Below are positions 1-57,350 of a DNA stretch of 57,350 bases, one piece after another. The DNA is taken from assembly GCA_012728995.1 (NCBI GenBank), contig JAAYEB010000242.1:1-57350 (forward strand). The letters are read 5' to 3'. This stretch comes from Fibrobacter sp. GTDB taxonomy: Bacteria > Fibrobacterota > Chitinivibrionia > Chitinivibrionales > Chitinispirillaceae. The notes under the pieces were generated by a model. It was given only the letters and a program-made list of their open reading frames with translations. It was not told the DNA's origin and did no database searches. The translations under genes were made by a program, and so were the position numbers. Numbering within the stretch: position 1 is the stretch's first letter; each line of letters opens with the position of its first letter.

Positions 1-776
1 GTCATATTTCTGTAAAGGCTTATTTACCAAAAGTTAATATTTTTATCGAACGTGATCGTTTTATAATCAAAACTGCCGAGAATAATGATGAATTGATAAA
101 AGCACTTAAATTGCGTCATGAGGTTTTTTATCGTGAACTTCTTAATAGAAAGTTACTTCTTGGGATAGATTACGACAGGTTTGATTTGAAATGTGACCAT
201 CTGATTTTAATTGATAAAAAAAATGGTAGATATTTTGGCACTTATAGGTTAAATTCTTCTAAATTCATTAAAAAATTTTATTCAGAAACTGAGTTTCGTC
301 TGGAAAATATTCTTAATCTTGAGGGTACAAAACTTGAGCTGGGACGTGCATGCGTACATCGTGAATATCGTAATGGATGTTCTATTGCTTTATTGTGGCG
401 TGGAATTACAGAATACATGAAAACTACTGATGCAAAGTATCTTTTTGGTTGTTCAAGCATTAAAACTACAGATAGATACAAGATTGCAGCTATTCATAAA
501 TTTTTGATGAAAAATCACAAGATTCCGTCTGAATTGCAGGTAAGCACAAAGGGGAAATTTAAAATCAGGAATTTTAATAAGTTACTTGATGCTGTTACTT
601 TTGATGAAGTGGAAAAGGCTGTAGAAATGATTCCACCGCTTTTAAAATCATATCTCAATATGGGTGCATTTATTTGTGGAGAGCCTGCATTTGATAGAAA
701 ATTCAAATGTGTTGATTATTTTACATTTTTTAATCTTGAACAGTCAAATAAAATACAAAAAAAATACAGGGTATGA
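1..776 (+). CDS. OlsB-like GNAT-fold N-acyltransferase, 5'-truncated by window edge
   Basis: Probably transfers a fatty acyl chain from acyl-ACP to an amine, as OlsB does in ornithine-lipid synthesis. The frame is open to the first base of the window. The residues before the first internal start candidate (TTG at 93) still look like the family N-terminus (ERDRFIIKTAENN leading into LRHEVFYREL), so the true start lies upstream and 93 is not the start. Visible family features are RYFGTYRLN, then LELGRACVHREYRNG, then YLFGCSSI. The next gene, a PlsC-type acyltransferase, overlaps it by ATGA, as in olsBA pairs. Alternatives are another member of the acyl-homoserine-lactone-synthase-like/FeeM-like acyltransferases. 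The family is fairly sure; the substrate is inferred. Confidence 0.75.
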   Translation, partial: HISVKAYLPKVNIFIERDRFIIKTAENNDELIKALKLRHEVFYRELLNRKLLLGIDYDRFDLKCDHLILIDKKNGRYFGTYRLNSSKFIKKFYSETEFRLENILNLEGTKLELGRACVHREYRNGCSIALLWRGITEYMKTTDAKYLFGCSSIKTTDRYKIAAIHKFLMKNHKIPSELQVSTKGKFKIRNFNKLLDAVTFDEVEKAVEMIPPLLKSYLNMGAFICGEPAFDRKFKCVDYFTFFNLEQSNKIQKKYRV

Positions 777-1597
777 TTCGTTTCTTTTTCAAAATACCTG
801 CTTTTATTATTACGCTTCTTTCTTTTATTACGATTTCGGTTTTAGGCGAACTTATTATAACCAATCCTGTAAAAAAAAAGAAGTTTTTCTCAAAAATGAC
901 CTCTTTAGGATCAAAACTGGGATTGTATATTCTTGGAATCCATGTTAATGTATGTGGGAAAAGTGTAACAAAGCAGATTAAACCTGTACTTCAGGTCGCA
1001 AATCATATGTCATATCTGGATGTTTTAATACTTTCTTCTATTTCTCCATCTCTTTTTATTACTTCTGTCGAATTGCAGAATACGTTTTTTTTAGGGTTAA
1101 TGGCTCGTTTGGGGGGAAGCCTTTTTGTTGAAAGACGAAGTAAAACAAAACTGTTGCAGGAAATCGACAGAATAGTGTCTGTACTCAGGAATGGATCTAC
1201 CATAACGCTTTTTCCGGAGGGTACGTCTTCTAATGGCGAAAAGGTTCTTCCATTTAAAGGAGCGTTATTTCTTACTGCCAAACGGAGTAATGTTGAAATC
1301 CAACCTGTCTGTATCAAATATTTGACAATAAACGGAAAGCCTGTAAGTTCTTCAAACAGAGATTCGGTTTTTTATTATGGTGATATTGTATTTTTTCCTC
1401 ATATTCTGAAATTACTGCTGGTGAAAAGAATTGAGGTAGAAGTAACATATTTTGATCCGATAAATACCGATGGCAAGGATCGCAAAGAACTTGTTGATAT
1501 TTCCTATGCTAAAATATCATCTAAGTTTATGAATGATTATGAAGCTCAAACCGAAAACGTTGAAAAGAGTGCAAATTGTTTGCAGAAAAAACTGTGA
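773..1597 (+). CDS. PlsC/OlsA-type 1-acyl-glycerol-3-phosphate (or lyso-ornithine lipid) acyltransferase
   Basis: Membrane acyltransferase of 274 aa, normal for the family. A hydrophobic N-terminal segment (about residues 5-30) is followed by the catalytic NH-x4-D motif (NHMSYLD, residues 77-83), the FVERR block (118-122) and the substrate-binding FPEGTSSNG block (147-155). Known members esterify lysophosphatidic acid. Here the ATGA overlap with an OlsB-like gene makes O-acylation of a lyso-ornithine or related amino lipid the better guess. A role in ordinary phosphatidic acid synthesis cannot be excluded. Confidence 0.85.
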   Translation: MIRFFFKIPAFIITLLSFITISVLGELIITNPVKKKKFFSKMTSLGSKLGLYILGIHVNVCGKSVTKQIKPVLQVANHMSYLDVLILSSISPSLFITSVELQNTFFLGLMARLGGSLFVERRSKTKLLQEIDRIVSVLRNGSTITLFPEGTSSNGEKVLPFKGALFLTAKRSNVEIQPVCIKYLTINGKPVSSSNRDSVFYYGDIVFFPHILKLLLVKRIEVEVTYFDPINTDGKDRKELVDISYAKISSKFMNDYEAQTENVEKSANCLQKKL

Positions 1598-1966
1598 ATG
1601 TTGTATTGATCCTTTGTTGAAAACAGATTTTACCTTGATCGAACCTGAATGAGGGCAATTAATTACGATAAGTTGAGAACAGCATTGCTCCCAACAGCTT
1701 GCATATGTAAGAGTGCGTCCGATTAAATTTATAAAGTGTCAATGTTCCTGAAAGAATCACATAAGGGAATCGTCCGATTCAAAGAATAAATAAACATCTC
1801 GCTTTTTTACTAAACCCTAATTTTTTGAAGGTGCTTCAGGGTTTTGTGTGAGTATCCACAGAAATTCGGAAAACCTTTTTATATGACATTAACCAGATTT
1901 TAGTTCATCCTGTTGCTTTTTTTCATTATATTATATGAAGAGTAATTATTTCATGGAGGAATTGTA
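1598..1966. other. Intergenic region, no gene recognised
   Basis: No convincing coding frame. A weak stem (aaaccct near 1813 pairing with agggttt near 1839, separated by about 20 nt) and a repeated cgtccgatt are present, but neither looks like a known element. The downstream end carries the good ribosome-binding site ggagg of the next gene. Confidence 0.4.
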
Positions 1967-2263
1967 ATGAATATTGAAAGGATTCACAATAACATTGATT
2001 ATAATCATTATGAAAATAATTATTATAATCAGAAGAAACAAAACAGGCATGAGGTTATAAAAAAACCGATTGATGCATTTGTTTTAAAAAGTGCAGAGAT
2101 ATCATACAAGAAAAGTTCTATTGATAGTGACATTCACTGGCTCACTCATTTTGTTAAAAATCTTCCGGATGAACAGGTTAATGCCCGTTTAGAAGTGTTC
2201 AGGGAAAGGTATCAATTGATTGATGATTGCCTTGTTGATAAGTTAATTATGGAAGAACTTTAG
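1967..2263 (+). CDS. Small protein, possible FlgM-like anti-sigma-28 factor
   Basis: 98 aa, preceded by a strong ggagg at the correct spacing. The N-terminal third is Asn/Tyr-rich and probably disordered. The C-terminal part (LPDEQVNARLEVFRERYQLIDD, continuing to IMEEL) resembles in pattern the FlgM sigma-28-binding region: a leucine-proline start, alternating V/L/R residues, a Y-x-(I/V)-D step and a final amphipathic helix. The resemblance is by eye and weak. In its favour, the same window carries a perfect sigma-28 promoter in front of fliD, so the cell uses that sigma factor. No signal peptide or membrane segment. Otherwise an unknown small protein. Confidence 0.4.
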   Translation: MNIERIHNNIDYNHYENNYYNQKKQNRHEVIKKPIDAFVLKSAEISYKKSSIDSDIHWLTHFVKNLPDEQVNARLEVFRERYQLIDDCLVDKLIMEEL

Positions 2264-2305
2264 AAGCTTTATAAAAAAACAGATTAATTTGTTAGTTACA
2301 AATTC

Positions 2306-2911
2306 ATGGGAATAGCTGAAGAAATCAAAAAGACAATCCAGTCCAAGCTGGTTATCCGGTATCAGGAAAAGGATGATTTAAAGAAACCGGACAGAGTTTG
2401 TGTTATCTGTCATAATCCTTTCAGATGTGAAAACATTTTATGCCTGTACATTAAAGACGAGGGGCATATTTGTGATGCTTGTGGTGAGAGGTTCGCTCCT
2501 GAAATGATGAATGCTGTTGAAGAGTGTAACAGGGTAAAATCGAATAGTTCGTTTGATAATAAGAAGACATACCAGATATCTTTAACTCCAAAAGAGTGGA
2601 AAGATATTCGTGAAAACCTCTCTGTTCTTCAAAAAGTAACAGTCGAACTTGCCAGGGGTATTTCACGGGGTATAGTTGAAGCACCTACTGGACATATAGG
2701 TTTATTGCATTATGCAAAAGATATTGAAAAACCTCAACGCAAAGAGGGTGAGTCGGATAAAGATTATGATTTGAGGGTTAAAAGTCACAGAATGATCAAA
2801 CTTTTTGATAAAATCAAAAAAGAAACATACGAAAGAATCAATCTGCTTCAATCCTATTTTACAAAACTTGGGATGCCGGAAATATGTGAAGAAAAGAACC
2901 TTAAATTCTGA
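2306..2911 (+). CDS. Unknown cytoplasmic protein with a four-cysteine zinc-ribbon-like module
   Basis: 201 aa, not recognised. Residues about 32-60 hold CVIC and, 20 residues on, CDACGERF, with two further cysteines (RCENILCL) between. This is the layout of a treble-clef or ribbon zinc site. The remainder is charged and helical (LTPKEWKDIRENL; a long basic region to the end) with no membrane segment. It follows the small 98-aa gene by 42 nt in the same direction and may share its transcript. No clear ribosome-binding site precedes the ATG. Confidence 0.6.
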   Translation: MGIAEEIKKTIQSKLVIRYQEKDDLKKPDRVCVICHNPFRCENILCLYIKDEGHICDACGERFAPEMMNAVEECNRVKSNSSFDNKKTYQISLTPKEWKDIRENLSVLQKVTVELARGISRGIVEAPTGHIGLLHYAKDIEKPQRKEGESDKDYDLRVKSHRMIKLFDKIKKETYERINLLQSYFTKLGMPEICEEKNLKF

Positions 2912-2979
2912 ACAAAAAATTCAAATTTTCAGTTCTAATTTTAAATAATCCTTGGGTTAAAATGAATGTATTGATAATT

Positions 2980-3582
2980 TCACTTTTCGGTTTCTGATAC
3001 CGAATACAACTGTGTTTTTACTTCTATTGGATCAGATTCCAGCTCGATATCAGAAAGAATGGAATCGAGCTGTTTTGCATTATCGCATGTAGAATCCGAT
3101 TGCTTCATCATTTCAGATATCTTACGAATTTCAGAAAATTTTGTCCTCAGTTTTTCGGTAAGCTTATTACATTTGTCGGAAAGATCCCGCATCTCTTCTT
3201 TTTCCCGAAACCGTAGAAGAACAGTCATTTTCCCTTCGGATAAAAGTGTTGCCCATTGTTCAAGTTTGTAAATAGGAACTGCATATTTTCTTGAAGAATA
3301 GAGGCCGACGCCCAGAGAAACAAACATTGAAACAATTGAACTTATGAGAAGTGTAGGCAGAATAAGGTATACCAGATGATCTCTGGTTAATTCTTGAGAA
3401 TATTTGTCAAGTTGGTATACTATCACTGTCTGATATTTAAGATAATATACCAAAAGGAGACTACCCGAAGAGATAAGTGTTGATATAATAGCTGCAAGTA
3501 CGATTTTGGAGACCAAGCGCAGTTGAAGTGATTTCTTAATAAAAAAATTACCTATTGGTTTGCGGGCGGTTTTTTGGTTCAT
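2980..3582 (-). CDS. Two-pass membrane protein with HAMP-like domain, no output domain
   Basis: 200 aa. Two hydrophobic segments (about residues 24-46 and 70-94) flank a short outer loop. The second segment leads into a HAMP-like stretch (AVPIYKLEQWATLLSEGKM, residues about 100-118) and a coiled coil to about residue 160, ending in an acidic tail. It looks like a chemoreceptor or kinase N-terminal half with no kinase or methyl-accepting domain attached. The stop is followed by ordinary intergenic DNA and I see no downstream continuation, so it appears to be a natural HAMP-only protein. Function unknown. Confidence 0.65.
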   Translation of the reverse strand: MNQKTARKPIGNFFIKKSLQLRLVSKIVLAAIISTLISSGSLLLVYYLKYQTVIVYQLDKYSQELTRDHLVYLILPTLLISSIVSMFVSLGVGLYSSRKYAVPIYKLEQWATLLSEGKMTVLLRFREKEEMRDLSDKCNKLTEKLRTKFSEIRKISEMMKQSDSTCDNAKQLDSILSDIELESDPIEVKTQLYSVSETEK

Positions 3583-3808
3583 ATATCTCCTCCTGATCCA
3601 GATCGAATGTAATTCTCAATATAGTATAGCATTATTGCACATTTATTTAAATTCTTTTTTAGATTTCTACGGTTTTTGGGTTATAAGCGGTTTTAATCTT
3701 TGATTCGCGAAACTATTTTATTTAAATACAGGGATTTTAAAGTTTTTATATTAAATACATTATCGAACCTGAAAAAATTGTTTCAGGATGGATCTATCAG
3801 GGAGGTTT

Positions 3809-5461
3809 ATGAAACAGTGTGCTGCGTTTTTGTGTATTCTTTCAGTTCTGATAATTAATGGTGTGGCACAATATTCATCCGATTCACTTCTTTTTTCAAT
3901 TACACTTAATAGTGATTCCTTAAGTTTATACGGTTGCCGTTGGGATGATAAGGTTCAGTCCAGTCTTGGTGGTCCGATTCTTATGGTTAATGGCCAGCTT
4001 TTGTTTTATTCCAGACATGGTTATGTATTGTACAATGAAAAAGGAAAATTGCTGGATTCTCATTCTTTGTTCAAAGAAAATAAAAAACGTAAAAATGGAG
4101 AAAATCCAATAGAATTATTATTTCCTCTGGACAGTATTACTTTGTTGTATTGTCGGAAACCAGGTAATAATCAATCTTCCGTAGAATTGTTTAAAAAAAC
4201 TTTGTATAAAAAGAATCTTGAAAAAGTAAGTTCAGAGATTAATCAAGCCTATTTACAATCTGGTTCGGGGCGTTTTTTTAATCTGGTAAATAACAATATT
4301 ATTGATGAAATGAATAAAGACAAGTTTCTGAAACCTCAACTGGTAGGTTTCAGCTCTACTAATGAAAAAGCTTCGAAATGGTGGACTGTAGATAAGTTTT
4401 TTAGTATAACATCTCCAATAATTGTTGAAAAAGAGGGCACTTTTCAGAGCTTCTATCCGGGAATTAAAAAAGACCAAAAGTGTGAGGTGGATGCTCATCT
4501 TGTGGAGCCTCTGGGTGTATTCTCTACGAACGGGCGATATTTCTATTATGGTTTGTATACTAGCTCTGGAAACCAGGATGATCAATATTTTCAAGTGATG
4601 GTGATTAGCAATCAAAATGGTAACATATTATACAGACTGAAAATACTTAAACAGGATATCACTGATGCAGTACTTCAGCATGTTGAAGAAAGTAATACAA
4701 ATTATACTGTAAGAAGAGCAGAACGTCATGTATTCGTTCCGAATGTTGACGGCAAAGGTAATGTTTTTTTTGGTATGATAGATTTTAATGCCCGTAAAAT
4801 CAATGTGTATAAAAAGTTCCTTACAAAATATAATCCGGAAATATGCAAACCAGCACTAAAGCCTTTGTTCGATTACGATGATGGTATCGTTTTTACCCCA
4901 ATGGTTTTAAATTGTGATGAGATGTCAGGAAAAGGGGTTTATCCGGAATTTACCAAGTGGTCGGATACCGGTCTTGTTAATGTTAATCCTGAAGAAATGA
5001 AAAAACAGGGCTATTCAGTAAAAATATTCCGTTCTGCAGATAGTGAACTGAAAAAGAAACTGGCACGACTTCAAAAAACACTTCCGGAGCATCTTCAGGC
5101 AATACAGGATTCTTTAGTGTCCCTGGAAACTTCCTGGTGCCCGTATGCTGTTGGATTGTATAGTGCAAAAAAAGGAAGAATCGGTACATTCCATTATGGA
5201 ATTGATGAAATAGTATTTAGTGTCCGTATTTTGGAAGCTACTGATACGGATATATTTGTTCGGGTCGACCTTGAAAACAGAGCTGAAATCGTTATTTTTT
5301 CTCCTGATGGAGAGTATCGAAATGGGTTTGTATTTAATAAGAAGAATTATCGTGAAAGAAGAGATCAAATAGTCGTTTCAAAAGATATGATTATTATTGA
5401 ACGTGATTATGAACACACTGCAAAAGGGGCCAGATATATGCAATGGAAAAGGATTTTTTAA
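3809..5461 (+). CDS. Secreted or periplasmic protein of unknown function
   Basis: 550 aa. An ATG exists at 3788, but ggagg sits just before the ATG at 3809. Starting there gives a clean signal peptide (MKQCAAFLCILSVLIINGVAQ). The mature part is beta-rich with repeated short aromatic/Gly strands (YYGLYTSSGN, VFFGMIDFN, YAVGLYSAKKG), which could be a beta-propeller, though no diagnostic repeat could be fixed. No catalytic motif recognised. It stands alone, flanked by a long non-coding stretch downstream. Confidence 0.65.
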   Translation: MKQCAAFLCILSVLIINGVAQYSSDSLLFSITLNSDSLSLYGCRWDDKVQSSLGGPILMVNGQLLFYSRHGYVLYNEKGKLLDSHSLFKENKKRKNGENPIELLFPLDSITLLYCRKPGNNQSSVELFKKTLYKKNLEKVSSEINQAYLQSGSGRFFNLVNNNIIDEMNKDKFLKPQLVGFSSTNEKASKWWTVDKFFSITSPIIVEKEGTFQSFYPGIKKDQKCEVDAHLVEPLGVFSTNGRYFYYGLYTSSGNQDDQYFQVMVISNQNGNILYRLKILKQDITDAVLQHVEESNTNYTVRRAERHVFVPNVDGKGNVFFGMIDFNARKINVYKKFLTKYNPEICKPALKPLFDYDDGIVFTPMVLNCDEMSGKGVYPEFTKWSDTGLVNVNPEEMKKQGYSVKIFRSADSELKKKLARLQKTLPEHLQAIQDSLVSLETSWCPYAVGLYSAKKGRIGTFHYGIDEIVFSVRILEATDTDIFVRVDLENRAEIVIFSPDGEYRNGFVFNKKNYRERRDQIVVSKDMIIIERDYEHTAKGARYMQWKRIF

Positions 5462-6395
5462 AAATTCGAAAAAATGTGTAAACAATAACTGCGTTTATTT
5501 CCTTTTGACTAGGTTTTCGAACATAATAGTCACCTGGAATTAATTATTCAATCATAAAATCACTTTTTTGAGGCTTTTTATTTTTAATCCTGATATTTTC
5601 CCAAACCGGATTTCCACATTATCAAAAGTCTCCCAAACCAGGTAATGTTGGGACTAAGTCCTTTGGATCATAAATGGAGGATATCTACTTTACATAGAGA
5701 TGTTCGCAAATGAGAGAGAGAGTATACAATCTCAATACGTGCAATAAAAAAACATTTTTGTTTTGACTTTGCATTACGAATATCTTCCCGATAAGAAACA
5801 GGATAAAAGGCAGCTTTGGGAGCATAAATATGAAAACTGCTATCACTTTTTCCAGAGATGGATTTACAGGAAATTTTATATATCTGGTCAGACTGCCTAT
5901 AATCCAGAACCAGCATATACAAAAGATTGTACAAAATATTCCATAAGAGACTTTTTAGTACCATAATTTGTAGTGTTGACAACATAACAAAATGCGCTGT
6001 CGTGTCAGTATGGTTTTGGAGGATTCACAAATCGCATAAAAAACTCTTGACGGCAGTTTTGTGTTATGTAAACCAGATATCTCTGGCTTGATCAGGAAAT
6101 TAAAATATGTGTTTAAATTTTAAATGTAATGTTGTATAATATCATATTTGTGAATATTTTCAGTCCAAAATAAATCAGTGCACAAGTCCACATTGAACCT
6201 TATTTGCGGACAAATAGGCTACAGATCCATTTTTTTACAAATACTGTTGGTTTCAAATGTTTCCAAAATTGAGTTTATCTGAATAAGTGTGATTAAATGG
6301 CGATTGTAGAATAAGGCAGAGAACCAGTTGAAGATTCATTTCGGACAAAAGTGGTTTATTAGGATATTAAATTACAAAATAAAGGATTAGGATTG
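5462..6395. other. Long intergenic region (about 930 bp) without a recognised gene
   Basis: Reading frames of 60-105 codons exist on both strands around 5670-5985 but resemble no protein family and have no ribosome-binding sites. A long imperfect inverted repeat lies at 5982-6069 (acataacaaaa on the left, ttttgtgttatgt on the right). A cttgacggcag stretch within it could be part of a structured transcript or a small mobile-element end. Nothing else identified. Confidence 0.4.
5982..6069. repeat. Imperfect long inverted repeat, possible hairpin or MITE-like end pair
   Basis: The arm acataacaaaa beginning at 5982 pairs with ttttgtgttatgt ending at 6069, with a 2-nt bulge. The inner gctgtcg/cggcag bases can extend the pairing. 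About 50 nt separate the arms. No T-run follows, so it does not look like a terminator. Confidence 0.3.
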
Positions 6396-7496
6396 ATGGT
6401 TGGCTCTGGTGTTCATGTGTTGATAATTGATGATGAATTATCTATTTGTATGGGGGTTTGTAATTTACTGGAACTGAATGGATATAGAACAGCATATGCA
6501 CTTAGTGGGTGGGACGGGCTTGAGTATCTGGATATTAATCCGGATGTTGATATAGTACTGCTTGATGTAAACCTGAGTCCGGGCTTTAATGGTCTTGAGG
6601 TCCTTAGAGAAATTAAAGATAAACAAAAATATGTTCAGGTTATTATGTTTACTTCCCATGATACTCTTGAGATCGGTTTGGAGAGTATGAAAAGAGGTGC
6701 ACTTGATTTTATGAGTAAACCATTTAACGAAAAGGTTTTTCTAAAATTGACAAATTTGGCACTTGAGCGAAAGCATCTTGAACAAATTCAGGACCTGTAC
6801 CTTGAAATAGTTGTTCATGACCTAAAAAATCCTCTTCAGATTGTATCTGGTAGTTTTGAAATGTTGAAGTACGGAATAGATCAAAATAAAAGTGATTTGC
6901 AAGAAAGAATGTTCGAAACGGGTAAAATGGGAATCAGACAGATTGAGACAATGATAAATAATATTTTGACAATATCAAGATTGGAAAAAAAAGCAATGAC
7001 AGCAGAGAATCAGCAGTTTTCAATTCAAGAGCAGGTTGAATCTTCATTACAACTGTTTCAGCCTTTAAAAATTGAGTTTGATTCTGATCTGCCTCAGGTT
7101 ATTTATTCTGATAAAGACCTCTTTAACCGTGTTTTGACAAATTTGACAAGTAATGCCCTTCGTTTTGTTACTCCTGGAGATCCGGTGGAAATATCAGTTG
7201 AAAAAAATGGTGAATGTATACTTGTTTCTGTTACCAATAATGGATCATTTATTCCCGAAGAATGCAGAACCGAGATATTTGATAAATTTATAAGTATACG
7301 AAAAAACAATAATATGATTCGAGGACAAAATTTCGGCTTGGGTCTTACTTTCAGCAAAATGGCTGTAGAAGCTATGGGGGGAGAGATTTGGGTTGAAAGT
7401 GAGAATCTTACACCCAGCACAACATTCAAATTTACAATTAAAAATGATGTCAAGCGTATCAGCCGGCAATTAAAAGACAGTTTTAATTCTTGTTAA
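6396..7496 (+). CDS. Response-regulator receiver fused N-terminally to a histidine kinase
   Basis: 366 aa from the ATG at 6396 (a TTG lies one codon earlier), with aggattagg upstream. The receiver domain (about 1-120) keeps the acidic DDE pair, the phospho-acceptor Asp57 (LLDVN), Thr86 and Lys108. HisKA follows with the phospho-His at about 141 in VVHDLKNPL. HATPase_c shows the N box (LTNLTSNALRF) and the G2 box (GQNFGLGLTFSK); the usual DxGxG is reduced to VTNNGSFIP. No membrane segment, so it is a soluble relay protein driven through its receiver. No partner regulator is adjacent. Confidence 0.85.
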   Translation: MVGSGVHVLIIDDELSICMGVCNLLELNGYRTAYALSGWDGLEYLDINPDVDIVLLDVNLSPGFNGLEVLREIKDKQKYVQVIMFTSHDTLEIGLESMKRGALDFMSKPFNEKVFLKLTNLALERKHLEQIQDLYLEIVVHDLKNPLQIVSGSFEMLKYGIDQNKSDLQERMFETGKMGIRQIETMINNILTISRLEKKAMTAENQQFSIQEQVESSLQLFQPLKIEFDSDLPQVIYSDKDLFNRVLTNLTSNALRFVTPGDPVEISVEKNGECILVSVTNNGSFIPEECRTEIFDKFISIRKNNNMIRGQNFGLGLTFSKMAVEAMGGEIWVESENLTPSTTFKFTIKNDVKRISRQLKDSFNSC

Positions 7497-7682
7497 ATTG
7501 TGTTAATAAATTTGCAAAAAGGAATTATTGTTTACTAAACCTTGAATAATGCAATTCCAATGTAATTTCTTCTGCGTGATACCGGTATACTTTTTCAAGT
7601 TGGCCGAATCTATTTTGTATTCCTGGGGTAGAAGCTCGAAATACGAAGTATCAATTTTTTATTATTCCATCATGGAGTTTTA

Positions 7683-8504
7683 ATGGGTCAGCAAATATAT
7701 TGTGAAAAATTTATCAATGGTCCATTTCGAAACCAAATAATATGGGATCAAATTCGTTCGTATCACAAATATTCTGAATCAATACCTTGCATTGAAAGCA
7801 TTGTTCAGAAAAATACCAGCCCTTTTGTATCAGAATGGATAATCAATATTGATGGAGTACCTTTTACATGGCAACAAATGGAATCTTTTGAACAGCCAAA
7901 TGGATGTTTGAAATTTGAACTTACCCAAGGTGATTTTGACCAGTTCCATGGACATTGGAAAGTTGAATGTACTGAATTCAATTTAGTAAAAATATCATTT
8001 CATTTAGAATATTCTTTGGGGATTCCAGTTATTGAGGATATTACAGGTAATATAATACAGGAGAAACTTGCAGGTCTTGTAAGTTCGATGCTTGATAATC
8101 ATATAAAACAGATCGAAAATACCTTTATTGAAGAACGTCGGTTCGAGCGATTTAACTTCGGGACTTTATTCAAATTTTCTGTTGATAATACTGAAATTGT
8201 TGCAGAACTAATCAATTTATCGCGTGGTGGTATGTTAATAAAATTAATAGATGGTGTGATAAAACCTCAACCAGGTAAACTGACATGTTTTAAGTTAGCA
8301 GGATTTTCTCTGGATTCTGAATATATGGATTGTGACATGGAAAAATGTGCAAGGGTAATATTCTGTTCTCCATTATCACAAAAAGATTTAAATGATATTT
8401 TTTCGATTTGGAAAATGAAAAATGAAATCTGTGATGATATGATCAGTTTTTATAAGATTTTATCAAAACAGAAAACTTCAGAATTATTAAAAGACCCGAT
8501 ATAA
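7683..8504 (+). CDS. SRPBCC (START-like) domain fused to a C-terminal PilZ domain
   Basis: 273 aa with ggag before the ATG. Residues 5-145 follow the polyketide-cyclase/Coq10-type SRPBCC pattern: GPFRNQIIWDQIRSY at the start, paired strands including VSEWIINIDGVPFTW, a FHGHWKVE strand and a long C-terminal helix. Residues about 150-260 form PilZ, with the c-di-GMP-binding RRFER (152-156) and NLSRGG (178-183). PilZ is an established c-di-GMP receptor; SRPBCC domains bind hydrophobic ligands. The gene precedes the flagellar cap operon, so a role in motility or envelope response to c-di-GMP is plausible. The domain pairing is unusual. Confidence 0.7.
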   Translation: MGQQIYCEKFINGPFRNQIIWDQIRSYHKYSESIPCIESIVQKNTSPFVSEWIINIDGVPFTWQQMESFEQPNGCLKFELTQGDFDQFHGHWKVECTEFNLVKISFHLEYSLGIPVIEDITGNIIQEKLAGLVSSMLDNHIKQIENTFIEERRFERFNFGTLFKFSVDNTEIVAELINLSRGGMLIKLIDGVIKPQPGKLTCFKLAGFSLDSEYMDCDMEKCARVIFCSPLSQKDLNDIFSIWKMKNEICDDMISFYKILSKQKTSELLKDPI

Positions 8505-8667
8505 TGCGAACGAATAATTGAATAAAAGCAGGTTCGGTATTCAACATGCTTAAGCAATTATAATATTTTGAGTGAAATATTCTATTGTGATTATTGAAGA
8601 TAATTATTAAATTGAGCGCTTAAACAACCCAACAAATAAAATAGTCCTTTAATCTCCCCAAATGCAG

Positions 8668-8694
8668 TAAAGTTTTATTTTCTGATGCCGATAA
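8668..8694 (+). promoter_or_regulatory. Sigma-28 (FliA) promoter of the fliD operon
   Basis: TAAAGTTT, exactly 11 nt, then GCCGATAA: identical to the enterobacterial FliA consensus. It lies 42 nt before the fliD ATG and is followed by aaaggagc, a good ribosome-binding site. Confidence 0.9.
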
Positions 8695-8736
8695 ATATAA
8701 TAAAATTAATACATACTGCGACAAAGGAGCTGAAAA

Positions 8737-10704
8737 ATGGGTATTTCTGTTAATGGACCATCCGGAATCGACACGCAGTATATAATTGAACAGTTAGTTG
8801 CCCTTGAGCAAAATAAAGTTACTAAAATTGAGAATGAACAAAAAGCTTATCAGTTAAAAATCGATGCTTTTTCTAAACTTAAATCACTTTTAACTGATTT
8901 GAGAACAAATGCTTTGGCACTATCTGAAAAAAAATCTTTTGACCTTTTTTCTTCAAGCAGTTCTGATGAAGATATTGTAACTATTAGTGGTGGAACCGGC
9001 AGTGTCGATGCATCTTACGATCTAAGGGTTTTTCAACTTGCCAGTGCAGAGAAAATGATTAGCGCTGATGGCTTGATTGAAGATCAGAATGCATCACTGA
9101 CAAGCCTGGGGGTTGGTGAGGGAATTATAAGTATCGATGGCGTAGAAATAACTGTTGGCAACAATGATTCTCTTCAGGATCTTCGCATGAAGATAAACAA
9201 TGCAACAGATTCCAGTGGGAATAAAGTAGGTGTTTCTGCTTCTGTTGTCAGGGTTAGTGATGATAATTATCGCCTAGTTCTTACTTCAAAAAATACGGGT
9301 AGTGATGGTGTAGAGTATAAGGATATTTCCGGAAGTTTATTGCAGGATTTGGGAATAATTACCAGTGCTGATGGTGAAAAAGGAAATATTTCACAGGAAC
9401 TTACATCATCGGGAGATATTATTTCTGAGTTTGGTTCATTCGCAGAAAGTAAAGTTGTTCAAGTGAATGGCACAGATAATAATGGAGAATCGGTAACAAA
9501 AACATTCGTGGTAAAAAGCGGAAGCACTGAAGATGATTTTTTAAAAGAGGTTGAAGCTGCGTATCACAATATGGTTGATGCGCAATTTGATGGCGGAGGT
9601 AATCTGGTAATTACAGATAAAGTTACAGGATCTTCACAGCTTGCTTTGGATTCACTCAAAATTGGGTCGACTGATTTTACTTTCAATACAAGTAGAATCG
9701 GGGTTGAGGGTGAGGGAGTGCTCTCTGCAGGAAAAGATGCTTATTTTAGTGTCGAAGGTATTTTCATGAATTCTGACACTAATACAGCTTCAGGGTTTAT
9801 GACTGGAGTAACTTTTGATTTTAATGCAGTTAGTACACAAAAAGATGTCAGAGTTTCACTCAAGAGAGATGTCGATGGAATCAGAAATAAGTTTCAGGAA
9901 CTTATAAACAGTTTTAATGCTATAGTCAGATTCGCAAAAGATAGTACAAAGATAAAGGATCCTACTGACGAAAAAAGTACTGCCGGGGTTTTGTCCGGAG
10001 ATTCTACCGTAAATTATCTTGTTTCCAGTATCCGTTCTTTTTTTCAGCAAAATTCAGATCTTTTCGAGGGAACATATACCAACTTTACCATGTTAGGCCT
10101 GAAAACTGATACAAAAACAGGTGAATATTCTTTGGACAGCGAGATGTTTGATAAGGCATTAAATACAAATCTTGATGAAGTAATGAATCTTTTTACAAAA
10201 TTTGGAACATCTGATAATTCCAATATCGTATTTGGAAGAAGTACTTCAGAAACCAAAGAAGGGAAATATATACTTGAAGAAGTAGATGATGACCATTTAC
10301 GGATAAAATTGGAGGGAACATCTGAATGGTTTATATCTGATGCAAGAAGAGGTGATATCATTACCTTTTCGGATGGGCTGGTAAAAGGGTTGTCGTTGAC
10401 TGCACCAAACGGATCCATTGGGGATGGTAATACAGCGACTTTTACATTTTCAAAAGGCCTGGGAACTGTTCTTGATGAGGAGATTCAGAAATTAACTAAT
10501 AGCAGTGAGGGTATGATAACTTTACGGCAGGAATCATGGCAGAGGAACATACAGAGTACAGATGATCGCATTCTTAGAATGAATGAGAGAGTTGAAAAAT
10601 ATCGTGACCGGTTGATCAAACAGTTCAGCAACATGGAAGTGGTTATGAACCAGATGCAAACACAGACATTAAGTATGCTTAATTCATTGGGAATGTATCA
10701 GTAG
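8737..10704 (+). CDS. fliD: Flagellar hook-associated protein 2 (filament cap)
   Basis: Forms the pentameric cap at the filament tip that folds exported flagellin. At 655 aa it is longer than the enterobacterial protein but common for the wider family. The N-terminal FliD region is clear (GPSGIDTQYIIEQLVALEQNKV with the following coiled coil). The central variable domain is Ser/Gly/Asp-rich. The C-terminal region ends in the heptad helix (RVEKYRDRLIKQFSNMEVVMNQM) that packs into the filament. No signal peptide, as expected for a type III export substrate. It is first in an operon with fliS and a fliT-like gene, driven by a sigma-28 promoter. No flagellin gene is present in the window. Confidence 0.95.
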   Translation: MGISVNGPSGIDTQYIIEQLVALEQNKVTKIENEQKAYQLKIDAFSKLKSLLTDLRTNALALSEKKSFDLFSSSSSDEDIVTISGGTGSVDASYDLRVFQLASAEKMISADGLIEDQNASLTSLGVGEGIISIDGVEITVGNNDSLQDLRMKINNATDSSGNKVGVSASVVRVSDDNYRLVLTSKNTGSDGVEYKDISGSLLQDLGIITSADGEKGNISQELTSSGDIISEFGSFAESKVVQVNGTDNNGESVTKTFVVKSGSTEDDFLKEVEAAYHNMVDAQFDGGGNLVITDKVTGSSQLALDSLKIGSTDFTFNTSRIGVEGEGVLSAGKDAYFSVEGIFMNSDTNTASGFMTGVTFDFNAVSTQKDVRVSLKRDVDGIRNKFQELINSFNAIVRFAKDSTKIKDPTDEKSTAGVLSGDSTVNYLVSSIRSFFQQNSDLFEGTYTNFTMLGLKTDTKTGEYSLDSEMFDKALNTNLDEVMNLFTKFGTSDNSNIVFGRSTSETKEGKYILEEVDDDHLRIKLEGTSEWFISDARRGDIITFSDGLVKGLSLTAPNGSIGDGNTATFTFSKGLGTVLDEEIQKLTNSSEGMITLRQESWQRNIQSTDDRILRMNERVEKYRDRLIKQFSNMEVVMNQMQTQTLSMLNSLGMYQ

Positions 10705-10729
10705 ACTGGCTTCGGAGAGGAATGAATAT

Positions 10730-11146
10730 ATGATTAATCAAGGTTATGCTGCATATAAGAACACTTCGATTGATACTGCAGATCAGGGTAAACTTATTCT
10801 GATGACATATGATGTTGCTATAAAGAATTGTAAGTTGGCATTGGATGTTTTTGATGATCCGCATAAACTGGAGCAAAGGACAAAACTCCTTTTTAAAGTG
10901 CAGGATGCAATTACTGAATTAATGAGTGCACTGAAAATGGATACAGGAGAAATTGCCAAAAACCTCTACATGCTTTACGATTATATGCTTAGATCTGTTG
11001 TTAATGCATCGGTTAAAAACAGGAGCGAAAAAATTACAGAGGTATTAAAATACCTCGAAGAATTAAGAGATGCATGGGCTTTGGCAGTTGTCAATATAAA
11101 GAAAAATACTGTTTTAGATCATATTTCTACAAATCATTCCGGGTAA
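10730..11146 (+). CDS. fliS: Flagellar export chaperone FliS
   Basis: 138 aa, all-helical. The characteristic N-terminus YAAYKNTSIDTADQGKLILMTYD (read in two parts: AAYKNTSIDTA and GKLILMTYD) identifies FliS, the flagellin chaperone that stops premature polymerisation in the cytosol. It starts 25 nt after fliD with ggagagg upstream and lies within the same transcript. Confidence 0.93.
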   Translation: MINQGYAAYKNTSIDTADQGKLILMTYDVAIKNCKLALDVFDDPHKLEQRTKLLFKVQDAITELMSALKMDTGEIAKNLYMLYDYMLRSVVNASVKNRSEKITEVLKYLEELRDAWALAVVNIKKNTVLDHISTNHSG

Positions 11147-11151
11147 AAAAT

Positions 11152-11517
11152 ATGTCATTGTACAAAAAGTTATTACATATCAATAGTATGTATGAATCAG
11201 TTCTGGATATTACAATAAAATTTGCAAACGAATTTGATGGTGAAGTTTCTGAGGATGTATTTAATAAAAGAGCTTCGATTTTGTCTCAAATAGAAAGTGA
11301 AGAAAAACAACTGAAGCAGCTTTATGGTGGTTTGTTCGGATCAAAACATCCGGATGTAGTCAAAGAAATTGTGAACAGAATTAATTTAATTATCTCTGTA
11401 GATAAAAAAATATCGGAGAAATTCAAGGAAAAGATGGCTACAGTAAAATTGGAGCTGGCCGGTTTGTTTAAAAATTCTCGTGCCGCTGCAGCCTACTCCG
11501 TACAGAGAAAATGTTAA
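11152..11517 (+). CDS. FliT-like flagellar chaperone candidate
   Basis: 121 aa from the ATG at 11152, just 5 nt after the fliS stop. A longer frame from 11074 would sit inside fliS and is unlikely. The protein is a short, charged, helical bundle (LYKKLLHINSMYESVLDI onward), matching in size and position the FliT/FlgN-type chaperones found third in fliD-fliS-fliT operons. Sequence similarity in this family is low, so position carries most of the assignment. It would be expected to bind FliD before export. Confidence 0.65.
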   Translation: MSLYKKLLHINSMYESVLDITIKFANEFDGEVSEDVFNKRASILSQIESEEKQLKQLYGGLFGSKHPDVVKEIVNRINLIISVDKKISEKFKEKMATVKLELAGLFKNSRAAAAYSVQRKC

Positions 11518-11605
11518 GACTCAATAAATATTAAAATTAGTAGCACGTCTGTACTTATCTGTAATCAAACCTGAAGATCAACTTGATCGCAAAGTTGTTC
11601 GCATA

Positions 11606-12889
11606 TTATATGATTGTTTGTAGTTTGGAAACGATTTCATCTTTGCTGATAAGGTTTTCTGTACCTTTTTGCATATCTTTTATACGGACCAAACCTTGTT
11701 TTTCCTCTTCACCACCAAGAAATATCGTAAACAGAGAGCGTGCTGCATTGGCATATTTTAATTGCTTTCCTACAGAAACATTTTTTAATGAAAATTCACA
11801 GGAAATACCGGACGAGCGTATTGATTGTGCTGTAGCAACAAGATCTTTATGATTAAGATCAGCGAGAGCAACCAGAAAAACAGTGCTTCTTGGAGGCATA
11901 CCAGGATATAAATTTTTATCTTTCAATAATTCACCAAGTACTACGTCACCAGCAGCAAATCCTACTGCGGGTGTTGATGGACCGCCATATAATTCAACAA
12001 GTTTGTTATATCTTCCACCTCCAGCAATCGCACGTAAACTCTTCTTGATATCAAAAACTTCAAATACAATACCGGTATAGTATGCTAACCCTCTGACAAT
12101 TCCAATGTCAAGAACAGCATATTCGGAAAAAGAGTAAAATTTTAGTAATCTAAAAAGTTCCTGGAGCTCATTGATAGCTGGAAATGATCCGAATTTACTT
12201 TCAATATAATCAAGCGATTCTGCATTAAAGATATTTTCAATATCTGATCGTATATTTGTTTCCGGTATAATTTTTTCAAGATCATCAAGATATTGGGATT
12301 CACTGATCTTGTTTTTTCGGTCGAGAAGAGAGTATAGTTCACTAAACCGATTTTTGGGGATTCCTATACTGGAGAATAACTGGTCCAAAAGAGTACGGCT
12401 TGAAATGCGTACCTTGAAATCATTACTGGTAAATCCAAGGTTTATCATCATGTGAATTACTCCAGCAATCAGTTCCGCATCTGCGGTAACTTCTGATATG
12501 CCAAGAATATCCATGTTCAGTTGGAAAAATTCTCTAAGCCGCCCTTTTTGCATTTTTTCATATCTGAATAGACGCGGAATGGAATACCATCTAACAGGTT
12601 TTTTAATTGAAGTTCCTTTTGATGCAACCATGCGTGCAAGTGAAGGTGTGAGTTCTGGACGTAGTGCCAATGAACGATTTCCCTTATCTTTAAATGTATA
12701 AAGCTGCCTTTCAATTTCTTCACCTGATTTTTGCGTGTAAATTTCAAGATGTTCAAACATTGGAGCTTCTATTTGCTCAAATCCGTAACTTTCACATGTT
12801 TTTTTCCATGATGAAAATATGAATTGCTGAAAAGCCATCTCTTCAGGATAAAAATCCCGCGTTCCTTTGGGACCGGAAGCTACTGACAT
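11606..12889 (-). CDS. hisS: Histidyl-tRNA synthetase
   Basis: Charges tRNA-His. The chosen start (12889) gives 427 aa beginning MSVASGPKGTRDFYPEEM and has aaaaaagga 7 nt upstream; the 10 extra codons from 12919 are not family-like. Class II motifs are complete: motif 2 with RYSIPRLFRYEKMQKGRLREFFQ, the His-specific LAYYTG block in VRGLAYYTGIVFEV, and motif 3 AGGGRYNKL with AVGFAAGDV. A C-terminal anticodon domain is present, so this is HisRS and not HisZ. The QKGRLREFFQLNMD wording is the form seen in the archaeal/eukaryotic-like HisRS branch, where E. coli-type enzymes have GRYRQFHQ. Confidence 0.93.
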   Translation of the reverse strand: MSVASGPKGTRDFYPEEMAFQQFIFSSWKKTCESYGFEQIEAPMFEHLEIYTQKSGEEIERQLYTFKDKGNRSLALRPELTPSLARMVASKGTSIKKPVRWYSIPRLFRYEKMQKGRLREFFQLNMDILGISEVTADAELIAGVIHMMINLGFTSNDFKVRISSRTLLDQLFSSIGIPKNRFSELYSLLDRKNKISESQYLDDLEKIIPETNIRSDIENIFNAESLDYIESKFGSFPAINELQELFRLLKFYSFSEYAVLDIGIVRGLAYYTGIVFEVFDIKKSLRAIAGGGRYNKLVELYGGPSTPAVGFAAGDVVLGELLKDKNLYPGMPPRSTVFLVALADLNHKDLVATAQSIRSSGISCEFSLKNVSVGKQLKYANAARSLFTIFLGGEEEKQGLVRIKDMQKGTENLISKDEIVSKLQTII

Positions 12890-13050
12890 GAGAAATCCTT
12901 TTTTATATAGTCTGAACAAAATAAAAAGATAAAATATATTTTGGATGAATAATTATCATTGTAAAAAGGAGGTTGTTGTTGCGGCTTGTAAATATGAAGC
13001 CTTGTTTGTTAGGGGTATATAAGATTTTACAGTAATAATTTGGTAAATTA

Positions 13051-13084
13051 AAAAAAGAGTCTCTCAAATGAGAGACTCTTTTTT
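13051..13084 (-). terminator. Strong intrinsic terminator of the barrel-TPR gene
   Basis: A perfect 15-bp stem (aaaaaagagtctctc against gagagactctttttt) with a 4-nt loop and a T-run. It is symmetrical and so would work in both directions. It lies 24 nt past the stop of the minus-strand gene ending at 13109 and before the hisS promoter, insulating the two. Confidence 0.9.
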
Positions 13085-13108
13085 TAATTTTTGAAAAATA
13101 CTGAAATC

Positions 13109-15421
13109 TTATTCTGTCTCGATTTCTTCACCAAGCTCTTTCTGTAACTTCTCAAGTTCTTCCTGAAGTTTTTCGTCTTCACTCTTGATTTTTTCAAGGG
13201 CTTTGCTTTCAGAAGCTTGTCCGGAGCGTTTTTGAGCCGTTGCCAGTGCGTATTCAATATCGTCCTTAACCTGTCCCATGCTTCTTGCAAAAAAAGACGC
13301 TCTTTGAAAATTGTCAACATATTTGAGGTGTGATTTGATTTTTTCAAAATAGTCTTTTTGGAAATTATGAAGACTATCAATCTGGCTGATAACAATACTG
13401 GATTGTCTCGCTTTACTAAGTTCAGAAGCGTTGGAGGCGAGTTCTGAATATTTTGAACGCACATCCTGATAATCAAGATCTTTTGAGGAAAGTTCTTCCT
13501 GCTGAGGTCCTGAATAGTTTTGAAGATCATTAAAAGCAGTTGAAAGGAGGCCAACTGCATTACTGTAATTTTTCTGAATCATATGTGCGTAAGCCTGTAA
13601 AAGCGATCCTTCAGCTTTGAGAACAGGATTATCTGCAATAGAAACAAGTTCCTGACCTGCTGAAATACAATCACCCCACTGCCTTGCTTTAAGAGCTGTC
13701 CATCCAAGTCCCAAGAGAGCATCAGGATAGTAAAAACTGGTTTTGGGTACAGCACGTAATGCTGTAACAGCTTTCGCGAGAGGACCTTCCTGTTTTGTAA
13801 GATCTTCATAAAAAATGAAACCAAGAAATACAAATGAACGGTTAATGATTTCTTCTTGTGCTTTGGTTGAAGGCACGAATTGTATACAATTTTCTAAAGC
13901 TGATATGGCTCCCTCAATGTTATCATTGAGAGCATCACAGACAGCTGCTGAGTGTTGAGCGAAAACGTAATCAGGATGTGTATCTGGTATTAGATCGAAC
14001 AACTGTTTGGCTTTTGAATGATTACCTTTTTTCAATTCGGATTCACCCATGACATAATACCCGTGAAATTTGATTGAATCTGGTACTCCAAGCTTATTAA
14101 GTTCATTAAACTGTTGTTCAACCATAAGAAAATTATCTTCGCGATAATAAACTTTCATGAGACCAAGGTCTGCAAATGGAACAGCAGCACTTCTTGAAAA
14201 TTTCTGTTTAGTCTGTTCATATGCTTCAATGGCAGTTGAACGCATATCAAGCTCTTCCTGACAACTGCCTATAAAATAGCTTACCCAGTCATTTTTGAAG
14301 AAATCAGGGAATTCAACATAGAGTTGACTAAAAAGAAACCAGGCATCCCAGTAATTACCCTGGGTGTAAAGTTCCAGAGCCTTGATATACAGATCATTTG
14401 GAGCAACATTGGCCATTTTAGCCATCTTTCGAGCATATATCTCTTCACGATGTTTTCCGAATTCACCATTTAAGTAAATTGTATGGCTTCCGGCTTCACC
14501 ATTGATCATAGATATGTACTGATATAAAAACGAAAGATCTCTTCCGTTATTTATGCTGGGCATATTTATACCGCCTGCGAAACCCCAGAACTCTGCTCCC
14601 TCCTGGGAAAAACCTAAAAGCCCATAAGCTTTTATGAATCGAATTATCCAGCCTCCCAGTTTTACATTAAGATCCCATTCTAAAGAAGCCGATGTATCCG
14701 GAAATTGATTTGCAGCAACTGCAATGTCTTTTATTGTTAAATCTACACCTGATTCAATATACTTTTCCCAATAAGTAGAATTAAGAGATGCTCTCAATGT
14801 GATTGGGTATTTATCTTCAGAATCAAATATCTTGACAAATATGTTCTGCAGATCTATGCCTAAAATATGACTTCCAATAACCGGACTATTAAACAGATGA
14901 TAAGAAATACCTGCATCCAAACCAAATCCCGTGCTCAGGGATGATTTTTCCGGGTCTGGTAGAGTGGAAAGAAACAGGTTAACATTAGCACCAAGAGTCA
15001 ACCCTTTCCATATATTATTTGCGTAGGACAACAGAACAACATTACTGTTATTCTTTACCTCTTTTCCCGGTATAGGTATAAAATTTCTATCTGTAGCCTC
15101 ATAAGAATCGACTCCCTGATTAAGCCAGGTAATAGCGGCTGTTTGATAAAGACCGATGGGGTAAACAACACCAAGTTCGCTCATCCTGAAAGCGTTAAGA
15201 GTTGAAGAAAATGCAAATTTTGCAGAAAGATAATTTTCTTCGTTAATGAATGCAGGATTTGAGAGTGGAGAGCGTGATGCAAAAAGGTATCTCCATCTTT
15301 GTGTAATTAATTGTTCGCCGGGAAGACCATCAGCAAACAAAGTTGTAATATGTCCTGAAAGGAAAAATATACTTAAGATCAGGACTCGTTTAATATATTT
15401 ACGACTGACAGGTTTTATCAT
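13109..15421 (-). CDS. Outer-membrane PorV/PorQ-like beta-barrel fused to a TPR domain
   Basis: 770 aa. The signal peptide (to about residue 31, SGHITTLFADG) is followed by LFASRSPLSNPAFI, the conserved opening of PorV/PorQ/UPF0164-type barrels (surplus Asn-Pro-Ala after the start). About 300 residues of alternating strands end with TIYLNGEF. Residues 350-690 are helical TPR-like repeats (GNYWDAWFLFSQL, RSTAIEAYEQTK, GNHSKAKQLFDLI, KNYSNAVGLLST). The last 80 are coiled coil with a Glu/Lys tail. It is transcribed away from the adjacent beta-helix gene block and closed by the strong terminator. It is probably an envelope scaffold with a periplasmic TPR arm; the function is inferred. Confidence 0.7.
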   Translation of the reverse strand: MIKPVSRKYIKRVLILSIFFLSGHITTLFADGLPGEQLITQRWRYLFASRSPLSNPAFINEENYLSAKFAFSSTLNAFRMSELGVVYPIGLYQTAAITWLNQGVDSYEATDRNFIPIPGKEVKNNSNVVLLSYANNIWKGLTLGANVNLFLSTLPDPEKSSLSTGFGLDAGISYHLFNSPVIGSHILGIDLQNIFVKIFDSEDKYPITLRASLNSTYWEKYIESGVDLTIKDIAVAANQFPDTSASLEWDLNVKLGGWIIRFIKAYGLLGFSQEGAEFWGFAGGINMPSINNGRDLSFLYQYISMINGEAGSHTIYLNGEFGKHREEIYARKMAKMANVAPNDLYIKALELYTQGNYWDAWFLFSQLYVEFPDFFKNDWVSYFIGSCQEELDMRSTAIEAYEQTKQKFSRSAAVPFADLGLMKVYYREDNFLMVEQQFNELNKLGVPDSIKFHGYYVMGESELKKGNHSKAKQLFDLIPDTHPDYVFAQHSAAVCDALNDNIEGAISALENCIQFVPSTKAQEEIINRSFVFLGFIFYEDLTKQEGPLAKAVTALRAVPKTSFYYPDALLGLGWTALKARQWGDCISAGQELVSIADNPVLKAEGSLLQAYAHMIQKNYSNAVGLLSTAFNDLQNYSGPQQEELSSKDLDYQDVRSKYSELASNASELSKARQSSIVISQIDSLHNFQKDYFEKIKSHLKYVDNFQRASFFARSMGQVKDDIEYALATAQKRSGQASESKALEKIKSEDEKLQEELEKLQKELGEEIETE

Positions 15422-15437
15422 GATACATTCCTCTGAT

Positions 15438-16262
15438 TTAATATGTTAATCTTGCGCCAAGTTCTTCGTTGTCTGTTCCTTTTGCTTTACAACAATGTGC
15501 CGGATCGGATTTGAAATTCATGATAGTGCGAGGTGAGATAAATGCAGGATCAAATGAAAAATTACCGCTTGGAATTGGTTTGGGGCTGAACAAATTTCGA
15601 TAAAAGTTGTTATTTGACACCTGAATCCTTTCTGCATCAGAAAGAATTTTTAATCCGAATCTTTCGTTAAATGCTACGACATTGTTTTCAATAATAAATT
15701 CTGAAGAACCTCCGACTGCAACACCATGATTTCCATTATAAGCAATAGAATTATGGTTAATAGTTGCATTCGTTGATCTGACATCCCATCCCTGAATTCC
15801 TGAACCACGGTTGAAAGCTATTATATTATCCTCAATTTTTGGTAAATGTCGAACAATAATAATACCAGTTTGCCAGTTTTTAATTATTCTGCATGATGTT
15901 ATTGAATTACCAGAGCTGTTTGAAAAAATCCCGATTGTACCATTGCGGATTTCAAAGCCGGAAATAGTGGAATTTTTTCCCATTGTAACTACTGTTCCTC
16001 TTCCACCACCATCTATCACAGCCTTGAAAAGCGATCTGGCGATAAGAGTTACTCCAGGAGCAATAAGAACCTTTTCCCGGTAGACACCATTATCTACCCA
16101 AACGGTATCTCCGACACGGGTTTTCATCATTGCTTCAGAAATACTGTTAATACCCATTGAAGGCACTTGTACTGATGCTGCAAACCCTGAAAAGGGTAAT
16201 AATAATGAAAAAGATAGTGCCAGATAAAATTTAATGTTTTCTCGGATTCTTAACTTTCCCAT
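15438..16262 (-). CDS. Secreted right-handed parallel beta-helix protein (paralogue A)
   Basis: 274 aa with gggag 8 nt before the ATG and a signal peptide ending FAAS. The body is a pectate-lyase-like/NosD-type beta-helix: DTVWVDNGVYREKVLIAPGV is the usual first coil, followed by Asn/Gly/Ile-rich rungs (NSITSCRIIKN, IEDNIIAFNRGSGIQ, INHNSIAYNGNHGV, IENNVVAFNERFG). The end ELGARLTY matches the neighbour. No catalytic Asp cluster is clear, so it may bind or be a surface protein and need not be a lyase. It sits 16 nt upstream of the barrel-TPR gene and is likely co-transcribed. Confidence 0.75.
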   Translation of the reverse strand: MGKLRIRENIKFYLALSFSLLLPFSGFAASVQVPSMGINSISEAMMKTRVGDTVWVDNGVYREKVLIAPGVTLIARSLFKAVIDGGGRGTVVTMGKNSTISGFEIRNGTIGIFSNSSGNSITSCRIIKNWQTGIIIVRHLPKIEDNIIAFNRGSGIQGWDVRSTNATINHNSIAYNGNHGVAVGGSSEFIIENNVVAFNERFGLKILSDAERIQVSNNNFYRNLFSPKPIPSGNFSFDPAFISPRTIMNFKSDPAHCCKAKGTDNEELGARLTY

Positions 16263-16315
16263 AAAAATGCTCCCGGTTATGGTTAACTATCGATAAATTT
16301 CAAAAAAATGTCTTT

Positions 16316-17122
16316 TTAATATATAACTCGTGCCCCAAGATCCTGATTATCCGAACCTCTGCCAATACAACGAGAATCTTTACTTAATGAAAAATTGAGA
16401 CTTTTTGAATCAGAAAACTCCGGATCAAATGAATAATTATCTGAAGGTAAAACACCGGTAAACCTGGTGTTCTGATAAAAATTATTGTTAAGAAGAGTTA
16501 TTCTAACATTTTCTTCAGATGGTTTGATACCGAACTGATTATTATTTGCTATGATATTGTTTTCAACAATAATACTCGAATTACCTCCGATAGATACACC
16601 ATGGTTGTTGTTAAATGCAACAGTATTATGATTAATAGATGCTGAAGTAGACCTAACGTCCCAACCTTGAATACCAGATCCATTATTGTACACAATAACA
16701 TTATCTTCAATTGTTGGTAAGTTGCCTACACACATTATGCCGGTTTGTTGATTGAAAACTATTCTACATTGTGAGATCTTAACACCTGCTGCTGTAGAAA
16801 AAACACCGATTGTTCCATTTTTGATTTCAAATCCTTTTATTGATGAACCGTTGCCCATTGTAACTACTGTTCCTCTGCCGGTACCATTGATTATTGCTTT
16901 AAAAGTAGCTTTTGAAATAAGGGAAACTCCAGGTGAAACAAATATGTGGTCTTTATAAACACCATCTTCAACCCAGACCGTATCTCCCTTTTTAACTGAT
17001 GCCATTGCAGCAGATATTGAAGGAAAATCAGTTGGTACTGTTACATTAGCCGAATAGGCTACAGCGAGTAATGATAGCAAACACACCATAACAAAGTGAG
17101 TTTTTTCTGTTTTGTGGTTCAT
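16316..17122 (-). CDS. Secreted right-handed parallel beta-helix protein (paralogue B)
   Basis: 268 aa with signal peptide MNHKTEKTHFVMVCLLSLLAVAYSA. It is nearly collinear with the following gene over the whole length, sharing KKGDTVWVEDGVYK, RGTVVTMGN, FEIKNGTIGVFS, SGIQGWDVRST and the ending DLGARVIY. This shows a tandem duplication. The rungs carry the Asn ladder expected of such helices. The function is unknown; carbohydrate binding or cleavage is the usual role of the fold. The 53-nt gap to paralogue A suggests one transcript. Confidence 0.75.
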   Translation of the reverse strand: MNHKTEKTHFVMVCLLSLLAVAYSANVTVPTDFPSISAAMASVKKGDTVWVEDGVYKDHIFVSPGVSLISKATFKAIINGTGRGTVVTMGNGSSIKGFEIKNGTIGVFSTAAGVKISQCRIVFNQQTGIMCVGNLPTIEDNVIVYNNGSGIQGWDVRSTSASINHNTVAFNNNHGVSIGGNSSIIVENNIIANNNQFGIKPSEENVRITLLNNNFYQNTRFTGVLPSDNYSFDPEFSDSKSLNFSLSKDSRCIGRGSDNQDLGARVIY

Positions 17123-17327
17123 AATTAGTTCTCCGCAGAGGTAATTGTAATTTATTCGATTAAACTACAGCCAACGACACGTATATCCAACTGTGCATCA
17201 TTAAATTAATACAGATTTCTTTAATACGCAACAGAATTGAATGTTCTATTTAAGACATTTGCCGTTTTTATACAAATAATCTCGAATTTAATGTTATGGT
17301 TAGAAAAACTTCCTTTTGTTTTTTCAT

Positions 17328-18326
17328 TTATTTTTGTACATTCCTGCTAATACGTGATCCGATCAGTGATCTGATACGACCATACAAAATATATTTGGCC
17401 CACGCATATTTAAGTTTAGAAAACAAAGATTCTAAAAATAATCGATTTCTCAATAAGCTATAAGAAGGATCAAAATAGCAATTGAGGTGACATCCCTGAC
17501 AAAAATTGAAAGTTCCCTGTTTTTTGATAAAATTCTCTCGAATGCTGTTTTTAAGCATGAAATTGAGATTATTGTTAAGTGGAACAAGATTTTTTCTATG
17601 ATGATAGCATGGCAGTGCAAGTTTGTTATCTGGCATAATTACAATTGTAGAAGACACTGCTTTGCAATAAGGGTTATTTGTTTGATTCCCTCCTGAAAAT
17701 CGCAAACTAAGATGGGCACGGTTCAAATATACACCTTTTTTGCGCCCATAACGCAGTGCTTTTTTATGGGTATTTTCAGAAACCAGGTCATCTCCAGTCA
17801 ATTCAAATACCGGATCAAGAATAACTATTAACCGTTTCCTGCGTGCAATCTGATATATCCCTTCAAATGAATCAATGTTTTCATCGGTATATGTAAAAAG
17901 TAGATCCGGTATGAGGTCGAATTGAAGCGCGATCTCAATGCTTTGCATTACTGCTGCAAATGAAGGTACTCCTCTGATTTTATTATGAAGGTAGGGAGTA
18001 TCTGCATCTATACTGAAATGGAGTAGATCAACAAGTCTACTGAGTTTCGGTGCAATTTGCGGGAAAAGAATACAGTTTGTTGTTAATGATGTAATATATC
18101 CGAGTTTTCGTGCTTCTGATAGAAATAAGGGAAGGTCTGAATGAAGTAAAGGTTCTCCGCCGGTGAAATCAACAAATTTGCATCCGGCTTCTCTCGCATG
18201 TTTAAGATTTTGTAGTACTTCTTCCTTTCTTGCATCAATTTTTGGGTAGTCGTTCCATATATCGCAGAAAACACAACGCGAATTACATCTATTGGTTAAA
18301 TAATAATGCAAAAGGAGAGGTTTCAT
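17328..18326 (-). CDS. Radical SAM protein with C-terminal SPASM-like cysteines
   Basis: 332 aa. The N-terminal CNSRCVFC (Cys14, Cys18, Cys21) is the AdoMet-binding [4Fe-4S] site. DFTGGEPLL is the SAM-binding GGE motif, and the TIM-barrel half follows. Near the C-terminus, NPYCKAV, LPCYHH and FCQGCHLNC form a SPASM/twitch-type auxiliary cluster site. The last 60 residues are basic and could lie on the membrane. It starts 2 nt after the stop of the GT2 gene, so the two are coupled. The substrate is unknown; peptide, lipid or sugar modification are all possible. Confidence 0.8.
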   Translation of the reverse strand: MKPLLLHYYLTNRCNSRCVFCDIWNDYPKIDARKEEVLQNLKHAREAGCKFVDFTGGEPLLHSDLPLFLSEARKLGYITSLTTNCILFPQIAPKLSRLVDLLHFSIDADTPYLHNKIRGVPSFAAVMQSIEIALQFDLIPDLLFTYTDENIDSFEGIYQIARRKRLIVILDPVFELTGDDLVSENTHKKALRYGRKKGVYLNRAHLSLRFSGGNQTNNPYCKAVSSTIVIMPDNKLALPCYHHRKNLVPLNNNLNFMLKNSIRENFIKKQGTFNFCQGCHLNCYFDPSYSLLRNRLFLESLFSKLKYAWAKYILYGRIRSLIGSRISRNVQK

Positions 18327-18328
18327 TA

Positions 18329-19429
18329 TCAGATACGTCTACCTTTCCAGATTGTGAAAGGCTGAAAAATGAAAGAACATATCAAAATTACAAATTCGAA
18401 TAATAGAAAAAAATAAAATATTGGAAAAATTATAGCCGAGTGGGTAGATGCGGTTTTTTTAAATGAGACTGCAACAAATATCCATGTTAGAAATAAGTTT
18501 GAGATAGTTAATGTCAGTGGAAGCGCAGGGAGTATGCCGGTCAGTAGTACCAGCGTGGAGAGATTCTGGATTAAAAAAAACAAACCAATTGCAGTTAAAC
18601 CGGAACGTATCTTAAAACCTCCTGAAAACCACCTTCTTACCTGATGTAAGAAGTTACCAAATGTTGAAACAGGATAAGTGCGGGCTTTGGGGATGAATGG
18701 TTCTGCACTGAGTATTTTTTTCTTTTGTTTCCGGAATTCAGCATACAATAATTGATCTTCAGTTATGCTATAACCTGTTTTGTCATATCCACCGACATCC
18801 AGATAGGCATTGCGATTAATCAGCAGATTATTCCCCATACATGAACTGGGGATCCCGATTTTATGAAATGAATAGGCAACAGCAAAAAGAAATTCAAGCT
18901 GGAATGCTTGTAAAAAGCTCAAAATGTTGTTTTGAAAGTTGATAGATGTATGTCCGAATACCAGGTCTGTACCTGGTTTTGCATAGCGCATTAAAGAGAG
19001 AAGCCAGTCTGATTCAAACTGCATGTCTGCATCTGTCAAAACTATCCACTCGTATCGTGCTTCTCTTATACCTTTATCAAGGGCCTGTTGTTTGCTGGTC
19101 AGATTACGCGATTCGTCGAAAATTGATTCAATAAGATTAATATCCAATCTGCTTGATCTGGAATTTGAATGGATTATTTCTATGGATTTGTCGGTAGAAT
19201 TGTCATTAATAAACATAATTTGAATTGGAGCAGAATAGTTTTGATTTTCCAGTGATGAAATCAGGTGACTGAGATTTTTTTCTTCATTTCTGAATGGGAT
19301 AATTATTGATACTCCCTCTGCGGGTGTTTTTTGCGCAGTTTTGTTATGTCTGGGTAAGATTACGATATTCATAATGAGAATGATGAGAAATCCGGTATAA
19401 AATGATAATAGAAGTGAAAGTATCACCAT
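18329..19429 (-). CDS. Membrane-bound family 2 glycosyltransferase
   Basis: 366 aa. An N-terminal membrane helix is followed by the GT-A domain: SIIIPFRNEEKNL nucleotide-binding start, FINDNSTDKS, the DxD motif as LTDADMQF, and the acceptor-side QVRRWFSGG (Q-x-x-R-W). Three further membrane helices are in the last 100 residues. This layout is typical of polyprenyl- or lipid-directed GT2 enzymes and CruC/processive-type transferases. It is coupled to the downstream radical SAM gene. Confidence 0.85.
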   Translation of the reverse strand: MVILSLLLSFYTGFLIILIMNIVILPRHNKTAQKTPAEGVSIIIPFRNEEKNLSHLISSLENQNYSAPIQIMFINDNSTDKSIEIIHSNSRSSRLDINLIESIFDESRNLTSKQQALDKGIREARYEWIVLTDADMQFESDWLLSLMRYAKPGTDLVFGHTSINFQNNILSFLQAFQLEFLFAVAYSFHKIGIPSSCMGNNLLINRNAYLDVGGYDKTGYSITEDQLLYAEFRKQKKKILSAEPFIPKARTYPVSTFGNFLHQVRRWFSGGFKIRSGLTAIGLFFLIQNLSTLVLLTGILPALPLTLTISNLFLTWIFVAVSFKKTASTHSAIIFPIFYFFLLFEFVILICSFIFQPFTIWKGRRI

Positions 19430-19624
19430 GAGATCTCTTTTTAGGTTTTATGTAAAATTCAATCACTGCAGTCCAAAATAAAATTATTTTTTGATTAAAT
19501 GAACTGTTTAATGTTGCAATGAAGTAAAAACAGGAGTTTTTTAAATCTCAAAAATTGTTTAAATGATTTAACCTTGATATTTTTTTTATAATAGGGTATT
19601 TTGAATATAGCTTCTGGAGGGGGC

Positions 19625-20506
19625 ATGAGATTTAGACAATTAAAATTTGTAAGTAGTTTTCTTTTATTTTGGTTACCTGCTTTTCAATTCTCAGTACTGG
19701 CACAGGAGTGGAGTGGTACTGAAGAAATGGATAATCCGTTTGGGGGAGATCCATTTGGTGGGATGATTTATGATGACGATGAAGCTGTTTGGGAAACGGA
19801 TGATAGTATATCTACTGAAAATGGGCAGATTAACTCTGAACCCACTCAAACAGGTACTGGGTCTTCTCGTGGTAGTGGTTCATTATATGGAAATGAACCT
19901 GCTTTAACCACTGGATCCAGTTATTCTGAAAGTAATGTGCAAAACGCGATAATTGAAGGTGTTCAAATCGTTTCTGAAAAAGGAAAAAATGAAGAGGAAA
20001 AGATTATTTCATGCTATTTTATTTTCAGGGATGAACCGACCAGTTATTTTTACGAGGCAAAACATCGTGATAAAAAAATAATTTTCGAATTTAATGATAC
20101 CCGTATGGGTTCTTCACCGATACCTTCCATTTCAGAAGATCCAATTAATGGTTTTACCATATCTCAGAATAAGATAGATGTAAATGCAGATGTCAGGGGG
20201 TTAATGCCTGAGTGGCATGATGTGACCAAAGTCGTTTTCGATATGGAGCATATGCCTGTAATCCATGTTAATGACAGTGAATACAGTATTATTTCATTTT
20301 CTTTTAAATGGACTACAAATCCACAGAAATTGGAACAATATGTCATAAAAAATAATACACCCAAAATTATTCTTTGGTCTTCTATTGGAGTAGGTGCTTT
20401 GGGCCTGGGTGCTTTGGCTTTATTGCTTAGGCCTGATCCGGGCCAAGAACCTCTAAAACCGCTTCCTTACGAGGATTTACCAAAACACACTACTGGAAAT
20501 GATTGA
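19625..20506 (+). CDS. Secreted AMIN-like protein with C-terminal membrane anchor
   Basis: 293 aa from the ATG at 19625, which has ggagggg directly upstream; a TTG 24 nt earlier is less likely. The signal peptide ends VLAQE. A low-complexity acidic and Ser/Thr/Gly linker (residues 22-110) leads to a beta-rich domain (ISCYFIFRDEPTSYFYEA, DKKIIFEFNDTRMG, IISFSFKW) that follows the AMIN pattern used to bind peptidoglycan or envelope partners. A single membrane helix (LWSSIGVGALGLGALALLL) lies near the end. Function unknown; the AMIN reading is inference. Confidence 0.55.
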   Translation: MRFRQLKFVSSFLLFWLPAFQFSVLAQEWSGTEEMDNPFGGDPFGGMIYDDDEAVWETDDSISTENGQINSEPTQTGTGSSRGSGSLYGNEPALTTGSSYSESNVQNAIIEGVQIVSEKGKNEEEKIISCYFIFRDEPTSYFYEAKHRDKKIIFEFNDTRMGSSPIPSISEDPINGFTISQNKIDVNADVRGLMPEWHDVTKVVFDMEHMPVIHVNDSEYSIISFSFKWTTNPQKLEQYVIKNNTPKIILWSSIGVGALGLGALALLLRPDPGQEPLKPLPYEDLPKHTTGND

Positions 20507-20674
20507 AAATATCTATTGGTTTAAATTACCGTTTCCATTTATGTCTCAAAAATTCTGATTAATTAGTAATTTGTTTCACCTTTTTACTATTTTCAGTTTT
20601 GAAATGAGAATATCAGATGGCTTGTTTGTTTTGCATTTAAATAATCTACACAGACTTATTAAAGAGATCCATAT

Positions 20675-21358
20675 ATGGCTGATCTGCAAAATCTGGAAAC
20701 AATTTTAGCAAAAGTACCTCTTTTTGCCAATCTTGCTGTTGATGAGTTGCAAGCTATTTCTTCAATAATGGTAACCAGAAAGTACAAACAGGAGCAGATC
20801 ATTGTTCGTGAAGATGATGAGGCGCACACGTTCTTTATAATCGTATCAGGTACAGTTCATGTGGCAGTACTTACTTCTGAAGGGAAGCAGTCTATTCTTG
20901 CAACTCTGCACAAAGGCGAATTTTTTGGTGAAATGGCAGTTTTGGATGGAGAACGCCGAAGTGCATCAGTCATTGCAGCAGACGAATGTACTTTGATTAT
21001 GCTTTATAGAAAATCATTCATGGAAATATTGAGTCAGTATCCAAGGATTGCGATTCAGATGTTGATTGAAATGTCTAAACGTCTGCGGCGGTCTAATCGG
21101 CATATCAATTCACTCTCACTGATGAGTGTGTATGGCAGAGTCGCTGAAGTGATTCTTCAGCTGGCCAGGGATGGTGGCCAAAAGGTTGGTAATATGGTTA
21201 TAATTGAAAATAGACCTACTCACCAAAGTCTTGCAGAAATGGCAGGTACGAGCAGGGAAACTGTTTCAAGAGTTTTATCGCAGTTGCAAAAAAAACGTTA
21301 TATAACTTTTGATAGAAAGAAGATGGTGATACTGGATGAAGAAAAGTTATACTATTAG
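20675..21358 (+). CDS. Crp/Fnr-family transcription regulator
   Basis: 227 aa. The N-terminal cyclic-nucleotide-binding fold has the phosphate-binding cassette GEFFGEMAVLDGERRSASVIA, essentially canonical for cNMP binding and without the four Fnr cysteines. The C-terminal winged helix has the recognition segment LAEMAGTSRETVSRVLSQL. This is closer to Crp than to Fnr. The gene overlaps the PASTA gene by 23 nt, so the regulator is co-expressed with envelope genes it may control. Confidence 0.9.
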   Translation: MADLQNLETILAKVPLFANLAVDELQAISSIMVTRKYKQEQIIVREDDEAHTFFIIVSGTVHVAVLTSEGKQSILATLHKGEFFGEMAVLDGERRSASVIAADECTLIMLYRKSFMEILSQYPRIAIQMLIEMSKRLRRSNRHINSLSLMSVYGRVAEVILQLARDGGQKVGNMVIIENRPTHQSLAEMAGTSRETVSRVLSQLQKKRYITFDRKKMVILDEEKLYY

Positions 21359-22109
21359 TATTCCGGTCAAAACATTTTGGAAAGTTGTCATTCCAGGATT
21401 AGTAATTATATGTGCAATTGGAGCTGTTGGTGGATTTTTGGTTGTTGATCGTTTCATTATGCCAAATGTAGTCGGGGTTAATCGTGATATAGTTGAAGTT
21501 CCGTCAGTAAAGGGTTTGCAATATGAATCTGCAAGAGAAAAATTTTTTGAGGTCGGGCTTCTCACAGAAATTCGAAGCAGGGAATACGATGACACAGTTC
21601 CACAGAATGGTATAATAAATCAGTTTCCCGAGACAGGGGCAAAAGTAAAAAAAGGACGCAAAATAGCTGTAACTATCAGTAAAGGAAAAGAAATTACAGT
21701 TGTTCCTGAAGTACGTAAATTGACAGAAAATCAGGCAAGAATTGAATTGAGAAAAAAAGGTTTAACCATCGGGAAGATTACTAAAGTGTATGCAGATAAA
21801 ACACCGGAGGATCATGTTGTAAATATAGTTCCTCAAAGCGGAACCACAATTTCACGTCAGATAGAAGTTGAGTTGTTCGTGTCAAAAGGGCCTAAACCCA
21901 CTCATGCAGAAGTTCCAAATCTGGTTGGTGAAAGTATTGGGACTGCAAAGAAAATGATCAGCGAAAGTGGATTAAGACTGGGTAAGGTCAATTACCAGAA
22001 CAATTCTGCTCTTTTACCGGGAACTGTTATTTCTCAATCAGTTACTCCTGGCTCCAGAGTAAAACTTGAATCCTCTGTTAATCTGGTAGTTTCTGTTATT
22101 AGAAATTGA
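21336..22109 (+). CDS. Membrane-anchored protein with three PASTA domains and no kinase
   Basis: 257 aa. A short cytosolic tail, one membrane helix (about residues 14-36), then three PASTA repeats (about 52-118, 119-187 and 190-256), each with the typical P-x-V/L opening, amphipathic helix and closing strand. In PASTA kinases and PBPs these domains sense peptidoglycan or lipid II; here neither enzyme domain is present. It probably acts as a periplasmic cell-wall binding or adaptor protein. It starts inside the end of the Crp-type gene. Confidence 0.85.
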   Translation: MKKSYTISIPVKTFWKVVIPGLVIICAIGAVGGFLVVDRFIMPNVVGVNRDIVEVPSVKGLQYESAREKFFEVGLLTEIRSREYDDTVPQNGIINQFPETGAKVKKGRKIAVTISKGKEITVVPEVRKLTENQARIELRKKGLTIGKITKVYADKTPEDHVVNIVPQSGTTISRQIEVELFVSKGPKPTHAEVPNLVGESIGTAKKMISESGLRLGKVNYQNNSALLPGTVISQSVTPGSRVKLESSVNLVVSVIRN

Positions 22110-22181
22110 AATGTTTAATTTTAAAAAAAACTATAAGAGTGTTTTCTTTTGATTGAATTTTATGAATTGGCGAAAAATAAA

Positions 22182-23912
22182 ATGGGATTTTACAGGAAAA
22201 GCTTAATAAGGTTATTGTTGACTTTTGTAATATTTTCTATTTCAAACTGCACTGTTGGTAAATTTCCAGTTGTACGGCCTTCAGTTGATATTGCCCGTGA
22301 AGAAACTGCACGAATGAAAGCGCAAAAGTATTTCATTGATGCACGTGATTACGAGCGCAGAGGATTGGACAAGTCTGCAGAAAAATATTATGAGCTTGCT
22401 TATAGTCTGGATCCATCATCTAAAATTCTGAGGCAGCAGGTTGTAAGAAAATATGTTGAATCCGGTAAATATTCACAGGCGTTGTTAGTTGTTAAAGAAA
22501 ACCGGAAAAATGAAGATCTGGATGAAGAGGAAAAGAGGCTTGTTTCCACCATTTACCTGAAAATGGGAGAATTCAGTAAAGCTGCTGAAGTACTTGAAAG
22601 TATTAAAGAAAAGTCAGATGAAGAGATTTATTCTCTTGGACTTATTTATGAATCAACAAAGGATTTTAAGCGGGCTCTTCAGTGCTATGGAGATTTTTAT
22701 AAACGAAAACCTGAAGCTGTTCAGATAGGATTTAAAATAGGTAAGATACTGATAAATGAAAAACGATATGAAGAAGCCGAAAGCTTGTATTATGAGATGA
22801 AAGAACAGGACAGCAAAAACCCCGATATTTTTTCTTCACTTGGAATGACTCTTATTCTTAAGGGGGATACTGTTTCGGGAATGGAATATTTTGACTCTGC
22901 TCTTGTACTGGATTCGGTTCATGAAGAGTCGTTAAGAAGTATGGCGCAAGTTTTTATCGGAAGGAACGAGTTTCCTCAAGCAATTGATTGTTACGAAAAA
23001 TTGTATGCTGAGAGCCTGTATGGGGAAGTTTATGGCAGAACGCTGGCTATGTTGTATTACTATGATAAACAGTTTGATAAGGCCAGTACTTTACTGAAAG
23101 AACTCCTGATAGAATCGATTGATGATTTTGAGCTCCATTTTTATATGGGGCTGGTTTATTCTGCAACTGATCAAACTGACAAAGCACGTATTGAGCTTGA
23201 AAAAACACTTGCTTTACAGAATGGTTACGAGGATGCCTGGAAAGAATTGTGTTACATGTTTGTGAGGAAAAAAGACTATGAACAGGCAATGGAGATTGCA
23301 GATCGGTTTTTGAAACGTTTTCCGGAAGCTGCATCCGCCTGGCGGTTAAAAGGTTTTGTTTCAAATTTGAAAAAAGAATATAAAGATGCTGTAGAAATGC
23401 TGGAACAGGCCCTTAAGATTGATAAGAATAATCCGCAAATCTGGTATGAATATGGCAGTTCGTTGGAGCGTATTAAAGAATTTGATAAAGCTGTGAATGC
23501 ATTCAGAAAAGTACTAAGCTTAAAACCAAAGGATCCTGCTGCTTCGAATTATTTGGGATATATGTGGGCTGAAAAAGGTATTATGCTTGATAGCGCAAAA
23601 ATCCTGCTTCAGGATGCTTTGGAACAGGAACCGGATAATGGAGCATTCCTGGATTCTTATGCATGGATATTTTACCAAATGGATGAAATTGATAGTGCAC
23701 ATTTTTATATGAATCGGGCACTCGAATTTATTCAGGATGACCCGGTTATTTTTAGTCACCTTGGAGATATCTTTGTTAAGCTAAATGATTTTGAAGCTGC
23801 CCTTGATGCGTTTCAAAAAAGCCTTTTATTGAATTCTGACGAAGAGGATATAATAAAAAAGAAAATTGAGGAAATAAACCTGAAATTACAGAACCCGGAA
23901 TCAGAAAAATGA
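22182..23912 (+). CDS. TPR-repeat lipoprotein
   Basis: 576 aa from the ATG at 22182, which gives a compact lipoprotein signal (MGFYRKSLIRLLLTFVIFSISNC). A TTG at 22149 would add 11 residues with no clear signal. Around twelve TPR units follow from residue 45 onward (for example RGLDKSAEKYYELAYSLDP, KEFDKAVNAFRKVLSLKP, NDFEAALDAFQKSLLLN). A periplasm-facing scaffold is likely. The stop overlaps the next lipoprotein gene by ATGA. Confidence 0.8.
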   Translation: MGFYRKSLIRLLLTFVIFSISNCTVGKFPVVRPSVDIAREETARMKAQKYFIDARDYERRGLDKSAEKYYELAYSLDPSSKILRQQVVRKYVESGKYSQALLVVKENRKNEDLDEEEKRLVSTIYLKMGEFSKAAEVLESIKEKSDEEIYSLGLIYESTKDFKRALQCYGDFYKRKPEAVQIGFKIGKILINEKRYEEAESLYYEMKEQDSKNPDIFSSLGMTLILKGDTVSGMEYFDSALVLDSVHEESLRSMAQVFIGRNEFPQAIDCYEKLYAESLYGEVYGRTLAMLYYYDKQFDKASTLLKELLIESIDDFELHFYMGLVYSATDQTDKARIELEKTLALQNGYEDAWKELCYMFVRKKDYEQAMEIADRFLKRFPEAASAWRLKGFVSNLKKEYKDAVEMLEQALKIDKNNPQIWYEYGSSLERIKEFDKAVNAFRKVLSLKPKDPAASNYLGYMWAEKGIMLDSAKILLQDALEQEPDNGAFLDSYAWIFYQMDEIDSAHFYMNRALEFIQDDPVIFSHLGDIFVKLNDFEAALDAFQKSLLLNSDEEDIIKKKIEEINLKLQNPESEK

Positions 23913-24589
23913 TCCGTTCTTTATTCTGCATTCTGTTTTCTGTTATATTCATTTTATCATGTACTCAGCCGCCGAATTTATTAAATACAGAAATATCTGT
24001 ATTTTTGCATGACCAGATTAAATTCAGTGAGTTACCAAAAAAAATACGGGGTGGTGGCGATATCTCATTATCAATAAATGGTGAACGTTACTATGGTTAT
24101 GCTGACGTGATCTGGGAGAGTTCCGGAAAATTTCGGGCAGATTTTTATTCTCCTTTTGGTGGGGTGATAGCCTCAGCCAGGGCTGATTCACTTGAAGGTA
24201 TTGTGAGTATTAAAGAAAACCAGTATAAATTTAAAATAGACGAAATTATGGATTCACTTCCATATAGTTGGGGCAAATCTTTAACTTTTAAGGAATTCAT
24301 TTTGCTTTTGACTGGCCAGGTATCTCTATTTTCAGAGAAGCTAAAGGAAGAACCGGATTCAATAGTATCAAAAAAAAGATATTCCAAACTGTTTTGGGAG
24401 ACAAACTCATCAATGATTATTGCTGAGGTTAACCGAAAATCATCACGAATAGAAAAGATCCAGTTACAGACACAATTATGGTGCATGCAGTTTCACTCAA
24501 TAAAAGAGAAACTTGCACGATTTATTGAGTTCAGAGAAGATGACAATAATTATTTTTCAATTAAATATGAACAGTTGAATTCGGAGTAG
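23909..24589 (+). CDS. LolB/DUF4292-like lipoprotein
   Basis: 226 aa with lipoprotein signal MIRSLFCILFSVIFILSC. The beta-rich body (GGGDISLSINGERYYGYADVIWE, FRADFYSPFGGVIAS) follows the LolA/LolB-type half-barrel pattern used by DUF4292 proteins. Such proteins shuttle or receive lipoproteins or lipids at the outer membrane. Its position between a TPR lipoprotein and an outer-membrane barrel fits an outer-membrane assembly unit. The specific role is inferred. Confidence 0.65.
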   Translation: MIRSLFCILFSVIFILSCTQPPNLLNTEISVFLHDQIKFSELPKKIRGGGDISLSINGERYYGYADVIWESSGKFRADFYSPFGGVIASARADSLEGIVSIKENQYKFKIDEIMDSLPYSWGKSLTFKEFILLLTGQVSLFSEKLKEEPDSIVSKKRYSKLFWETNSSMIIAEVNRKSSRIEKIQLQTQLWCMQFHSIKEKLARFIEFREDDNNYFSIKYEQLNSE

Positions 24590-24603
24590 GTTAAAATTTT
24601 ATA

Positions 24604-25611
24604 ATGCGACTTTTTAGTTTATTCAGTTTGCTTTTGCTTGTTTGTGTTTCCGTTACTATTGCTCAACATCCAGATGCAGGAACCAGCATATTTTCTTTTG
24701 TTAATATTGATTATGATGCAAATTCAGTTGCAATGGCCGGAGCTTCTGTTGGTATGCCCGGGGGGAGTAACAGGGTCCTTACAAATCCAGCCTCTGTTGC
24801 TGGAATTAAACATTATCAGGCTTTAATCGGTTATAGGAACATAATTGATGATATCTGGGGTGGTCCTGTAGTCGTTTCTCGTTCATTCGGTAAATATGGC
24901 GTTTTTTCCATCCTTCTGGCTGCTATTACAAGTGGCGATATTGAAGTTATCAGAGAGGTTAATGATGAACCGTATTATACCGGTCAGACTGCAGGTACAC
25001 AATATATTACAGGTGGAATTTCCTGGGCATATCCGGTTCTGGAAAACATGTATTTTGGAACCAGTATAAAAAGTATATACAATCTTATCAGGATACCTGA
25101 TAATGCATACAGTGCAGCAGCTGCAGTAATTGATGCCGGAGTGCAGTATCAGTTATTGCGAGGACGATTTATCACTGGTCTTGCCCTTCGAAATCTGGGA
25201 TTCCTGTTATGGTCATATGATGAAGAAAAATATGATCTCCCACTGACATTCGAGATTGGTATGTCTTATGTTCCTCTTCACATATCAAACATCAGAATCG
25301 CCCTGGATATTAATAAACGTAAAACTGATTATCTGAATTTTGAACCAGGTTTGGAAATAGCAGTTTACAAAGAGTTTTTAAAGGGGCGTTTAGGCTATGC
25401 TTTCAGCTGGCGAGATTTACAGGAAGCAATAAAAAGTTTCAGCGGAGAGCAGGATGAAAATTATATTAAAAGTAATTGGAATGCTTTTTGTGTCGGTATT
25501 GGGTTGAATACAGATATTGAAAAAACAAATGTTCAAATCGATTTTGCTCTTCAGTTTCATACGGTTTCTTTACCTCCTTCAGTAGTTGTCTCCGCGTTAG
25601 TAGAATTTTAG
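24604..25611 (+). CDS. PorV/PorQ-family outer-membrane beta-barrel
   Basis: 335 aa with signal peptide ending SVTIAQ. The mature start (SIFSFVNIDYDANSVAMAGA then NRVLTNPASVAG) is the standard opening of the PorV/PorQ/UPF0164 group, and the rest alternates amphipathic strands to a final aromatic (LVEF). In Bacteroidota these are T9SS accessory barrels; in Fibrobacterota related proteins are abundant and less defined. It is the last gene of the coupled lipoprotein group. Confidence 0.75.
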   Translation: MRLFSLFSLLLLVCVSVTIAQHPDAGTSIFSFVNIDYDANSVAMAGASVGMPGGSNRVLTNPASVAGIKHYQALIGYRNIIDDIWGGPVVVSRSFGKYGVFSILLAAITSGDIEVIREVNDEPYYTGQTAGTQYITGGISWAYPVLENMYFGTSIKSIYNLIRIPDNAYSAAAAVIDAGVQYQLLRGRFITGLALRNLGFLLWSYDEEKYDLPLTFEIGMSYVPLHISNIRIALDINKRKTDYLNFEPGLEIAVYKEFLKGRLGYAFSWRDLQEAIKSFSGEQDENYIKSNWNAFCVGIGLNTDIEKTNVQIDFALQFHTVSLPPSVVVSALVEF

Positions 25612-25774
25612 TTCCTCTGAGTAGCGGGGGAGTTATATTATTGTAGTAATCAATTAATTCCAGAATAACAGCAATTACAGAATTATCTTGGCTGTCAGGC
25701 ATGATGTGTTAAAAATGTTGGAGTAGATAAAGATTTTAGGTTAAACCCTTAATTTTCTGGTATGGAGAATCATT

Positions 25775-27187
25775 TTGAGAAAAATAGCATTCTTATTCTT
25801 AGTTTTTATATTACTCTTCAGATGCAATGAAGACCCAGTTTCACCTCAGGATTCATTTAATGACCAATTCCAGTACCTGTTTAATGAAGTTGAATCGATA
25901 AGAGGAGAGAAGTTCTCGAGAAATGTTCAGGTAGAAACTGTGAAGAATAAAGATGTAAAAAATCTGATGGATTCTTTACTTTACGGCGGAATAATTGATG
26001 ATTACATAATTGAGGAGGCTAAATTATATGTTGCTTTTGGCTTCGTTTCATCAATTGATGAGTATTTTGAGGATAATGAATCTCATTTGGAACAGGACAT
26101 TGGTGGGTTTTACATTGAAGGACTGGAGAAACTATATATAGTTTTTAATAATTCACCTTTAGAAATTGAAGAGTATGTTATTGTTCACGAATTAACTCAT
26201 GCATTACAGGACCAGCGGCATGATTTGACAGCTTATTCCAGAGGTGCTAAAACACTCGACGAAGCGGTCGCAAGGAGCTACATAATTGAAGGTGAAGCTA
26301 ATTATGTTATGAATATTTTTGATATCTGCAATTACGCTGACATTGATTTCAGATATATACAGCAGTCATTTTTAGATACAATTTTCCCACCCTATACAAT
26401 CAGAGCTTACAGGGATCTGTTAGATGAGTTCAATGCGCTTGAACCTGCTTATATAACTCTGTCTTCAACACACAAGTATTATCATGGAATGTTTATAGTT
26501 AATTCCGGCATTAAGCATGGTGGATGGCAGGAATTTGATTCCTGGTTTCTAAATCCACCAATTTCAACTGAACAGATGATTCATTGGGCCGAAAATATAA
26601 CATATAATACACCTTGTAGTTTTGTTCCGGTTTATCATTTTACCGGTTTACCTAATTCTTCAGCGCTTTTAGATAATGGTACCCTTGGGGAGCTTTATAT
26701 TACCGTGTTATTGTACTGTAATGGAGTTACAGATTATGATATCGCTGGAAGCGGATGGGCTGGAGATCAATATTGGGTATTTGAGAATAAAAGTAAGGGA
26801 GAATTTTATTTGATCTGGTACACTACATGGGATACCGATGAAGATGCGGTAGAATTTTTTAGAGCATATCGCAATCTGCTTGTAAACAGTGGGAAAGAAT
26901 ATTTACAGGTAGAATTGGTTGAAGATTCATTGTTCTGTTCTGAATTCGGAGAAAAAGAACTGTGTAACAGAGTAATAAAAACCGGAAATGATGTATTAAT
27001 TGCAAAATCAGTTCCGGTTTCAGGTATGGAAACGATTTTTAATGAGCTCAAACAGGTAAAAGAACCATCTGAAACTCTTGCAAAAACTGGTATCGCTACA
27101 CATGATGAGTTAAAAAGTCATTTCAGGGTTCGGTATTCAAGTAAAAAAATAGTAAGAAAATACCATGAGGGTTTAATCGGTAAATAG
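25775..27187 (+). CDS. Lipoprotein zinc metallopeptidase-like protein
   Basis: 470 aa with a TTG start at 25775 supported by ggag 7 nt upstream and a clean lipoprotein signal (MRKIAFLFLVFILLFRC). The zinc site is HELTH (His138-His142) with a downstream EGEAN (Glu172/Glu174) as the likely third ligand, a gluzincin layout. The wording VIVHELTHALQDQRHDL is shared with uncharacterised extracellular proteins of several phyla. It acts outside the inner membrane; the substrate is unknown. Confidence 0.7.
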   Translation: MRKIAFLFLVFILLFRCNEDPVSPQDSFNDQFQYLFNEVESIRGEKFSRNVQVETVKNKDVKNLMDSLLYGGIIDDYIIEEAKLYVAFGFVSSIDEYFEDNESHLEQDIGGFYIEGLEKLYIVFNNSPLEIEEYVIVHELTHALQDQRHDLTAYSRGAKTLDEAVARSYIIEGEANYVMNIFDICNYADIDFRYIQQSFLDTIFPPYTIRAYRDLLDEFNALEPAYITLSSTHKYYHGMFIVNSGIKHGGWQEFDSWFLNPPISTEQMIHWAENITYNTPCSFVPVYHFTGLPNSSALLDNGTLGELYITVLLYCNGVTDYDIAGSGWAGDQYWVFENKSKGEFYLIWYTTWDTDEDAVEFFRAYRNLLVNSGKEYLQVELVEDSLFCSEFGEKELCNRVIKTGNDVLIAKSVPVSGMETIFNELKQVKEPSETLAKTGIATHDELKSHFRVRYSSKKIVRKYHEGLIGK

Positions 27188-27258
27188 ATAAATGGCAATT
27201 TGAGTGTTTAGTATACCATAAATTATACAATTTCTTACATTGGTTTTTTCGGGGATAA

Positions 27259-27372
27259 TTGCAAAACAGCTTTTGTCTGTTTACGCCGTGTTACTTGGTA
27301 ATGATGACTCTCTTAGCAGCTATAAAACAAGTTCTCCAGCCAGGTGGCGTGCTCGCTCTAATCGTAAATTAA
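27259..27372 (+). pseudogene. Possible relic of a SAM-dependent methyltransferase C-terminal part
   Basis: A short open frame holds LLAAIKQVLQPGGVLALIVN, the wording of class I methyltransferase strand 4 and post-PGG region. No upstream SAM-binding motif remains. Base composition from about 27283 to 27370 is visibly richer in G/C than the surroundings. A second frame over the same bases is also open, so chance cannot be excluded. Confidence 0.25.
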
Positions 27373-27391
27373 TAGGTTTCATTTAGGATTA

Positions 27392-27838
27392 TTAAGATTC
27401 GTTTTTGTTTTTTTCATTTTCGAGCCGATATTTTCCATATTTCATTTTCAGGTCATGGAGAAGATACATGTCTCCTTCCGGACGCATTCCTGCTTTAAAT
27501 AGTGTATCCATAACTTCTAGCTGACTTACAGTTTCTTTTAATTTCTTGATATTTGGAGTAAAAATTTCGCAAAGACTTTTCAGCATAACAGGATCTGTTT
27601 GTACCTTGTTTATGATTCTGATGCCATAGGGACCAAATTGCTGTTTAAAAGAAAACTCATGCATTTTAAGCATTTTTTTCATTTTAAGCTTATCAAGTTT
27701 ATGCTCAATTAATAACCACAAAGTCCGTACTGCTATAGTTACTCCAATCCATACCCACCATTTATTGAGTACACCATAATAAAAAAAGCCACCTGTAAGA
27801 ACAGAAATATAAAAACGGTAAAACTGAAGTATAATCAT
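27392..27838 (-). CDS. Small membrane-anchored protein of unknown function
   Basis: 148 aa. One or two hydrophobic segments near the N-terminus (FYISVLTGGFFYYGVL and WVWIGVTIAVRTLWLLI) are followed by a basic helical cytosolic part. No family recognised. Its start overlaps the stop of the preceding basic protein (ATGA), so translation is coupled. It is last in a three-gene operon. Confidence 0.5.
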   Translation of the reverse strand: MIILQFYRFYISVLTGGFFYYGVLNKWWVWIGVTIAVRTLWLLIEHKLDKLKMKKMLKMHEFSFKQQFGPYGIRIINKVQTDPVMLKSLCEIFTPNIKKLKETVSQLEVMDTLFKAGMRPEGDMYLLHDLKMKYGKYRLENEKNKNES

Positions 27839-28098
27839 TTTTCCTGTAATAGATTCTTGATTGTATCAGCAATCAGTTTTGCTGCTTTTTCACTGATTGG
27901 TTTCTGTTGTTTTATTTTCAAATATCGAGCCACATGTGGCTTGATTGTAGAAATTTTCTTAATATCTGTTTCGCTTATATTTCGGGATTTTTTCTTTGGA
28001 GTTTCATCTAAAGAAAAGTGTTTCGATTTTTTATTTCTTTTTAAATCGATTTTGTTTCGATCGTTTTTATCAGGAATATGATGAGAATTTTTGTACAT
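27835..28098 (-). CDS. Small Lys-rich basic protein, unknown
   Basis: 87 aa. The first half is very rich in Lys/Asn/Arg and probably disordered. The second half (TDIKKISTIKPHVARYLKIKQ) could be a short helical nucleic-acid- or protein-binding unit. No family recognised. It is the middle gene of the three-gene operon, overlapping the next gene by 4 nt. Confidence 0.45.
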   Translation of the reverse strand: MYKNSHHIPDKNDRNKIDLKRNKKSKHFSLDETPKKKSRNISETDIKKISTIKPHVARYLKIKQQKPISEKAAKLIADTIKNLLQEK

Positions 28099-28119
28099 AC
28101 ATGCAGCTTCTTTCTAAAA

Positions 28120-28614
28120 TTAAAATTCCCGATCCATTATATCAGAAATAAAACGATCTATAGAGACCGGATAATATCGAACATCTGGACAAAAAATCAA
28201 ACCAGTCCGGGTATCCTCTTTGCGCATTAATTGGTCATTAATTCTTTCAAGGTGTTCTTGTGGTTTATCCTTATGGTTGGTTAGATTAAAGTATTTGTTT
28301 TCGATTTTTAGATTGTCCAGACGTTTTGAAAGTCCAAAAGAAAAAACTCTTCCCACTATTGCATCGTCAAAAGTTTCTGGGTCAAAAACATCACCAAATG
28401 TTTCACGTAATGAGTTGGCTGAAATGATGAACTTTGGAGATACATTTATTTTTCCGTTAATTTCTACTGTGAAAGAAGAATCTTCTTTATCTGGTGCAAT
28501 AAGTGTGTAGGAAATTTGATGATATCCGGATATGATACCGCTAATTGGTTTTCGAAGAATATTGGTTTTAAAAAATATTTCTTTTAAGGTTTCGTTTCGG
28601 TTGTAATCCCACAT
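28120..28614 (-). CDS. Unknown cytoplasmic protein, first gene of a three-gene operon
   Basis: 164 aa, no signal or membrane segment. Mixed alpha/beta with the notable stretches ISGYHQISYTLIAPD, FTVEINGKINVSPKF and the ending YYPVSIDRFISDIMDREF. No family recognised. It lies 21 nt upstream of the basic-protein gene in the same direction. Confidence 0.5.
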   Translation of the reverse strand: MWDYNRNETLKEIFFKTNILRKPISGIISGYHQISYTLIAPDKEDSSFTVEINGKINVSPKFIISANSLRETFGDVFDPETFDDAIVGRVFSFGLSKRLDNLKIENKYFNLTNHKDKPQEHLERINDQLMRKEDTRTGLIFCPDVRYYPVSIDRFISDIMDREF

Positions 28615-29073
28615 AATTCAACTTATCTATAGTTTTATCTTTTTGTTTATTACGGTTTGGTAGAATATATGTTGTATCCACTGATTTGAAAACAGTTTTA
28701 AATATAATTTCGAATAAAGTTAGCGTGTATTCATCTTATTTTACAATACTATTCCAGGCATAATCAAATAGAGAATCAAAGAGAAACGAATAGAGTATGC
28801 AAAGTGTATCAAAGTGTATTATTGAAATACAAATTATACAGGATTGTTGTTAATTCTGAAGGATAAAAATTAATGTTGAAGAATGAAATAAAAAATAATT
28901 GCTTTATAGCCCCTAAAAACACCAAGTCATTATAGAAACCTGAGCAGGTTTGATAGGTAAAACTTTGCTTAAATGAGGGCATTAATGTAATTTGGATAAT
29001 AATAACCCTGGTTGAAAATTGGTAATTTTTTATATCCGATTTGATGAAATTCTTTTCGGAGAGGAGAGTTATT
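28615..29073. other. Intergenic region upstream of greA
   Basis: No coding frame recognised. It holds a near-perfect palindrome AAACCTG-AG-CAGGTTT at 28936-28951, which could be a regulator operator, and a 10-bp tandem pair (caaagtgtat twice, 28800-28819). Divergent promoters for the unknown operon and greA must lie here; I could not fix either. Confidence 0.4.
28936..28951. promoter_or_regulatory. Palindromic operator-like site upstream of greA
   Basis: Seven-base arms AAACCTG and CAGGTTT around a 2-nt centre, 122 nt before the greA start. The short loop suits a dimeric protein site better than an RNA hairpin. The binding protein is unknown. Confidence 0.3.
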
Positions 29074-29541
29074 ATGGAAAAAACATATCTTACAAAAGAT
29101 GGGTATGATAAACTGTATGCGGATTTGGAATACTTGAAAACAACAAAAAGAAGAGAAATTGCAAAACAGCTTGATTATGCACGGTCTTTTGGAGACCTGC
29201 GAGAGAATGCTGAATATGAAGCTGCAAAACAGGCTCTTTCAATGAATGAGATTAGAATTAGAGAACTTGAAGAAAAAATCGCAACAGCCGAGATAATAAG
29301 CTCTGAGAACATTTCAACAGATAAAGTTTTTATTGGTGCAAAGGTTACTTTGTGGGATGATGATTTTGAGGAGGAGGTAGAATATGAAATTACTGGTGAT
29401 GAGTCTGATCCGTCAAAAGGTAAAATTTCGGTAAATTCTCCTGTTGCAAAGGCTCTCCTTGGGCATTCTGTTAATGATGAAGTGGAGATTAAAGCTCCGC
29501 GTGGAATATTTAAATATAAAATTTTGAAAATTGACAGATGA
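29074..29541 (+). CDS. greA: Transcription elongation factor GreA
   Basis: 155 aa, the usual GreA size. The ATG at 29074 follows ggagaggag; an upstream TTG at 29041 would add 11 unrelated residues. The N-terminal coiled coil carries the conserved acidic tip region GDLRENAEYEAAKQ that reaches the polymerase active site and stimulates cleavage of backtracked RNA. The C-terminal FKBP-like domain includes YEITGDESDPSKGKISVNSPVAKALLG. A clear, complete member. Confidence 0.95.
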   Translation: MEKTYLTKDGYDKLYADLEYLKTTKRREIAKQLDYARSFGDLRENAEYEAAKQALSMNEIRIRELEEKIATAEIISSENISTDKVFIGAKVTLWDDDFEEEVEYEITGDESDPSKGKISVNSPVAKALLGHSVNDEVEIKAPRGIFKYKILKIDR

Positions 29542-29565
29542 ATTGTTTGCAGGTATAATTTTTTG

Positions 29566-30378
29566 ATGGAAAAGTTAAAGGAGCTGTATAATTTTCTTGA
29601 GCAGTACAAATCAGTTGCTGTTGCATTTTCTGCAGGGGTTGATAGTACTCTTCTGGCATATGTAGCAGGTGAAGTATTAGGGGAGAAATGTCTGCTTTTG
29701 ACTGTGAGCTCTCCTTTAATTTCCGGTAGTGAAATTGACGAAGCTACTGTTGTCGCAAAAAGAATGGGTTTGCGGCATAGTATACTGAAAAGTAATATAG
29801 TTGAAATCCCAGAGTTTTATAAAAATACCCGAAACCGGTGTTATATTTGTAAAAAGAAAATAATTAGTCAGATAAAAGAAACAGCTTCCGCCCAAAACTA
29901 TGAAGTAATTATGGAGGGGAGTAATGTTGACGATATTAATGATTACCGGCCTGGGCTCAAGGCTTTGGAAGAGATGAATATTGTTTCTCCATTTATCAGA
30001 TTAAATTTTAAAAAAGATGAAATTCGAAATTATTCAAAAAAACTTGGATTAAAAACTGCTTCAAAACCATCTAATGCGTGTCTGGCATCCCGTATTCCTT
30101 ATTATGAAATTATTACAAAAGAAAAATTGAAAAAAGTGGAAACTGCTGAAAATGCAATTCGAATGATTGGTTTTCACCAGTTCAGAGTACGTTGTCGTGG
30201 TGAACTTGCATGTATTGAATTCTCGCCTGAAGAGATGAGTGGAGCCTGGAGTAAAAAAGAGTTGCTCTATAATCTATGCAGGGATACCGGTTTCCTCTAT
30301 GTTGCAATTGACATAAGGGGATATCGTTGTGGTTCTTTAAATGAAACTCTGCAAATAGATGCTTTAAAACCGGAATAA
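29566..30378 (+). CDS. larE: ATP-dependent sacrificial sulfur transferase LarE-like
   Basis: 270 aa from the ATG at 29566. The PP-loop motif is SAGVDST (canonical SGGVDS; one Gly is Ala). RCYICKK (Cys92, Cys95) and KPSNACLASRIPY with Cys172 match LarE; the last cysteine is the one whose sulfur is given up in the known enzyme during nickel-pincer cofactor synthesis. No larB, larC or racemase gene lies nearby, so the protein may serve another sulfur insertion here. It follows greA by 24 nt and may be co-transcribed. Confidence 0.82.
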   Translation: MEKLKELYNFLEQYKSVAVAFSAGVDSTLLAYVAGEVLGEKCLLLTVSSPLISGSEIDEATVVAKRMGLRHSILKSNIVEIPEFYKNTRNRCYICKKKIISQIKETASAQNYEVIMEGSNVDDINDYRPGLKALEEMNIVSPFIRLNFKKDEIRNYSKKLGLKTASKPSNACLASRIPYYEIITKEKLKKVETAENAIRMIGFHQFRVRCRGELACIEFSPEEMSGAWSKKELLYNLCRDTGFLYVAIDIRGYRCGSLNETLQIDALKPE

Positions 30379-30388
30379 GCTGTTTTAG

Positions 30389-30613
30389 TGTCAGGGGGGG
30401 AATCCATCGTCTTCAGGCAAAATTCCCCGTAGCCGTACTGCAAAAATTGAAATATGGAATATCCTCCGGTTAAAGCCAAAGGAATTTGGACCCCTCGACT
30501 TTAAGTCGAGGGAGTATTCTCAGTTATGTAAAAGATACCTCGCATTTTCCTTTATATTACGGCATTATTTTTGCACTTTTATCAAAAGTGAAATTGTTGG
30601 AATGAACTCGTAA
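30389..30613 (+). pseudogene. Possible 3' relic of an IS200/IS605-type element (TnpB tail plus right-end hairpin)
   Basis: A 75-codon frame with no start codon runs CQGGNPSSSGKIPRSR and on through ILRLKPKEFGPLDFKS. The wording resembles the variable tails of TnpB proteins. It contains a 10-bp perfect hairpin (30492-30512, ccctcgactt against aagtcgaggg), the kind of palindrome found at IS200/IS605 ends. There is no upstream tnpB core or tnpA. Not a terminator, as no T-run follows. Confidence 0.3.
30492..30512. repeat. Perfect hairpin palindrome
   Basis: Arms ccctcgactt and aagtcgaggg with a single central t, in DNA richer in G/C than its surroundings. Compatible with a transposon-end hairpin. 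Confidence 0.6.
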
Positions 30614-31069
30614 ATAAACCAATTTATTTTGCAGTTAAACTGAATAACTATGTGGAGTATGGGTTTAACGAGGCTGCATAAGCACAGTTTTCGTAGTTGA
30701 TGAGAAAGTATTTGTCAGTTTAAAAGGTGTAGGCTTTACCTGAATTAATTAAATCAATAAAAAGTAAAGAACTGTTGGGTCGGAATTATTCAGACAGGAT
30801 TTTGAGTGTTTCTTGCAACAGGTTGTATTTACATCAGTAAATATCAGGGCTGGTGAATAAAAAGAGTGGGACATATGGATTGTTTTTATCCTTTAATTGA
30901 ATCACACTCCAGTACCGGTTCATTTATGCAAAAACAGCTTTGTTTAATATGTTTCAGTTGTGGCATATCTATTGCTAGAAACTATTAAAATCTGGTTTGA
31001 TTTTCTCTGAACCTGCAGTTTATAAAAAGGAACAAAACCATCTTTTTTGGCAGGTGAGGGGGAATTGAA
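30614..31069. other. Intergenic region, no gene recognised
   Basis: A 37-codon frame beginning MDCFYPLIESHSSTG near 30877 has no family resemblance or good ribosome-binding site. Nothing else identified before the DUF3047 gene, whose ATG is preceded by ggtgaggggg. Confidence 0.35.
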
Positions 31070-31741
31070 ATGTTATGTTTGGTGTTATTTGTGATTAATT
31101 CTTTAATTGGATACAATGTAAATGCACATGAGAACCAACAGTATCCAGTTTTAAAAATAATCGACACTTTTACCAACTGCACTGAAGTAACAAATAGACT
31201 TCCATGTGGTTGGCATGCAACACAAAGTGATGTAAGTATGTTTTCAATAGAAAACGAAGATGCAAACTGGTTTCTTAAAGTCAGAACAAAGGGTGGAAAT
31301 ACTGCAATAGGCAAAAAATGTAAACTGAAGGTTTCGCAATACCCGGTTCTCTCATGGCGATGGCGTGTACATAAGCTTCCGGACGGAGCAAAAGAGTCTG
31401 AAAAAGATTCGTCTGATAGTGGCGCAGGGATATATGTAATATTTCATGGTGTTTTTAAAATGAACAGGGTATTGAAATATGTCTGGAGCAACTCTTTACC
31501 AAAGGGTATTACTGTAAACAGTCCATATAATGTTAGAACTAAAATAATAGTGTTGAGAAATAATATGGATAGATTAGGTGAATGGGTATGGGAGGAGGTT
31601 AATATTTTAGATGATTTTAGAGAGAATTTCAATGATGACCCGCCGCGTGTAGAGTGTATTGCAATAATGTCCGATTCTGATAATACGCAGTCATTGGTTG
31701 AAGCTGATTATGATGATATCAGGATTAGAATGCTGCAATGA
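31070..31741 (+). CDS. DUF3047 secreted protein
   Basis: 223 aa with a short signal peptide (MLCLVLFVINSLIGYNVNA). The beta-sandwich shows the DUF3047 signature: YPVLSWRWRVHKLPDGA, then a D-rich loop (DSGAGIYVIFHG) and VWSNSLPKG. The family is periplasmic or secreted with no known function. It is the first gene of a four-gene, fully overlapping operon with a flippase-like protein, a GT4 and an LpxL-type acyltransferase, suggesting a part in making or moving an envelope glycolipid. Confidence 0.8.
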   Translation: MLCLVLFVINSLIGYNVNAHENQQYPVLKIIDTFTNCTEVTNRLPCGWHATQSDVSMFSIENEDANWFLKVRTKGGNTAIGKKCKLKVSQYPVLSWRWRVHKLPDGAKESEKDSSDSGAGIYVIFHGVFKMNRVLKYVWSNSLPKGITVNSPYNVRTKIIVLRNNMDRLGEWVWEEVNILDDFRENFNDDPPRVECIAIMSDSDNTQSLVEADYDDIRIRMLQ

Positions 31742-32766
31742 GATTTCCTTATAAAATCATAATCGGCGTTGCCGGTATTGCTGCTGCGATTGCATGGTCT
31801 GTACAGGATGTTGACCTTAAAAATGTTCTGAGGATACTTTCAGAAATGAACCGGTCTCTTACAGCGGGTGTTTTGATCCTTACAACAGTTAATCTGGTAA
31901 TTAGGTCGATTGTCTGGAAATTTATCGTTAGTCCGATAAAGCCTGTTCCTTTACGTTATGCGATTTCGAGTTATTTGATAGGTGTTTTTTCCAATCTGTT
32001 CTTGCCTTTGAAGCTTGGCGATGTCGCTCAGGGGTATTCTTTAGGGAAACGGCAGGATATGAGTAAGATATCTGTCGTTTCAGCGGTTCTTATTCAGCGT
32101 GTTTTTGAAGTTACAAGCCTTTTGTTGATTATGTCAACTATTGGTGCCCTGTTTTCATTTCCGCTTTTATTTCAGAAACAAACACTTGTACTTGGTATTC
32201 TGATTCTGTGTGGTATCTGCATTTTATTATTATTATTCAGAAATCGTGAAAGGGTGGTTTCATCAATTGAATCTATTGTCGAAAGGTTTTCACCATCAAC
32301 TGCTAAAACAATAAGTAAGTCCATGGATCTGTTTTTAACGGGTACGACTGCTATCCATAATCTTCCTGATGTGTTGAAAATCATGATGTTTTCTTTTTTA
32401 TCCTGGATAGTTCAGATCCTGATGGTTTGGCTTACTGCGATGGCACTTGATATTTCGATAGATTTTCTTGCATCAAGTGTAGTATTGTTGATAATTAACC
32501 TTGGTTTAACAATACCACTGGCTCCCGGAAATATTGGCACTTTTCAATTTTTCAGTATAATTGCACTATCACTGTTTTCTATAAGCAAGTCAAAAGCACT
32601 TGCATTTGCAATAATTTTCCAGGTGATACAGGCAATACCGGTCATTGTTGCAGGTGGATTCAGTTTATTTATCGAATACCTGAACGGGACAAGAAAATCG
32701 CAGGGAGAAGTTCAAAAAAATAAACACAGTACTGGTGCATTTTACAGCAGGAATACTGAGATATGA
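31738..32766 (+). CDS. UPF0104/LPG-synthase-TM-type membrane protein (AglD2-like)
   Basis: 342 aa with about eight membrane helices. The family's conserved stretch is visible as ISSYLIGVFSNLFLPLKLGDVAQGYSLG, and near the end as LAPGNIGTFQFF. Members are lipid-modifying or lipid-flipping proteins related to the membrane part of MprF. ATGA overlaps on both sides bind it to the DUF3047 and GT4 genes. Confidence 0.85.
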   Translation: MRFPYKIIIGVAGIAAAIAWSVQDVDLKNVLRILSEMNRSLTAGVLILTTVNLVIRSIVWKFIVSPIKPVPLRYAISSYLIGVFSNLFLPLKLGDVAQGYSLGKRQDMSKISVVSAVLIQRVFEVTSLLLIMSTIGALFSFPLLFQKQTLVLGILILCGICILLLLFRNRERVVSSIESIVERFSPSTAKTISKSMDLFLTGTTAIHNLPDVLKIMMFSFLSWIVQILMVWLTAMALDISIDFLASSVVLLIINLGLTIPLAPGNIGTFQFFSIIALSLFSISKSKALAFAIIFQVIQAIPVIVAGGFSLFIEYLNGTRKSQGEVQKNKHSTGAFYSRNTEI

Positions 32767-33932
32767 AAATTGGAATAGTTTCTTCATATTTTTATCCATG
32801 GTATGGGGGAATAACTGAACATGTTTATTACCAATACAAGGAGCTTAAAAAAAGGGGACATGATGTAAAACTCATTACACCTTTTGATGGCGGGAATATG
32901 ATCGAACAAGCGGATGATCTTATAAAACTTGGAACACCTGTCCCGCTAATTCTAAACGGATCTGTTGTAAAGATCCCTCTTGCAGCCAGGAAAAAAGAAC
33001 AGATAAAAAATATTCTGAATCAGCAAAACTTCGATATTCTTCATCTGCACCAGCCGCTTTTTTGTCTGCTTGGACTTACTTTTCTGACATGCATTAGAAA
33101 ACGTAAAGAATTATGTCTGCAGTGTCCTGTGACATTTGGAACGTTTCATGCCAGCGGAGGGGGAACAGAACGGTTTGTTGTAAAGATGCTCTCACCGTTG
33201 TATAAAAGGTACAGAGGTTTATTTGACTGGCGTATCGCAGTTTCATCTGCATCAAGAGATTTCGTTAAACCTATTCATCCAGGATCATATGAAATTATTC
33301 CAAACGGTGTTGATGTAAATCGTTTTGATAATAAAAAAAAGATCGAACGATATGATGATGGTGTGATGAATATATTATTTGTTGGAAGGCTTGAACCACG
33401 TAAAGGTTTAACAAATCTTTTAAAAAGCATACCGTTTATTCAAAAGCAGACATCTTTGCCTTTTCGTTTGCTGGTTGTGGGAAATGGAGTTCTAACACAG
33501 TATTATAAAAAAAAGGTTCCCAAAGAAGTTTATAAACAGGTTGATTTTATCGGTGAGGTATCTTTTGAAGATCTTCCAAAATATTATAAGACTGCACATA
33601 TATTTTGTTCACCAGCCACTTATGGTGAGAGCTTCGGTATTGTACTTATTGAAGCAATGGCTTCCGGGTTGCCTATTGTTGCCGGAAATAACGAGGGCTA
33701 TCGCAAGGTAATTACGAATAATAAAAACGGGATACTGGTAAATCCTCAGAATCCATCAGAACTGGCTTCCACAATAAGTTATTTGTTAAACTCTGAAGCT
33801 GACAGAAAACGACTTGCAAAACAAAGCTTTATTGATGCAAAAAAGTACAGTTGGGAAGTGATCATTCAGACTATAGAACAGAAGTATTATGAGTTTTTAA
33901 GGTACAGAAATAATTATAGAATGGTAATATGA
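32763..33932 (+). CDS. GT4-family glycosyltransferase (PimA/PimB-like)
   Basis: 389 aa, GT-B fold. The N-terminal acceptor half has the loop YPWYGGITEHVYYQ. The C-terminal donor half shows IIPNGVDVNRFD, FVGRLEPRKGLTNLL and the donor-binding SPATYGESFGIVLIEAMASGLPIVA with the E-x7-E glutamates. In this family, enzymes beside LpxL-like acyltransferases build mannosylated glycerolipids or inositol lipids. The sugar and acceptor here are unknown. Confidence 0.88.
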   Translation: MKIGIVSSYFYPWYGGITEHVYYQYKELKKRGHDVKLITPFDGGNMIEQADDLIKLGTPVPLILNGSVVKIPLAARKKEQIKNILNQQNFDILHLHQPLFCLLGLTFLTCIRKRKELCLQCPVTFGTFHASGGGTERFVVKMLSPLYKRYRGLFDWRIAVSSASRDFVKPIHPGSYEIIPNGVDVNRFDNKKKIERYDDGVMNILFVGRLEPRKGLTNLLKSIPFIQKQTSLPFRLLVVGNGVLTQYYKKKVPKEVYKQVDFIGEVSFEDLPKYYKTAHIFCSPATYGESFGIVLIEAMASGLPIVAGNNEGYRKVITNNKNGILVNPQNPSELASTISYLLNSEADRKRLAKQSFIDAKKYSWEVIIQTIEQKYYEFLRYRNNYRMVI

Positions 33933-34744
33933 ACAGATACTATGTTTCAGGCATTGTTAAACTGGGATTATTGAAATTACTGGTTATAACTTCAAGGTTA
34001 CCAATATCTTTATGCTATTTTGTAACAGATTTAATTGCTATATTAGCTTTTTTGGTTTTATATCAAAAACGCATTTCGGTTAGAAATAATCTTATACGTA
34101 TATTAAATAAAAAACCGACTTTGTATGATAATTTAAAAGTATTTATTGAATATGGTAGATACTGGGCAGAACTTCCCCGTATTGATGAAATCTGGAGAAA
34201 CAGTTCCAAAAAGATTTGTGGGCCCGATTTTCCTCCTGCCGAAAAACGTTTTCTTGGAATCACATTTCATATCGGTAATTTTGAGATATTTGGAAGTGCA
34301 CTATATCCTTTTCTGAAGTCTGATTTCTTTGTAGTTGCAGAGAATCTTAAACCTAAATTTCTGGCAGATCATTTCAGTTTATGCCGTAAACAGCATCATA
34401 TACAGACTGTATTTCATAATGATTTGCGTCGAATAATAAAAGTATTAAAAGAGGGTAATTCACTTGGTGTCGTTTGTGACAGGATGATTGGCGGTAATGG
34501 TGTTAAAGTCAGATTGTTTGGTAAATCTGTTTGTATGCCGCTTAATATTGTAAAATTTGCATTGCAGAATGAGATTCCGGTTTATGTTGCGTATTGCGTA
34601 AAAGAATCTAATGAATACAAAATTCATTGTCAAAAAATAAATGTTAATACAGATTATGAAGATGCTGTAAAACAGATCGCCTTAGTGATCGAAAATACAG
34701 TGCGGAATTATCCTTACCAATGGCATGTCTTATCTGCAATATGA
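33929..34744 (+). CDS. LpxL/HtrB-type lysophospholipid or lipid A acyltransferase
   Basis: 271 aa, single N-terminal membrane helix. The catalytic H-x4-E is HIGNFE (His114, Glu119). CDRMIGGNGVKVRLFG is the family's second motif (D-R-x5-G-x3-V-x-F-G). ATGA overlap to the preceding GT4 suggests acylation of the lipid that GT4 glycosylates, as PatA does in mycobacterial PIM synthesis. A late acyltransferase for lipid A is the alternative, but no lpx genes are nearby. Confidence 0.83.
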   Translation: MNRYYVSGIVKLGLLKLLVITSRLPISLCYFVTDLIAILAFLVLYQKRISVRNNLIRILNKKPTLYDNLKVFIEYGRYWAELPRIDEIWRNSSKKICGPDFPPAEKRFLGITFHIGNFEIFGSALYPFLKSDFFVVAENLKPKFLADHFSLCRKQHHIQTVFHNDLRRIIKVLKEGNSLGVVCDRMIGGNGVKVRLFGKSVCMPLNIVKFALQNEIPVYVAYCVKESNEYKIHCQKINVNTDYEDAVKQIALVIENTVRNYPYQWHVLSAI

Positions 34745-34784
34745 TCATTACAAATCTGCAAGGTCGTTTACAACCAATTTGATA

Positions 34785-35279
34785 TCAGGATTCAGGTTTA
34801 AAATGTTTAAATGAAAAATAGAATCCCGCGTATGCTACTCCTATGTACATTAGATAATCAAGAGGTTGTGTAAGTGCCTTTAACAAACTTAGTGCAGTAG
34901 AAATATCAAGTTCACTGAATACCTCAGAAGACGGAATGTTCTTGTACTTTGCAAAAATGAAAACAGCTGTAAAGAGATTGCCTGTTATGGCAGAGATCAA
35001 AGACAGGCTTGCGCCAACCAGTCCATACCAGAAATCAACCGCTTTGGCTGAGTATTGAATCGAAAACGCAATTCCCACAGCTACAGCAACAGCCATCCAG
35101 CTCAGTTTATACTTACTGGCCATCAGTATCCACAACGAAGTAGCTGCAATACTTACCAGTATACCTGCACAGATACCATAAAAAGGTTTCTGCTTTTTCC
35201 TTAGTTCATGTAATTTTACAGTCGATGCGTTAATTTCAAAATCAAGAGTTTCTTCCTGAATATTTTGGTTCTGTTCCAT
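34785..35279 (-). CDS. Four-helix integral membrane protein of unknown family
   Basis: 164 aa. A charged N-terminus (MEQNQNIQEETLDFEINAS) precedes about four membrane helices (for example GICAGILVSIAATSLWILM and DYLMYIGVAYAGFYFSF). No catalytic motif recognised. Convergent with the glycolipid operon and separated from it by 40 nt; transcription is independent. Confidence 0.6.
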   Translation of the reverse strand: MEQNQNIQEETLDFEINASTVKLHELRKKQKPFYGICAGILVSIAATSLWILMASKYKLSWMAVAVAVGIAFSIQYSAKAVDFWYGLVGASLSLISAITGNLFTAVFIFAKYKNIPSSEVFSELDISTALSLLKALTQPLDYLMYIGVAYAGFYFSFKHFKPES

Positions 35280-35556
35280 TATTTACCCCTTCATGGTTTT
35301 CTGATCTTATCTGGATTTAATGGACCTGGTAAAAAACATATATGTATCAATATAAATCAGGTTTGGAAGAATTACGTAATTTCTGTGACAAGCAGGTCGC
35401 CTTTTTCTGGGGGATTACAGATTTAAGTTAATCTGGTAAAATAAAGAAATTTTAAAAACCAATTATTAAAACAGAAAACAGATATATTATGAAAAGTTGA
35501 ATTCATTTATGAATGACGGAAAAGATTGTAGTTTAAACGATTAAATAAAGACTGAA

Positions 35557-35716
35557 ATGATAAAAATAAAAAATGTGATAGTATTTCTCTTTTTAAAAAT
35601 TCATTTCTTTTGGGCATAATTATCCTTTTCCACAAAATGTAATCTATCCTTATGGGTATTTATCTGGTACTATTAAAAATGGTTATCCGCAGGAATGGTA
35701 TGATGTATTGAAATAG
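35557..35716 (+). pseudogene. Decayed 5' end of a secreted GH8-like glycoside hydrolase
   Basis: A signal-peptide frame (MIKIKNVIVFLFLKIHFFWA, stop at 35617) is followed, after a frameshift of one base, by NYPFPQNVIYPYGYLSG and NGYPQEWYDVLK, ending at a stop at 35714. The second part matches the mature N-terminus of GH8 cellulase-type enzymes (PFPQN then YPYG), before the SEGxGYGM catalytic block, which is missing. Later bases show no GH8 frame. The intact GH8 gene at 47089 has a related start (LLPFPSLLP). Confidence 0.5.
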
Positions 35717-35931
35717 AATTGCCCCTGAAGAATACAGCGAAACTACTGGGATGCGGGTATAGGTTCAATCTACTGAAACCAGAGAGGGGAGGGTAAATTG
35801 CATAAAAAGCTGCATTCAAAAGATTTATTTGCTCGAATTATGAAAACCTGTTATTTACATTAAATTCACCAATTCATCTCTTAAGGTTTCGAATATAGGA
35901 AACATATCCGTTTTGTTTTGGATTTGAACTA

Positions 35932-35960
35932 TTGACAATTATCATACGATGATATAAAAT
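35932..35960 (+). promoter_or_regulatory. Sigma-70-type promoter upstream of the GGDEF/HD-GYP gene
   Basis: TTGACA at 35932-35937, a 17-nt spacer, then TAAAAT at 35955-35960. The -35 is exact and the -10 is one base off. It precedes the start of the 784-aa gene by about 82 nt. Confidence 0.65.
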
Positions 35961-36042
35961 TTAAAAGGAATTTATCTGCATGTTTTTGGATAATATTTAC
36001 ATTTTTTTAAAGAATTAAAAGAAGCGATCGGGATAATTCTTT

Positions 36043-38397
36043 TTGAAAACCCAAAAAAAGATACATATACTGCTGATCGATGATAAAAAAAATGTATATA
36101 CAATGCGTTCCATATTGTCGAAAGCTTTAATACCTGAATTTACGTTCCATTATAGCTCATGCGCATCAGGAGTAAAACGTAAGATTGTATCTGAATCTGT
36201 AGACGTAATTTTTTTTGGGCTTGTTCCTCATGACATAAGGGTAAGGAAGATTATTCCAATACTTGAAAGCATTAACATACCTGTAATACAGCTTATCGAT
36301 TCAGAATTCCCAAAAAGTAGAATCAAGTTTTCGTTCCGGTACAGACTCTTAAGGTCAAGCCTTGACAGCCTTTTAATTTCGCATGTAATTCAGATGTTAT
36401 CAGAATCAAAAATCTGCTTGCAGAAGCATGCATCTGTTTTATCAAATGAAACCCGTTTTTTAAATGTACTGCTCAATACTGCTGACGGGATAGTGGTAAC
36501 AGATTGTAACCGCAAGATTCTTTTTATTAATCCGGCTGCAAAAAACATGCTTGGTTTTCAGAATTCGGAATATTTTGCATATTCAACAGATCAAGGGGTT
36601 ACAAAAGAGATAAAAATTGTAAATCGTAAAAACAGAAAAAATATTGAACTTTGCTGTTCACAAACTGTATGGGATAATAAAAATGCTTTACTGTTTACTC
36701 TGAAAGATATAACAGCCAGAAAGCAAATTGAAAAAGGGTTGCGTTTAAGTGAACAGCGTTATGCATATGCAATTAGAGGTACAAAAGATGGTTTATGGGA
36801 TTGGGATCTGGTTAAGGAGCGTATTTATTATTGTGATCAATGGAAATCCATAATTGGTTATTCAAATGAAGAGATTGGAGAAAATGTTCAGGAATGGTTT
36901 TCGAGGATTCATGAACATGATATCAGGAAAGTTAAAAAAGCTTTACAGGATCATTTATGTGGCAGACTTGAGCAGTTTGAAAGTGAACATCGATTAAAAC
37001 ATAAAAATGGCAATTGGTTTTGGGTGCATGCCAGGGGAACTGCAGTGCGTAATAAATCAGGTAAGGCAATACGTATTGCTGGTTCACTGACAGATATAAC
37101 AGAAAGAAAAGGGGCCGAAACACAACTTAAAAAGGCTCTGGAAGAACTTAGATTTGCTCTGGCATCAGAAAAAATTCTCATGGAAGAGCTGGATAAGAAA
37201 AACAAGGAACTTATTGAGTTGTCAATTACTGATGGATTGACAAGTTTGTACAATCACCGGTTCATACAGGAACGGTTCAATTTTGAGTTTAAAAGGGTAC
37301 AAAGATATGGAGGCGCTCTTTCATGTCTCATTCTTGACATTGATCATTTCAAGCATGTTAATGATACTTTTGGGCACCAGTTCGGTGATTATGTAATCCG
37401 ACAAATTGCATCAATCATTAAGACAAAGTCTCGTGAGGTTGATATTTGCGGTAGATACGGGGGGGAAGAGTTCATGGTCTTGTCCAATTTAACCGGAACA
37501 AACGCCCTTAAATATGCAGCGAAGCTACATTCTGCAATAGAATCATATAAGTTTACATGTAATGACAAAACAGTCAGAATTACTGTAAGTATTGGAATTG
37601 CAGAATACCAGAAGAATATAAAAACAAAACAGGAAATGATTGAGCGGGCAGATATCGCATTGTATCAGGCTAAAAAAGATGGAAGAAATCTGATACGGTT
37701 ATGGAAGAGTATCGATCATCAGGATAATGAATCTATTGCAGTTAACGAGATTAGAGAACTGAAGCACAAGTTTCAGGACCTTTCAATCAAGATGCGAAAT
37801 ACATATATGGAATCGATCAATGCACTAATCAAAGCAGTTGATGCAAAAGATCCATTAGCTTGTGAACATTCGAGAAATGTTTCTGTATATTCGGTGGAAA
37901 TTGCCAGATACCTGAAATTATCTGAACCGGATATCGAAATAATCAGAAGTGCTGCCTTGCTTCATGATATAGGCAAAATCAGTATCCGTGATCAGATTCT
38001 TTTAAAAAGAGAGCCTTTAACATCTAAAGAGATGGAAATTCTCAAACGTCATCCTGAAATAGGTGTAAGTATTCTGAAAGAGTTGAAATTTCTGGAAAAA
38101 GAAATTCCAATTATCCTCTACCACCATGAGCGTTATGATGGCAAAGGGTATCCACATGGGTTAAAAGGCAGAGAAATTCCTATAGGTGCACGTATCGTAG
38201 CTGCAGCAGATGCTTTTGATGCAATGACATGTGGGCGTATATACAAAAAACCATTATCAATGAAAAATGCCTGTAAAGAGATACTGGGGGGGAGTGCAAC
38301 ACAGTTTGCTCCAGATATTGTCGATGCATTGCTTCAACTGATAAAAATTGGAAAGATTCGAAAATGTTCAAGAGAAAGAATTCGGGGTATAAAATGA
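36043..38397 (+). CDS. Degenerate receiver-PAS-PAS-GGDEF-HD-GYP c-di-GMP enzyme
   Basis: 784 aa from a TTG start at 36043; the next ATG would cut into the first strand of the receiver (IHILLIDDKKN). Order: pseudo-receiver (1-125) with Phe at the phospho-site position (VIFFGLV), two PAS domains (about 133-225 and 235-350, with the second ending SLTDITERK), a coiled coil, GGDEF (about 390-550) with the active-site motif GGEEF, then HD-GYP (about 580-770) with LLHDIGK and HHERYDGKGYP. Both output sites look intact, so it could make and break c-di-GMP. It is coupled to a STAS gene. Confidence 0.88.
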   Translation: MKTQKKIHILLIDDKKNVYTMRSILSKALIPEFTFHYSSCASGVKRKIVSESVDVIFFGLVPHDIRVRKIIPILESINIPVIQLIDSEFPKSRIKFSFRYRLLRSSLDSLLISHVIQMLSESKICLQKHASVLSNETRFLNVLLNTADGIVVTDCNRKILFINPAAKNMLGFQNSEYFAYSTDQGVTKEIKIVNRKNRKNIELCCSQTVWDNKNALLFTLKDITARKQIEKGLRLSEQRYAYAIRGTKDGLWDWDLVKERIYYCDQWKSIIGYSNEEIGENVQEWFSRIHEHDIRKVKKALQDHLCGRLEQFESEHRLKHKNGNWFWVHARGTAVRNKSGKAIRIAGSLTDITERKGAETQLKKALEELRFALASEKILMEELDKKNKELIELSITDGLTSLYNHRFIQERFNFEFKRVQRYGGALSCLILDIDHFKHVNDTFGHQFGDYVIRQIASIIKTKSREVDICGRYGGEEFMVLSNLTGTNALKYAAKLHSAIESYKFTCNDKTVRITVSIGIAEYQKNIKTKQEMIERADIALYQAKKDGRNLIRLWKSIDHQDNESIAVNEIRELKHKFQDLSIKMRNTYMESINALIKAVDAKDPLACEHSRNVSVYSVEIARYLKLSEPDIEIIRSAALLHDIGKISIRDQILLKREPLTSKEMEILKRHPEIGVSILKELKFLEKEIPIILYHHERYDGKGYPHGLKGREIPIGARIVAAADAFDAMTCGRIYKKPLSMKNACKEILGGSATQFAPDIVDALLQLIKIGKIRKCSRERIRGIK

Positions 38398-38726
38398 AAA
38401 TCTTAATAAATGACAGAAACGATGTAACGGAGATAGTAATTGAGGGTAATGTTTTGCAGGAGAATGTTAGTTTCCTGCGCTGCAGACTTAATGATCTTAT
38501 CGACAATGGCAGGTTCAGAATAATACTGAATTTAAGTAAAACAAATTACATAAGCAGTTTATGCCTGGCAGTAATCATTGATGTAAAACTTCGTCTTCAG
38601 AAGCTTGATGGTGATTTAAAAATCGCAGTTGCCAATCGACTTGTTCGTAACCTTATGGAAATAACCAACCTTGTAAAACAGATCGAACTTCATAACACGA
38701 TAGAATCTGCAATAGATTCATTTTAA
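38394..38726 (+). CDS. STAS-domain protein (anti-sigma-factor-antagonist type)
   Basis: 110 aa from the ATG at 38394, which overlaps the upstream stop by ATGA; an earlier in-frame TTG at 38364 is buried in the upstream gene. Fold pattern beta-alpha STAS: EIVIEGNVLQENV, RIILNLSKTNYISS. The usual D-S-S-G phospho-site appears as YISSLCLA, keeping the serine without the aspartate. Coupled to the c-di-GMP enzyme, so probably its partner in a partner-switch. Confidence 0.78.
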   Translation: MKILINDRNDVTEIVIEGNVLQENVSFLRCRLNDLIDNGRFRIILNLSKTNYISSLCLAVIIDVKLRLQKLDGDLKIAVANRLVRNLMEITNLVKQIELHNTIESAIDSF

Positions 38727-38746
38727 TTGAGTAATGGAATTTAAGG

Positions 38747-40138
38747 CTAAAATTTCAGTAATGGTTCTATCAGTTTTTCGATAGAATCAATTTTTTCTTT
38801 GAGCTCGACATTAGTTTGTATTTCAGAATTAATTTTTTTATATGAATGAATAACAGTTGAATAATCTCTTCCGCCAAACTCAAGTCCTATTGTTCGTAAA
38901 GATTGCCTTGTCCATTTTTTGCATAAATACATTGCGACAGAACGAGGAAGAGCAATTTCACGTTTGCGTGTATGTGCTGTGATCTGATTCTGGGTTATAC
39001 TAAATGCCTCTGCAACTTTTTTTTGTATATAGGAAACAGAAACTCTTTCATCTTTTCTGGAAATGACATCACCACATAGTTCGCGGGCTACATCAAGAGT
39101 AATATCTCTGCCAGTAAATGATGATGATGCAATGAGTTTAATCAGGATACCTTCAAGTTCCCGGACATTTGAGGTAATATGCCCAGCTATAAACTGAATT
39201 ACTTCATCTGGCAATAATAATCCATCGATTTCAGCTTTTTTCCTTAAAATTGCCATTCTGGTTTCCAGATTAGGTGGCTGTATATCAGTAATCAGGCCTC
39301 CAAGAAACCGGTTTATTATATGTTCCATCATATCCGGTATTTTATCTGGAGGGCGATCTGATGAGAGGACAATCTGTTTGTTTTCAAGCAGTAATTTATT
39401 AAATATTCTGAAAAATTCTTTTTGAGTACCAGGTTTTTTACTGAAGAATTGAATGTCATCAATTAGAAGCAGATCGACGTTGTTAAATTTTTTATAAAAG
39501 GACGTTGAATCTTTTTTATTAACCACGAAGTTGATATACTGATTTGTAAACTCTTCGCTGGTTAAATAGACAACATTATCTGCAGTACCTTCAGATTGTG
39601 CGAAATCACCTATCGCCTGGAGGAGATGGGTTTTGCCAAGGCCTGTTCCCCCATAAATAATAAGAGGGTTGAAAGATGTTTTTCCTGGAGCTTCGGCAAC
39701 AGCCAATGATGCAGCATGAGCCATACGGTTGCTGTCGCCTACGACAAATTTGTCGAAAGTGTAATTTGGATGAAATTGCTGGTTAGATTCAACAACAGCT
39801 TGTGGAATTTTACGGTTCTGGGCTTCAGTCAATTCTTCAGAAAGCGGTTGAATAATTTTCCAGTCTTTTTGTATCGGGACAAACGACAGTGTTGAAAACG
39901 AAATAGAGGTTTCAGCCATGACCTCTTTTATCAAAGATGAGAAATGTTCCTCAATAAAATCTGCAAAAAACTGGTTAGGGACATGGATTTTTGCATGACC
40001 TTCATCTGAAAGGTTCAACTCTGTTGCTCTGAACCAGGTTTCATAACTTGCGGGACCAACTTTGTCCTGAATTTTTTTGAGGCAGTTTTGCCATGGAGAA
40101 GTGTTTGAGAAATCATGAGATAGGTTTTTTGCTAACAT
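38747..40138 (-). CDS. dnaA: Chromosomal replication initiator protein DnaA
   Basis: 463 aa. Domain I (1-85) with WFRATELN; domain III AAA+ with Walker A GGTGLGKTH (163-171) and Walker B LLLIDDIQ (223-230); domain IV with the DnaA-box-binding GGRDYSTVIHSY near the end. Complete and standard in size. Upstream, on the other side of the gene start, TTATCAACA boxes mark a likely origin. No dnaN follows or precedes. Confidence 0.96.
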   Translation of the reverse strand: MLAKNLSHDFSNTSPWQNCLKKIQDKVGPASYETWFRATELNLSDEGHAKIHVPNQFFADFIEEHFSSLIKEVMAETSISFSTLSFVPIQKDWKIIQPLSEELTEAQNRKIPQAVVESNQQFHPNYTFDKFVVGDSNRMAHAASLAVAEAPGKTSFNPLIIYGGTGLGKTHLLQAIGDFAQSEGTADNVVYLTSEEFTNQYINFVVNKKDSTSFYKKFNNVDLLLIDDIQFFSKKPGTQKEFFRIFNKLLLENKQIVLSSDRPPDKIPDMMEHIINRFLGGLITDIQPPNLETRMAILRKKAEIDGLLLPDEVIQFIAGHITSNVRELEGILIKLIASSSFTGRDITLDVARELCGDVISRKDERVSVSYIQKKVAEAFSITQNQITAHTRKREIALPRSVAMYLCKKWTRQSLRTIGLEFGGRDYSTVIHSYKKINSEIQTNVELKEKIDSIEKLIEPLLKF

Positions 40139-40602
40139 GTTATCAACAATTCTTTAATTGACAGTTTGTAAAAAGATGAAAACAGTAATAAAAACGCAAG
40201 TATAGGAACTTGTAGTTGGTGCGAAGCGTGTAACCTGTTGTTTTTCAAAAAGTTAAATAAATCAACAAAAGATAGTATGGTTCAGAAAAACAGGATGTTA
40301 ACGTATTGTTCACATACTTTCAACTACTTATCAACATTGAGTTATCAACATTGTGAATGGTTCCCTCATCTGCGTGAAAACAATATAATATTACTTTAAA
40401 AAATCTCAAAGTAAAAATTGGAAAAACTTTAAAAAAGATCTTACAAATGAGAAAAAATACTGGTTGATTTCAAAGATGGTATACATTAAGCCAACTGATA
40501 GTGAGTCCAAAAAATAAAACTAAAATAATCGCTTAAGTAGATGTAAAAAATTACCGAAATAAACAGTATAGAATTAAGGCAAAAAAAAATCAAGGAGGAA
40601 AT
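40139..40602. other. Candidate chromosomal origin (oriC) upstream of dnaA
   Basis: Three exact TTATCAACA sites, all on the plus strand, at 40140-40148, 40328-40336 and 40342-40350. The last two are 14 bp apart. This is the common A-variant of the DnaA box (TTATCCACA). A weaker TTGTTCACA lies at 40306-40314. An A/T-dominated stretch (40380-40480) on the downstream side could be the unwinding element. Divergent genes flank the region. Consistent with an origin; not proven. Confidence 0.65.
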
Positions 40603-41283
40603 ATGGTAATCCCGATTCAGTCGAATAATATTGCATCAGCAGGTAATAAAAGTGTACTTTCGCGGGATAAAAAAACTGGACCTGTTGTTCCTCAGAAATT
40701 TGATAATTTTTCTCTGAAAAATGAATCAGTAAAATATTCGTCTCATTCTGTTAAATTACAATATACGACCAAAGATGGTGATACTGTTTCTTTCAGTTAT
40801 GAATCTCAAGAATTATTACATACCAGTTTGAAAATAGACAAAGAATCAGGAAAAGAAGATTATAAAAACTTTGCAAAACTGGTTAAAGATGAAATAAATA
40901 AAATGAAAAAAGTGCATATTAATCAATTTTTAAAACAAATGGGATTCTCCGTTAGTGAAACTGATGATGTTGAAAATGAAACTGGTAAATTGCAAATTGA
41001 TGAATACTGGAATGCAGAAAATACATCACAACGGATAGTTGATTTCGCTGTATCATTTTATAGTCTGTTTGAAGGCAGTAGTGATGAATATCTGCAAAAA
41101 ATCAAAGATGCCGTTACTGATGGTTTTAATCAGGCAAAAGAGATTCTTGGTTCTCTGCCTGAACCTGTTGCTGATCTGATGAATTCTACTTTTGATATGG
41201 TAATGAATAAATTGGATTCATGGTTTGACGGAATAGAAAACCATGATCCTGCTCAGAATATTACAACCGAACAGGAAGTTTGA
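40603..41283 (+). CDS. DUF5610-like protein
   Basis: 226 aa with aaggagg before the ATG. The central segment (EYWNAENTSQRIVDFAVSFYSLF) matches DUF5610 wording, with a long helical part after it (AVTDGFNQAKEILGSLPEP). No signal or membrane helix. Function unknown. It overlaps the convergent MlaD-like gene by 23 nt at their 3' ends. Confidence 0.65.
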   Translation: MVIPIQSNNIASAGNKSVLSRDKKTGPVVPQKFDNFSLKNESVKYSSHSVKLQYTTKDGDTVSFSYESQELLHTSLKIDKESGKEDYKNFAKLVKDEINKMKKVHINQFLKQMGFSVSETDDVENETGKLQIDEYWNAENTSQRIVDFAVSFYSLFEGSSDEYLQKIKDAVTDGFNQAKEILGSLPEPVADLMNSTFDMVMNKLDSWFDGIENHDPAQNITTEQEV

Positions 41284-42148
41284 GTTCTTCAGATTGTATA
41301 ATTTCAATAAATTCTCTGAGTTTTCTTAGATTTATCTGAATTTTCTCAAAATATTCTTTCCACGAGTCTTTATCCGATCTGTTTATTGAAAAAACAACAG
41401 AGTCAGCTTTGGTGATCAATGTATCCAGTTGAAAAACAATCAGGTCTGCTTTACAGAGAAGAGTTTCGCAACTCTTGATCAAATCCGGTATTGATGAAGA
41501 TATTGCTTCAGTATGTGCTGAAGTTTTTTTAAGGAAAACATTTAGGGTATCAATACCTTTTTCCAGTTTTGAATCAAACAAATTTGAAAATGTATTGACC
41601 TTTTTGAATAATGAATCAAATTTGGAGACAATTGTATCAAACTGGTGTATAAATGAGACGTTTGCTGAGGAGCCAAATCTTAATCTGTTACTTAATTGAA
41701 CAATGGAAATTACAATTGAGTCCAGCTTATTCATATAGGCGATTGCGTCTGAAACTCCTGATATAAAAAATCCTTTTAAAATCTCTTTGTCTCCAACAGG
41801 TCGGGATTGAGGATTTCCGGGATCGATATCAATAAATCGTTCTCCAAGAATACCCTTCATTGTCGAAGTGATTTTATAGTCTTTATATAGTGTTACAGGA
41901 TGGTCCGTTGCTATTTGTACAAAGGTTTTGCTGTTTTTGGTATCAATTTTTCGGATACTGCCAACAATAACCCCATTTATCCTTACCGGATCCTGCTTGT
42001 TCAGAAAATTGAGAGTCTGGATCTGTTCAAACTGAATGGTTCGGAGTTGTACTGATGAGTTTGTTTTCCAGATCAGGTATGATGCAGGAATAAAAAGAAA
42101 CATAATTAGGGTTATTAATACACCATACCCGAGTGTCTTGTCGCTCAT
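41261..42148 (-). CDS. MCE/MlaD-family membrane-anchored lipid-transport protein
   Basis: 295 aa. One N-terminal membrane helix (GYGVLITLIMFLFIPASYLIW) and an MCE domain (about 40-120): QDPVRINGVIVGSIRKIDT then GILGERFIDIDPG, followed by a long helical region. Such proteins form hexameric rings bridging the envelope for phospholipid movement. The usual mlaE and mlaF genes are absent next to it, so it is a lone copy. Confidence 0.8.
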   Translation of the reverse strand: MSDKTLGYGVLITLIMFLFIPASYLIWKTNSSVQLRTIQFEQIQTLNFLNKQDPVRINGVIVGSIRKIDTKNSKTFVQIATDHPVTLYKDYKITSTMKGILGERFIDIDPGNPQSRPVGDKEILKGFFISGVSDAIAYMNKLDSIVISIVQLSNRLRFGSSANVSFIHQFDTIVSKFDSLFKKVNTFSNLFDSKLEKGIDTLNVFLKKTSAHTEAISSSIPDLIKSCETLLCKADLIVFQLDTLITKADSVVFSINRSDKDSWKEYFEKIQINLRKLREFIEIIQSEELKLPVRL

Positions 42149-42465
42149 ATGTTAAAGATAGCCTATTTACGTTATAGCTATCAAGCAGAATAGTAAAGTT
42201 TTGTAATTGAAATGGGGTTATCATTTTTTTTTTAACAGACTGAAATTACAAGCAGCAGTATTCTTTTCACAAGCTTTCTTTTGATACTGGTGTATCATGA
42301 TTGTGCTTTAATGACTGGAATTCAATAATTGACCTTGAACGGTAACCGGTTTCGAGAGAAGTTACATTAGTCTCAGTACACTTCAAACAAATAATTGCCT
42401 TGTTTTCGGGGTTCTATTGTTGGGGAATTGTCTGATTCTGCAAAACCGGAGTGTATTTTTTAAAC
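42149..42465. other. Intergenic region between divergent genes
   Basis: No coding frame recognised. A small palindrome TGATAC-TGGT-GTATCA lies near 42282-42297 and may be a regulatory site. Promoters for the MlaD-like gene and the 42466 gene must lie here. Confidence 0.35.
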
Positions 42466-43710
42466 ATGAATTTGAAAACTTTTATAAGTATATCACTGAC
42501 TGTAGTTTTTTTTAAAAATTCTGATGCCGAGCCTGTTGTTATAAATGGTAGCATGATCCGATCACTGGTAGGAACTGAACTGAACAGAATTCGTATACAT
42601 GACTGGTCTGGTAATCCGATTCCATTCCAGATTGATGAGATTACAGACAGCGGAGAGTATGTGTGTCCTGATGGAGAGGCTTCCAATGAATATAGCAGTA
42701 ATGGGGTTTTGGATACTCAGGATGAAATTGTGTTTTTATGGGGTGACTGCAGTAAAAAAATTATCGAAAACCCGGTTGACAGTAGTGCGAAGAGAGTAAC
42801 GGTTCAGATAAAAAACCGAAATGAAACACGATATGTATTGATTAGTGATGATAAATCGATCGGGTTATCAAAAAAACAGTATATCCGGTATGACCATGAA
42901 AAGCAGATGCTGTCTACTCCATACTTCTATGCACAATTTGGGAAAGATCGATTCCATTTTATTACAGCAGGAGTTAAAAACTTCGGGAATGATGATTATG
43001 TTACTTTGACCAATGAACTGAGGATAAAAATTCTCCTGAAAGCACTTTGGGGACTTCTTCCAATTCGATATTCGGAAAATAATCTGGTTTGTGTTGTTAA
43101 AAGGTATAAAGTAGGTCCAATAAGGGTGATCAGAAGAGGTGACTTTCATCTTAATTTAGGGTTAGGATTAAAAGGGAGTCGGGCGGCTGTAAACCAGATC
43201 TGCTATCCATCAATGGTAAAGGTTCCTGTTTATGTACATGTACCTGTAAGGTTCCGGTCTTTTTTTGGTGAAGCATATATTGAAATAACTCCTGTTATTA
43301 ATTCTGCAGCAGACGGGTATGAATTTTTTGTCCCCAAAGCAGATTTTCGTGTCAGGACTAAAGGCACAGAAATTGATACACTTTTGATGATCAATCCAAA
43401 TAATGAGTATATGTCTGTTAATGATGGAACCAGAGGGTATGGTTGGGTACTTAAGGCTGATATACCGGATACACTTTTGCGAAGAAGTTCATTTGTTTTC
43501 AGGCGCCCATCTGTAAGAAATGGCGTTTCGGATTGTGGGTTCAGAATGATTCTTCGTGATCTTCCAAAGGGATATTACGAGATTACAAATTGGGTTTTAT
43601 TTCCAGGTTGTGTTCAGATAAGAGAACTCAGTGACTATTTTGAATCTGGAATTGCTGCATCTGAAATATTAACTGATTATGGTAATTTCAGGAATCGTAT
43701 TGCAGATTGA
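42466..43710 (+). CDS. Secreted protein of unknown function
   Basis: 414 aa from the ATG at 42466, giving signal peptide MNLKTFISISLTVVFFKNSDA; a GTG five codons earlier is possible. The mature protein is beta-rich with the notable segments HDWSGNPIPFQIDEI, GVLDTQDEIVFLWGD, YEITNWVLFPG. The opening resembles extracellular proteins that begin with a carbohydrate-like sandwich. No enzyme motif recognised. Confidence 0.55.
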   Translation: MNLKTFISISLTVVFFKNSDAEPVVINGSMIRSLVGTELNRIRIHDWSGNPIPFQIDEITDSGEYVCPDGEASNEYSSNGVLDTQDEIVFLWGDCSKKIIENPVDSSAKRVTVQIKNRNETRYVLISDDKSIGLSKKQYIRYDHEKQMLSTPYFYAQFGKDRFHFITAGVKNFGNDDYVTLTNELRIKILLKALWGLLPIRYSENNLVCVVKRYKVGPIRVIRRGDFHLNLGLGLKGSRAAVNQICYPSMVKVPVYVHVPVRFRSFFGEAYIEITPVINSAADGYEFFVPKADFRVRTKGTEIDTLLMINPNNEYMSVNDGTRGYGWVLKADIPDTLLRRSSFVFRRPSVRNGVSDCGFRMILRDLPKGYYEITNWVLFPGCVQIRELSDYFESGIAASEILTDYGNFRNRIAD

Positions 43711-43819
43711 TTTAAAGAAAAGCGGGCCATTCATTAATTTTTGTTGATCAGAAATCTGCCTGAAAAGTATCATCTAAATAGAATTACCTTAAACGCTAAA
43801 ATCAAATGAGCAGATCATT

Positions 43820-44797
43820 ATGATGAATCCGGCAAAAAAAGAAAACAGGACAGTTTGTATCACAAGTGGCAATTCTGAGCCTGTGATATCAGAAATGGCG
43901 TCTCTGAAAAAACTTTGTGATATGCTGGTATCATGTAAGTATCCGTATGAAGACCTGGCTGAATTGATCGAAGACAAGGCTTATGAAGAGTGTGAAAGGG
44001 GAAGACTTGAAACTGCTCTTAAAGAATTATACCGGGTCGCTTCATTTTTTGAACATCTTGAGAATAAAAATGAGGAAAACAGCCGGGATTTGGCAGATGT
44101 CTATTTACTTATTGGACAGATCTACCAATTTGCTGAACATTTTGATGAAAGTATCCAATGGTTTTCAAGAGCGGTTGTTGTTGATGATCAATATCCGGAA
44201 CCATATCATTGTCTGGCAATTTCATTTTATAAACAAAAAAATTACAACGATGCCATTAAAAGTCTGGAAATGGAACTGATGCTTGCACCGGGTAATTATT
44301 ATTCATATTTATTACTTGTTGATCTCTATGAGCTTGAAAACCGGCAACAGGATATCGAAATAATACTCAAAGAACTACTGGAGCGTGATATAGAAAACAT
44401 TCAGGGGCTTCACAGACTTATACAATATTATGAAAATTCAGAGCCTGAAATAAATTCTACACTGCTTATCAAAAGACTGCTTAAAATCGATAAAAAATTC
44501 AGTGAGACTGAAATACTGATCAGGTCCTTCTATTTATACCGTCTGGGTAAAATCAAGGAAACATTGATATTTCTTGATTCGTGGCTTCGTATGGAACCTC
44601 ATCTTACTGTCATTCATCTGATTAGAGCTTATCTGTTTGATAATCTCTCAAACCATTCTGACAAATTTCGGGAGCTTACGTTATTCAGAAAAAAAAACCG
44701 CGACAGTAATTGTATACTGAAATCAAAGATTGAGGAGTTTGCTTCTGTTTATGGAAAATCTGCATTAAAACAGATTAACAGTTGGCTTCACTTGTAA
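43820..44797 (+). CDS. TPR-repeat protein, cytoplasmic
   Basis: 325 aa; ATG codons at both 43820 and 43823. No signal peptide. About five TPR-like units from residue 60 (RLETALKELYRVASF, EHFDESIQWFSRAV, KNYNDAIKSLEMELML), then helical repeats to the end. Probable scaffold. The next gene's upstream frame reaches into its 3' end. Confidence 0.65.
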   Translation: MMNPAKKENRTVCITSGNSEPVISEMASLKKLCDMLVSCKYPYEDLAELIEDKAYEECERGRLETALKELYRVASFFEHLENKNEENSRDLADVYLLIGQIYQFAEHFDESIQWFSRAVVVDDQYPEPYHCLAISFYKQKNYNDAIKSLEMELMLAPGNYYSYLLLVDLYELENRQQDIEIILKELLERDIENIQGLHRLIQYYENSEPEINSTLLIKRLLKIDKKFSETEILIRSFYLYRLGKIKETLIFLDSWLRMEPHLTVIHLIRAYLFDNLSNHSDKFRELTLFRKKNRDSNCILKSKIEEFASVYGKSALKQINSWLHL

Positions 44798-44910
44798 ATG
44801 CAAACTACTCTGATTCAGCAATAAGGTTTTCACACATTCATGGAAATATGGCTGGAATTATTTATTTTGCACAAAAGTGTTTCTTAAACCCTTATTCAAT
44901 TGGAATAATA

Positions 44911-45954
44911 TTGGTTTATTGTATCAGAATATTTGCTGTCACAATATGTATTCTGTTTTTCCAGGGATGCTATCTGCTTAAACAGGGTTTTTATATCATC
45001 CGTTATAATTCCAAAGCTCAATCTATTGATAAAATGTTGGGTAATTCTCACATTTCGCAGAATACGAAGGATTTTTTATTATTAGTTAAAGAAATAAGAT
45101 CTTATGCATTTGACAGCCTGGGATTGATTGAAAACGATAACTATACCCGGTATGTAGAAATTGATAAAGATTATCTTGTAGATGTTGTTTCTGCATCAGA
45201 TGAACTTGCTTTTAATCAGCATACATGGTGTTATCCGTTTTTTGGCTGTTTTCCATACAAGGGATATTTTGAACGTAAGGATGCGGAAAAACAGGCATCA
45301 AAGCTTTCACGCAAAGGACTTGATACATATATCGGCAGAGTTGATGCATTCAGCACATTGGGTTTTTTTAAAGATCCGATCTACAGCTTCATGGAAGAGT
45401 ATTCAGTATTTGGCATTGCTTCACTGATTTTTCACGAGCAGACTCATGCTACAGTTTTTTTGAAAAACAGGATTCAGTTTAATGAAGAACTTGCGACTTT
45501 TATTGGTACAGAAGGAGCTTTGAGATTTATCAGGATGAAATATGGAGATGGCAGTGATGCTTATCGTAATGCCATACTGGCGATTGAAGACAGTGATACC
45601 TACATGATGCTTATGAGGAGACTTTATAAAAGATTGGCCAAACTTTATAAAAGTAATGTTCCAGATGACAAAAAAAGAGAAGAAAAACAAAAAATCATTC
45701 AAAATTGTAAAAATGAAATAATGGAAAAGTATAATCAGTTTTTTAAAACAGATCTCTATTCAGCAATAGGAAAAGCTCAGATTAACAATGCAGTACTCGC
45801 AATTCGTATGACATATACACTGGATTTAGATATTTATTATGAACTTTATGAACTCTATGACAGGGATCTTAAAAAAATGATGGATTTTTTTAAAACTCTG
45901 GAAAAATGCAGGAATGATCCAAAGGAAATTATCAGGGCCAAATTAAAGGAATAA
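44911..45954 (+). CDS. Putative aminopeptidase lipoprotein (PF10023 family)
   Basis: 347 aa if started at the TTG at 44911, which gives a neat lipoprotein signal ending LFFQGC with ggaat 8 nt upstream; ATG at 44848 is the alternative and would add 21 residues. The family motif is plain: GYFERKDAEKQA, TYIGRVDAFSTLGFFKDP, then the zinc site FHEQTHATVF and the third-ligand stretch FNEELATFIG. Members are predicted metallo-aminopeptidases. The activity is predicted only. Confidence 0.75.
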   Translation: MVYCIRIFAVTICILFFQGCYLLKQGFYIIRYNSKAQSIDKMLGNSHISQNTKDFLLLVKEIRSYAFDSLGLIENDNYTRYVEIDKDYLVDVVSASDELAFNQHTWCYPFFGCFPYKGYFERKDAEKQASKLSRKGLDTYIGRVDAFSTLGFFKDPIYSFMEEYSVFGIASLIFHEQTHATVFLKNRIQFNEELATFIGTEGALRFIRMKYGDGSDAYRNAILAIEDSDTYMMLMRRLYKRLAKLYKSNVPDDKKREEKQKIIQNCKNEIMEKYNQFFKTDLYSAIGKAQINNAVLAIRMTYTLDLDIYYELYELYDRDLKKMMDFFKTLEKCRNDPKEIIRAKLKE

Positions 45955-45962
45955 CTCAGGTT

Positions 45963-46097
45963 ATGCCTGAAATAAATCGGTTAACAGCTTCAGACCTCAT
46001 TGCCGGTATAATCATAAAGAAACCAGTTCGTGAATCGGAAAAAATGAAAAATATTCAACTTTTAATTTTAAAAAAAGGTGTCTCTTACCGGGACTAA
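45963..46097 (+). CDS. Doubtful small open reading frame (44 aa)
   Basis: MPEINRLTASDLIAGIIIKK and further basic residues, between the aminopeptidase and HAD genes in the same direction. A weak agg precedes the ATG. No family recognised. It may be a real small protein or chance; it is listed because it fills the gap. Confidence 0.2.
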   Translation: MPEINRLTASDLIAGIIIKKPVRESEKMKNIQLLILKKGVSYRD

Positions 46098-46123
46098 AAA
46101 TTAGAAAAGTATACAGGAAAAAA

Positions 46124-46780
46124 ATGAAAATTCAAGCAGTTGTTTTTGATTTTGATGGAGTGATACTGGATACAGAAAAAGCCCGTTATGATGCCTGGCA
46201 GTCGGTATTTCAATCTTATGGTCAAACACTTCCAATTGATATCTGGGTAGAGAGCATTGGAAGAACAAAATACGCAACAGATCCACTGGAATTACTTGAA
46301 AAACTCACAGGTAAATCTCTTGATAAAGAATATATTAGAAATCTTCAGCGTCTCAAATCGCATGAATTTGCAGACAGGCTCTCATTGCTTCCGGGAGTTC
46401 AAAAATGTATTCTTGAGGCCGTATCATTAAAATTAAAAATTGGAATTGCATCCAGTTCATCACGTACCTGGGTGCAAAGACATTTGGAAAAACGCGGTTT
46501 ATTGGAATTTTTTAATGTGCTTGTTTGCAGGGAGGATACTGATTATCACAAGCCATCACCTGTTCACTATCTTACCGCTTTAAAAAAGTTAAATTGCAAT
46601 CCGGCCAGTTCTGTTGCCATAGAAGATTCACCACTTGGTATTGAGTCTGCAGTAGGGTCGGGAATGTATTGTATTGCAGTTGCATGTAGTTTCACGCAGA
46701 GTATGGATCTGAGCAAAGCACACAAAATTGAAAAGTCTCTTGAGGATGTATCTTTTTCAAGACTGATCAGATCAGTTTAA
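46124..46780 (+). CDS. HAD-superfamily phosphatase/phosphoglucomutase-like protein
   Basis: 218 aa. Motif I DFDGVILDTE (Asp9, Asp11), motif II with SSSSRTW, motif III Lys in HKPSPVHYL, motif IV EDSPLGIESA. The cap type and wording match beta-phosphoglucomutase-like subfamily I enzymes, which act on sugar phosphates. The precise substrate is unknown. No sugar operon surrounds it, although the GH8 gene follows 300 nt on. Confidence 0.85.
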   Translation: MKIQAVVFDFDGVILDTEKARYDAWQSVFQSYGQTLPIDIWVESIGRTKYATDPLELLEKLTGKSLDKEYIRNLQRLKSHEFADRLSLLPGVQKCILEAVSLKLKIGIASSSSRTWVQRHLEKRGLLEFFNVLVCREDTDYHKPSPVHYLTALKKLNCNPASSVAIEDSPLGIESAVGSGMYCIAVACSFTQSMDLSKAHKIEKSLEDVSFSRLIRSV

Positions 46781-47088
46781 AGCAGCACAAACTTATTCAA
46801 GTGAACGTATCATATTAAGGTATGCACTAAAAAGGGTATTTCAAAAATAAATTTTGTCCAAAATTCCAAAATTTAATCTAAAGCTGTTTTTTAAGTGAAA
46901 CCAAACATCAAAAAACGTTATGATTTGAAACAGGAAGACCTTTTTTAGATACTGTTTAAAAATCGTTTAAGGTGTTTCCAGCGCGAATTAATGGTGCCAA
47001 GAATACATCTGGCTATAAAGTTTAAAATCTATTTTGGGCAGAAATGAGTTTTTTATCAACTTATATTGCATAGTGCAGGGAGAAACGG
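46781..47088. other. Intergenic region upstream of the GH8 gene
   Basis: No coding frame recognised and no clear promoter or operator fixed. The end carries cagggaga as ribosome-binding site for the GH8 gene. Confidence 0.35.
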
Positions 47089-49500
47089 ATGCTCAAAAAA
47101 ATCAGTTTTGTTCTTCTTTATTCATCAATTTATGTTTCTGCATCACTTTTACCATTTCCTTCATTATTACCCAAAGTCAGTACCTCTTATGATTCAATTC
47201 TTCTTAAAACCTGGGAAGGTATAAAAAAAAGAAATATTGATCCATTTGAGCTAAAAATGGTGCATCGGCCATATTCTGAAGTTCCGGGCGATGCAGTATC
47301 TGAAGGTGTCGGATATGGTATGATACTGGCACTTTATTGTAATGATCAGGAATATTTCAATATGATCTGGGATGCTGGTGAACAGAGTCTTTGGGGAGAA
47401 GGCAATTCTTATAACTGGAGGATTCATCCGGATGGATGGGTTGAACCGGGTGCAGCGACGGATGCAGAAGAGGATATAGCAGTAATGTTGATTTTCGCGG
47501 ATCTCCTTGTTCAAAAAGGGATATGGCAATCTCACGCCAGTCCCCTTGGGGTTACTTATGCTCAGCGGGCAAATATATTAATAAATAATATCTGGGATGT
47601 CATGGTTGAGGAAGGAAAATATTTGAAACCAGGAGACAGTTGGGGTGGAAAAGATTTGATGAATCCGGGATATTTCGCTCCGGCTTTTTACAGAATTTTT
47701 GATGAGTTCGAAGAGCAGGATCATAACTGGGAAGGTTTAATAGATGAGTGTTACAGAATCATTGAAAAATCTCCTGGTTATGAATTCGGGCTTGTTCCTG
47801 ATTTTATGAATTCGGAAGGAGAACCTCAGGCTGCCGGCTATAACACATATGCGGAGAGCAGACATCTTTACAAAGATGCTATCAGAATTTACTGGCGACT
47901 TGGAGCCGATTACTTGTGGTATGATGAACCCCGGGCAAAAGTATTTCTTGATAATGCACTCGCTTTTATTAAATCTCCCGAAAATTCCAATTTTTATCAA
48001 ATGGAAGGAACTGTAGTTCCAGAAACCGATTCGTTTACACTTGGTAATGGTATTGATCGGCCAAGAGCAGAACATAGTCATCTGACAATCGGGATGTGGG
48101 CATGTGCAGCAATTGCTGCAGGGGATTCAGTATTGGCTGAAGCTTTCAGCGACAAACTGCTTTCGTTTTACGAACCAGGGGCCGATTACTGGGGCAAATC
48201 TACCGATGTGAATGGTGAAGATACTCTTCATAATGAAATGTATTTTGATCAGTTTCTTGCATGGTTTGGAGCATCGATGTTATCCGGTACATTCGCAAAT
48301 ATATGGGAAATTATGAAAGACCCTGATCCAACTCTTCAACTGGACTGGAAAACATCTCCATCACTGAGTACTGATGATATTAATGCCAGTATAGAGCCTC
48401 TTTTAATTAGTGCAGAATTTAACAAATCTGCAAGGTGGAGTGTAGAAATCACACATGAAAGTTTATCTGATCAGAGAGTGTTTACCGGTTCGGGAGAAAC
48501 GATATCTTTAAGCTGGAACGGATTGTCTGCTGATGGTAAACCGATGCCACAAGGGTTTTACTGGGTGTCTATCAGTGCAAGGGGGTTGGAAAATACGTTT
48601 AGCAGCAGAATCTGGCTTGGCAAGGCGTTTGATTTGATGGAAGATAATCGGTTACTCGTAGATGATTTCAGGGATGGAGACTTGTATCCTTTTATTGGAG
48701 ACAGATGGACAAGTTATCTGGATAACCATGATAGGGCCGGAACCGGTACAAGTGCATCATGTAAAGTGGAAACTGTTGATGGCGAAAAGAAAATCGTCTG
48801 GAGTTATCATCTTGAAGGTCAGAATGTCCTTGGTTTTGAGCCTTATGCTGCTCTTGAATGGAACTGCACAACTGATGATGGAAATCTTGATCTTTCCGGT
48901 CTTGACACCTTTTTTATACAGGCTAAATCACATTCACCTGTTGATGTTTCTGTTCAATTAATAACTTCTGATATTGGCGATTATACCTATTTTGAAGATT
49001 CTGTTTCTTTTACGACTAATGAACAGCAATACCGGTTTGTAATTTCTGATTTCAAACAGAGACTGGATGGACAGGGGATGACACTTGATCTCAGTAAACT
49101 GACTGCTATTCGCTTACAGGTTCAGTACCCTGATGGTAATGAGAATTCAATAATTATTAATAAAGTCTATTTTGCAGGTAGTTTAAATCACATTTATTCT
49201 CCTCCTCCGGAATATATAGAATCCAGAATAAAGATTACAGATAGTTCAAAAAAAGTATCAGGCAGTTTAAAATACACAGTTTCTGATGCAGGTATTCAGT
49301 TCAATACTTCGTTTGTACATGAAGGTGCGGAGCTTGTACTCTTTGACATAACAGGAAGAGTGATTGCCCGTACTCAATTAAGTAGAACTGGTGCATATAT
49401 TCCATTCCGGAGCAAAAATATCGTAAACCGAATCTGTTTTGCACAGGTTAAAGGCAACGGAATAAGATATATAAAACCGGTAAAGATACTTAGACAGTAA
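47089..49500 (+). CDS. Secreted modular GH8 glycoside hydrolase with CBM11-like and sorting-like domains
   Basis: 803 aa with signal peptide to about residue 20. The GH8 catalytic region (35-420) has SEGVGYGM with the acid Glu72, WRIHPDGW, and GAATDAEEDIA (121-131), where the common ATDAD reads ATDAE. GH8 enzymes cut beta-1,4-glucans, xylan or chitosan. Next is a FlgD-type Ig-like stretch (SWNGLSADGKPMPQGFYWV), then a CBM11/CIA30-like sandwich starting LLVDDFRDGD. The last 60 residues (LVLFDITGRVIARTQL onward) look like a T9SS/Fibrobacter C-terminal sorting domain. Confidence 0.85.
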   Translation: MLKKISFVLLYSSIYVSASLLPFPSLLPKVSTSYDSILLKTWEGIKKRNIDPFELKMVHRPYSEVPGDAVSEGVGYGMILALYCNDQEYFNMIWDAGEQSLWGEGNSYNWRIHPDGWVEPGAATDAEEDIAVMLIFADLLVQKGIWQSHASPLGVTYAQRANILINNIWDVMVEEGKYLKPGDSWGGKDLMNPGYFAPAFYRIFDEFEEQDHNWEGLIDECYRIIEKSPGYEFGLVPDFMNSEGEPQAAGYNTYAESRHLYKDAIRIYWRLGADYLWYDEPRAKVFLDNALAFIKSPENSNFYQMEGTVVPETDSFTLGNGIDRPRAEHSHLTIGMWACAAIAAGDSVLAEAFSDKLLSFYEPGADYWGKSTDVNGEDTLHNEMYFDQFLAWFGASMLSGTFANIWEIMKDPDPTLQLDWKTSPSLSTDDINASIEPLLISAEFNKSARWSVEITHESLSDQRVFTGSGETISLSWNGLSADGKPMPQGFYWVSISARGLENTFSSRIWLGKAFDLMEDNRLLVDDFRDGDLYPFIGDRWTSYLDNHDRAGTGTSASCKVETVDGEKKIVWSYHLEGQNVLGFEPYAALEWNCTTDDGNLDLSGLDTFFIQAKSHSPVDVSVQLITSDIGDYTYFEDSVSFTTNEQQYRFVISDFKQRLDGQGMTLDLSKLTAIRLQVQYPDGNENSIIINKVYFAGSLNHIYSPPPEYIESRIKITDSSKKVSGSLKYTVSDAGIQFNTSFVHEGAELVLFDITGRVIARTQLSRTGAYIPFRSKNIVNRICFAQVKGNGIRYIKPVKILRQ

Positions 49501-49536
49501 TCTTGTTACGTTAAGCACTTAGCAAGATACGCGATA

Positions 49537-49707
49537 TTATCGGTTTTTAAAAATTTTCAGGGTTTTCAGGCCTTTTTTAGACGAAAACCTGATAATATAA
49601 ATACCATTTGTAACATGGGCTGTTTTTGAACCTGGAGATTGAAAGTCAAATTTTTTCAAAAGATTACCGTTTAATGAAAAAACTTGAATATTTTCAGAAT
49701 ATTGAAA
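49537..49707 (-). pseudogene. Remnant of a C-terminal sorting domain from a lost secreted protein
   Basis: A 56-codon minus-strand frame with no start codon (a stop lies just upstream at 49708-49710) encodes NIQVFSLNGNLLKKFDF, then TNGIYIIRFSS and KTLKIFKNR before its stop. This is the standard shape of T9SS-type A tails (V-x-(V/I)-F-x-x-x-G, G-x-Y-(I/V), basic end). Nothing of the protein body is left upstream. Confidence 0.65.
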
Positions 49708-49843
49708 TTATAACAATATGCATAAAAGTTGCAAATTGTCTACATGCGCTTGTTATAGAATTGAACAAAAGATCACGATAGTATTGTTAAATAAAGATAA
49801 AAATAAGTGTATCGCAGACAGTTTATGTTTATTTATTTCCGTT

Positions 49844-51400
49844 TTATAAAACCGATTTTTTAAACTGACAAACAAAAGAATAGAGATAATCAACAGCAGT
49901 TTTGGTATGGCCAGGGAAAACCGATCTGGCATGTTCAAGTATACGAAAATCTTCAATTTCAAAATTCCCAAGTAAAAGGGAACAGATAAGGTAAACAGAA
50001 GTTCCTGAGAGAGCAGAGAAAATGAGTCCCGGGATTCCACCATTATGCAGAATCACCAGTTTCATGACAATTGCCATCATGACAGTTGAAAAAAGAATTT
50101 TAAAAACAGATACAACAGGGTAATCCAGTTTCATGGTTTTACATGTATATATCAGTCCGCCTACAGACCCTAATACTGTAATTATTCCATAACATATGGC
50201 TGCGCCAACTGCACCGAAGGCACGAATCATAAAAAAATCGAGGCAGATATTGATAATAGCGAGAACTGCTCCGTATTTGTAAATGAATGCCTGTTTGTCG
50301 AAACCATAAAGAACTGCAGAAGCCGGGTTGGAGAGGCTTGAGAATATTGATGCAGCAAAGATAATCTGGAGGACGCGTTGTGCGCCCAGGTATTCGACAC
50401 CATAAAGAAACCGGATTATCTGAAAGGAGAGGATTATTCCGGCAGTTCCCACAGGAAATGAAAAAAAAGCAAGGTATCGGGTGGAAAGATAAAAAAGACG
50501 TTTCATCTTATCTTTACGTCCAGATCCATTATATGAAGACATAACAGGGAAAAGGACTTTCCAGAACGTTGTCGGAAGAATAGACGTAAATCTTTGTGCT
50601 ATATTGTATCCAAGATTGTAGTAACCTATTTGTACAGCATTACTGTAACGGCCAAGAAAAAAGTTTTCGCTTTTGTCCCAAACTATTTTATCACAGATTA
50701 AAATTGCAATTATACTTTTATTGTAGGCATGTATTTTCCCCTTAATCTCATAGGTCAAATTAAAACTGCTTTTTTTCAGCAAACCTTCCTTGATTAAAAC
50801 AAAAAAATAGAAAAACATGTTAATAAATGAAAATATGAGCATTACAATAAGTAATCCCGAAATGCCTTTGCCAAGCAGCAGGGCGGCAGCTTTGGCCGCA
50901 AATGAAAGGGGGGTAAGAATTATGTTTGAATATGTGAAGTATTCAAACTTCTGTATACCTTCAATTGCTGAAGACAGAATTGCTGTAGTTATGCCTGGAA
51001 GTAAACCCAGGGCTGCAAGGAAAAAATAGAAGGACTCATTTGGCGAAAAGAAAAAAGTGGAAATTTCTGTTTTAAAAAATATCAGAACAAACGTTGACAG
51101 GAATGTAATTGTTAATTCTATTTTAATGATGTAAAAAAGTATAGGTCTGGCAGGGTTCTGTTTACCTTTTCCGCTATACTCTGCAATGAATTTTGTGATA
51201 GCATGAGTAAAACCCATTCCGATAATCCAGGTTGCTGTTCCTGATACCCATAAAACCATGTTGAAAATTCCATAGTTAGCAGGGCCAAGCTGTCTTGCAA
51301 TCCAGATGGAAACGAACCATGAAGTTGCCATCATGAAAAATGTATTGAACAGCAGAAATACAGAGTTCCTGATCAGTCTGGAACCTTGTCCCGATGACAT
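49844..51400 (-). CDS. Polysaccharide flippase (Wzx/MATE-like)
   Basis: 518 aa with 12-14 membrane helices. It begins RLIRNSVFLLFNTFFMMATSWF, the typical start of lipid-linked oligosaccharide flippases. WIARQLGPANYGIFN is the conserved first loop. It probably flips an undecaprenyl-linked repeat unit across the inner membrane. Its start overlaps the stop of the upstream GT4 by 28 nt. Confidence 0.85.
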   Translation of the reverse strand: MSSGQGSRLIRNSVFLLFNTFFMMATSWFVSIWIARQLGPANYGIFNMVLWVSGTATWIIGMGFTHAITKFIAEYSGKGKQNPARPILFYIIKIELTITFLSTFVLIFFKTEISTFFFSPNESFYFFLAALGLLPGITTAILSSAIEGIQKFEYFTYSNIILTPLSFAAKAAALLLGKGISGLLIVMLIFSFINMFFYFFVLIKEGLLKKSSFNLTYEIKGKIHAYNKSIIAILICDKIVWDKSENFFLGRYSNAVQIGYYNLGYNIAQRFTSILPTTFWKVLFPVMSSYNGSGRKDKMKRLFYLSTRYLAFFSFPVGTAGIILSFQIIRFLYGVEYLGAQRVLQIIFAASIFSSLSNPASAVLYGFDKQAFIYKYGAVLAIINICLDFFMIRAFGAVGAAICYGIITVLGSVGGLIYTCKTMKLDYPVVSVFKILFSTVMMAIVMKLVILHNGGIPGLIFSALSGTSVYLICSLLLGNFEIEDFRILEHARSVFPGHTKTAVDYLYSFVCQFKKSVL

Positions 51401-52611
51401 GTTCTTTTCTCCTCAAGAATTCTTAAATAAAAAGATTCCATTTCTTTGCAAACTTTTTTTGAATCAAATTCCGACTGTACTTTTTTGCGCCCGTTCTGGC
51501 CAAGTAAATTTCCCAGTTCGCTGTTAAGGATTAATTGCTTCATTGCATTTTCCCAGTTGTCTATACTGTCTGTTTTCACAACCAGACCATTTTTATTGTG
51601 GTCAACTATTTCGGGAAAGCCGCCGCAATCGCTGACCACAACTGCAAGTCCTGAAGCCATTGCTTCCAGACATGAGTATGGGAAATTTTCCCACAGTGAC
51701 GGGAAAAAGGCCACAGATGATACTGAGAGGTATTTTGTCAATTGTTCATGGCTGCATCCTTCAATCCAATCAATCCGATTGCTGCAGCTACTTTCAAGGA
51801 TGAGTTTTCTTATGTAATCTCCATACCTGGTTTGGTCCGGAAGAATTCCATATTCATGTCCAACTATTCTTAAAGGTGGAGGATCATATTTACTGCAGAT
51901 TCGGCTGTATGCCATAATAAGGATATGTACTCCCTTTCGTCTCTCGACTCTTCCGGTATATATCCAGTTACAATTGCTGGTTAGAGGAAACTTTTTAACA
52001 GGTACAGGATTCGGGATTACTGAAATGTTTTTAATATTCCACTTTGATTTTATAAGTTTACTTAGTGCATTGGACGGGCATGTGATACCATGTGCACGCA
52101 AAACAGACAGTTTTTCGATTAACGGAAGCAGAATCCGGTCTCCTGCAGGTTCTTTCAACATATCATATTTACGCACGATTTCCCAGGGAGTGTGTAAACG
52201 TGCAACAAGTAAGCATGTTTTCGGATAACTGATTTTTAAACCTTCACCACCACATTCCGGATATTCTATAATGTCAAATTTACAACCATCCTTAAAAAGT
52301 TTGTTAACTTTTTTTTGTACTGCATTGATCCAGGTTAAACGCACAAGAAGGTGAGGAATAAGTTTGTAACAAATCTGGCGTAGTGGAAAAAAAAGTTTGT
52401 TTTCAGGGAGAGGGTATTTTTCGTGAAGAATCCTGTGGACAGTAACACCCCTGGAACTCACTGTTTCTTCATTCCCGCCTGGTTTTGCAGCAATTACGTG
52501 TACATTATGGCCAGAAAGAGCAAGTTCTGAAGCTATATGGAAAGTGTATGTGCCAATACCGCCGTTTGCTGTTTCTGGCGGATATTCACTTGATATAAAT
52601 AAAATATTCAT
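51373..52611 (-). CDS. GT4-family glycosyltransferase, surface polysaccharide cluster
   Basis: 412 aa, GT-B. SSEYPPETANGGIGTYTFHIA is the N-terminal glycine loop; VIPNPVPVKKFP, YTGRVERRKGVHILI and FPSLWENFPYSCLEAMASGLAVVVS with the E-x7-E region form the donor side. Middle gene of the flippase/GT operon; it overlaps the upstream GT4 by 4 nt (ATGA). Confidence 0.88.
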   Translation of the reverse strand: MNILFISSEYPPETANGGIGTYTFHIASELALSGHNVHVIAAKPGGNEETVSSRGVTVHRILHEKYPLPENKLFFPLRQICYKLIPHLLVRLTWINAVQKKVNKLFKDGCKFDIIEYPECGGEGLKISYPKTCLLVARLHTPWEIVRKYDMLKEPAGDRILLPLIEKLSVLRAHGITCPSNALSKLIKSKWNIKNISVIPNPVPVKKFPLTSNCNWIYTGRVERRKGVHILIMAYSRICSKYDPPPLRIVGHEYGILPDQTRYGDYIRKLILESSCSNRIDWIEGCSHEQLTKYLSVSSVAFFPSLWENFPYSCLEAMASGLAVVVSDCGGFPEIVDHNKNGLVVKTDSIDNWENAMKQLILNSELGNLLGQNGRKKVQSEFDSKKVCKEMESFYLRILEEKRTCHRDKVPD

Positions 52612-53819
52612 AGTTTTTCAGATATGACAGACTGATAGAATTTTATACATTGGCGTGTGATCTGTTGTGGGGAGAAATTGACTTTTACAGTATCATAAGC
52701 TGACTGGCTGATTTTCTCATAAAGATGCCGGTCTGAAATAAGATTCTTTATACATTCCAGAAGTTCCCTAGGGTTTGAGTGGTTAAAAACCATTCCGTTT
52801 TTTTTGTGTTCAATAAGTTCTTTTACTCCGTTACAGGAATTTGCAATAACAGGAAGTCTGGCTGCCATTGCTTCATAAAGTGTGTAAGGTCCATTTTCAA
52901 AAACAGAGGGGAAGAGAAGAATCGTAGAATTACAATAAAGACGACACAGCTCTGCATTGTCAAGAGAACCGGTAAAGCAGACTCTTGTGCGATACTTTTT
53001 ATTGAGAGCCTCTTCAATAGCTTCACGATACCTTTTACTGTTTCCCGAACTGTTTTCACCTGATATTGTAAAATGGATTCTGTTATCGATTCCAAGAATC
53101 CTGTTTATATTCTGAAGCAGAATTTCTGCACCTTTTCTATGTTCAAGTCTTCCCGAAAACAGGATATTGATTCTGGAATCATCCCGGTGATTTTTGGGAA
53201 CAGAATCAAATCTGTCGGTAAAAACTGGATTTCTTATAAAGTTTATCAAAGATTGATTGATTTTGTAACGGCTGCTGATTTCTTCAATAAGGGATTCCCC
53301 GGGACATCTGAATGCATCAGCTTTTTTCCATGCATTGAATTCAAACTTGTACGTATCCCTCATTTTTTTTGAAACACGTACATTGTTATAATGATCGACA
53401 ATTGATGTCGGGGTATGGAAATTCACAATAACTGCAAATTCAGAAATGGAGCCGCATTCATGGGACAATCCTCCGTAATCCGGAAATTCTGCGATATCAA
53501 GACCGCCTGTTTTATGTATCAACAAGAGTTTATCCCTGATAAATCTGGATTGACCAAGTTCCCAGTCGAGATCAGGTGAGTTAGTTGCAAATTTTGAGAT
53601 AACCTTTTGAAACCGTTTTTTTACCGGTTTATAACTGAAAACGTGAATCGAGATGTTTTCGCCTTCAATTTCTGAAGAAACGCCGTCTCTGAGAAAAATA
53701 TGAACCTGGTGTCCGTTTTCAGCCAGTGCCCGGGCCATTTGGTATGTATATGTTGCAATACCACCATGACCTTTTCCTGATTGATACGGATATTCTGAAT
53801 TTATTAACGCTATTTTCAT
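52608..53819 (-). CDS. GT4-family glycosyltransferase, first gene of the operon
   Basis: 403 aa, GT-B. GHGGIATYTYQMARALA at the start; FIRNPVFTDRF, FSGRLEHRKGAEILL and FPSVFENGPYTLYEAMAARLPVIA on the donor side. Paralogous in layout to the following gene. It is the first gene of the three-gene operon transcribed leftward and has the 348-nt divergent region upstream. Confidence 0.88.
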   Translation of the reverse strand: MKIALINSEYPYQSGKGHGGIATYTYQMARALAENGHQVHIFLRDGVSSEIEGENISIHVFSYKPVKKRFQKVISKFATNSPDLDWELGQSRFIRDKLLLIHKTGGLDIAEFPDYGGLSHECGSISEFAVIVNFHTPTSIVDHYNNVRVSKKMRDTYKFEFNAWKKADAFRCPGESLIEEISSRYKINQSLINFIRNPVFTDRFDSVPKNHRDDSRINILFSGRLEHRKGAEILLQNINRILGIDNRIHFTISGENSSGNSKRYREAIEEALNKKYRTRVCFTGSLDNAELCRLYCNSTILLFPSVFENGPYTLYEAMAARLPVIANSCNGVKELIEHKKNGMVFNHSNPRELLECIKNLISDRHLYEKISQSAYDTVKVNFSPQQITRQCIKFYQSVISEKL

Positions 53820-54167
53820 AGAATCATTGCCGGATCTTTATAACTACCTGATTATTATATGATAAATGGAGGGTAATGACCAGTGGGTTAATTAACTTAA
53901 ATGCAGGAGTCGAATTGAGACTTTTTAAGTGTTATCAAGAAAACCAGTTGTGGAAAAACTATAAATGCAGAAATGCTTGAACAAAACTCATATACAGGGT
54001 ATAAACTGTCAGTTTAATTCCGCAAAATCAGAGTAATTTTTAAAACTTACGAGATGATAATCAATAAAAAACAAAAAATGATTGATATAATTTAAATGGC
54101 AATATTATATTGTATAATATTATAATATAAAATCAATTTATTTATCCGTTTACAAGTTCAGATTGTT
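53820..54167. other. Divergent intergenic region between polysaccharide and DsbA-like operons
   Basis: No coding frame recognised. A perfect AT palindrome at 54101-54121 (aatattata, ttg, tataatatt) lies in an almost pure A/T stretch 47 nt before the DsbA-like start. It may be an operator or a bent promoter region. Confidence 0.4.
54101..54121. promoter_or_regulatory. Perfect AT-only palindrome upstream of the DsbA-like operon
   Basis: Nine-base arms AATATTATA and TATAATATT around ttg. It contains TATAAT-like hexamers, so it may be a -10 region overlapped by an operator. Low complexity makes chance possible. Confidence 0.3.
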
Positions 54168-54806
54168 TTGAAGTTATTGTATTCAGTTTCACTTATATTA
54201 TCGATTATAACAGGATTCGTATTTGGCGGTCTGGTTTTCAAAAAGTCCAGAACAGATACATATCTGTTTAGTCGGGTACTTGCATCTCACAAATCAGACA
54301 ATTGTTTTTCAGAAGGAGTATCAGGTACACCGGTTACATTAATTGAATATTCAGATATTGAATGCCCGTATTCATCCAAAAATCAGCATGTTATTAAAAG
54401 GCTTCTGGAAAAATACAAAAACAGGATCAAATATCATTATAGAAATTTCCCGCTCTCATTTCATAAGAATGCTGTTGTACTGGCAAAAGCTGTAAATGCA
54501 GCTAATGTCCAGGGCAAAGGTAAGGAGATGAGAGATATTCTGTTTGCAATGAATTCATATGGAGATGTGAAAGAGTCCGTGCATGGCGTTGCACAGGGTA
54601 TTGATATTGATTATGAAAAATTCTGTGAATATATGTCTTCTCCTGAAGCGGATGAAGATCTGAGAACTGAAATAACGGATGGCAAAATGAATGGCGTCCG
54701 TTCTACACCAACCGTTTTTATAAATGGATATCTGATAAAAGGTGTAGTTGGATTTGATGTGTATTCTATTGTTATAGAAAAATTACTAAGTCGCGCCCGT
54801 AGTTGA
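54168..54806 (+). CDS. Membrane-anchored DsbA-family thioredoxin-like protein with CPYS site
   Basis: 212 aa from a TTG start. N-terminal anchor (LLYSVSLILSIITGFVFGGLVF), then a DsbA/thioredoxin-4 fold: LIEYSDIECPYSS with Cys66 and Ser69 (CPYS where C-x-x-C is usual), helical insertion, and the cis-Pro end VRSTPTVFINGYLIKG. The single active-site Cys suggests a monothiol, isomerase-like or peptide-capture role over full dithiol oxidation. First gene of the cluster. Confidence 0.82.
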   Translation: MKLLYSVSLILSIITGFVFGGLVFKKSRTDTYLFSRVLASHKSDNCFSEGVSGTPVTLIEYSDIECPYSSKNQHVIKRLLEKYKNRIKYHYRNFPLSFHKNAVVLAKAVNAANVQGKGKEMRDILFAMNSYGDVKESVHGVAQGIDIDYEKFCEYMSSPEADEDLRTEITDGKMNGVRSTPTVFINGYLIKGVVGFDVYSIVIEKLLSRARS

Positions 54807-54845
54807 GGCGCATTTTGTTCACCTTTTCTCTTTGGAGGAAGTATT

Positions 54846-55070
54846 ATGATTAAACGTCTAATTGCAGTTACTGCTGTTCTCTCTGTCATGAGTCTGTATG
54901 GATGCTCAAAAGACTGTAAAGTATGTGTCGAATATGAAGGCATTAAAGATTGTCAGACAGTAGAGGATGTAAAGAAATCAGATTGTGAAGATTGTAGTAG
55001 CATTGGTGAATTTGATGCTGCTTTTTTAGAACTTATGGGTGGAGCAAAAATGACCTGTGAAGTACAATAA
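54846..55070 (+). CDS. Small cysteine-rich lipoprotein
   Basis: 74 aa with ggagg before the ATG. Lipoprotein signal ends SLYGC (lipid Cys20). The mature part has six cysteines (24, 27, 36, 47, 50, 71), including C-K-V-C and C-E-D-C pairs, enough for three disulfides or a metal site. It lies 39 nt after the DsbA-like gene and is an obvious potential substrate or partner. No family recognised. Confidence 0.7.
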   Translation: MIKRLIAVTAVLSVMSLYGCSKDCKVCVEYEGIKDCQTVEDVKKSDCEDCSSIGEFDAAFLELMGGAKMTCEVQ

Positions 55071-55173
55071 TTTTTGTCAAATTCATATTTTATGAAGTTG
55101 AGTGCTCATATTTCTCAAAAGGATTTATGAGCATTGTTGTTTACGATTAACTAATCTAAAGAACGTTGAAAAA

Positions 55174-55866
55174 TTGAACAAAGTAATATTATTTAAAATC
55201 ATACTAATAATGGTGTCCATTGTATCTTCGGAAGAAAGAAAAGATTCAAAATCGGTTTGGGTCGGGTTTAATGATGCGTGGGTTATTGAAGAAGTAAATC
55301 AATTGAACTATCTCGATATCAAACGGGAGCGTCCGGCTTTAATGACTCTTTTCTGCCGTTCAAAGCTGGATCGAAACGGTCAGATAGCTTTTAAAGCACG
55401 CATTACAGATATTATTGATTCCATGTATTTTGGAATTTCATGCAGATCTGGAGATTATTACTTTGATTTTCTTTTGTCCGGTGCAAAAGAGATTTCAGCC
55501 ATAAATACTGTTCATCGTACTCTGGTTATTGGAGAAGTGTTATCCAGTAATTCACAACCTTTACAGAAACCGGTTTCAATTGATACACAATGGCATGATA
55601 TACGATACTCTTTTTCTGATACTCATGTTGCAATATATTTTGATTCATCAGAAATAAAAAAAATCAAGCTGCCTTTTAAACCTCAGGAAAAAATCAACTG
55701 GGGTTTTGGTGCCCTTTATTGCAATGTCGGTATAAAAGATCTTATGATCAGTGATTCCGGAGCAGAAACTGTCCCGGTTACAATTCACCCCGATAGTATC
55801 CTGACTATTCCTGTTTTCAAAGGCATGTCCATCAGAAGCGGAAGTGACAGGATAACAGGATATTGA
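55174..55866 (+). CDS. Secreted beta-sandwich protein of unknown function
   Basis: 231 aa if started at the TTG at 55174, giving signal peptide MNKVILFKIILIMVSIVSS; the longest frame opens at 55102. The mature part is beta-rich and Con-A/LamG-like in pattern (GQIAFKARITDIIDSMYFGI, TQWHDIRYSFSDTHVAIYFDS, KINWGFGALYCNVGIKDLMI). Two or three cysteines. No catalytic motif recognised. It sits between the Cys-rich lipoprotein and the second DsbA-like gene. Confidence 0.55.
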   Translation: MNKVILFKIILIMVSIVSSEERKDSKSVWVGFNDAWVIEEVNQLNYLDIKRERPALMTLFCRSKLDRNGQIAFKARITDIIDSMYFGISCRSGDYYFDFLLSGAKEISAINTVHRTLVIGEVLSSNSQPLQKPVSIDTQWHDIRYSFSDTHVAIYFDSSEIKKIKLPFKPQEKINWGFGALYCNVGIKDLMISDSGAETVPVTIHPDSILTIPVFKGMSIRSGSDRITGY

Positions 55867-55873
55867 TTAAATT

Positions 55874-56584
55874 ATGAAAAAAAAGATTGTTTCTGTTCTT
55901 GTTATATGTAGTATACCTTTAGCCGGTATAATTACAGCACTGCTTACACATTATTTTTGGGTTCGGGAGCAGACTGTTGTTTATTTTGACGATGAAGTAA
56001 AGTTTGATCTTTCGCAATTGCCTTATAAAGGTACCGACAAAGCAATCGTAGAGATAGTCTCGGTTTTTGATCCAATGTGCCATTATTGCGATTCACTCAA
56101 TCTTGTGCTGGATTCAGTTGCATCAGTTTATGGTAGTCATATAAAACTTTACGAAAAACCGGTAGCATTGCTTAACAAACAATCAGGCTTGCTTACACGC
56201 ACATTACTGGTGGCTTCAAGACATGATGTATATCACGATATGATTAAAGAAGTTTTCAGGATTGCATCATATGCAAAAGAGATTAAACCGAAAAAACTTC
56301 AGGACAGTATTATGGTTAGTGTTAATAAACTTGGCCTGGATAAAAATGAGTTTAAAGAAATGATGAATTCAAAAGAGATAAAACAGAAAATAAAAAAGCA
56401 GAAAAGCGAGGCCCAAAAGTATGGAATACGCAGCATACCGCTTGTTTTTATAAATGGGTATATCATGTGGGGATTTTTACCATTTGAAAAATATTCAGAT
56501 GTTATAGAAAAATTTATAACCGAAAAAGGTGTCGTTTTAAAAAAAATATCTGAATCAGGTGAAAATATTGAAACTGACGGATAA
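55874..56584 (+). CDS. Membrane-anchored DsbA-family thioredoxin-like protein with CHYC site
   Basis: 236 aa. One N-terminal anchor helix (about residues 4-28), then the thioredoxin-like fold with active site CHYC (Cys69, Cys72) in VFDPMCHYCDSL and the cis-Pro stretch IRSIPLVFINGYIMWG. The C-terminal half is paralogous to the 54168 gene (both end FINGY, then a G/F-rich turn). A dithiol site suits oxidation or reduction of envelope proteins. It starts 7 nt after the secreted beta-sandwich gene. Confidence 0.82.
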   Translation: MKKKIVSVLVICSIPLAGIITALLTHYFWVREQTVVYFDDEVKFDLSQLPYKGTDKAIVEIVSVFDPMCHYCDSLNLVLDSVASVYGSHIKLYEKPVALLNKQSGLLTRTLLVASRHDVYHDMIKEVFRIASYAKEIKPKKLQDSIMVSVNKLGLDKNEFKEMMNSKEIKQKIKKQKSEAQKYGIRSIPLVFINGYIMWGFLPFEKYSDVIEKFITEKGVVLKKISESGENIETDG

Positions 56585-56736
56585 AATATGATTAAAACAT
56601 TTTTATTCTGTTGATAATTATCAATTATTAAAACCATAAAAGCTTCTAAAATCCCGGTCGGCATATAATTCGCTCAATTACCTGGCATTCAAGGAATGTT
56701 AAGAGAATAGTTTACCTCTAAACAGGAGAACTGATT

Positions 56737-57350
56737 ATGCAAGGTGGTTTGAAGCATCAGGGGCTTAATCTGGATTTTAACCCGTTTATCAGTGATGAAC
56801 AGTTGTCGGGAGGGCCTCCCGAGCAGCAACAACAATGGCCGGGGCGGGAAAAATATATGCGACCAAAAGTTGATCACGGGGAAAACAGTTATAAGGGTGG
56901 AGAAAAACTTCGGGGGAAAAAGGCACTCGTAACTGGCGGCGACAGTGGAATCGGCAGAGCTGTGGCAATAGCTTTTGCTCGCGAAGGTGCTGATGTTGCC
57001 ATATCGTATCTTGAAGAACACGATGATGCCAAAGAAACATTGCACTGGATTGAAAAAGAGGATGTCAGGGGTTTTTCATTCAGTGGAGACCTGTCAGATC
57101 CAGACTATTGCAGTAATCTGATCGATTCTGCTGCAGACCGTCTTGGGGGTTTGAATATTCTGGTGAATGATGCAGGTGTGCATTTCGAAACAACGGAATT
57201 CACTGATATTACACCGGATCAACTGCAACAAACATTTAAAACAAACGTATTCGCGTTTATCTGGACTACACAGAATTCACTCAAGTATCTCCAGGCTGGT
57301 GATTCCATCATAAATGTCGGATCTGTAACAGCTCTCAGGGGATCAAAAAC
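56737..57350 (+). CDS. Short-chain dehydrogenase (YghA-like SDR), 3'-truncated by window edge
   Basis: ATG at 56737 follows aggaga; the frame runs to the last base. The N-terminal extension (GREKYMRPKVDHGENSYKGG) is typical of the YghA/glucose-dehydrogenase-like SDR group. NAD(P) binding is TGGDSGIGRA, then DLSDPDYCSN; the NAG motif reads LVNDAG in place of LVNNAG. The catalytic Y-x3-K region has not been reached; GSVTAL with the active-site Ser motif is just visible. The substrate is unknown. Confidence 0.88.
   Translation, partial: MQGGLKHQGLNLDFNPFISDEQLSGGPPEQQQQWPGREKYMRPKVDHGENSYKGGEKLRGKKALVTGGDSGIGRAVAIAFAREGADVAISYLEEHDDAKETLHWIEKEDVRGFSFSGDLSDPDYCSNLIDSAADRLGGLNILVNDAGVHFETTEFTDITPDQLQQTFKTNVFAFIWTTQNSLKYLQAGDSIINVGSVTALRGSK

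Follow-up and report, generated by a model that had tools for sequence, protein, structure and literature searches.

The window, by which we mean the whole stretch of 57,350 nucleotides that was analyzed, contains a reading frame that the initial annotation had described as an SRPBCC (START-like) domain fused to a PilZ domain. The reading frame is real and its coordinates are as claimed. The features that bear on it are given here in the order in which they lie.

6393-7496, + strand: soluble hybrid REC-HisKA-HATPase kinase (Pfam), the conserved upstream partner of the fusion gene
7674-7677, + strand: GGAG, a Shine-Dalgarno (ribosome-binding-site-like) element by sequence, 5 nt upstream of the fusion gene ATG
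7683-8504, + strand: SRPBCC (START-like)-PilZ fusion protein, open reading frame with ATG start, 273 amino acids
7689-8123, + strand: SRPBCC/START-like domain, residues 3-147, with Pfam PF03364 at residues 20-134
7728-7745, + strand: loop RNQIIW, residues 16-21, with R16 and W21 invariant in 12 of 12 fusions
8124-8372, + strand: PilZ domain, residues 148-230, with helices C-terminal to it
8136-8150, + strand: RxxxR motif RRFER, residues 152-156, in the linker between START and PilZ
8214-8231, + strand: [D/N]xSxxG motif NLSRGG, residues 178-183
8737-10704, + strand: fliD, the downstream neighbour of the fusion gene in the window

A family search returned one copy of the fusion gene in the source genome. 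A scan of positions 6200-8800 revealed no terminator-like site; it returned 20 promoter-like sites compared with 13.3 in shuffled sequences (sd 3.4), a count that is uninformative as the DNA is AT-rich. Elsewhere in the window, the open reading frames at 25775-27187 (470 amino acids) and 42451-43710 (419 amino acids) had no Pfam match at E<=0.001.

Domain architecture of the fusion protein

The N-terminal half matched the Pfam family PF03364 (Polyketide_cyc) with E=2.1e-10 and 41.4 bits, above the Pfam cut-off of 23.4, and the alignment spans profile positions 8-123 of 126. This is the family of polyketide cyclase/dehydrase and lipid transport proteins. The nearest NCBIfam name, that of the RatA-type toxin/COQ10 family (NF007999), was rejected at 22.5 bits against a cut-off of 258. 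When the fusion protein was compared with the PDB by phmmer, the sole match was TTHA0849 (2d4r), a Thermus protein of the START superfamily, with E=3.6e-6; a profile of the 12-member family matched the same structure at 3e-16. For structure prediction, an AlphaFold model computed from the single fusion sequence was discarded (pLDDT 33) and a 12-sequence alignment was used instead, which gave a pLDDT of 77.6 and an inter-domain arrangement that is unreliable (pTM 0.56). In this model, the N-terminal half forms a helix-grip fold, running from strand 3-12 to strand 101-111 and closing with a long C-terminal helix at residues 115-147. Foldseek ranked 2d4r first among PDB structures, with a target TM-score of 0.85-0.87 and E=7.5e-10; aromatase/cyclases and plant PR-10/PYL proteins ranked next. 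A viral fold search yielded generic START matches only. The SRPBCC fold, which had been proposed from the letters of the sequence, is therefore present both by HMM and by structure comparison.

Positions of the START half that are invariant in the family (n=12) include W52, W63, G83-D84-F85, Y110 and P115. Comparison with 13 stand-alone SRPBCC relatives separated a common START core, made up of W52, W63, G83, G90 and P115, from the loop at residues 16-21, where the stand-alone proteins have a gap at R16 (inserted in the fusions) and another residue at W21. TTHA0849 belongs to the same subfamily as the N-terminal half and shares W52, W63, GDF, G90, W92 and P115 with it. Unlike the fusion, TTHA0849 is a stand-alone protein of approximately 147 amino acids that has no PilZ domain and lacks the R16-W21 loop. 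We put the chance that the START domain binds an acyl or lipid-like ligand at slightly below even.

The PilZ half was matched by PF07238 at residues 151-201 with E=4.5e-4 and 20.9 bits when the single protein was searched against Pfam (cut-off 22.5), and with 22.8 bits, over the cut-off, in the genome-wide scan. The match of the window protein covers profile positions 2-50 of 102, the second half of the domain being divergent. With Pfam matches to both PF03364 and PilZ and a START fold match, the two-domain architecture proposed for this protein is borne out, and we regard it as practically certain. The initial annotation had also read RRFER and NLSRGG as a c-di-GMP motif. This reading held: none of the 12 family members lacks R152, R156, S180, G183 or N/D178, although the other 11 are only 22-30% identical to the window protein. 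When a profile of the PilZ half was compared with the PDB, the leading relevant chains were Alg44, VCA0042 and PA4608; the matches were mostly to c-di-GMP-binding PilZ proteins, and all of these were weak (E 0.02-0.8). PlzA with c-di-GMP appeared at Foldseek rank 44 with a low TM-score. In the AlphaFold model, the long START helix stops at residue 147 and PilZ begins its first strand at residue 156, which puts the RxxxR motif in the linker. In the two-domain PilZ proteins VCA0042 and YcgR, the RxxxR linker position serves to reorient the partner domain. The source genome, with 13 GGDEF and 5 PilZ matches, both makes and reads c-di-GMP, and the fusion protein is likely to bind this nucleotide.

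A clear second PilZ-like repeat, with RxxxR and NISxxG-like motifs, was present in the C-terminal regions of three fusions (genomes G031, G035 and G036; loci L015, L016 and L017), and the fusion of G002 (L018) has an extended C-terminus in which a degenerate second repeat can be made out by eye. One of the GGDEF proteins of the genome is encoded in the window itself, at 36043-38397; it is a PAS-GGDEF-HD (HD-GYP-like) c-di-GMP turnover protein.

Distribution, partner kinase and flagellar neighbourhood

Matches to the fusion family were found in 12 of 168 Fibrobacterota genomes, and record titles place the carriers in this phylum (Chitinispirillaceae, Chitinivibrionales). The 11 orthologs align across both domains and are 22-30% identical to the window protein; PF03364 was matched by every family member and PilZ, at E<=0.1, by 10 of the 12. 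A scan of genome contigs for close relatives found none with the single fusion sequence as query, and an alignment-based scan found 7 named relatives. No relatives were present in viral contigs, and plasmids yielded no fusion, the matches being stand-alone SRPBCC proteins in Leptospira and Streptomyces. Outside Fibrobacterota, stand-alone proteins of about 150 amino acids from the same SRPBCC subfamily are widespread in the genomes sampled. A domain tree of the 12 fusions and the 13 stand-alone domains set the fusions apart with support of 100/99, and the pattern is consistent with a single origin of the fusion in Chitinivibrionales-type Fibrobacterota.

The conserved neighbour of the fusion gene is the kinase, which the initial annotation did not mention. 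In all 12 loci, an ortholog with 42-53% identity is found upstream in the same orientation; it directly adjoins the fusion gene in 11, with one AMP-ligase gene between them in G030, and the two reading frames nearly touch or overlap in G031, G036, G035 and G037. The phospho-acceptor aspartate D58, H142 and the ATP-binding asparagines are invariant among the kinase orthologs. The kinase tree and the fusion tree show the same main split, {g1, g9, g10} versus {g2, f4, f6}. Orthologs of the kinase occur in 14 of the 168 genomes, comprising the 12 fusion carriers plus G017 and G018. Because these two genomes keep the kinase without the fusion, the kinase does not need the fusion. The two proteins are probably functional partners.

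The constant pairing and the congruent main split of both trees would also fit a phospho-relay adaptor, in which the START fold serves as a protein-binding surface for the REC-histidine kinase only, its cavity is unused, and c-di-GMP modulates kinase output. The invariant R16/W21 surface loop, which is specific to the fusions and absent from stand-alone relatives, points in the same direction. However, the TTHA0849-like core is common to the stand-alone relatives and, since this conserved core is shared, the START fold appears unchanged in ways that would suggest loss of the cavity. The association of the fusion with acyl genes, described below, likewise argues against this explanation, which we consider unlikely.

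A STAS-domain gene was observed divergent from the kinase gene at L016 8715-9101 and at L096 10119-10475, and a gene at L023 11633-11977 was assigned to the STAS domain by sequence similarity only. A STAS gene was rejected as a conserved part of the locus, there being none upstream of the kinase in the window.

Downstream of the fusion gene in the window lies fliD-fliS-fliT, and by noting this position the initial annotation had hinted at a flagellar link. Such a link did not survive comparison of the 12 loci: fliD adjoins the fusion gene in the window only, and neither fliD nor any other flagellar gene was found beside it in the other 11. In G017 and G018, the kinase is followed directly by fliD-fliS-fliT, with hisS nearby and no fusion gene in between, so that three genera have the kinase-fliD junction. 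The fusion may either have been lost twice from this junction or never have been needed there. Since the junction exists without the fusion and the adjacency of fliD is unique to the window, a conserved flagellar function is unsupported. These observations bear directly on a YcgR-like flagellar brake, that is, a PilZ protein whose N-terminal domain has been replaced by one that binds the flagellar motor, and which is encoded with the cap operon. Such a role would agree with the arrangement of two domains around an RxxxR linker and with the downstream position of fliD-fliS-fliT in the window, but the other 11 fusions have no flagellar gene alongside, the kinase-fliD adjacency occurs without the fusion in two genomes, and the N-terminal domain is SRPBCC and not PilZN. 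A flagellar brake is consequently very unlikely.

Acyl-chain genes beside the fusion

In clade 2 (g2, f4, f6), the gene that follows the fusion gene encodes a long-chain acyl-ACP-reductase-like protein. It matched TIGR04058 (long-chain acyl-ACP reductase) at E=2.2e-27, under the equivalog cut-off, and the reductase part of PigE at E=2.8e-20. Genes for two further enzymes lie beyond it, one an AMP-binding enzyme of the acyl-ligase type and the other a TPP enzyme of the acetolactate-synthase type; B12/radical-SAM enzymes and a Ser/Thr kinase are present in some loci as well. Members of the reductase-like family were found in 8 of the 168 genomes, all 8 of which are fusion carriers (raw counts, shared ancestry included). 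In 7 of the 8 the reductase-like gene adjoins the fusion gene, the adjacent copy in G037 being interrupted or frame-broken; in G021 it lies in a separate cluster, again with acyl ligase, radical-SAM and kinase genes. Four fusion carriers have no acyl reductase (G019, G020, G022 and the source genome of the window, G000), and in the last of these a search at E<=1e-20 found no acyl-reductase-like gene.

A recurrent Fibrobacterota cluster of this kind was observed at L018 8148-12689, L016 306-6407 and L093 7154-12718; its members are acyl-ACP-reductase/PigE-like, acyl-AMP-ligase-type, acetolactate-synthase-type TPP enzyme or SDR, and B12/radical-SAM proteins. The cluster perhaps makes a lipophilic small molecule. 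By analogy with prodigiosin MAP biosynthesis (PigD/PigE), the enzymes of the acyl cluster might activate an acyl chain, reduce it to an aldehyde and join this to a two-carbon unit, giving a lipophilic product. We infer that the foremost candidate for the START ligand is this product or an intermediate on the way to it.

A different use of the same genes would be a c-di-GMP-gated enzyme or carrier, in which the acyl pathway uses the SRPBCC domain as a cyclase/dehydratase or lipid-transfer protein that PilZ switches on or off. The fold matches place polyketide aromatase/cyclases and lipid carriers among the relatives of SRPBCC, and in clade 2 the fusion gene sits inside the acyl-activation/reduction cluster. 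However, the fusion persists in the four genomes that have no acyl reductase and is never found without the kinase (12 of 12). Because the fusion dispenses at times with the reductase and at no time with the kinase, a signalling role is favoured, and a gated enzyme or carrier seems improbable.

In the tree, the fusion of the window lineage lies on a long branch, and its c-di-GMP motif is intact. Given this long branch and the lack of an acyl-reductase gene in the genome, the function of the protein may have shifted in this lineage, or the constraint on it may have been relaxed.

Relation to described PilZ proteins and a proposed function

The initial annotation knew of no described example of this architecture, and none was found in 5.39 million open-access papers, which were searched for mentions of PilZ alongside names of the SRPBCC, START and polyketide cyclase families. 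Co-mentions of PilZ and SRPBCC-type terms were single occurrences in papers on other topics, such as PMC10653896, in which each term appears once. The PilZ architectures surveyed in a study of Leptospirales are PilZN-PilZ, tandem PilZ and PilZ with a GAF-like insertion (PMC11800159). The Leptospira YcgR homologues in that study resemble the fusion in that an extra ligand-type domain is joined to a PilZ effector, but in these a GAF-like (GAZ) domain is inserted inside PilZ, whereas the START domain of the fusion is N-terminal (PMC11800159). Among other two-domain proteins, YcgR, VCA0042 and PlzA resemble the fusion in having a further domain ahead of PilZ, an RxxxR linker and [D/N]xSxxG on the barrel, and VCA0042 and PlzA were matched weakly by it in the PDB searches. 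Their N-terminal domain is PilZN or PilZ-like, in contrast to the SRPBCC domain of the fusion, in which no PilZN/YcgR_N domain was matched by Pfam at E<=1 and the N-terminal domain is PF03364. To our knowledge, the SRPBCC-PilZ protein is a conserved, undescribed architecture and a PilZ effector.

The receptor envisaged in the initial annotation, linking c-di-GMP to a lipid or small-molecule signal, remains plausible; it fits the evidence and is strengthened by the acyl-enzyme neighbourhood. A general form of this reading, in which the protein is a c-di-GMP effector of the cytoplasm that works with the kinase and uses its START domain to sense or carry an acyl or lipid-like molecule, is the most likely one, and we give it about an even chance. 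In VCA0042 and YcgR, which are two-domain PilZ proteins, c-di-GMP alters the angle between the domains. By the same mechanism, c-di-GMP would bind the RxxxR linker and the NxSxxG strand of the fusion protein and change the PilZ-START angle. The START cavity would hold a lipid-like molecule such as an acyl compound or an aldehyde. In many relatives, this may be what the adjacent cluster of acyl-AMP ligase, acyl reductase and TPP enzyme makes, either as its product or as an intermediate. The partner kinase would receive the combined state of c-di-GMP and ligand, or would set it. Since the acyl cluster is gone in the window lineage, the protein there would bind either a different hydrophobic molecule or the same one from another source.

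A more specific version is a dual-input receptor in which START senses an acyl or aldehyde signal from the adjacent cluster, c-di-GMP gates the response via the RxxxR hinge, and the REC-histidine kinase is controlled. This version is tentative and, taken as a whole, rather doubtful. If true, it would represent a new class of c-di-GMP receptor that integrates a home-made lipid signal with c-di-GMP. If START binds a ligand, the sensing of lipid or acyl signals and c-di-GMP would be physically and directly joined in this family; we found no description of a PilZ effector that has a lipid-type ligand domain of its own. The constant kinase and the acyl cluster provide named candidates for the output and the ligand, respectively, which makes the idea testable.

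Two broad samples of genomes outside the phylum yielded only one other protein that combines PilZ and SRPBCC, in genome G309 of another phylum; the search profile was TTHA0849-like and may overlook fusions that involve other SRPBCC subfamilies. The protein is as follows.

L092 4904-7468, - strand: PilZ-SRPBCC-Acyl_transf_2-methyltransferase protein, 855 amino acids

As in the fusion, a TTHA0849-like SRPBCC domain is combined with a PilZ domain that has intact RxxxR and NxSxxG motifs. Unlike the fusion, the domain order is reversed, acyltransferase (Acyl_transf_2, LuxD-type, E=8e-35) and methyltransferase domains are added, and the protein is found in 1 genome only. Its SRPBCC domain lies on a long branch and groups with the stand-alone domains in the tree, and the protein looks like an independent combination of PilZ and SRPBCC. 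A 7TM-GGDEF gene adjoins the gene that encodes it.
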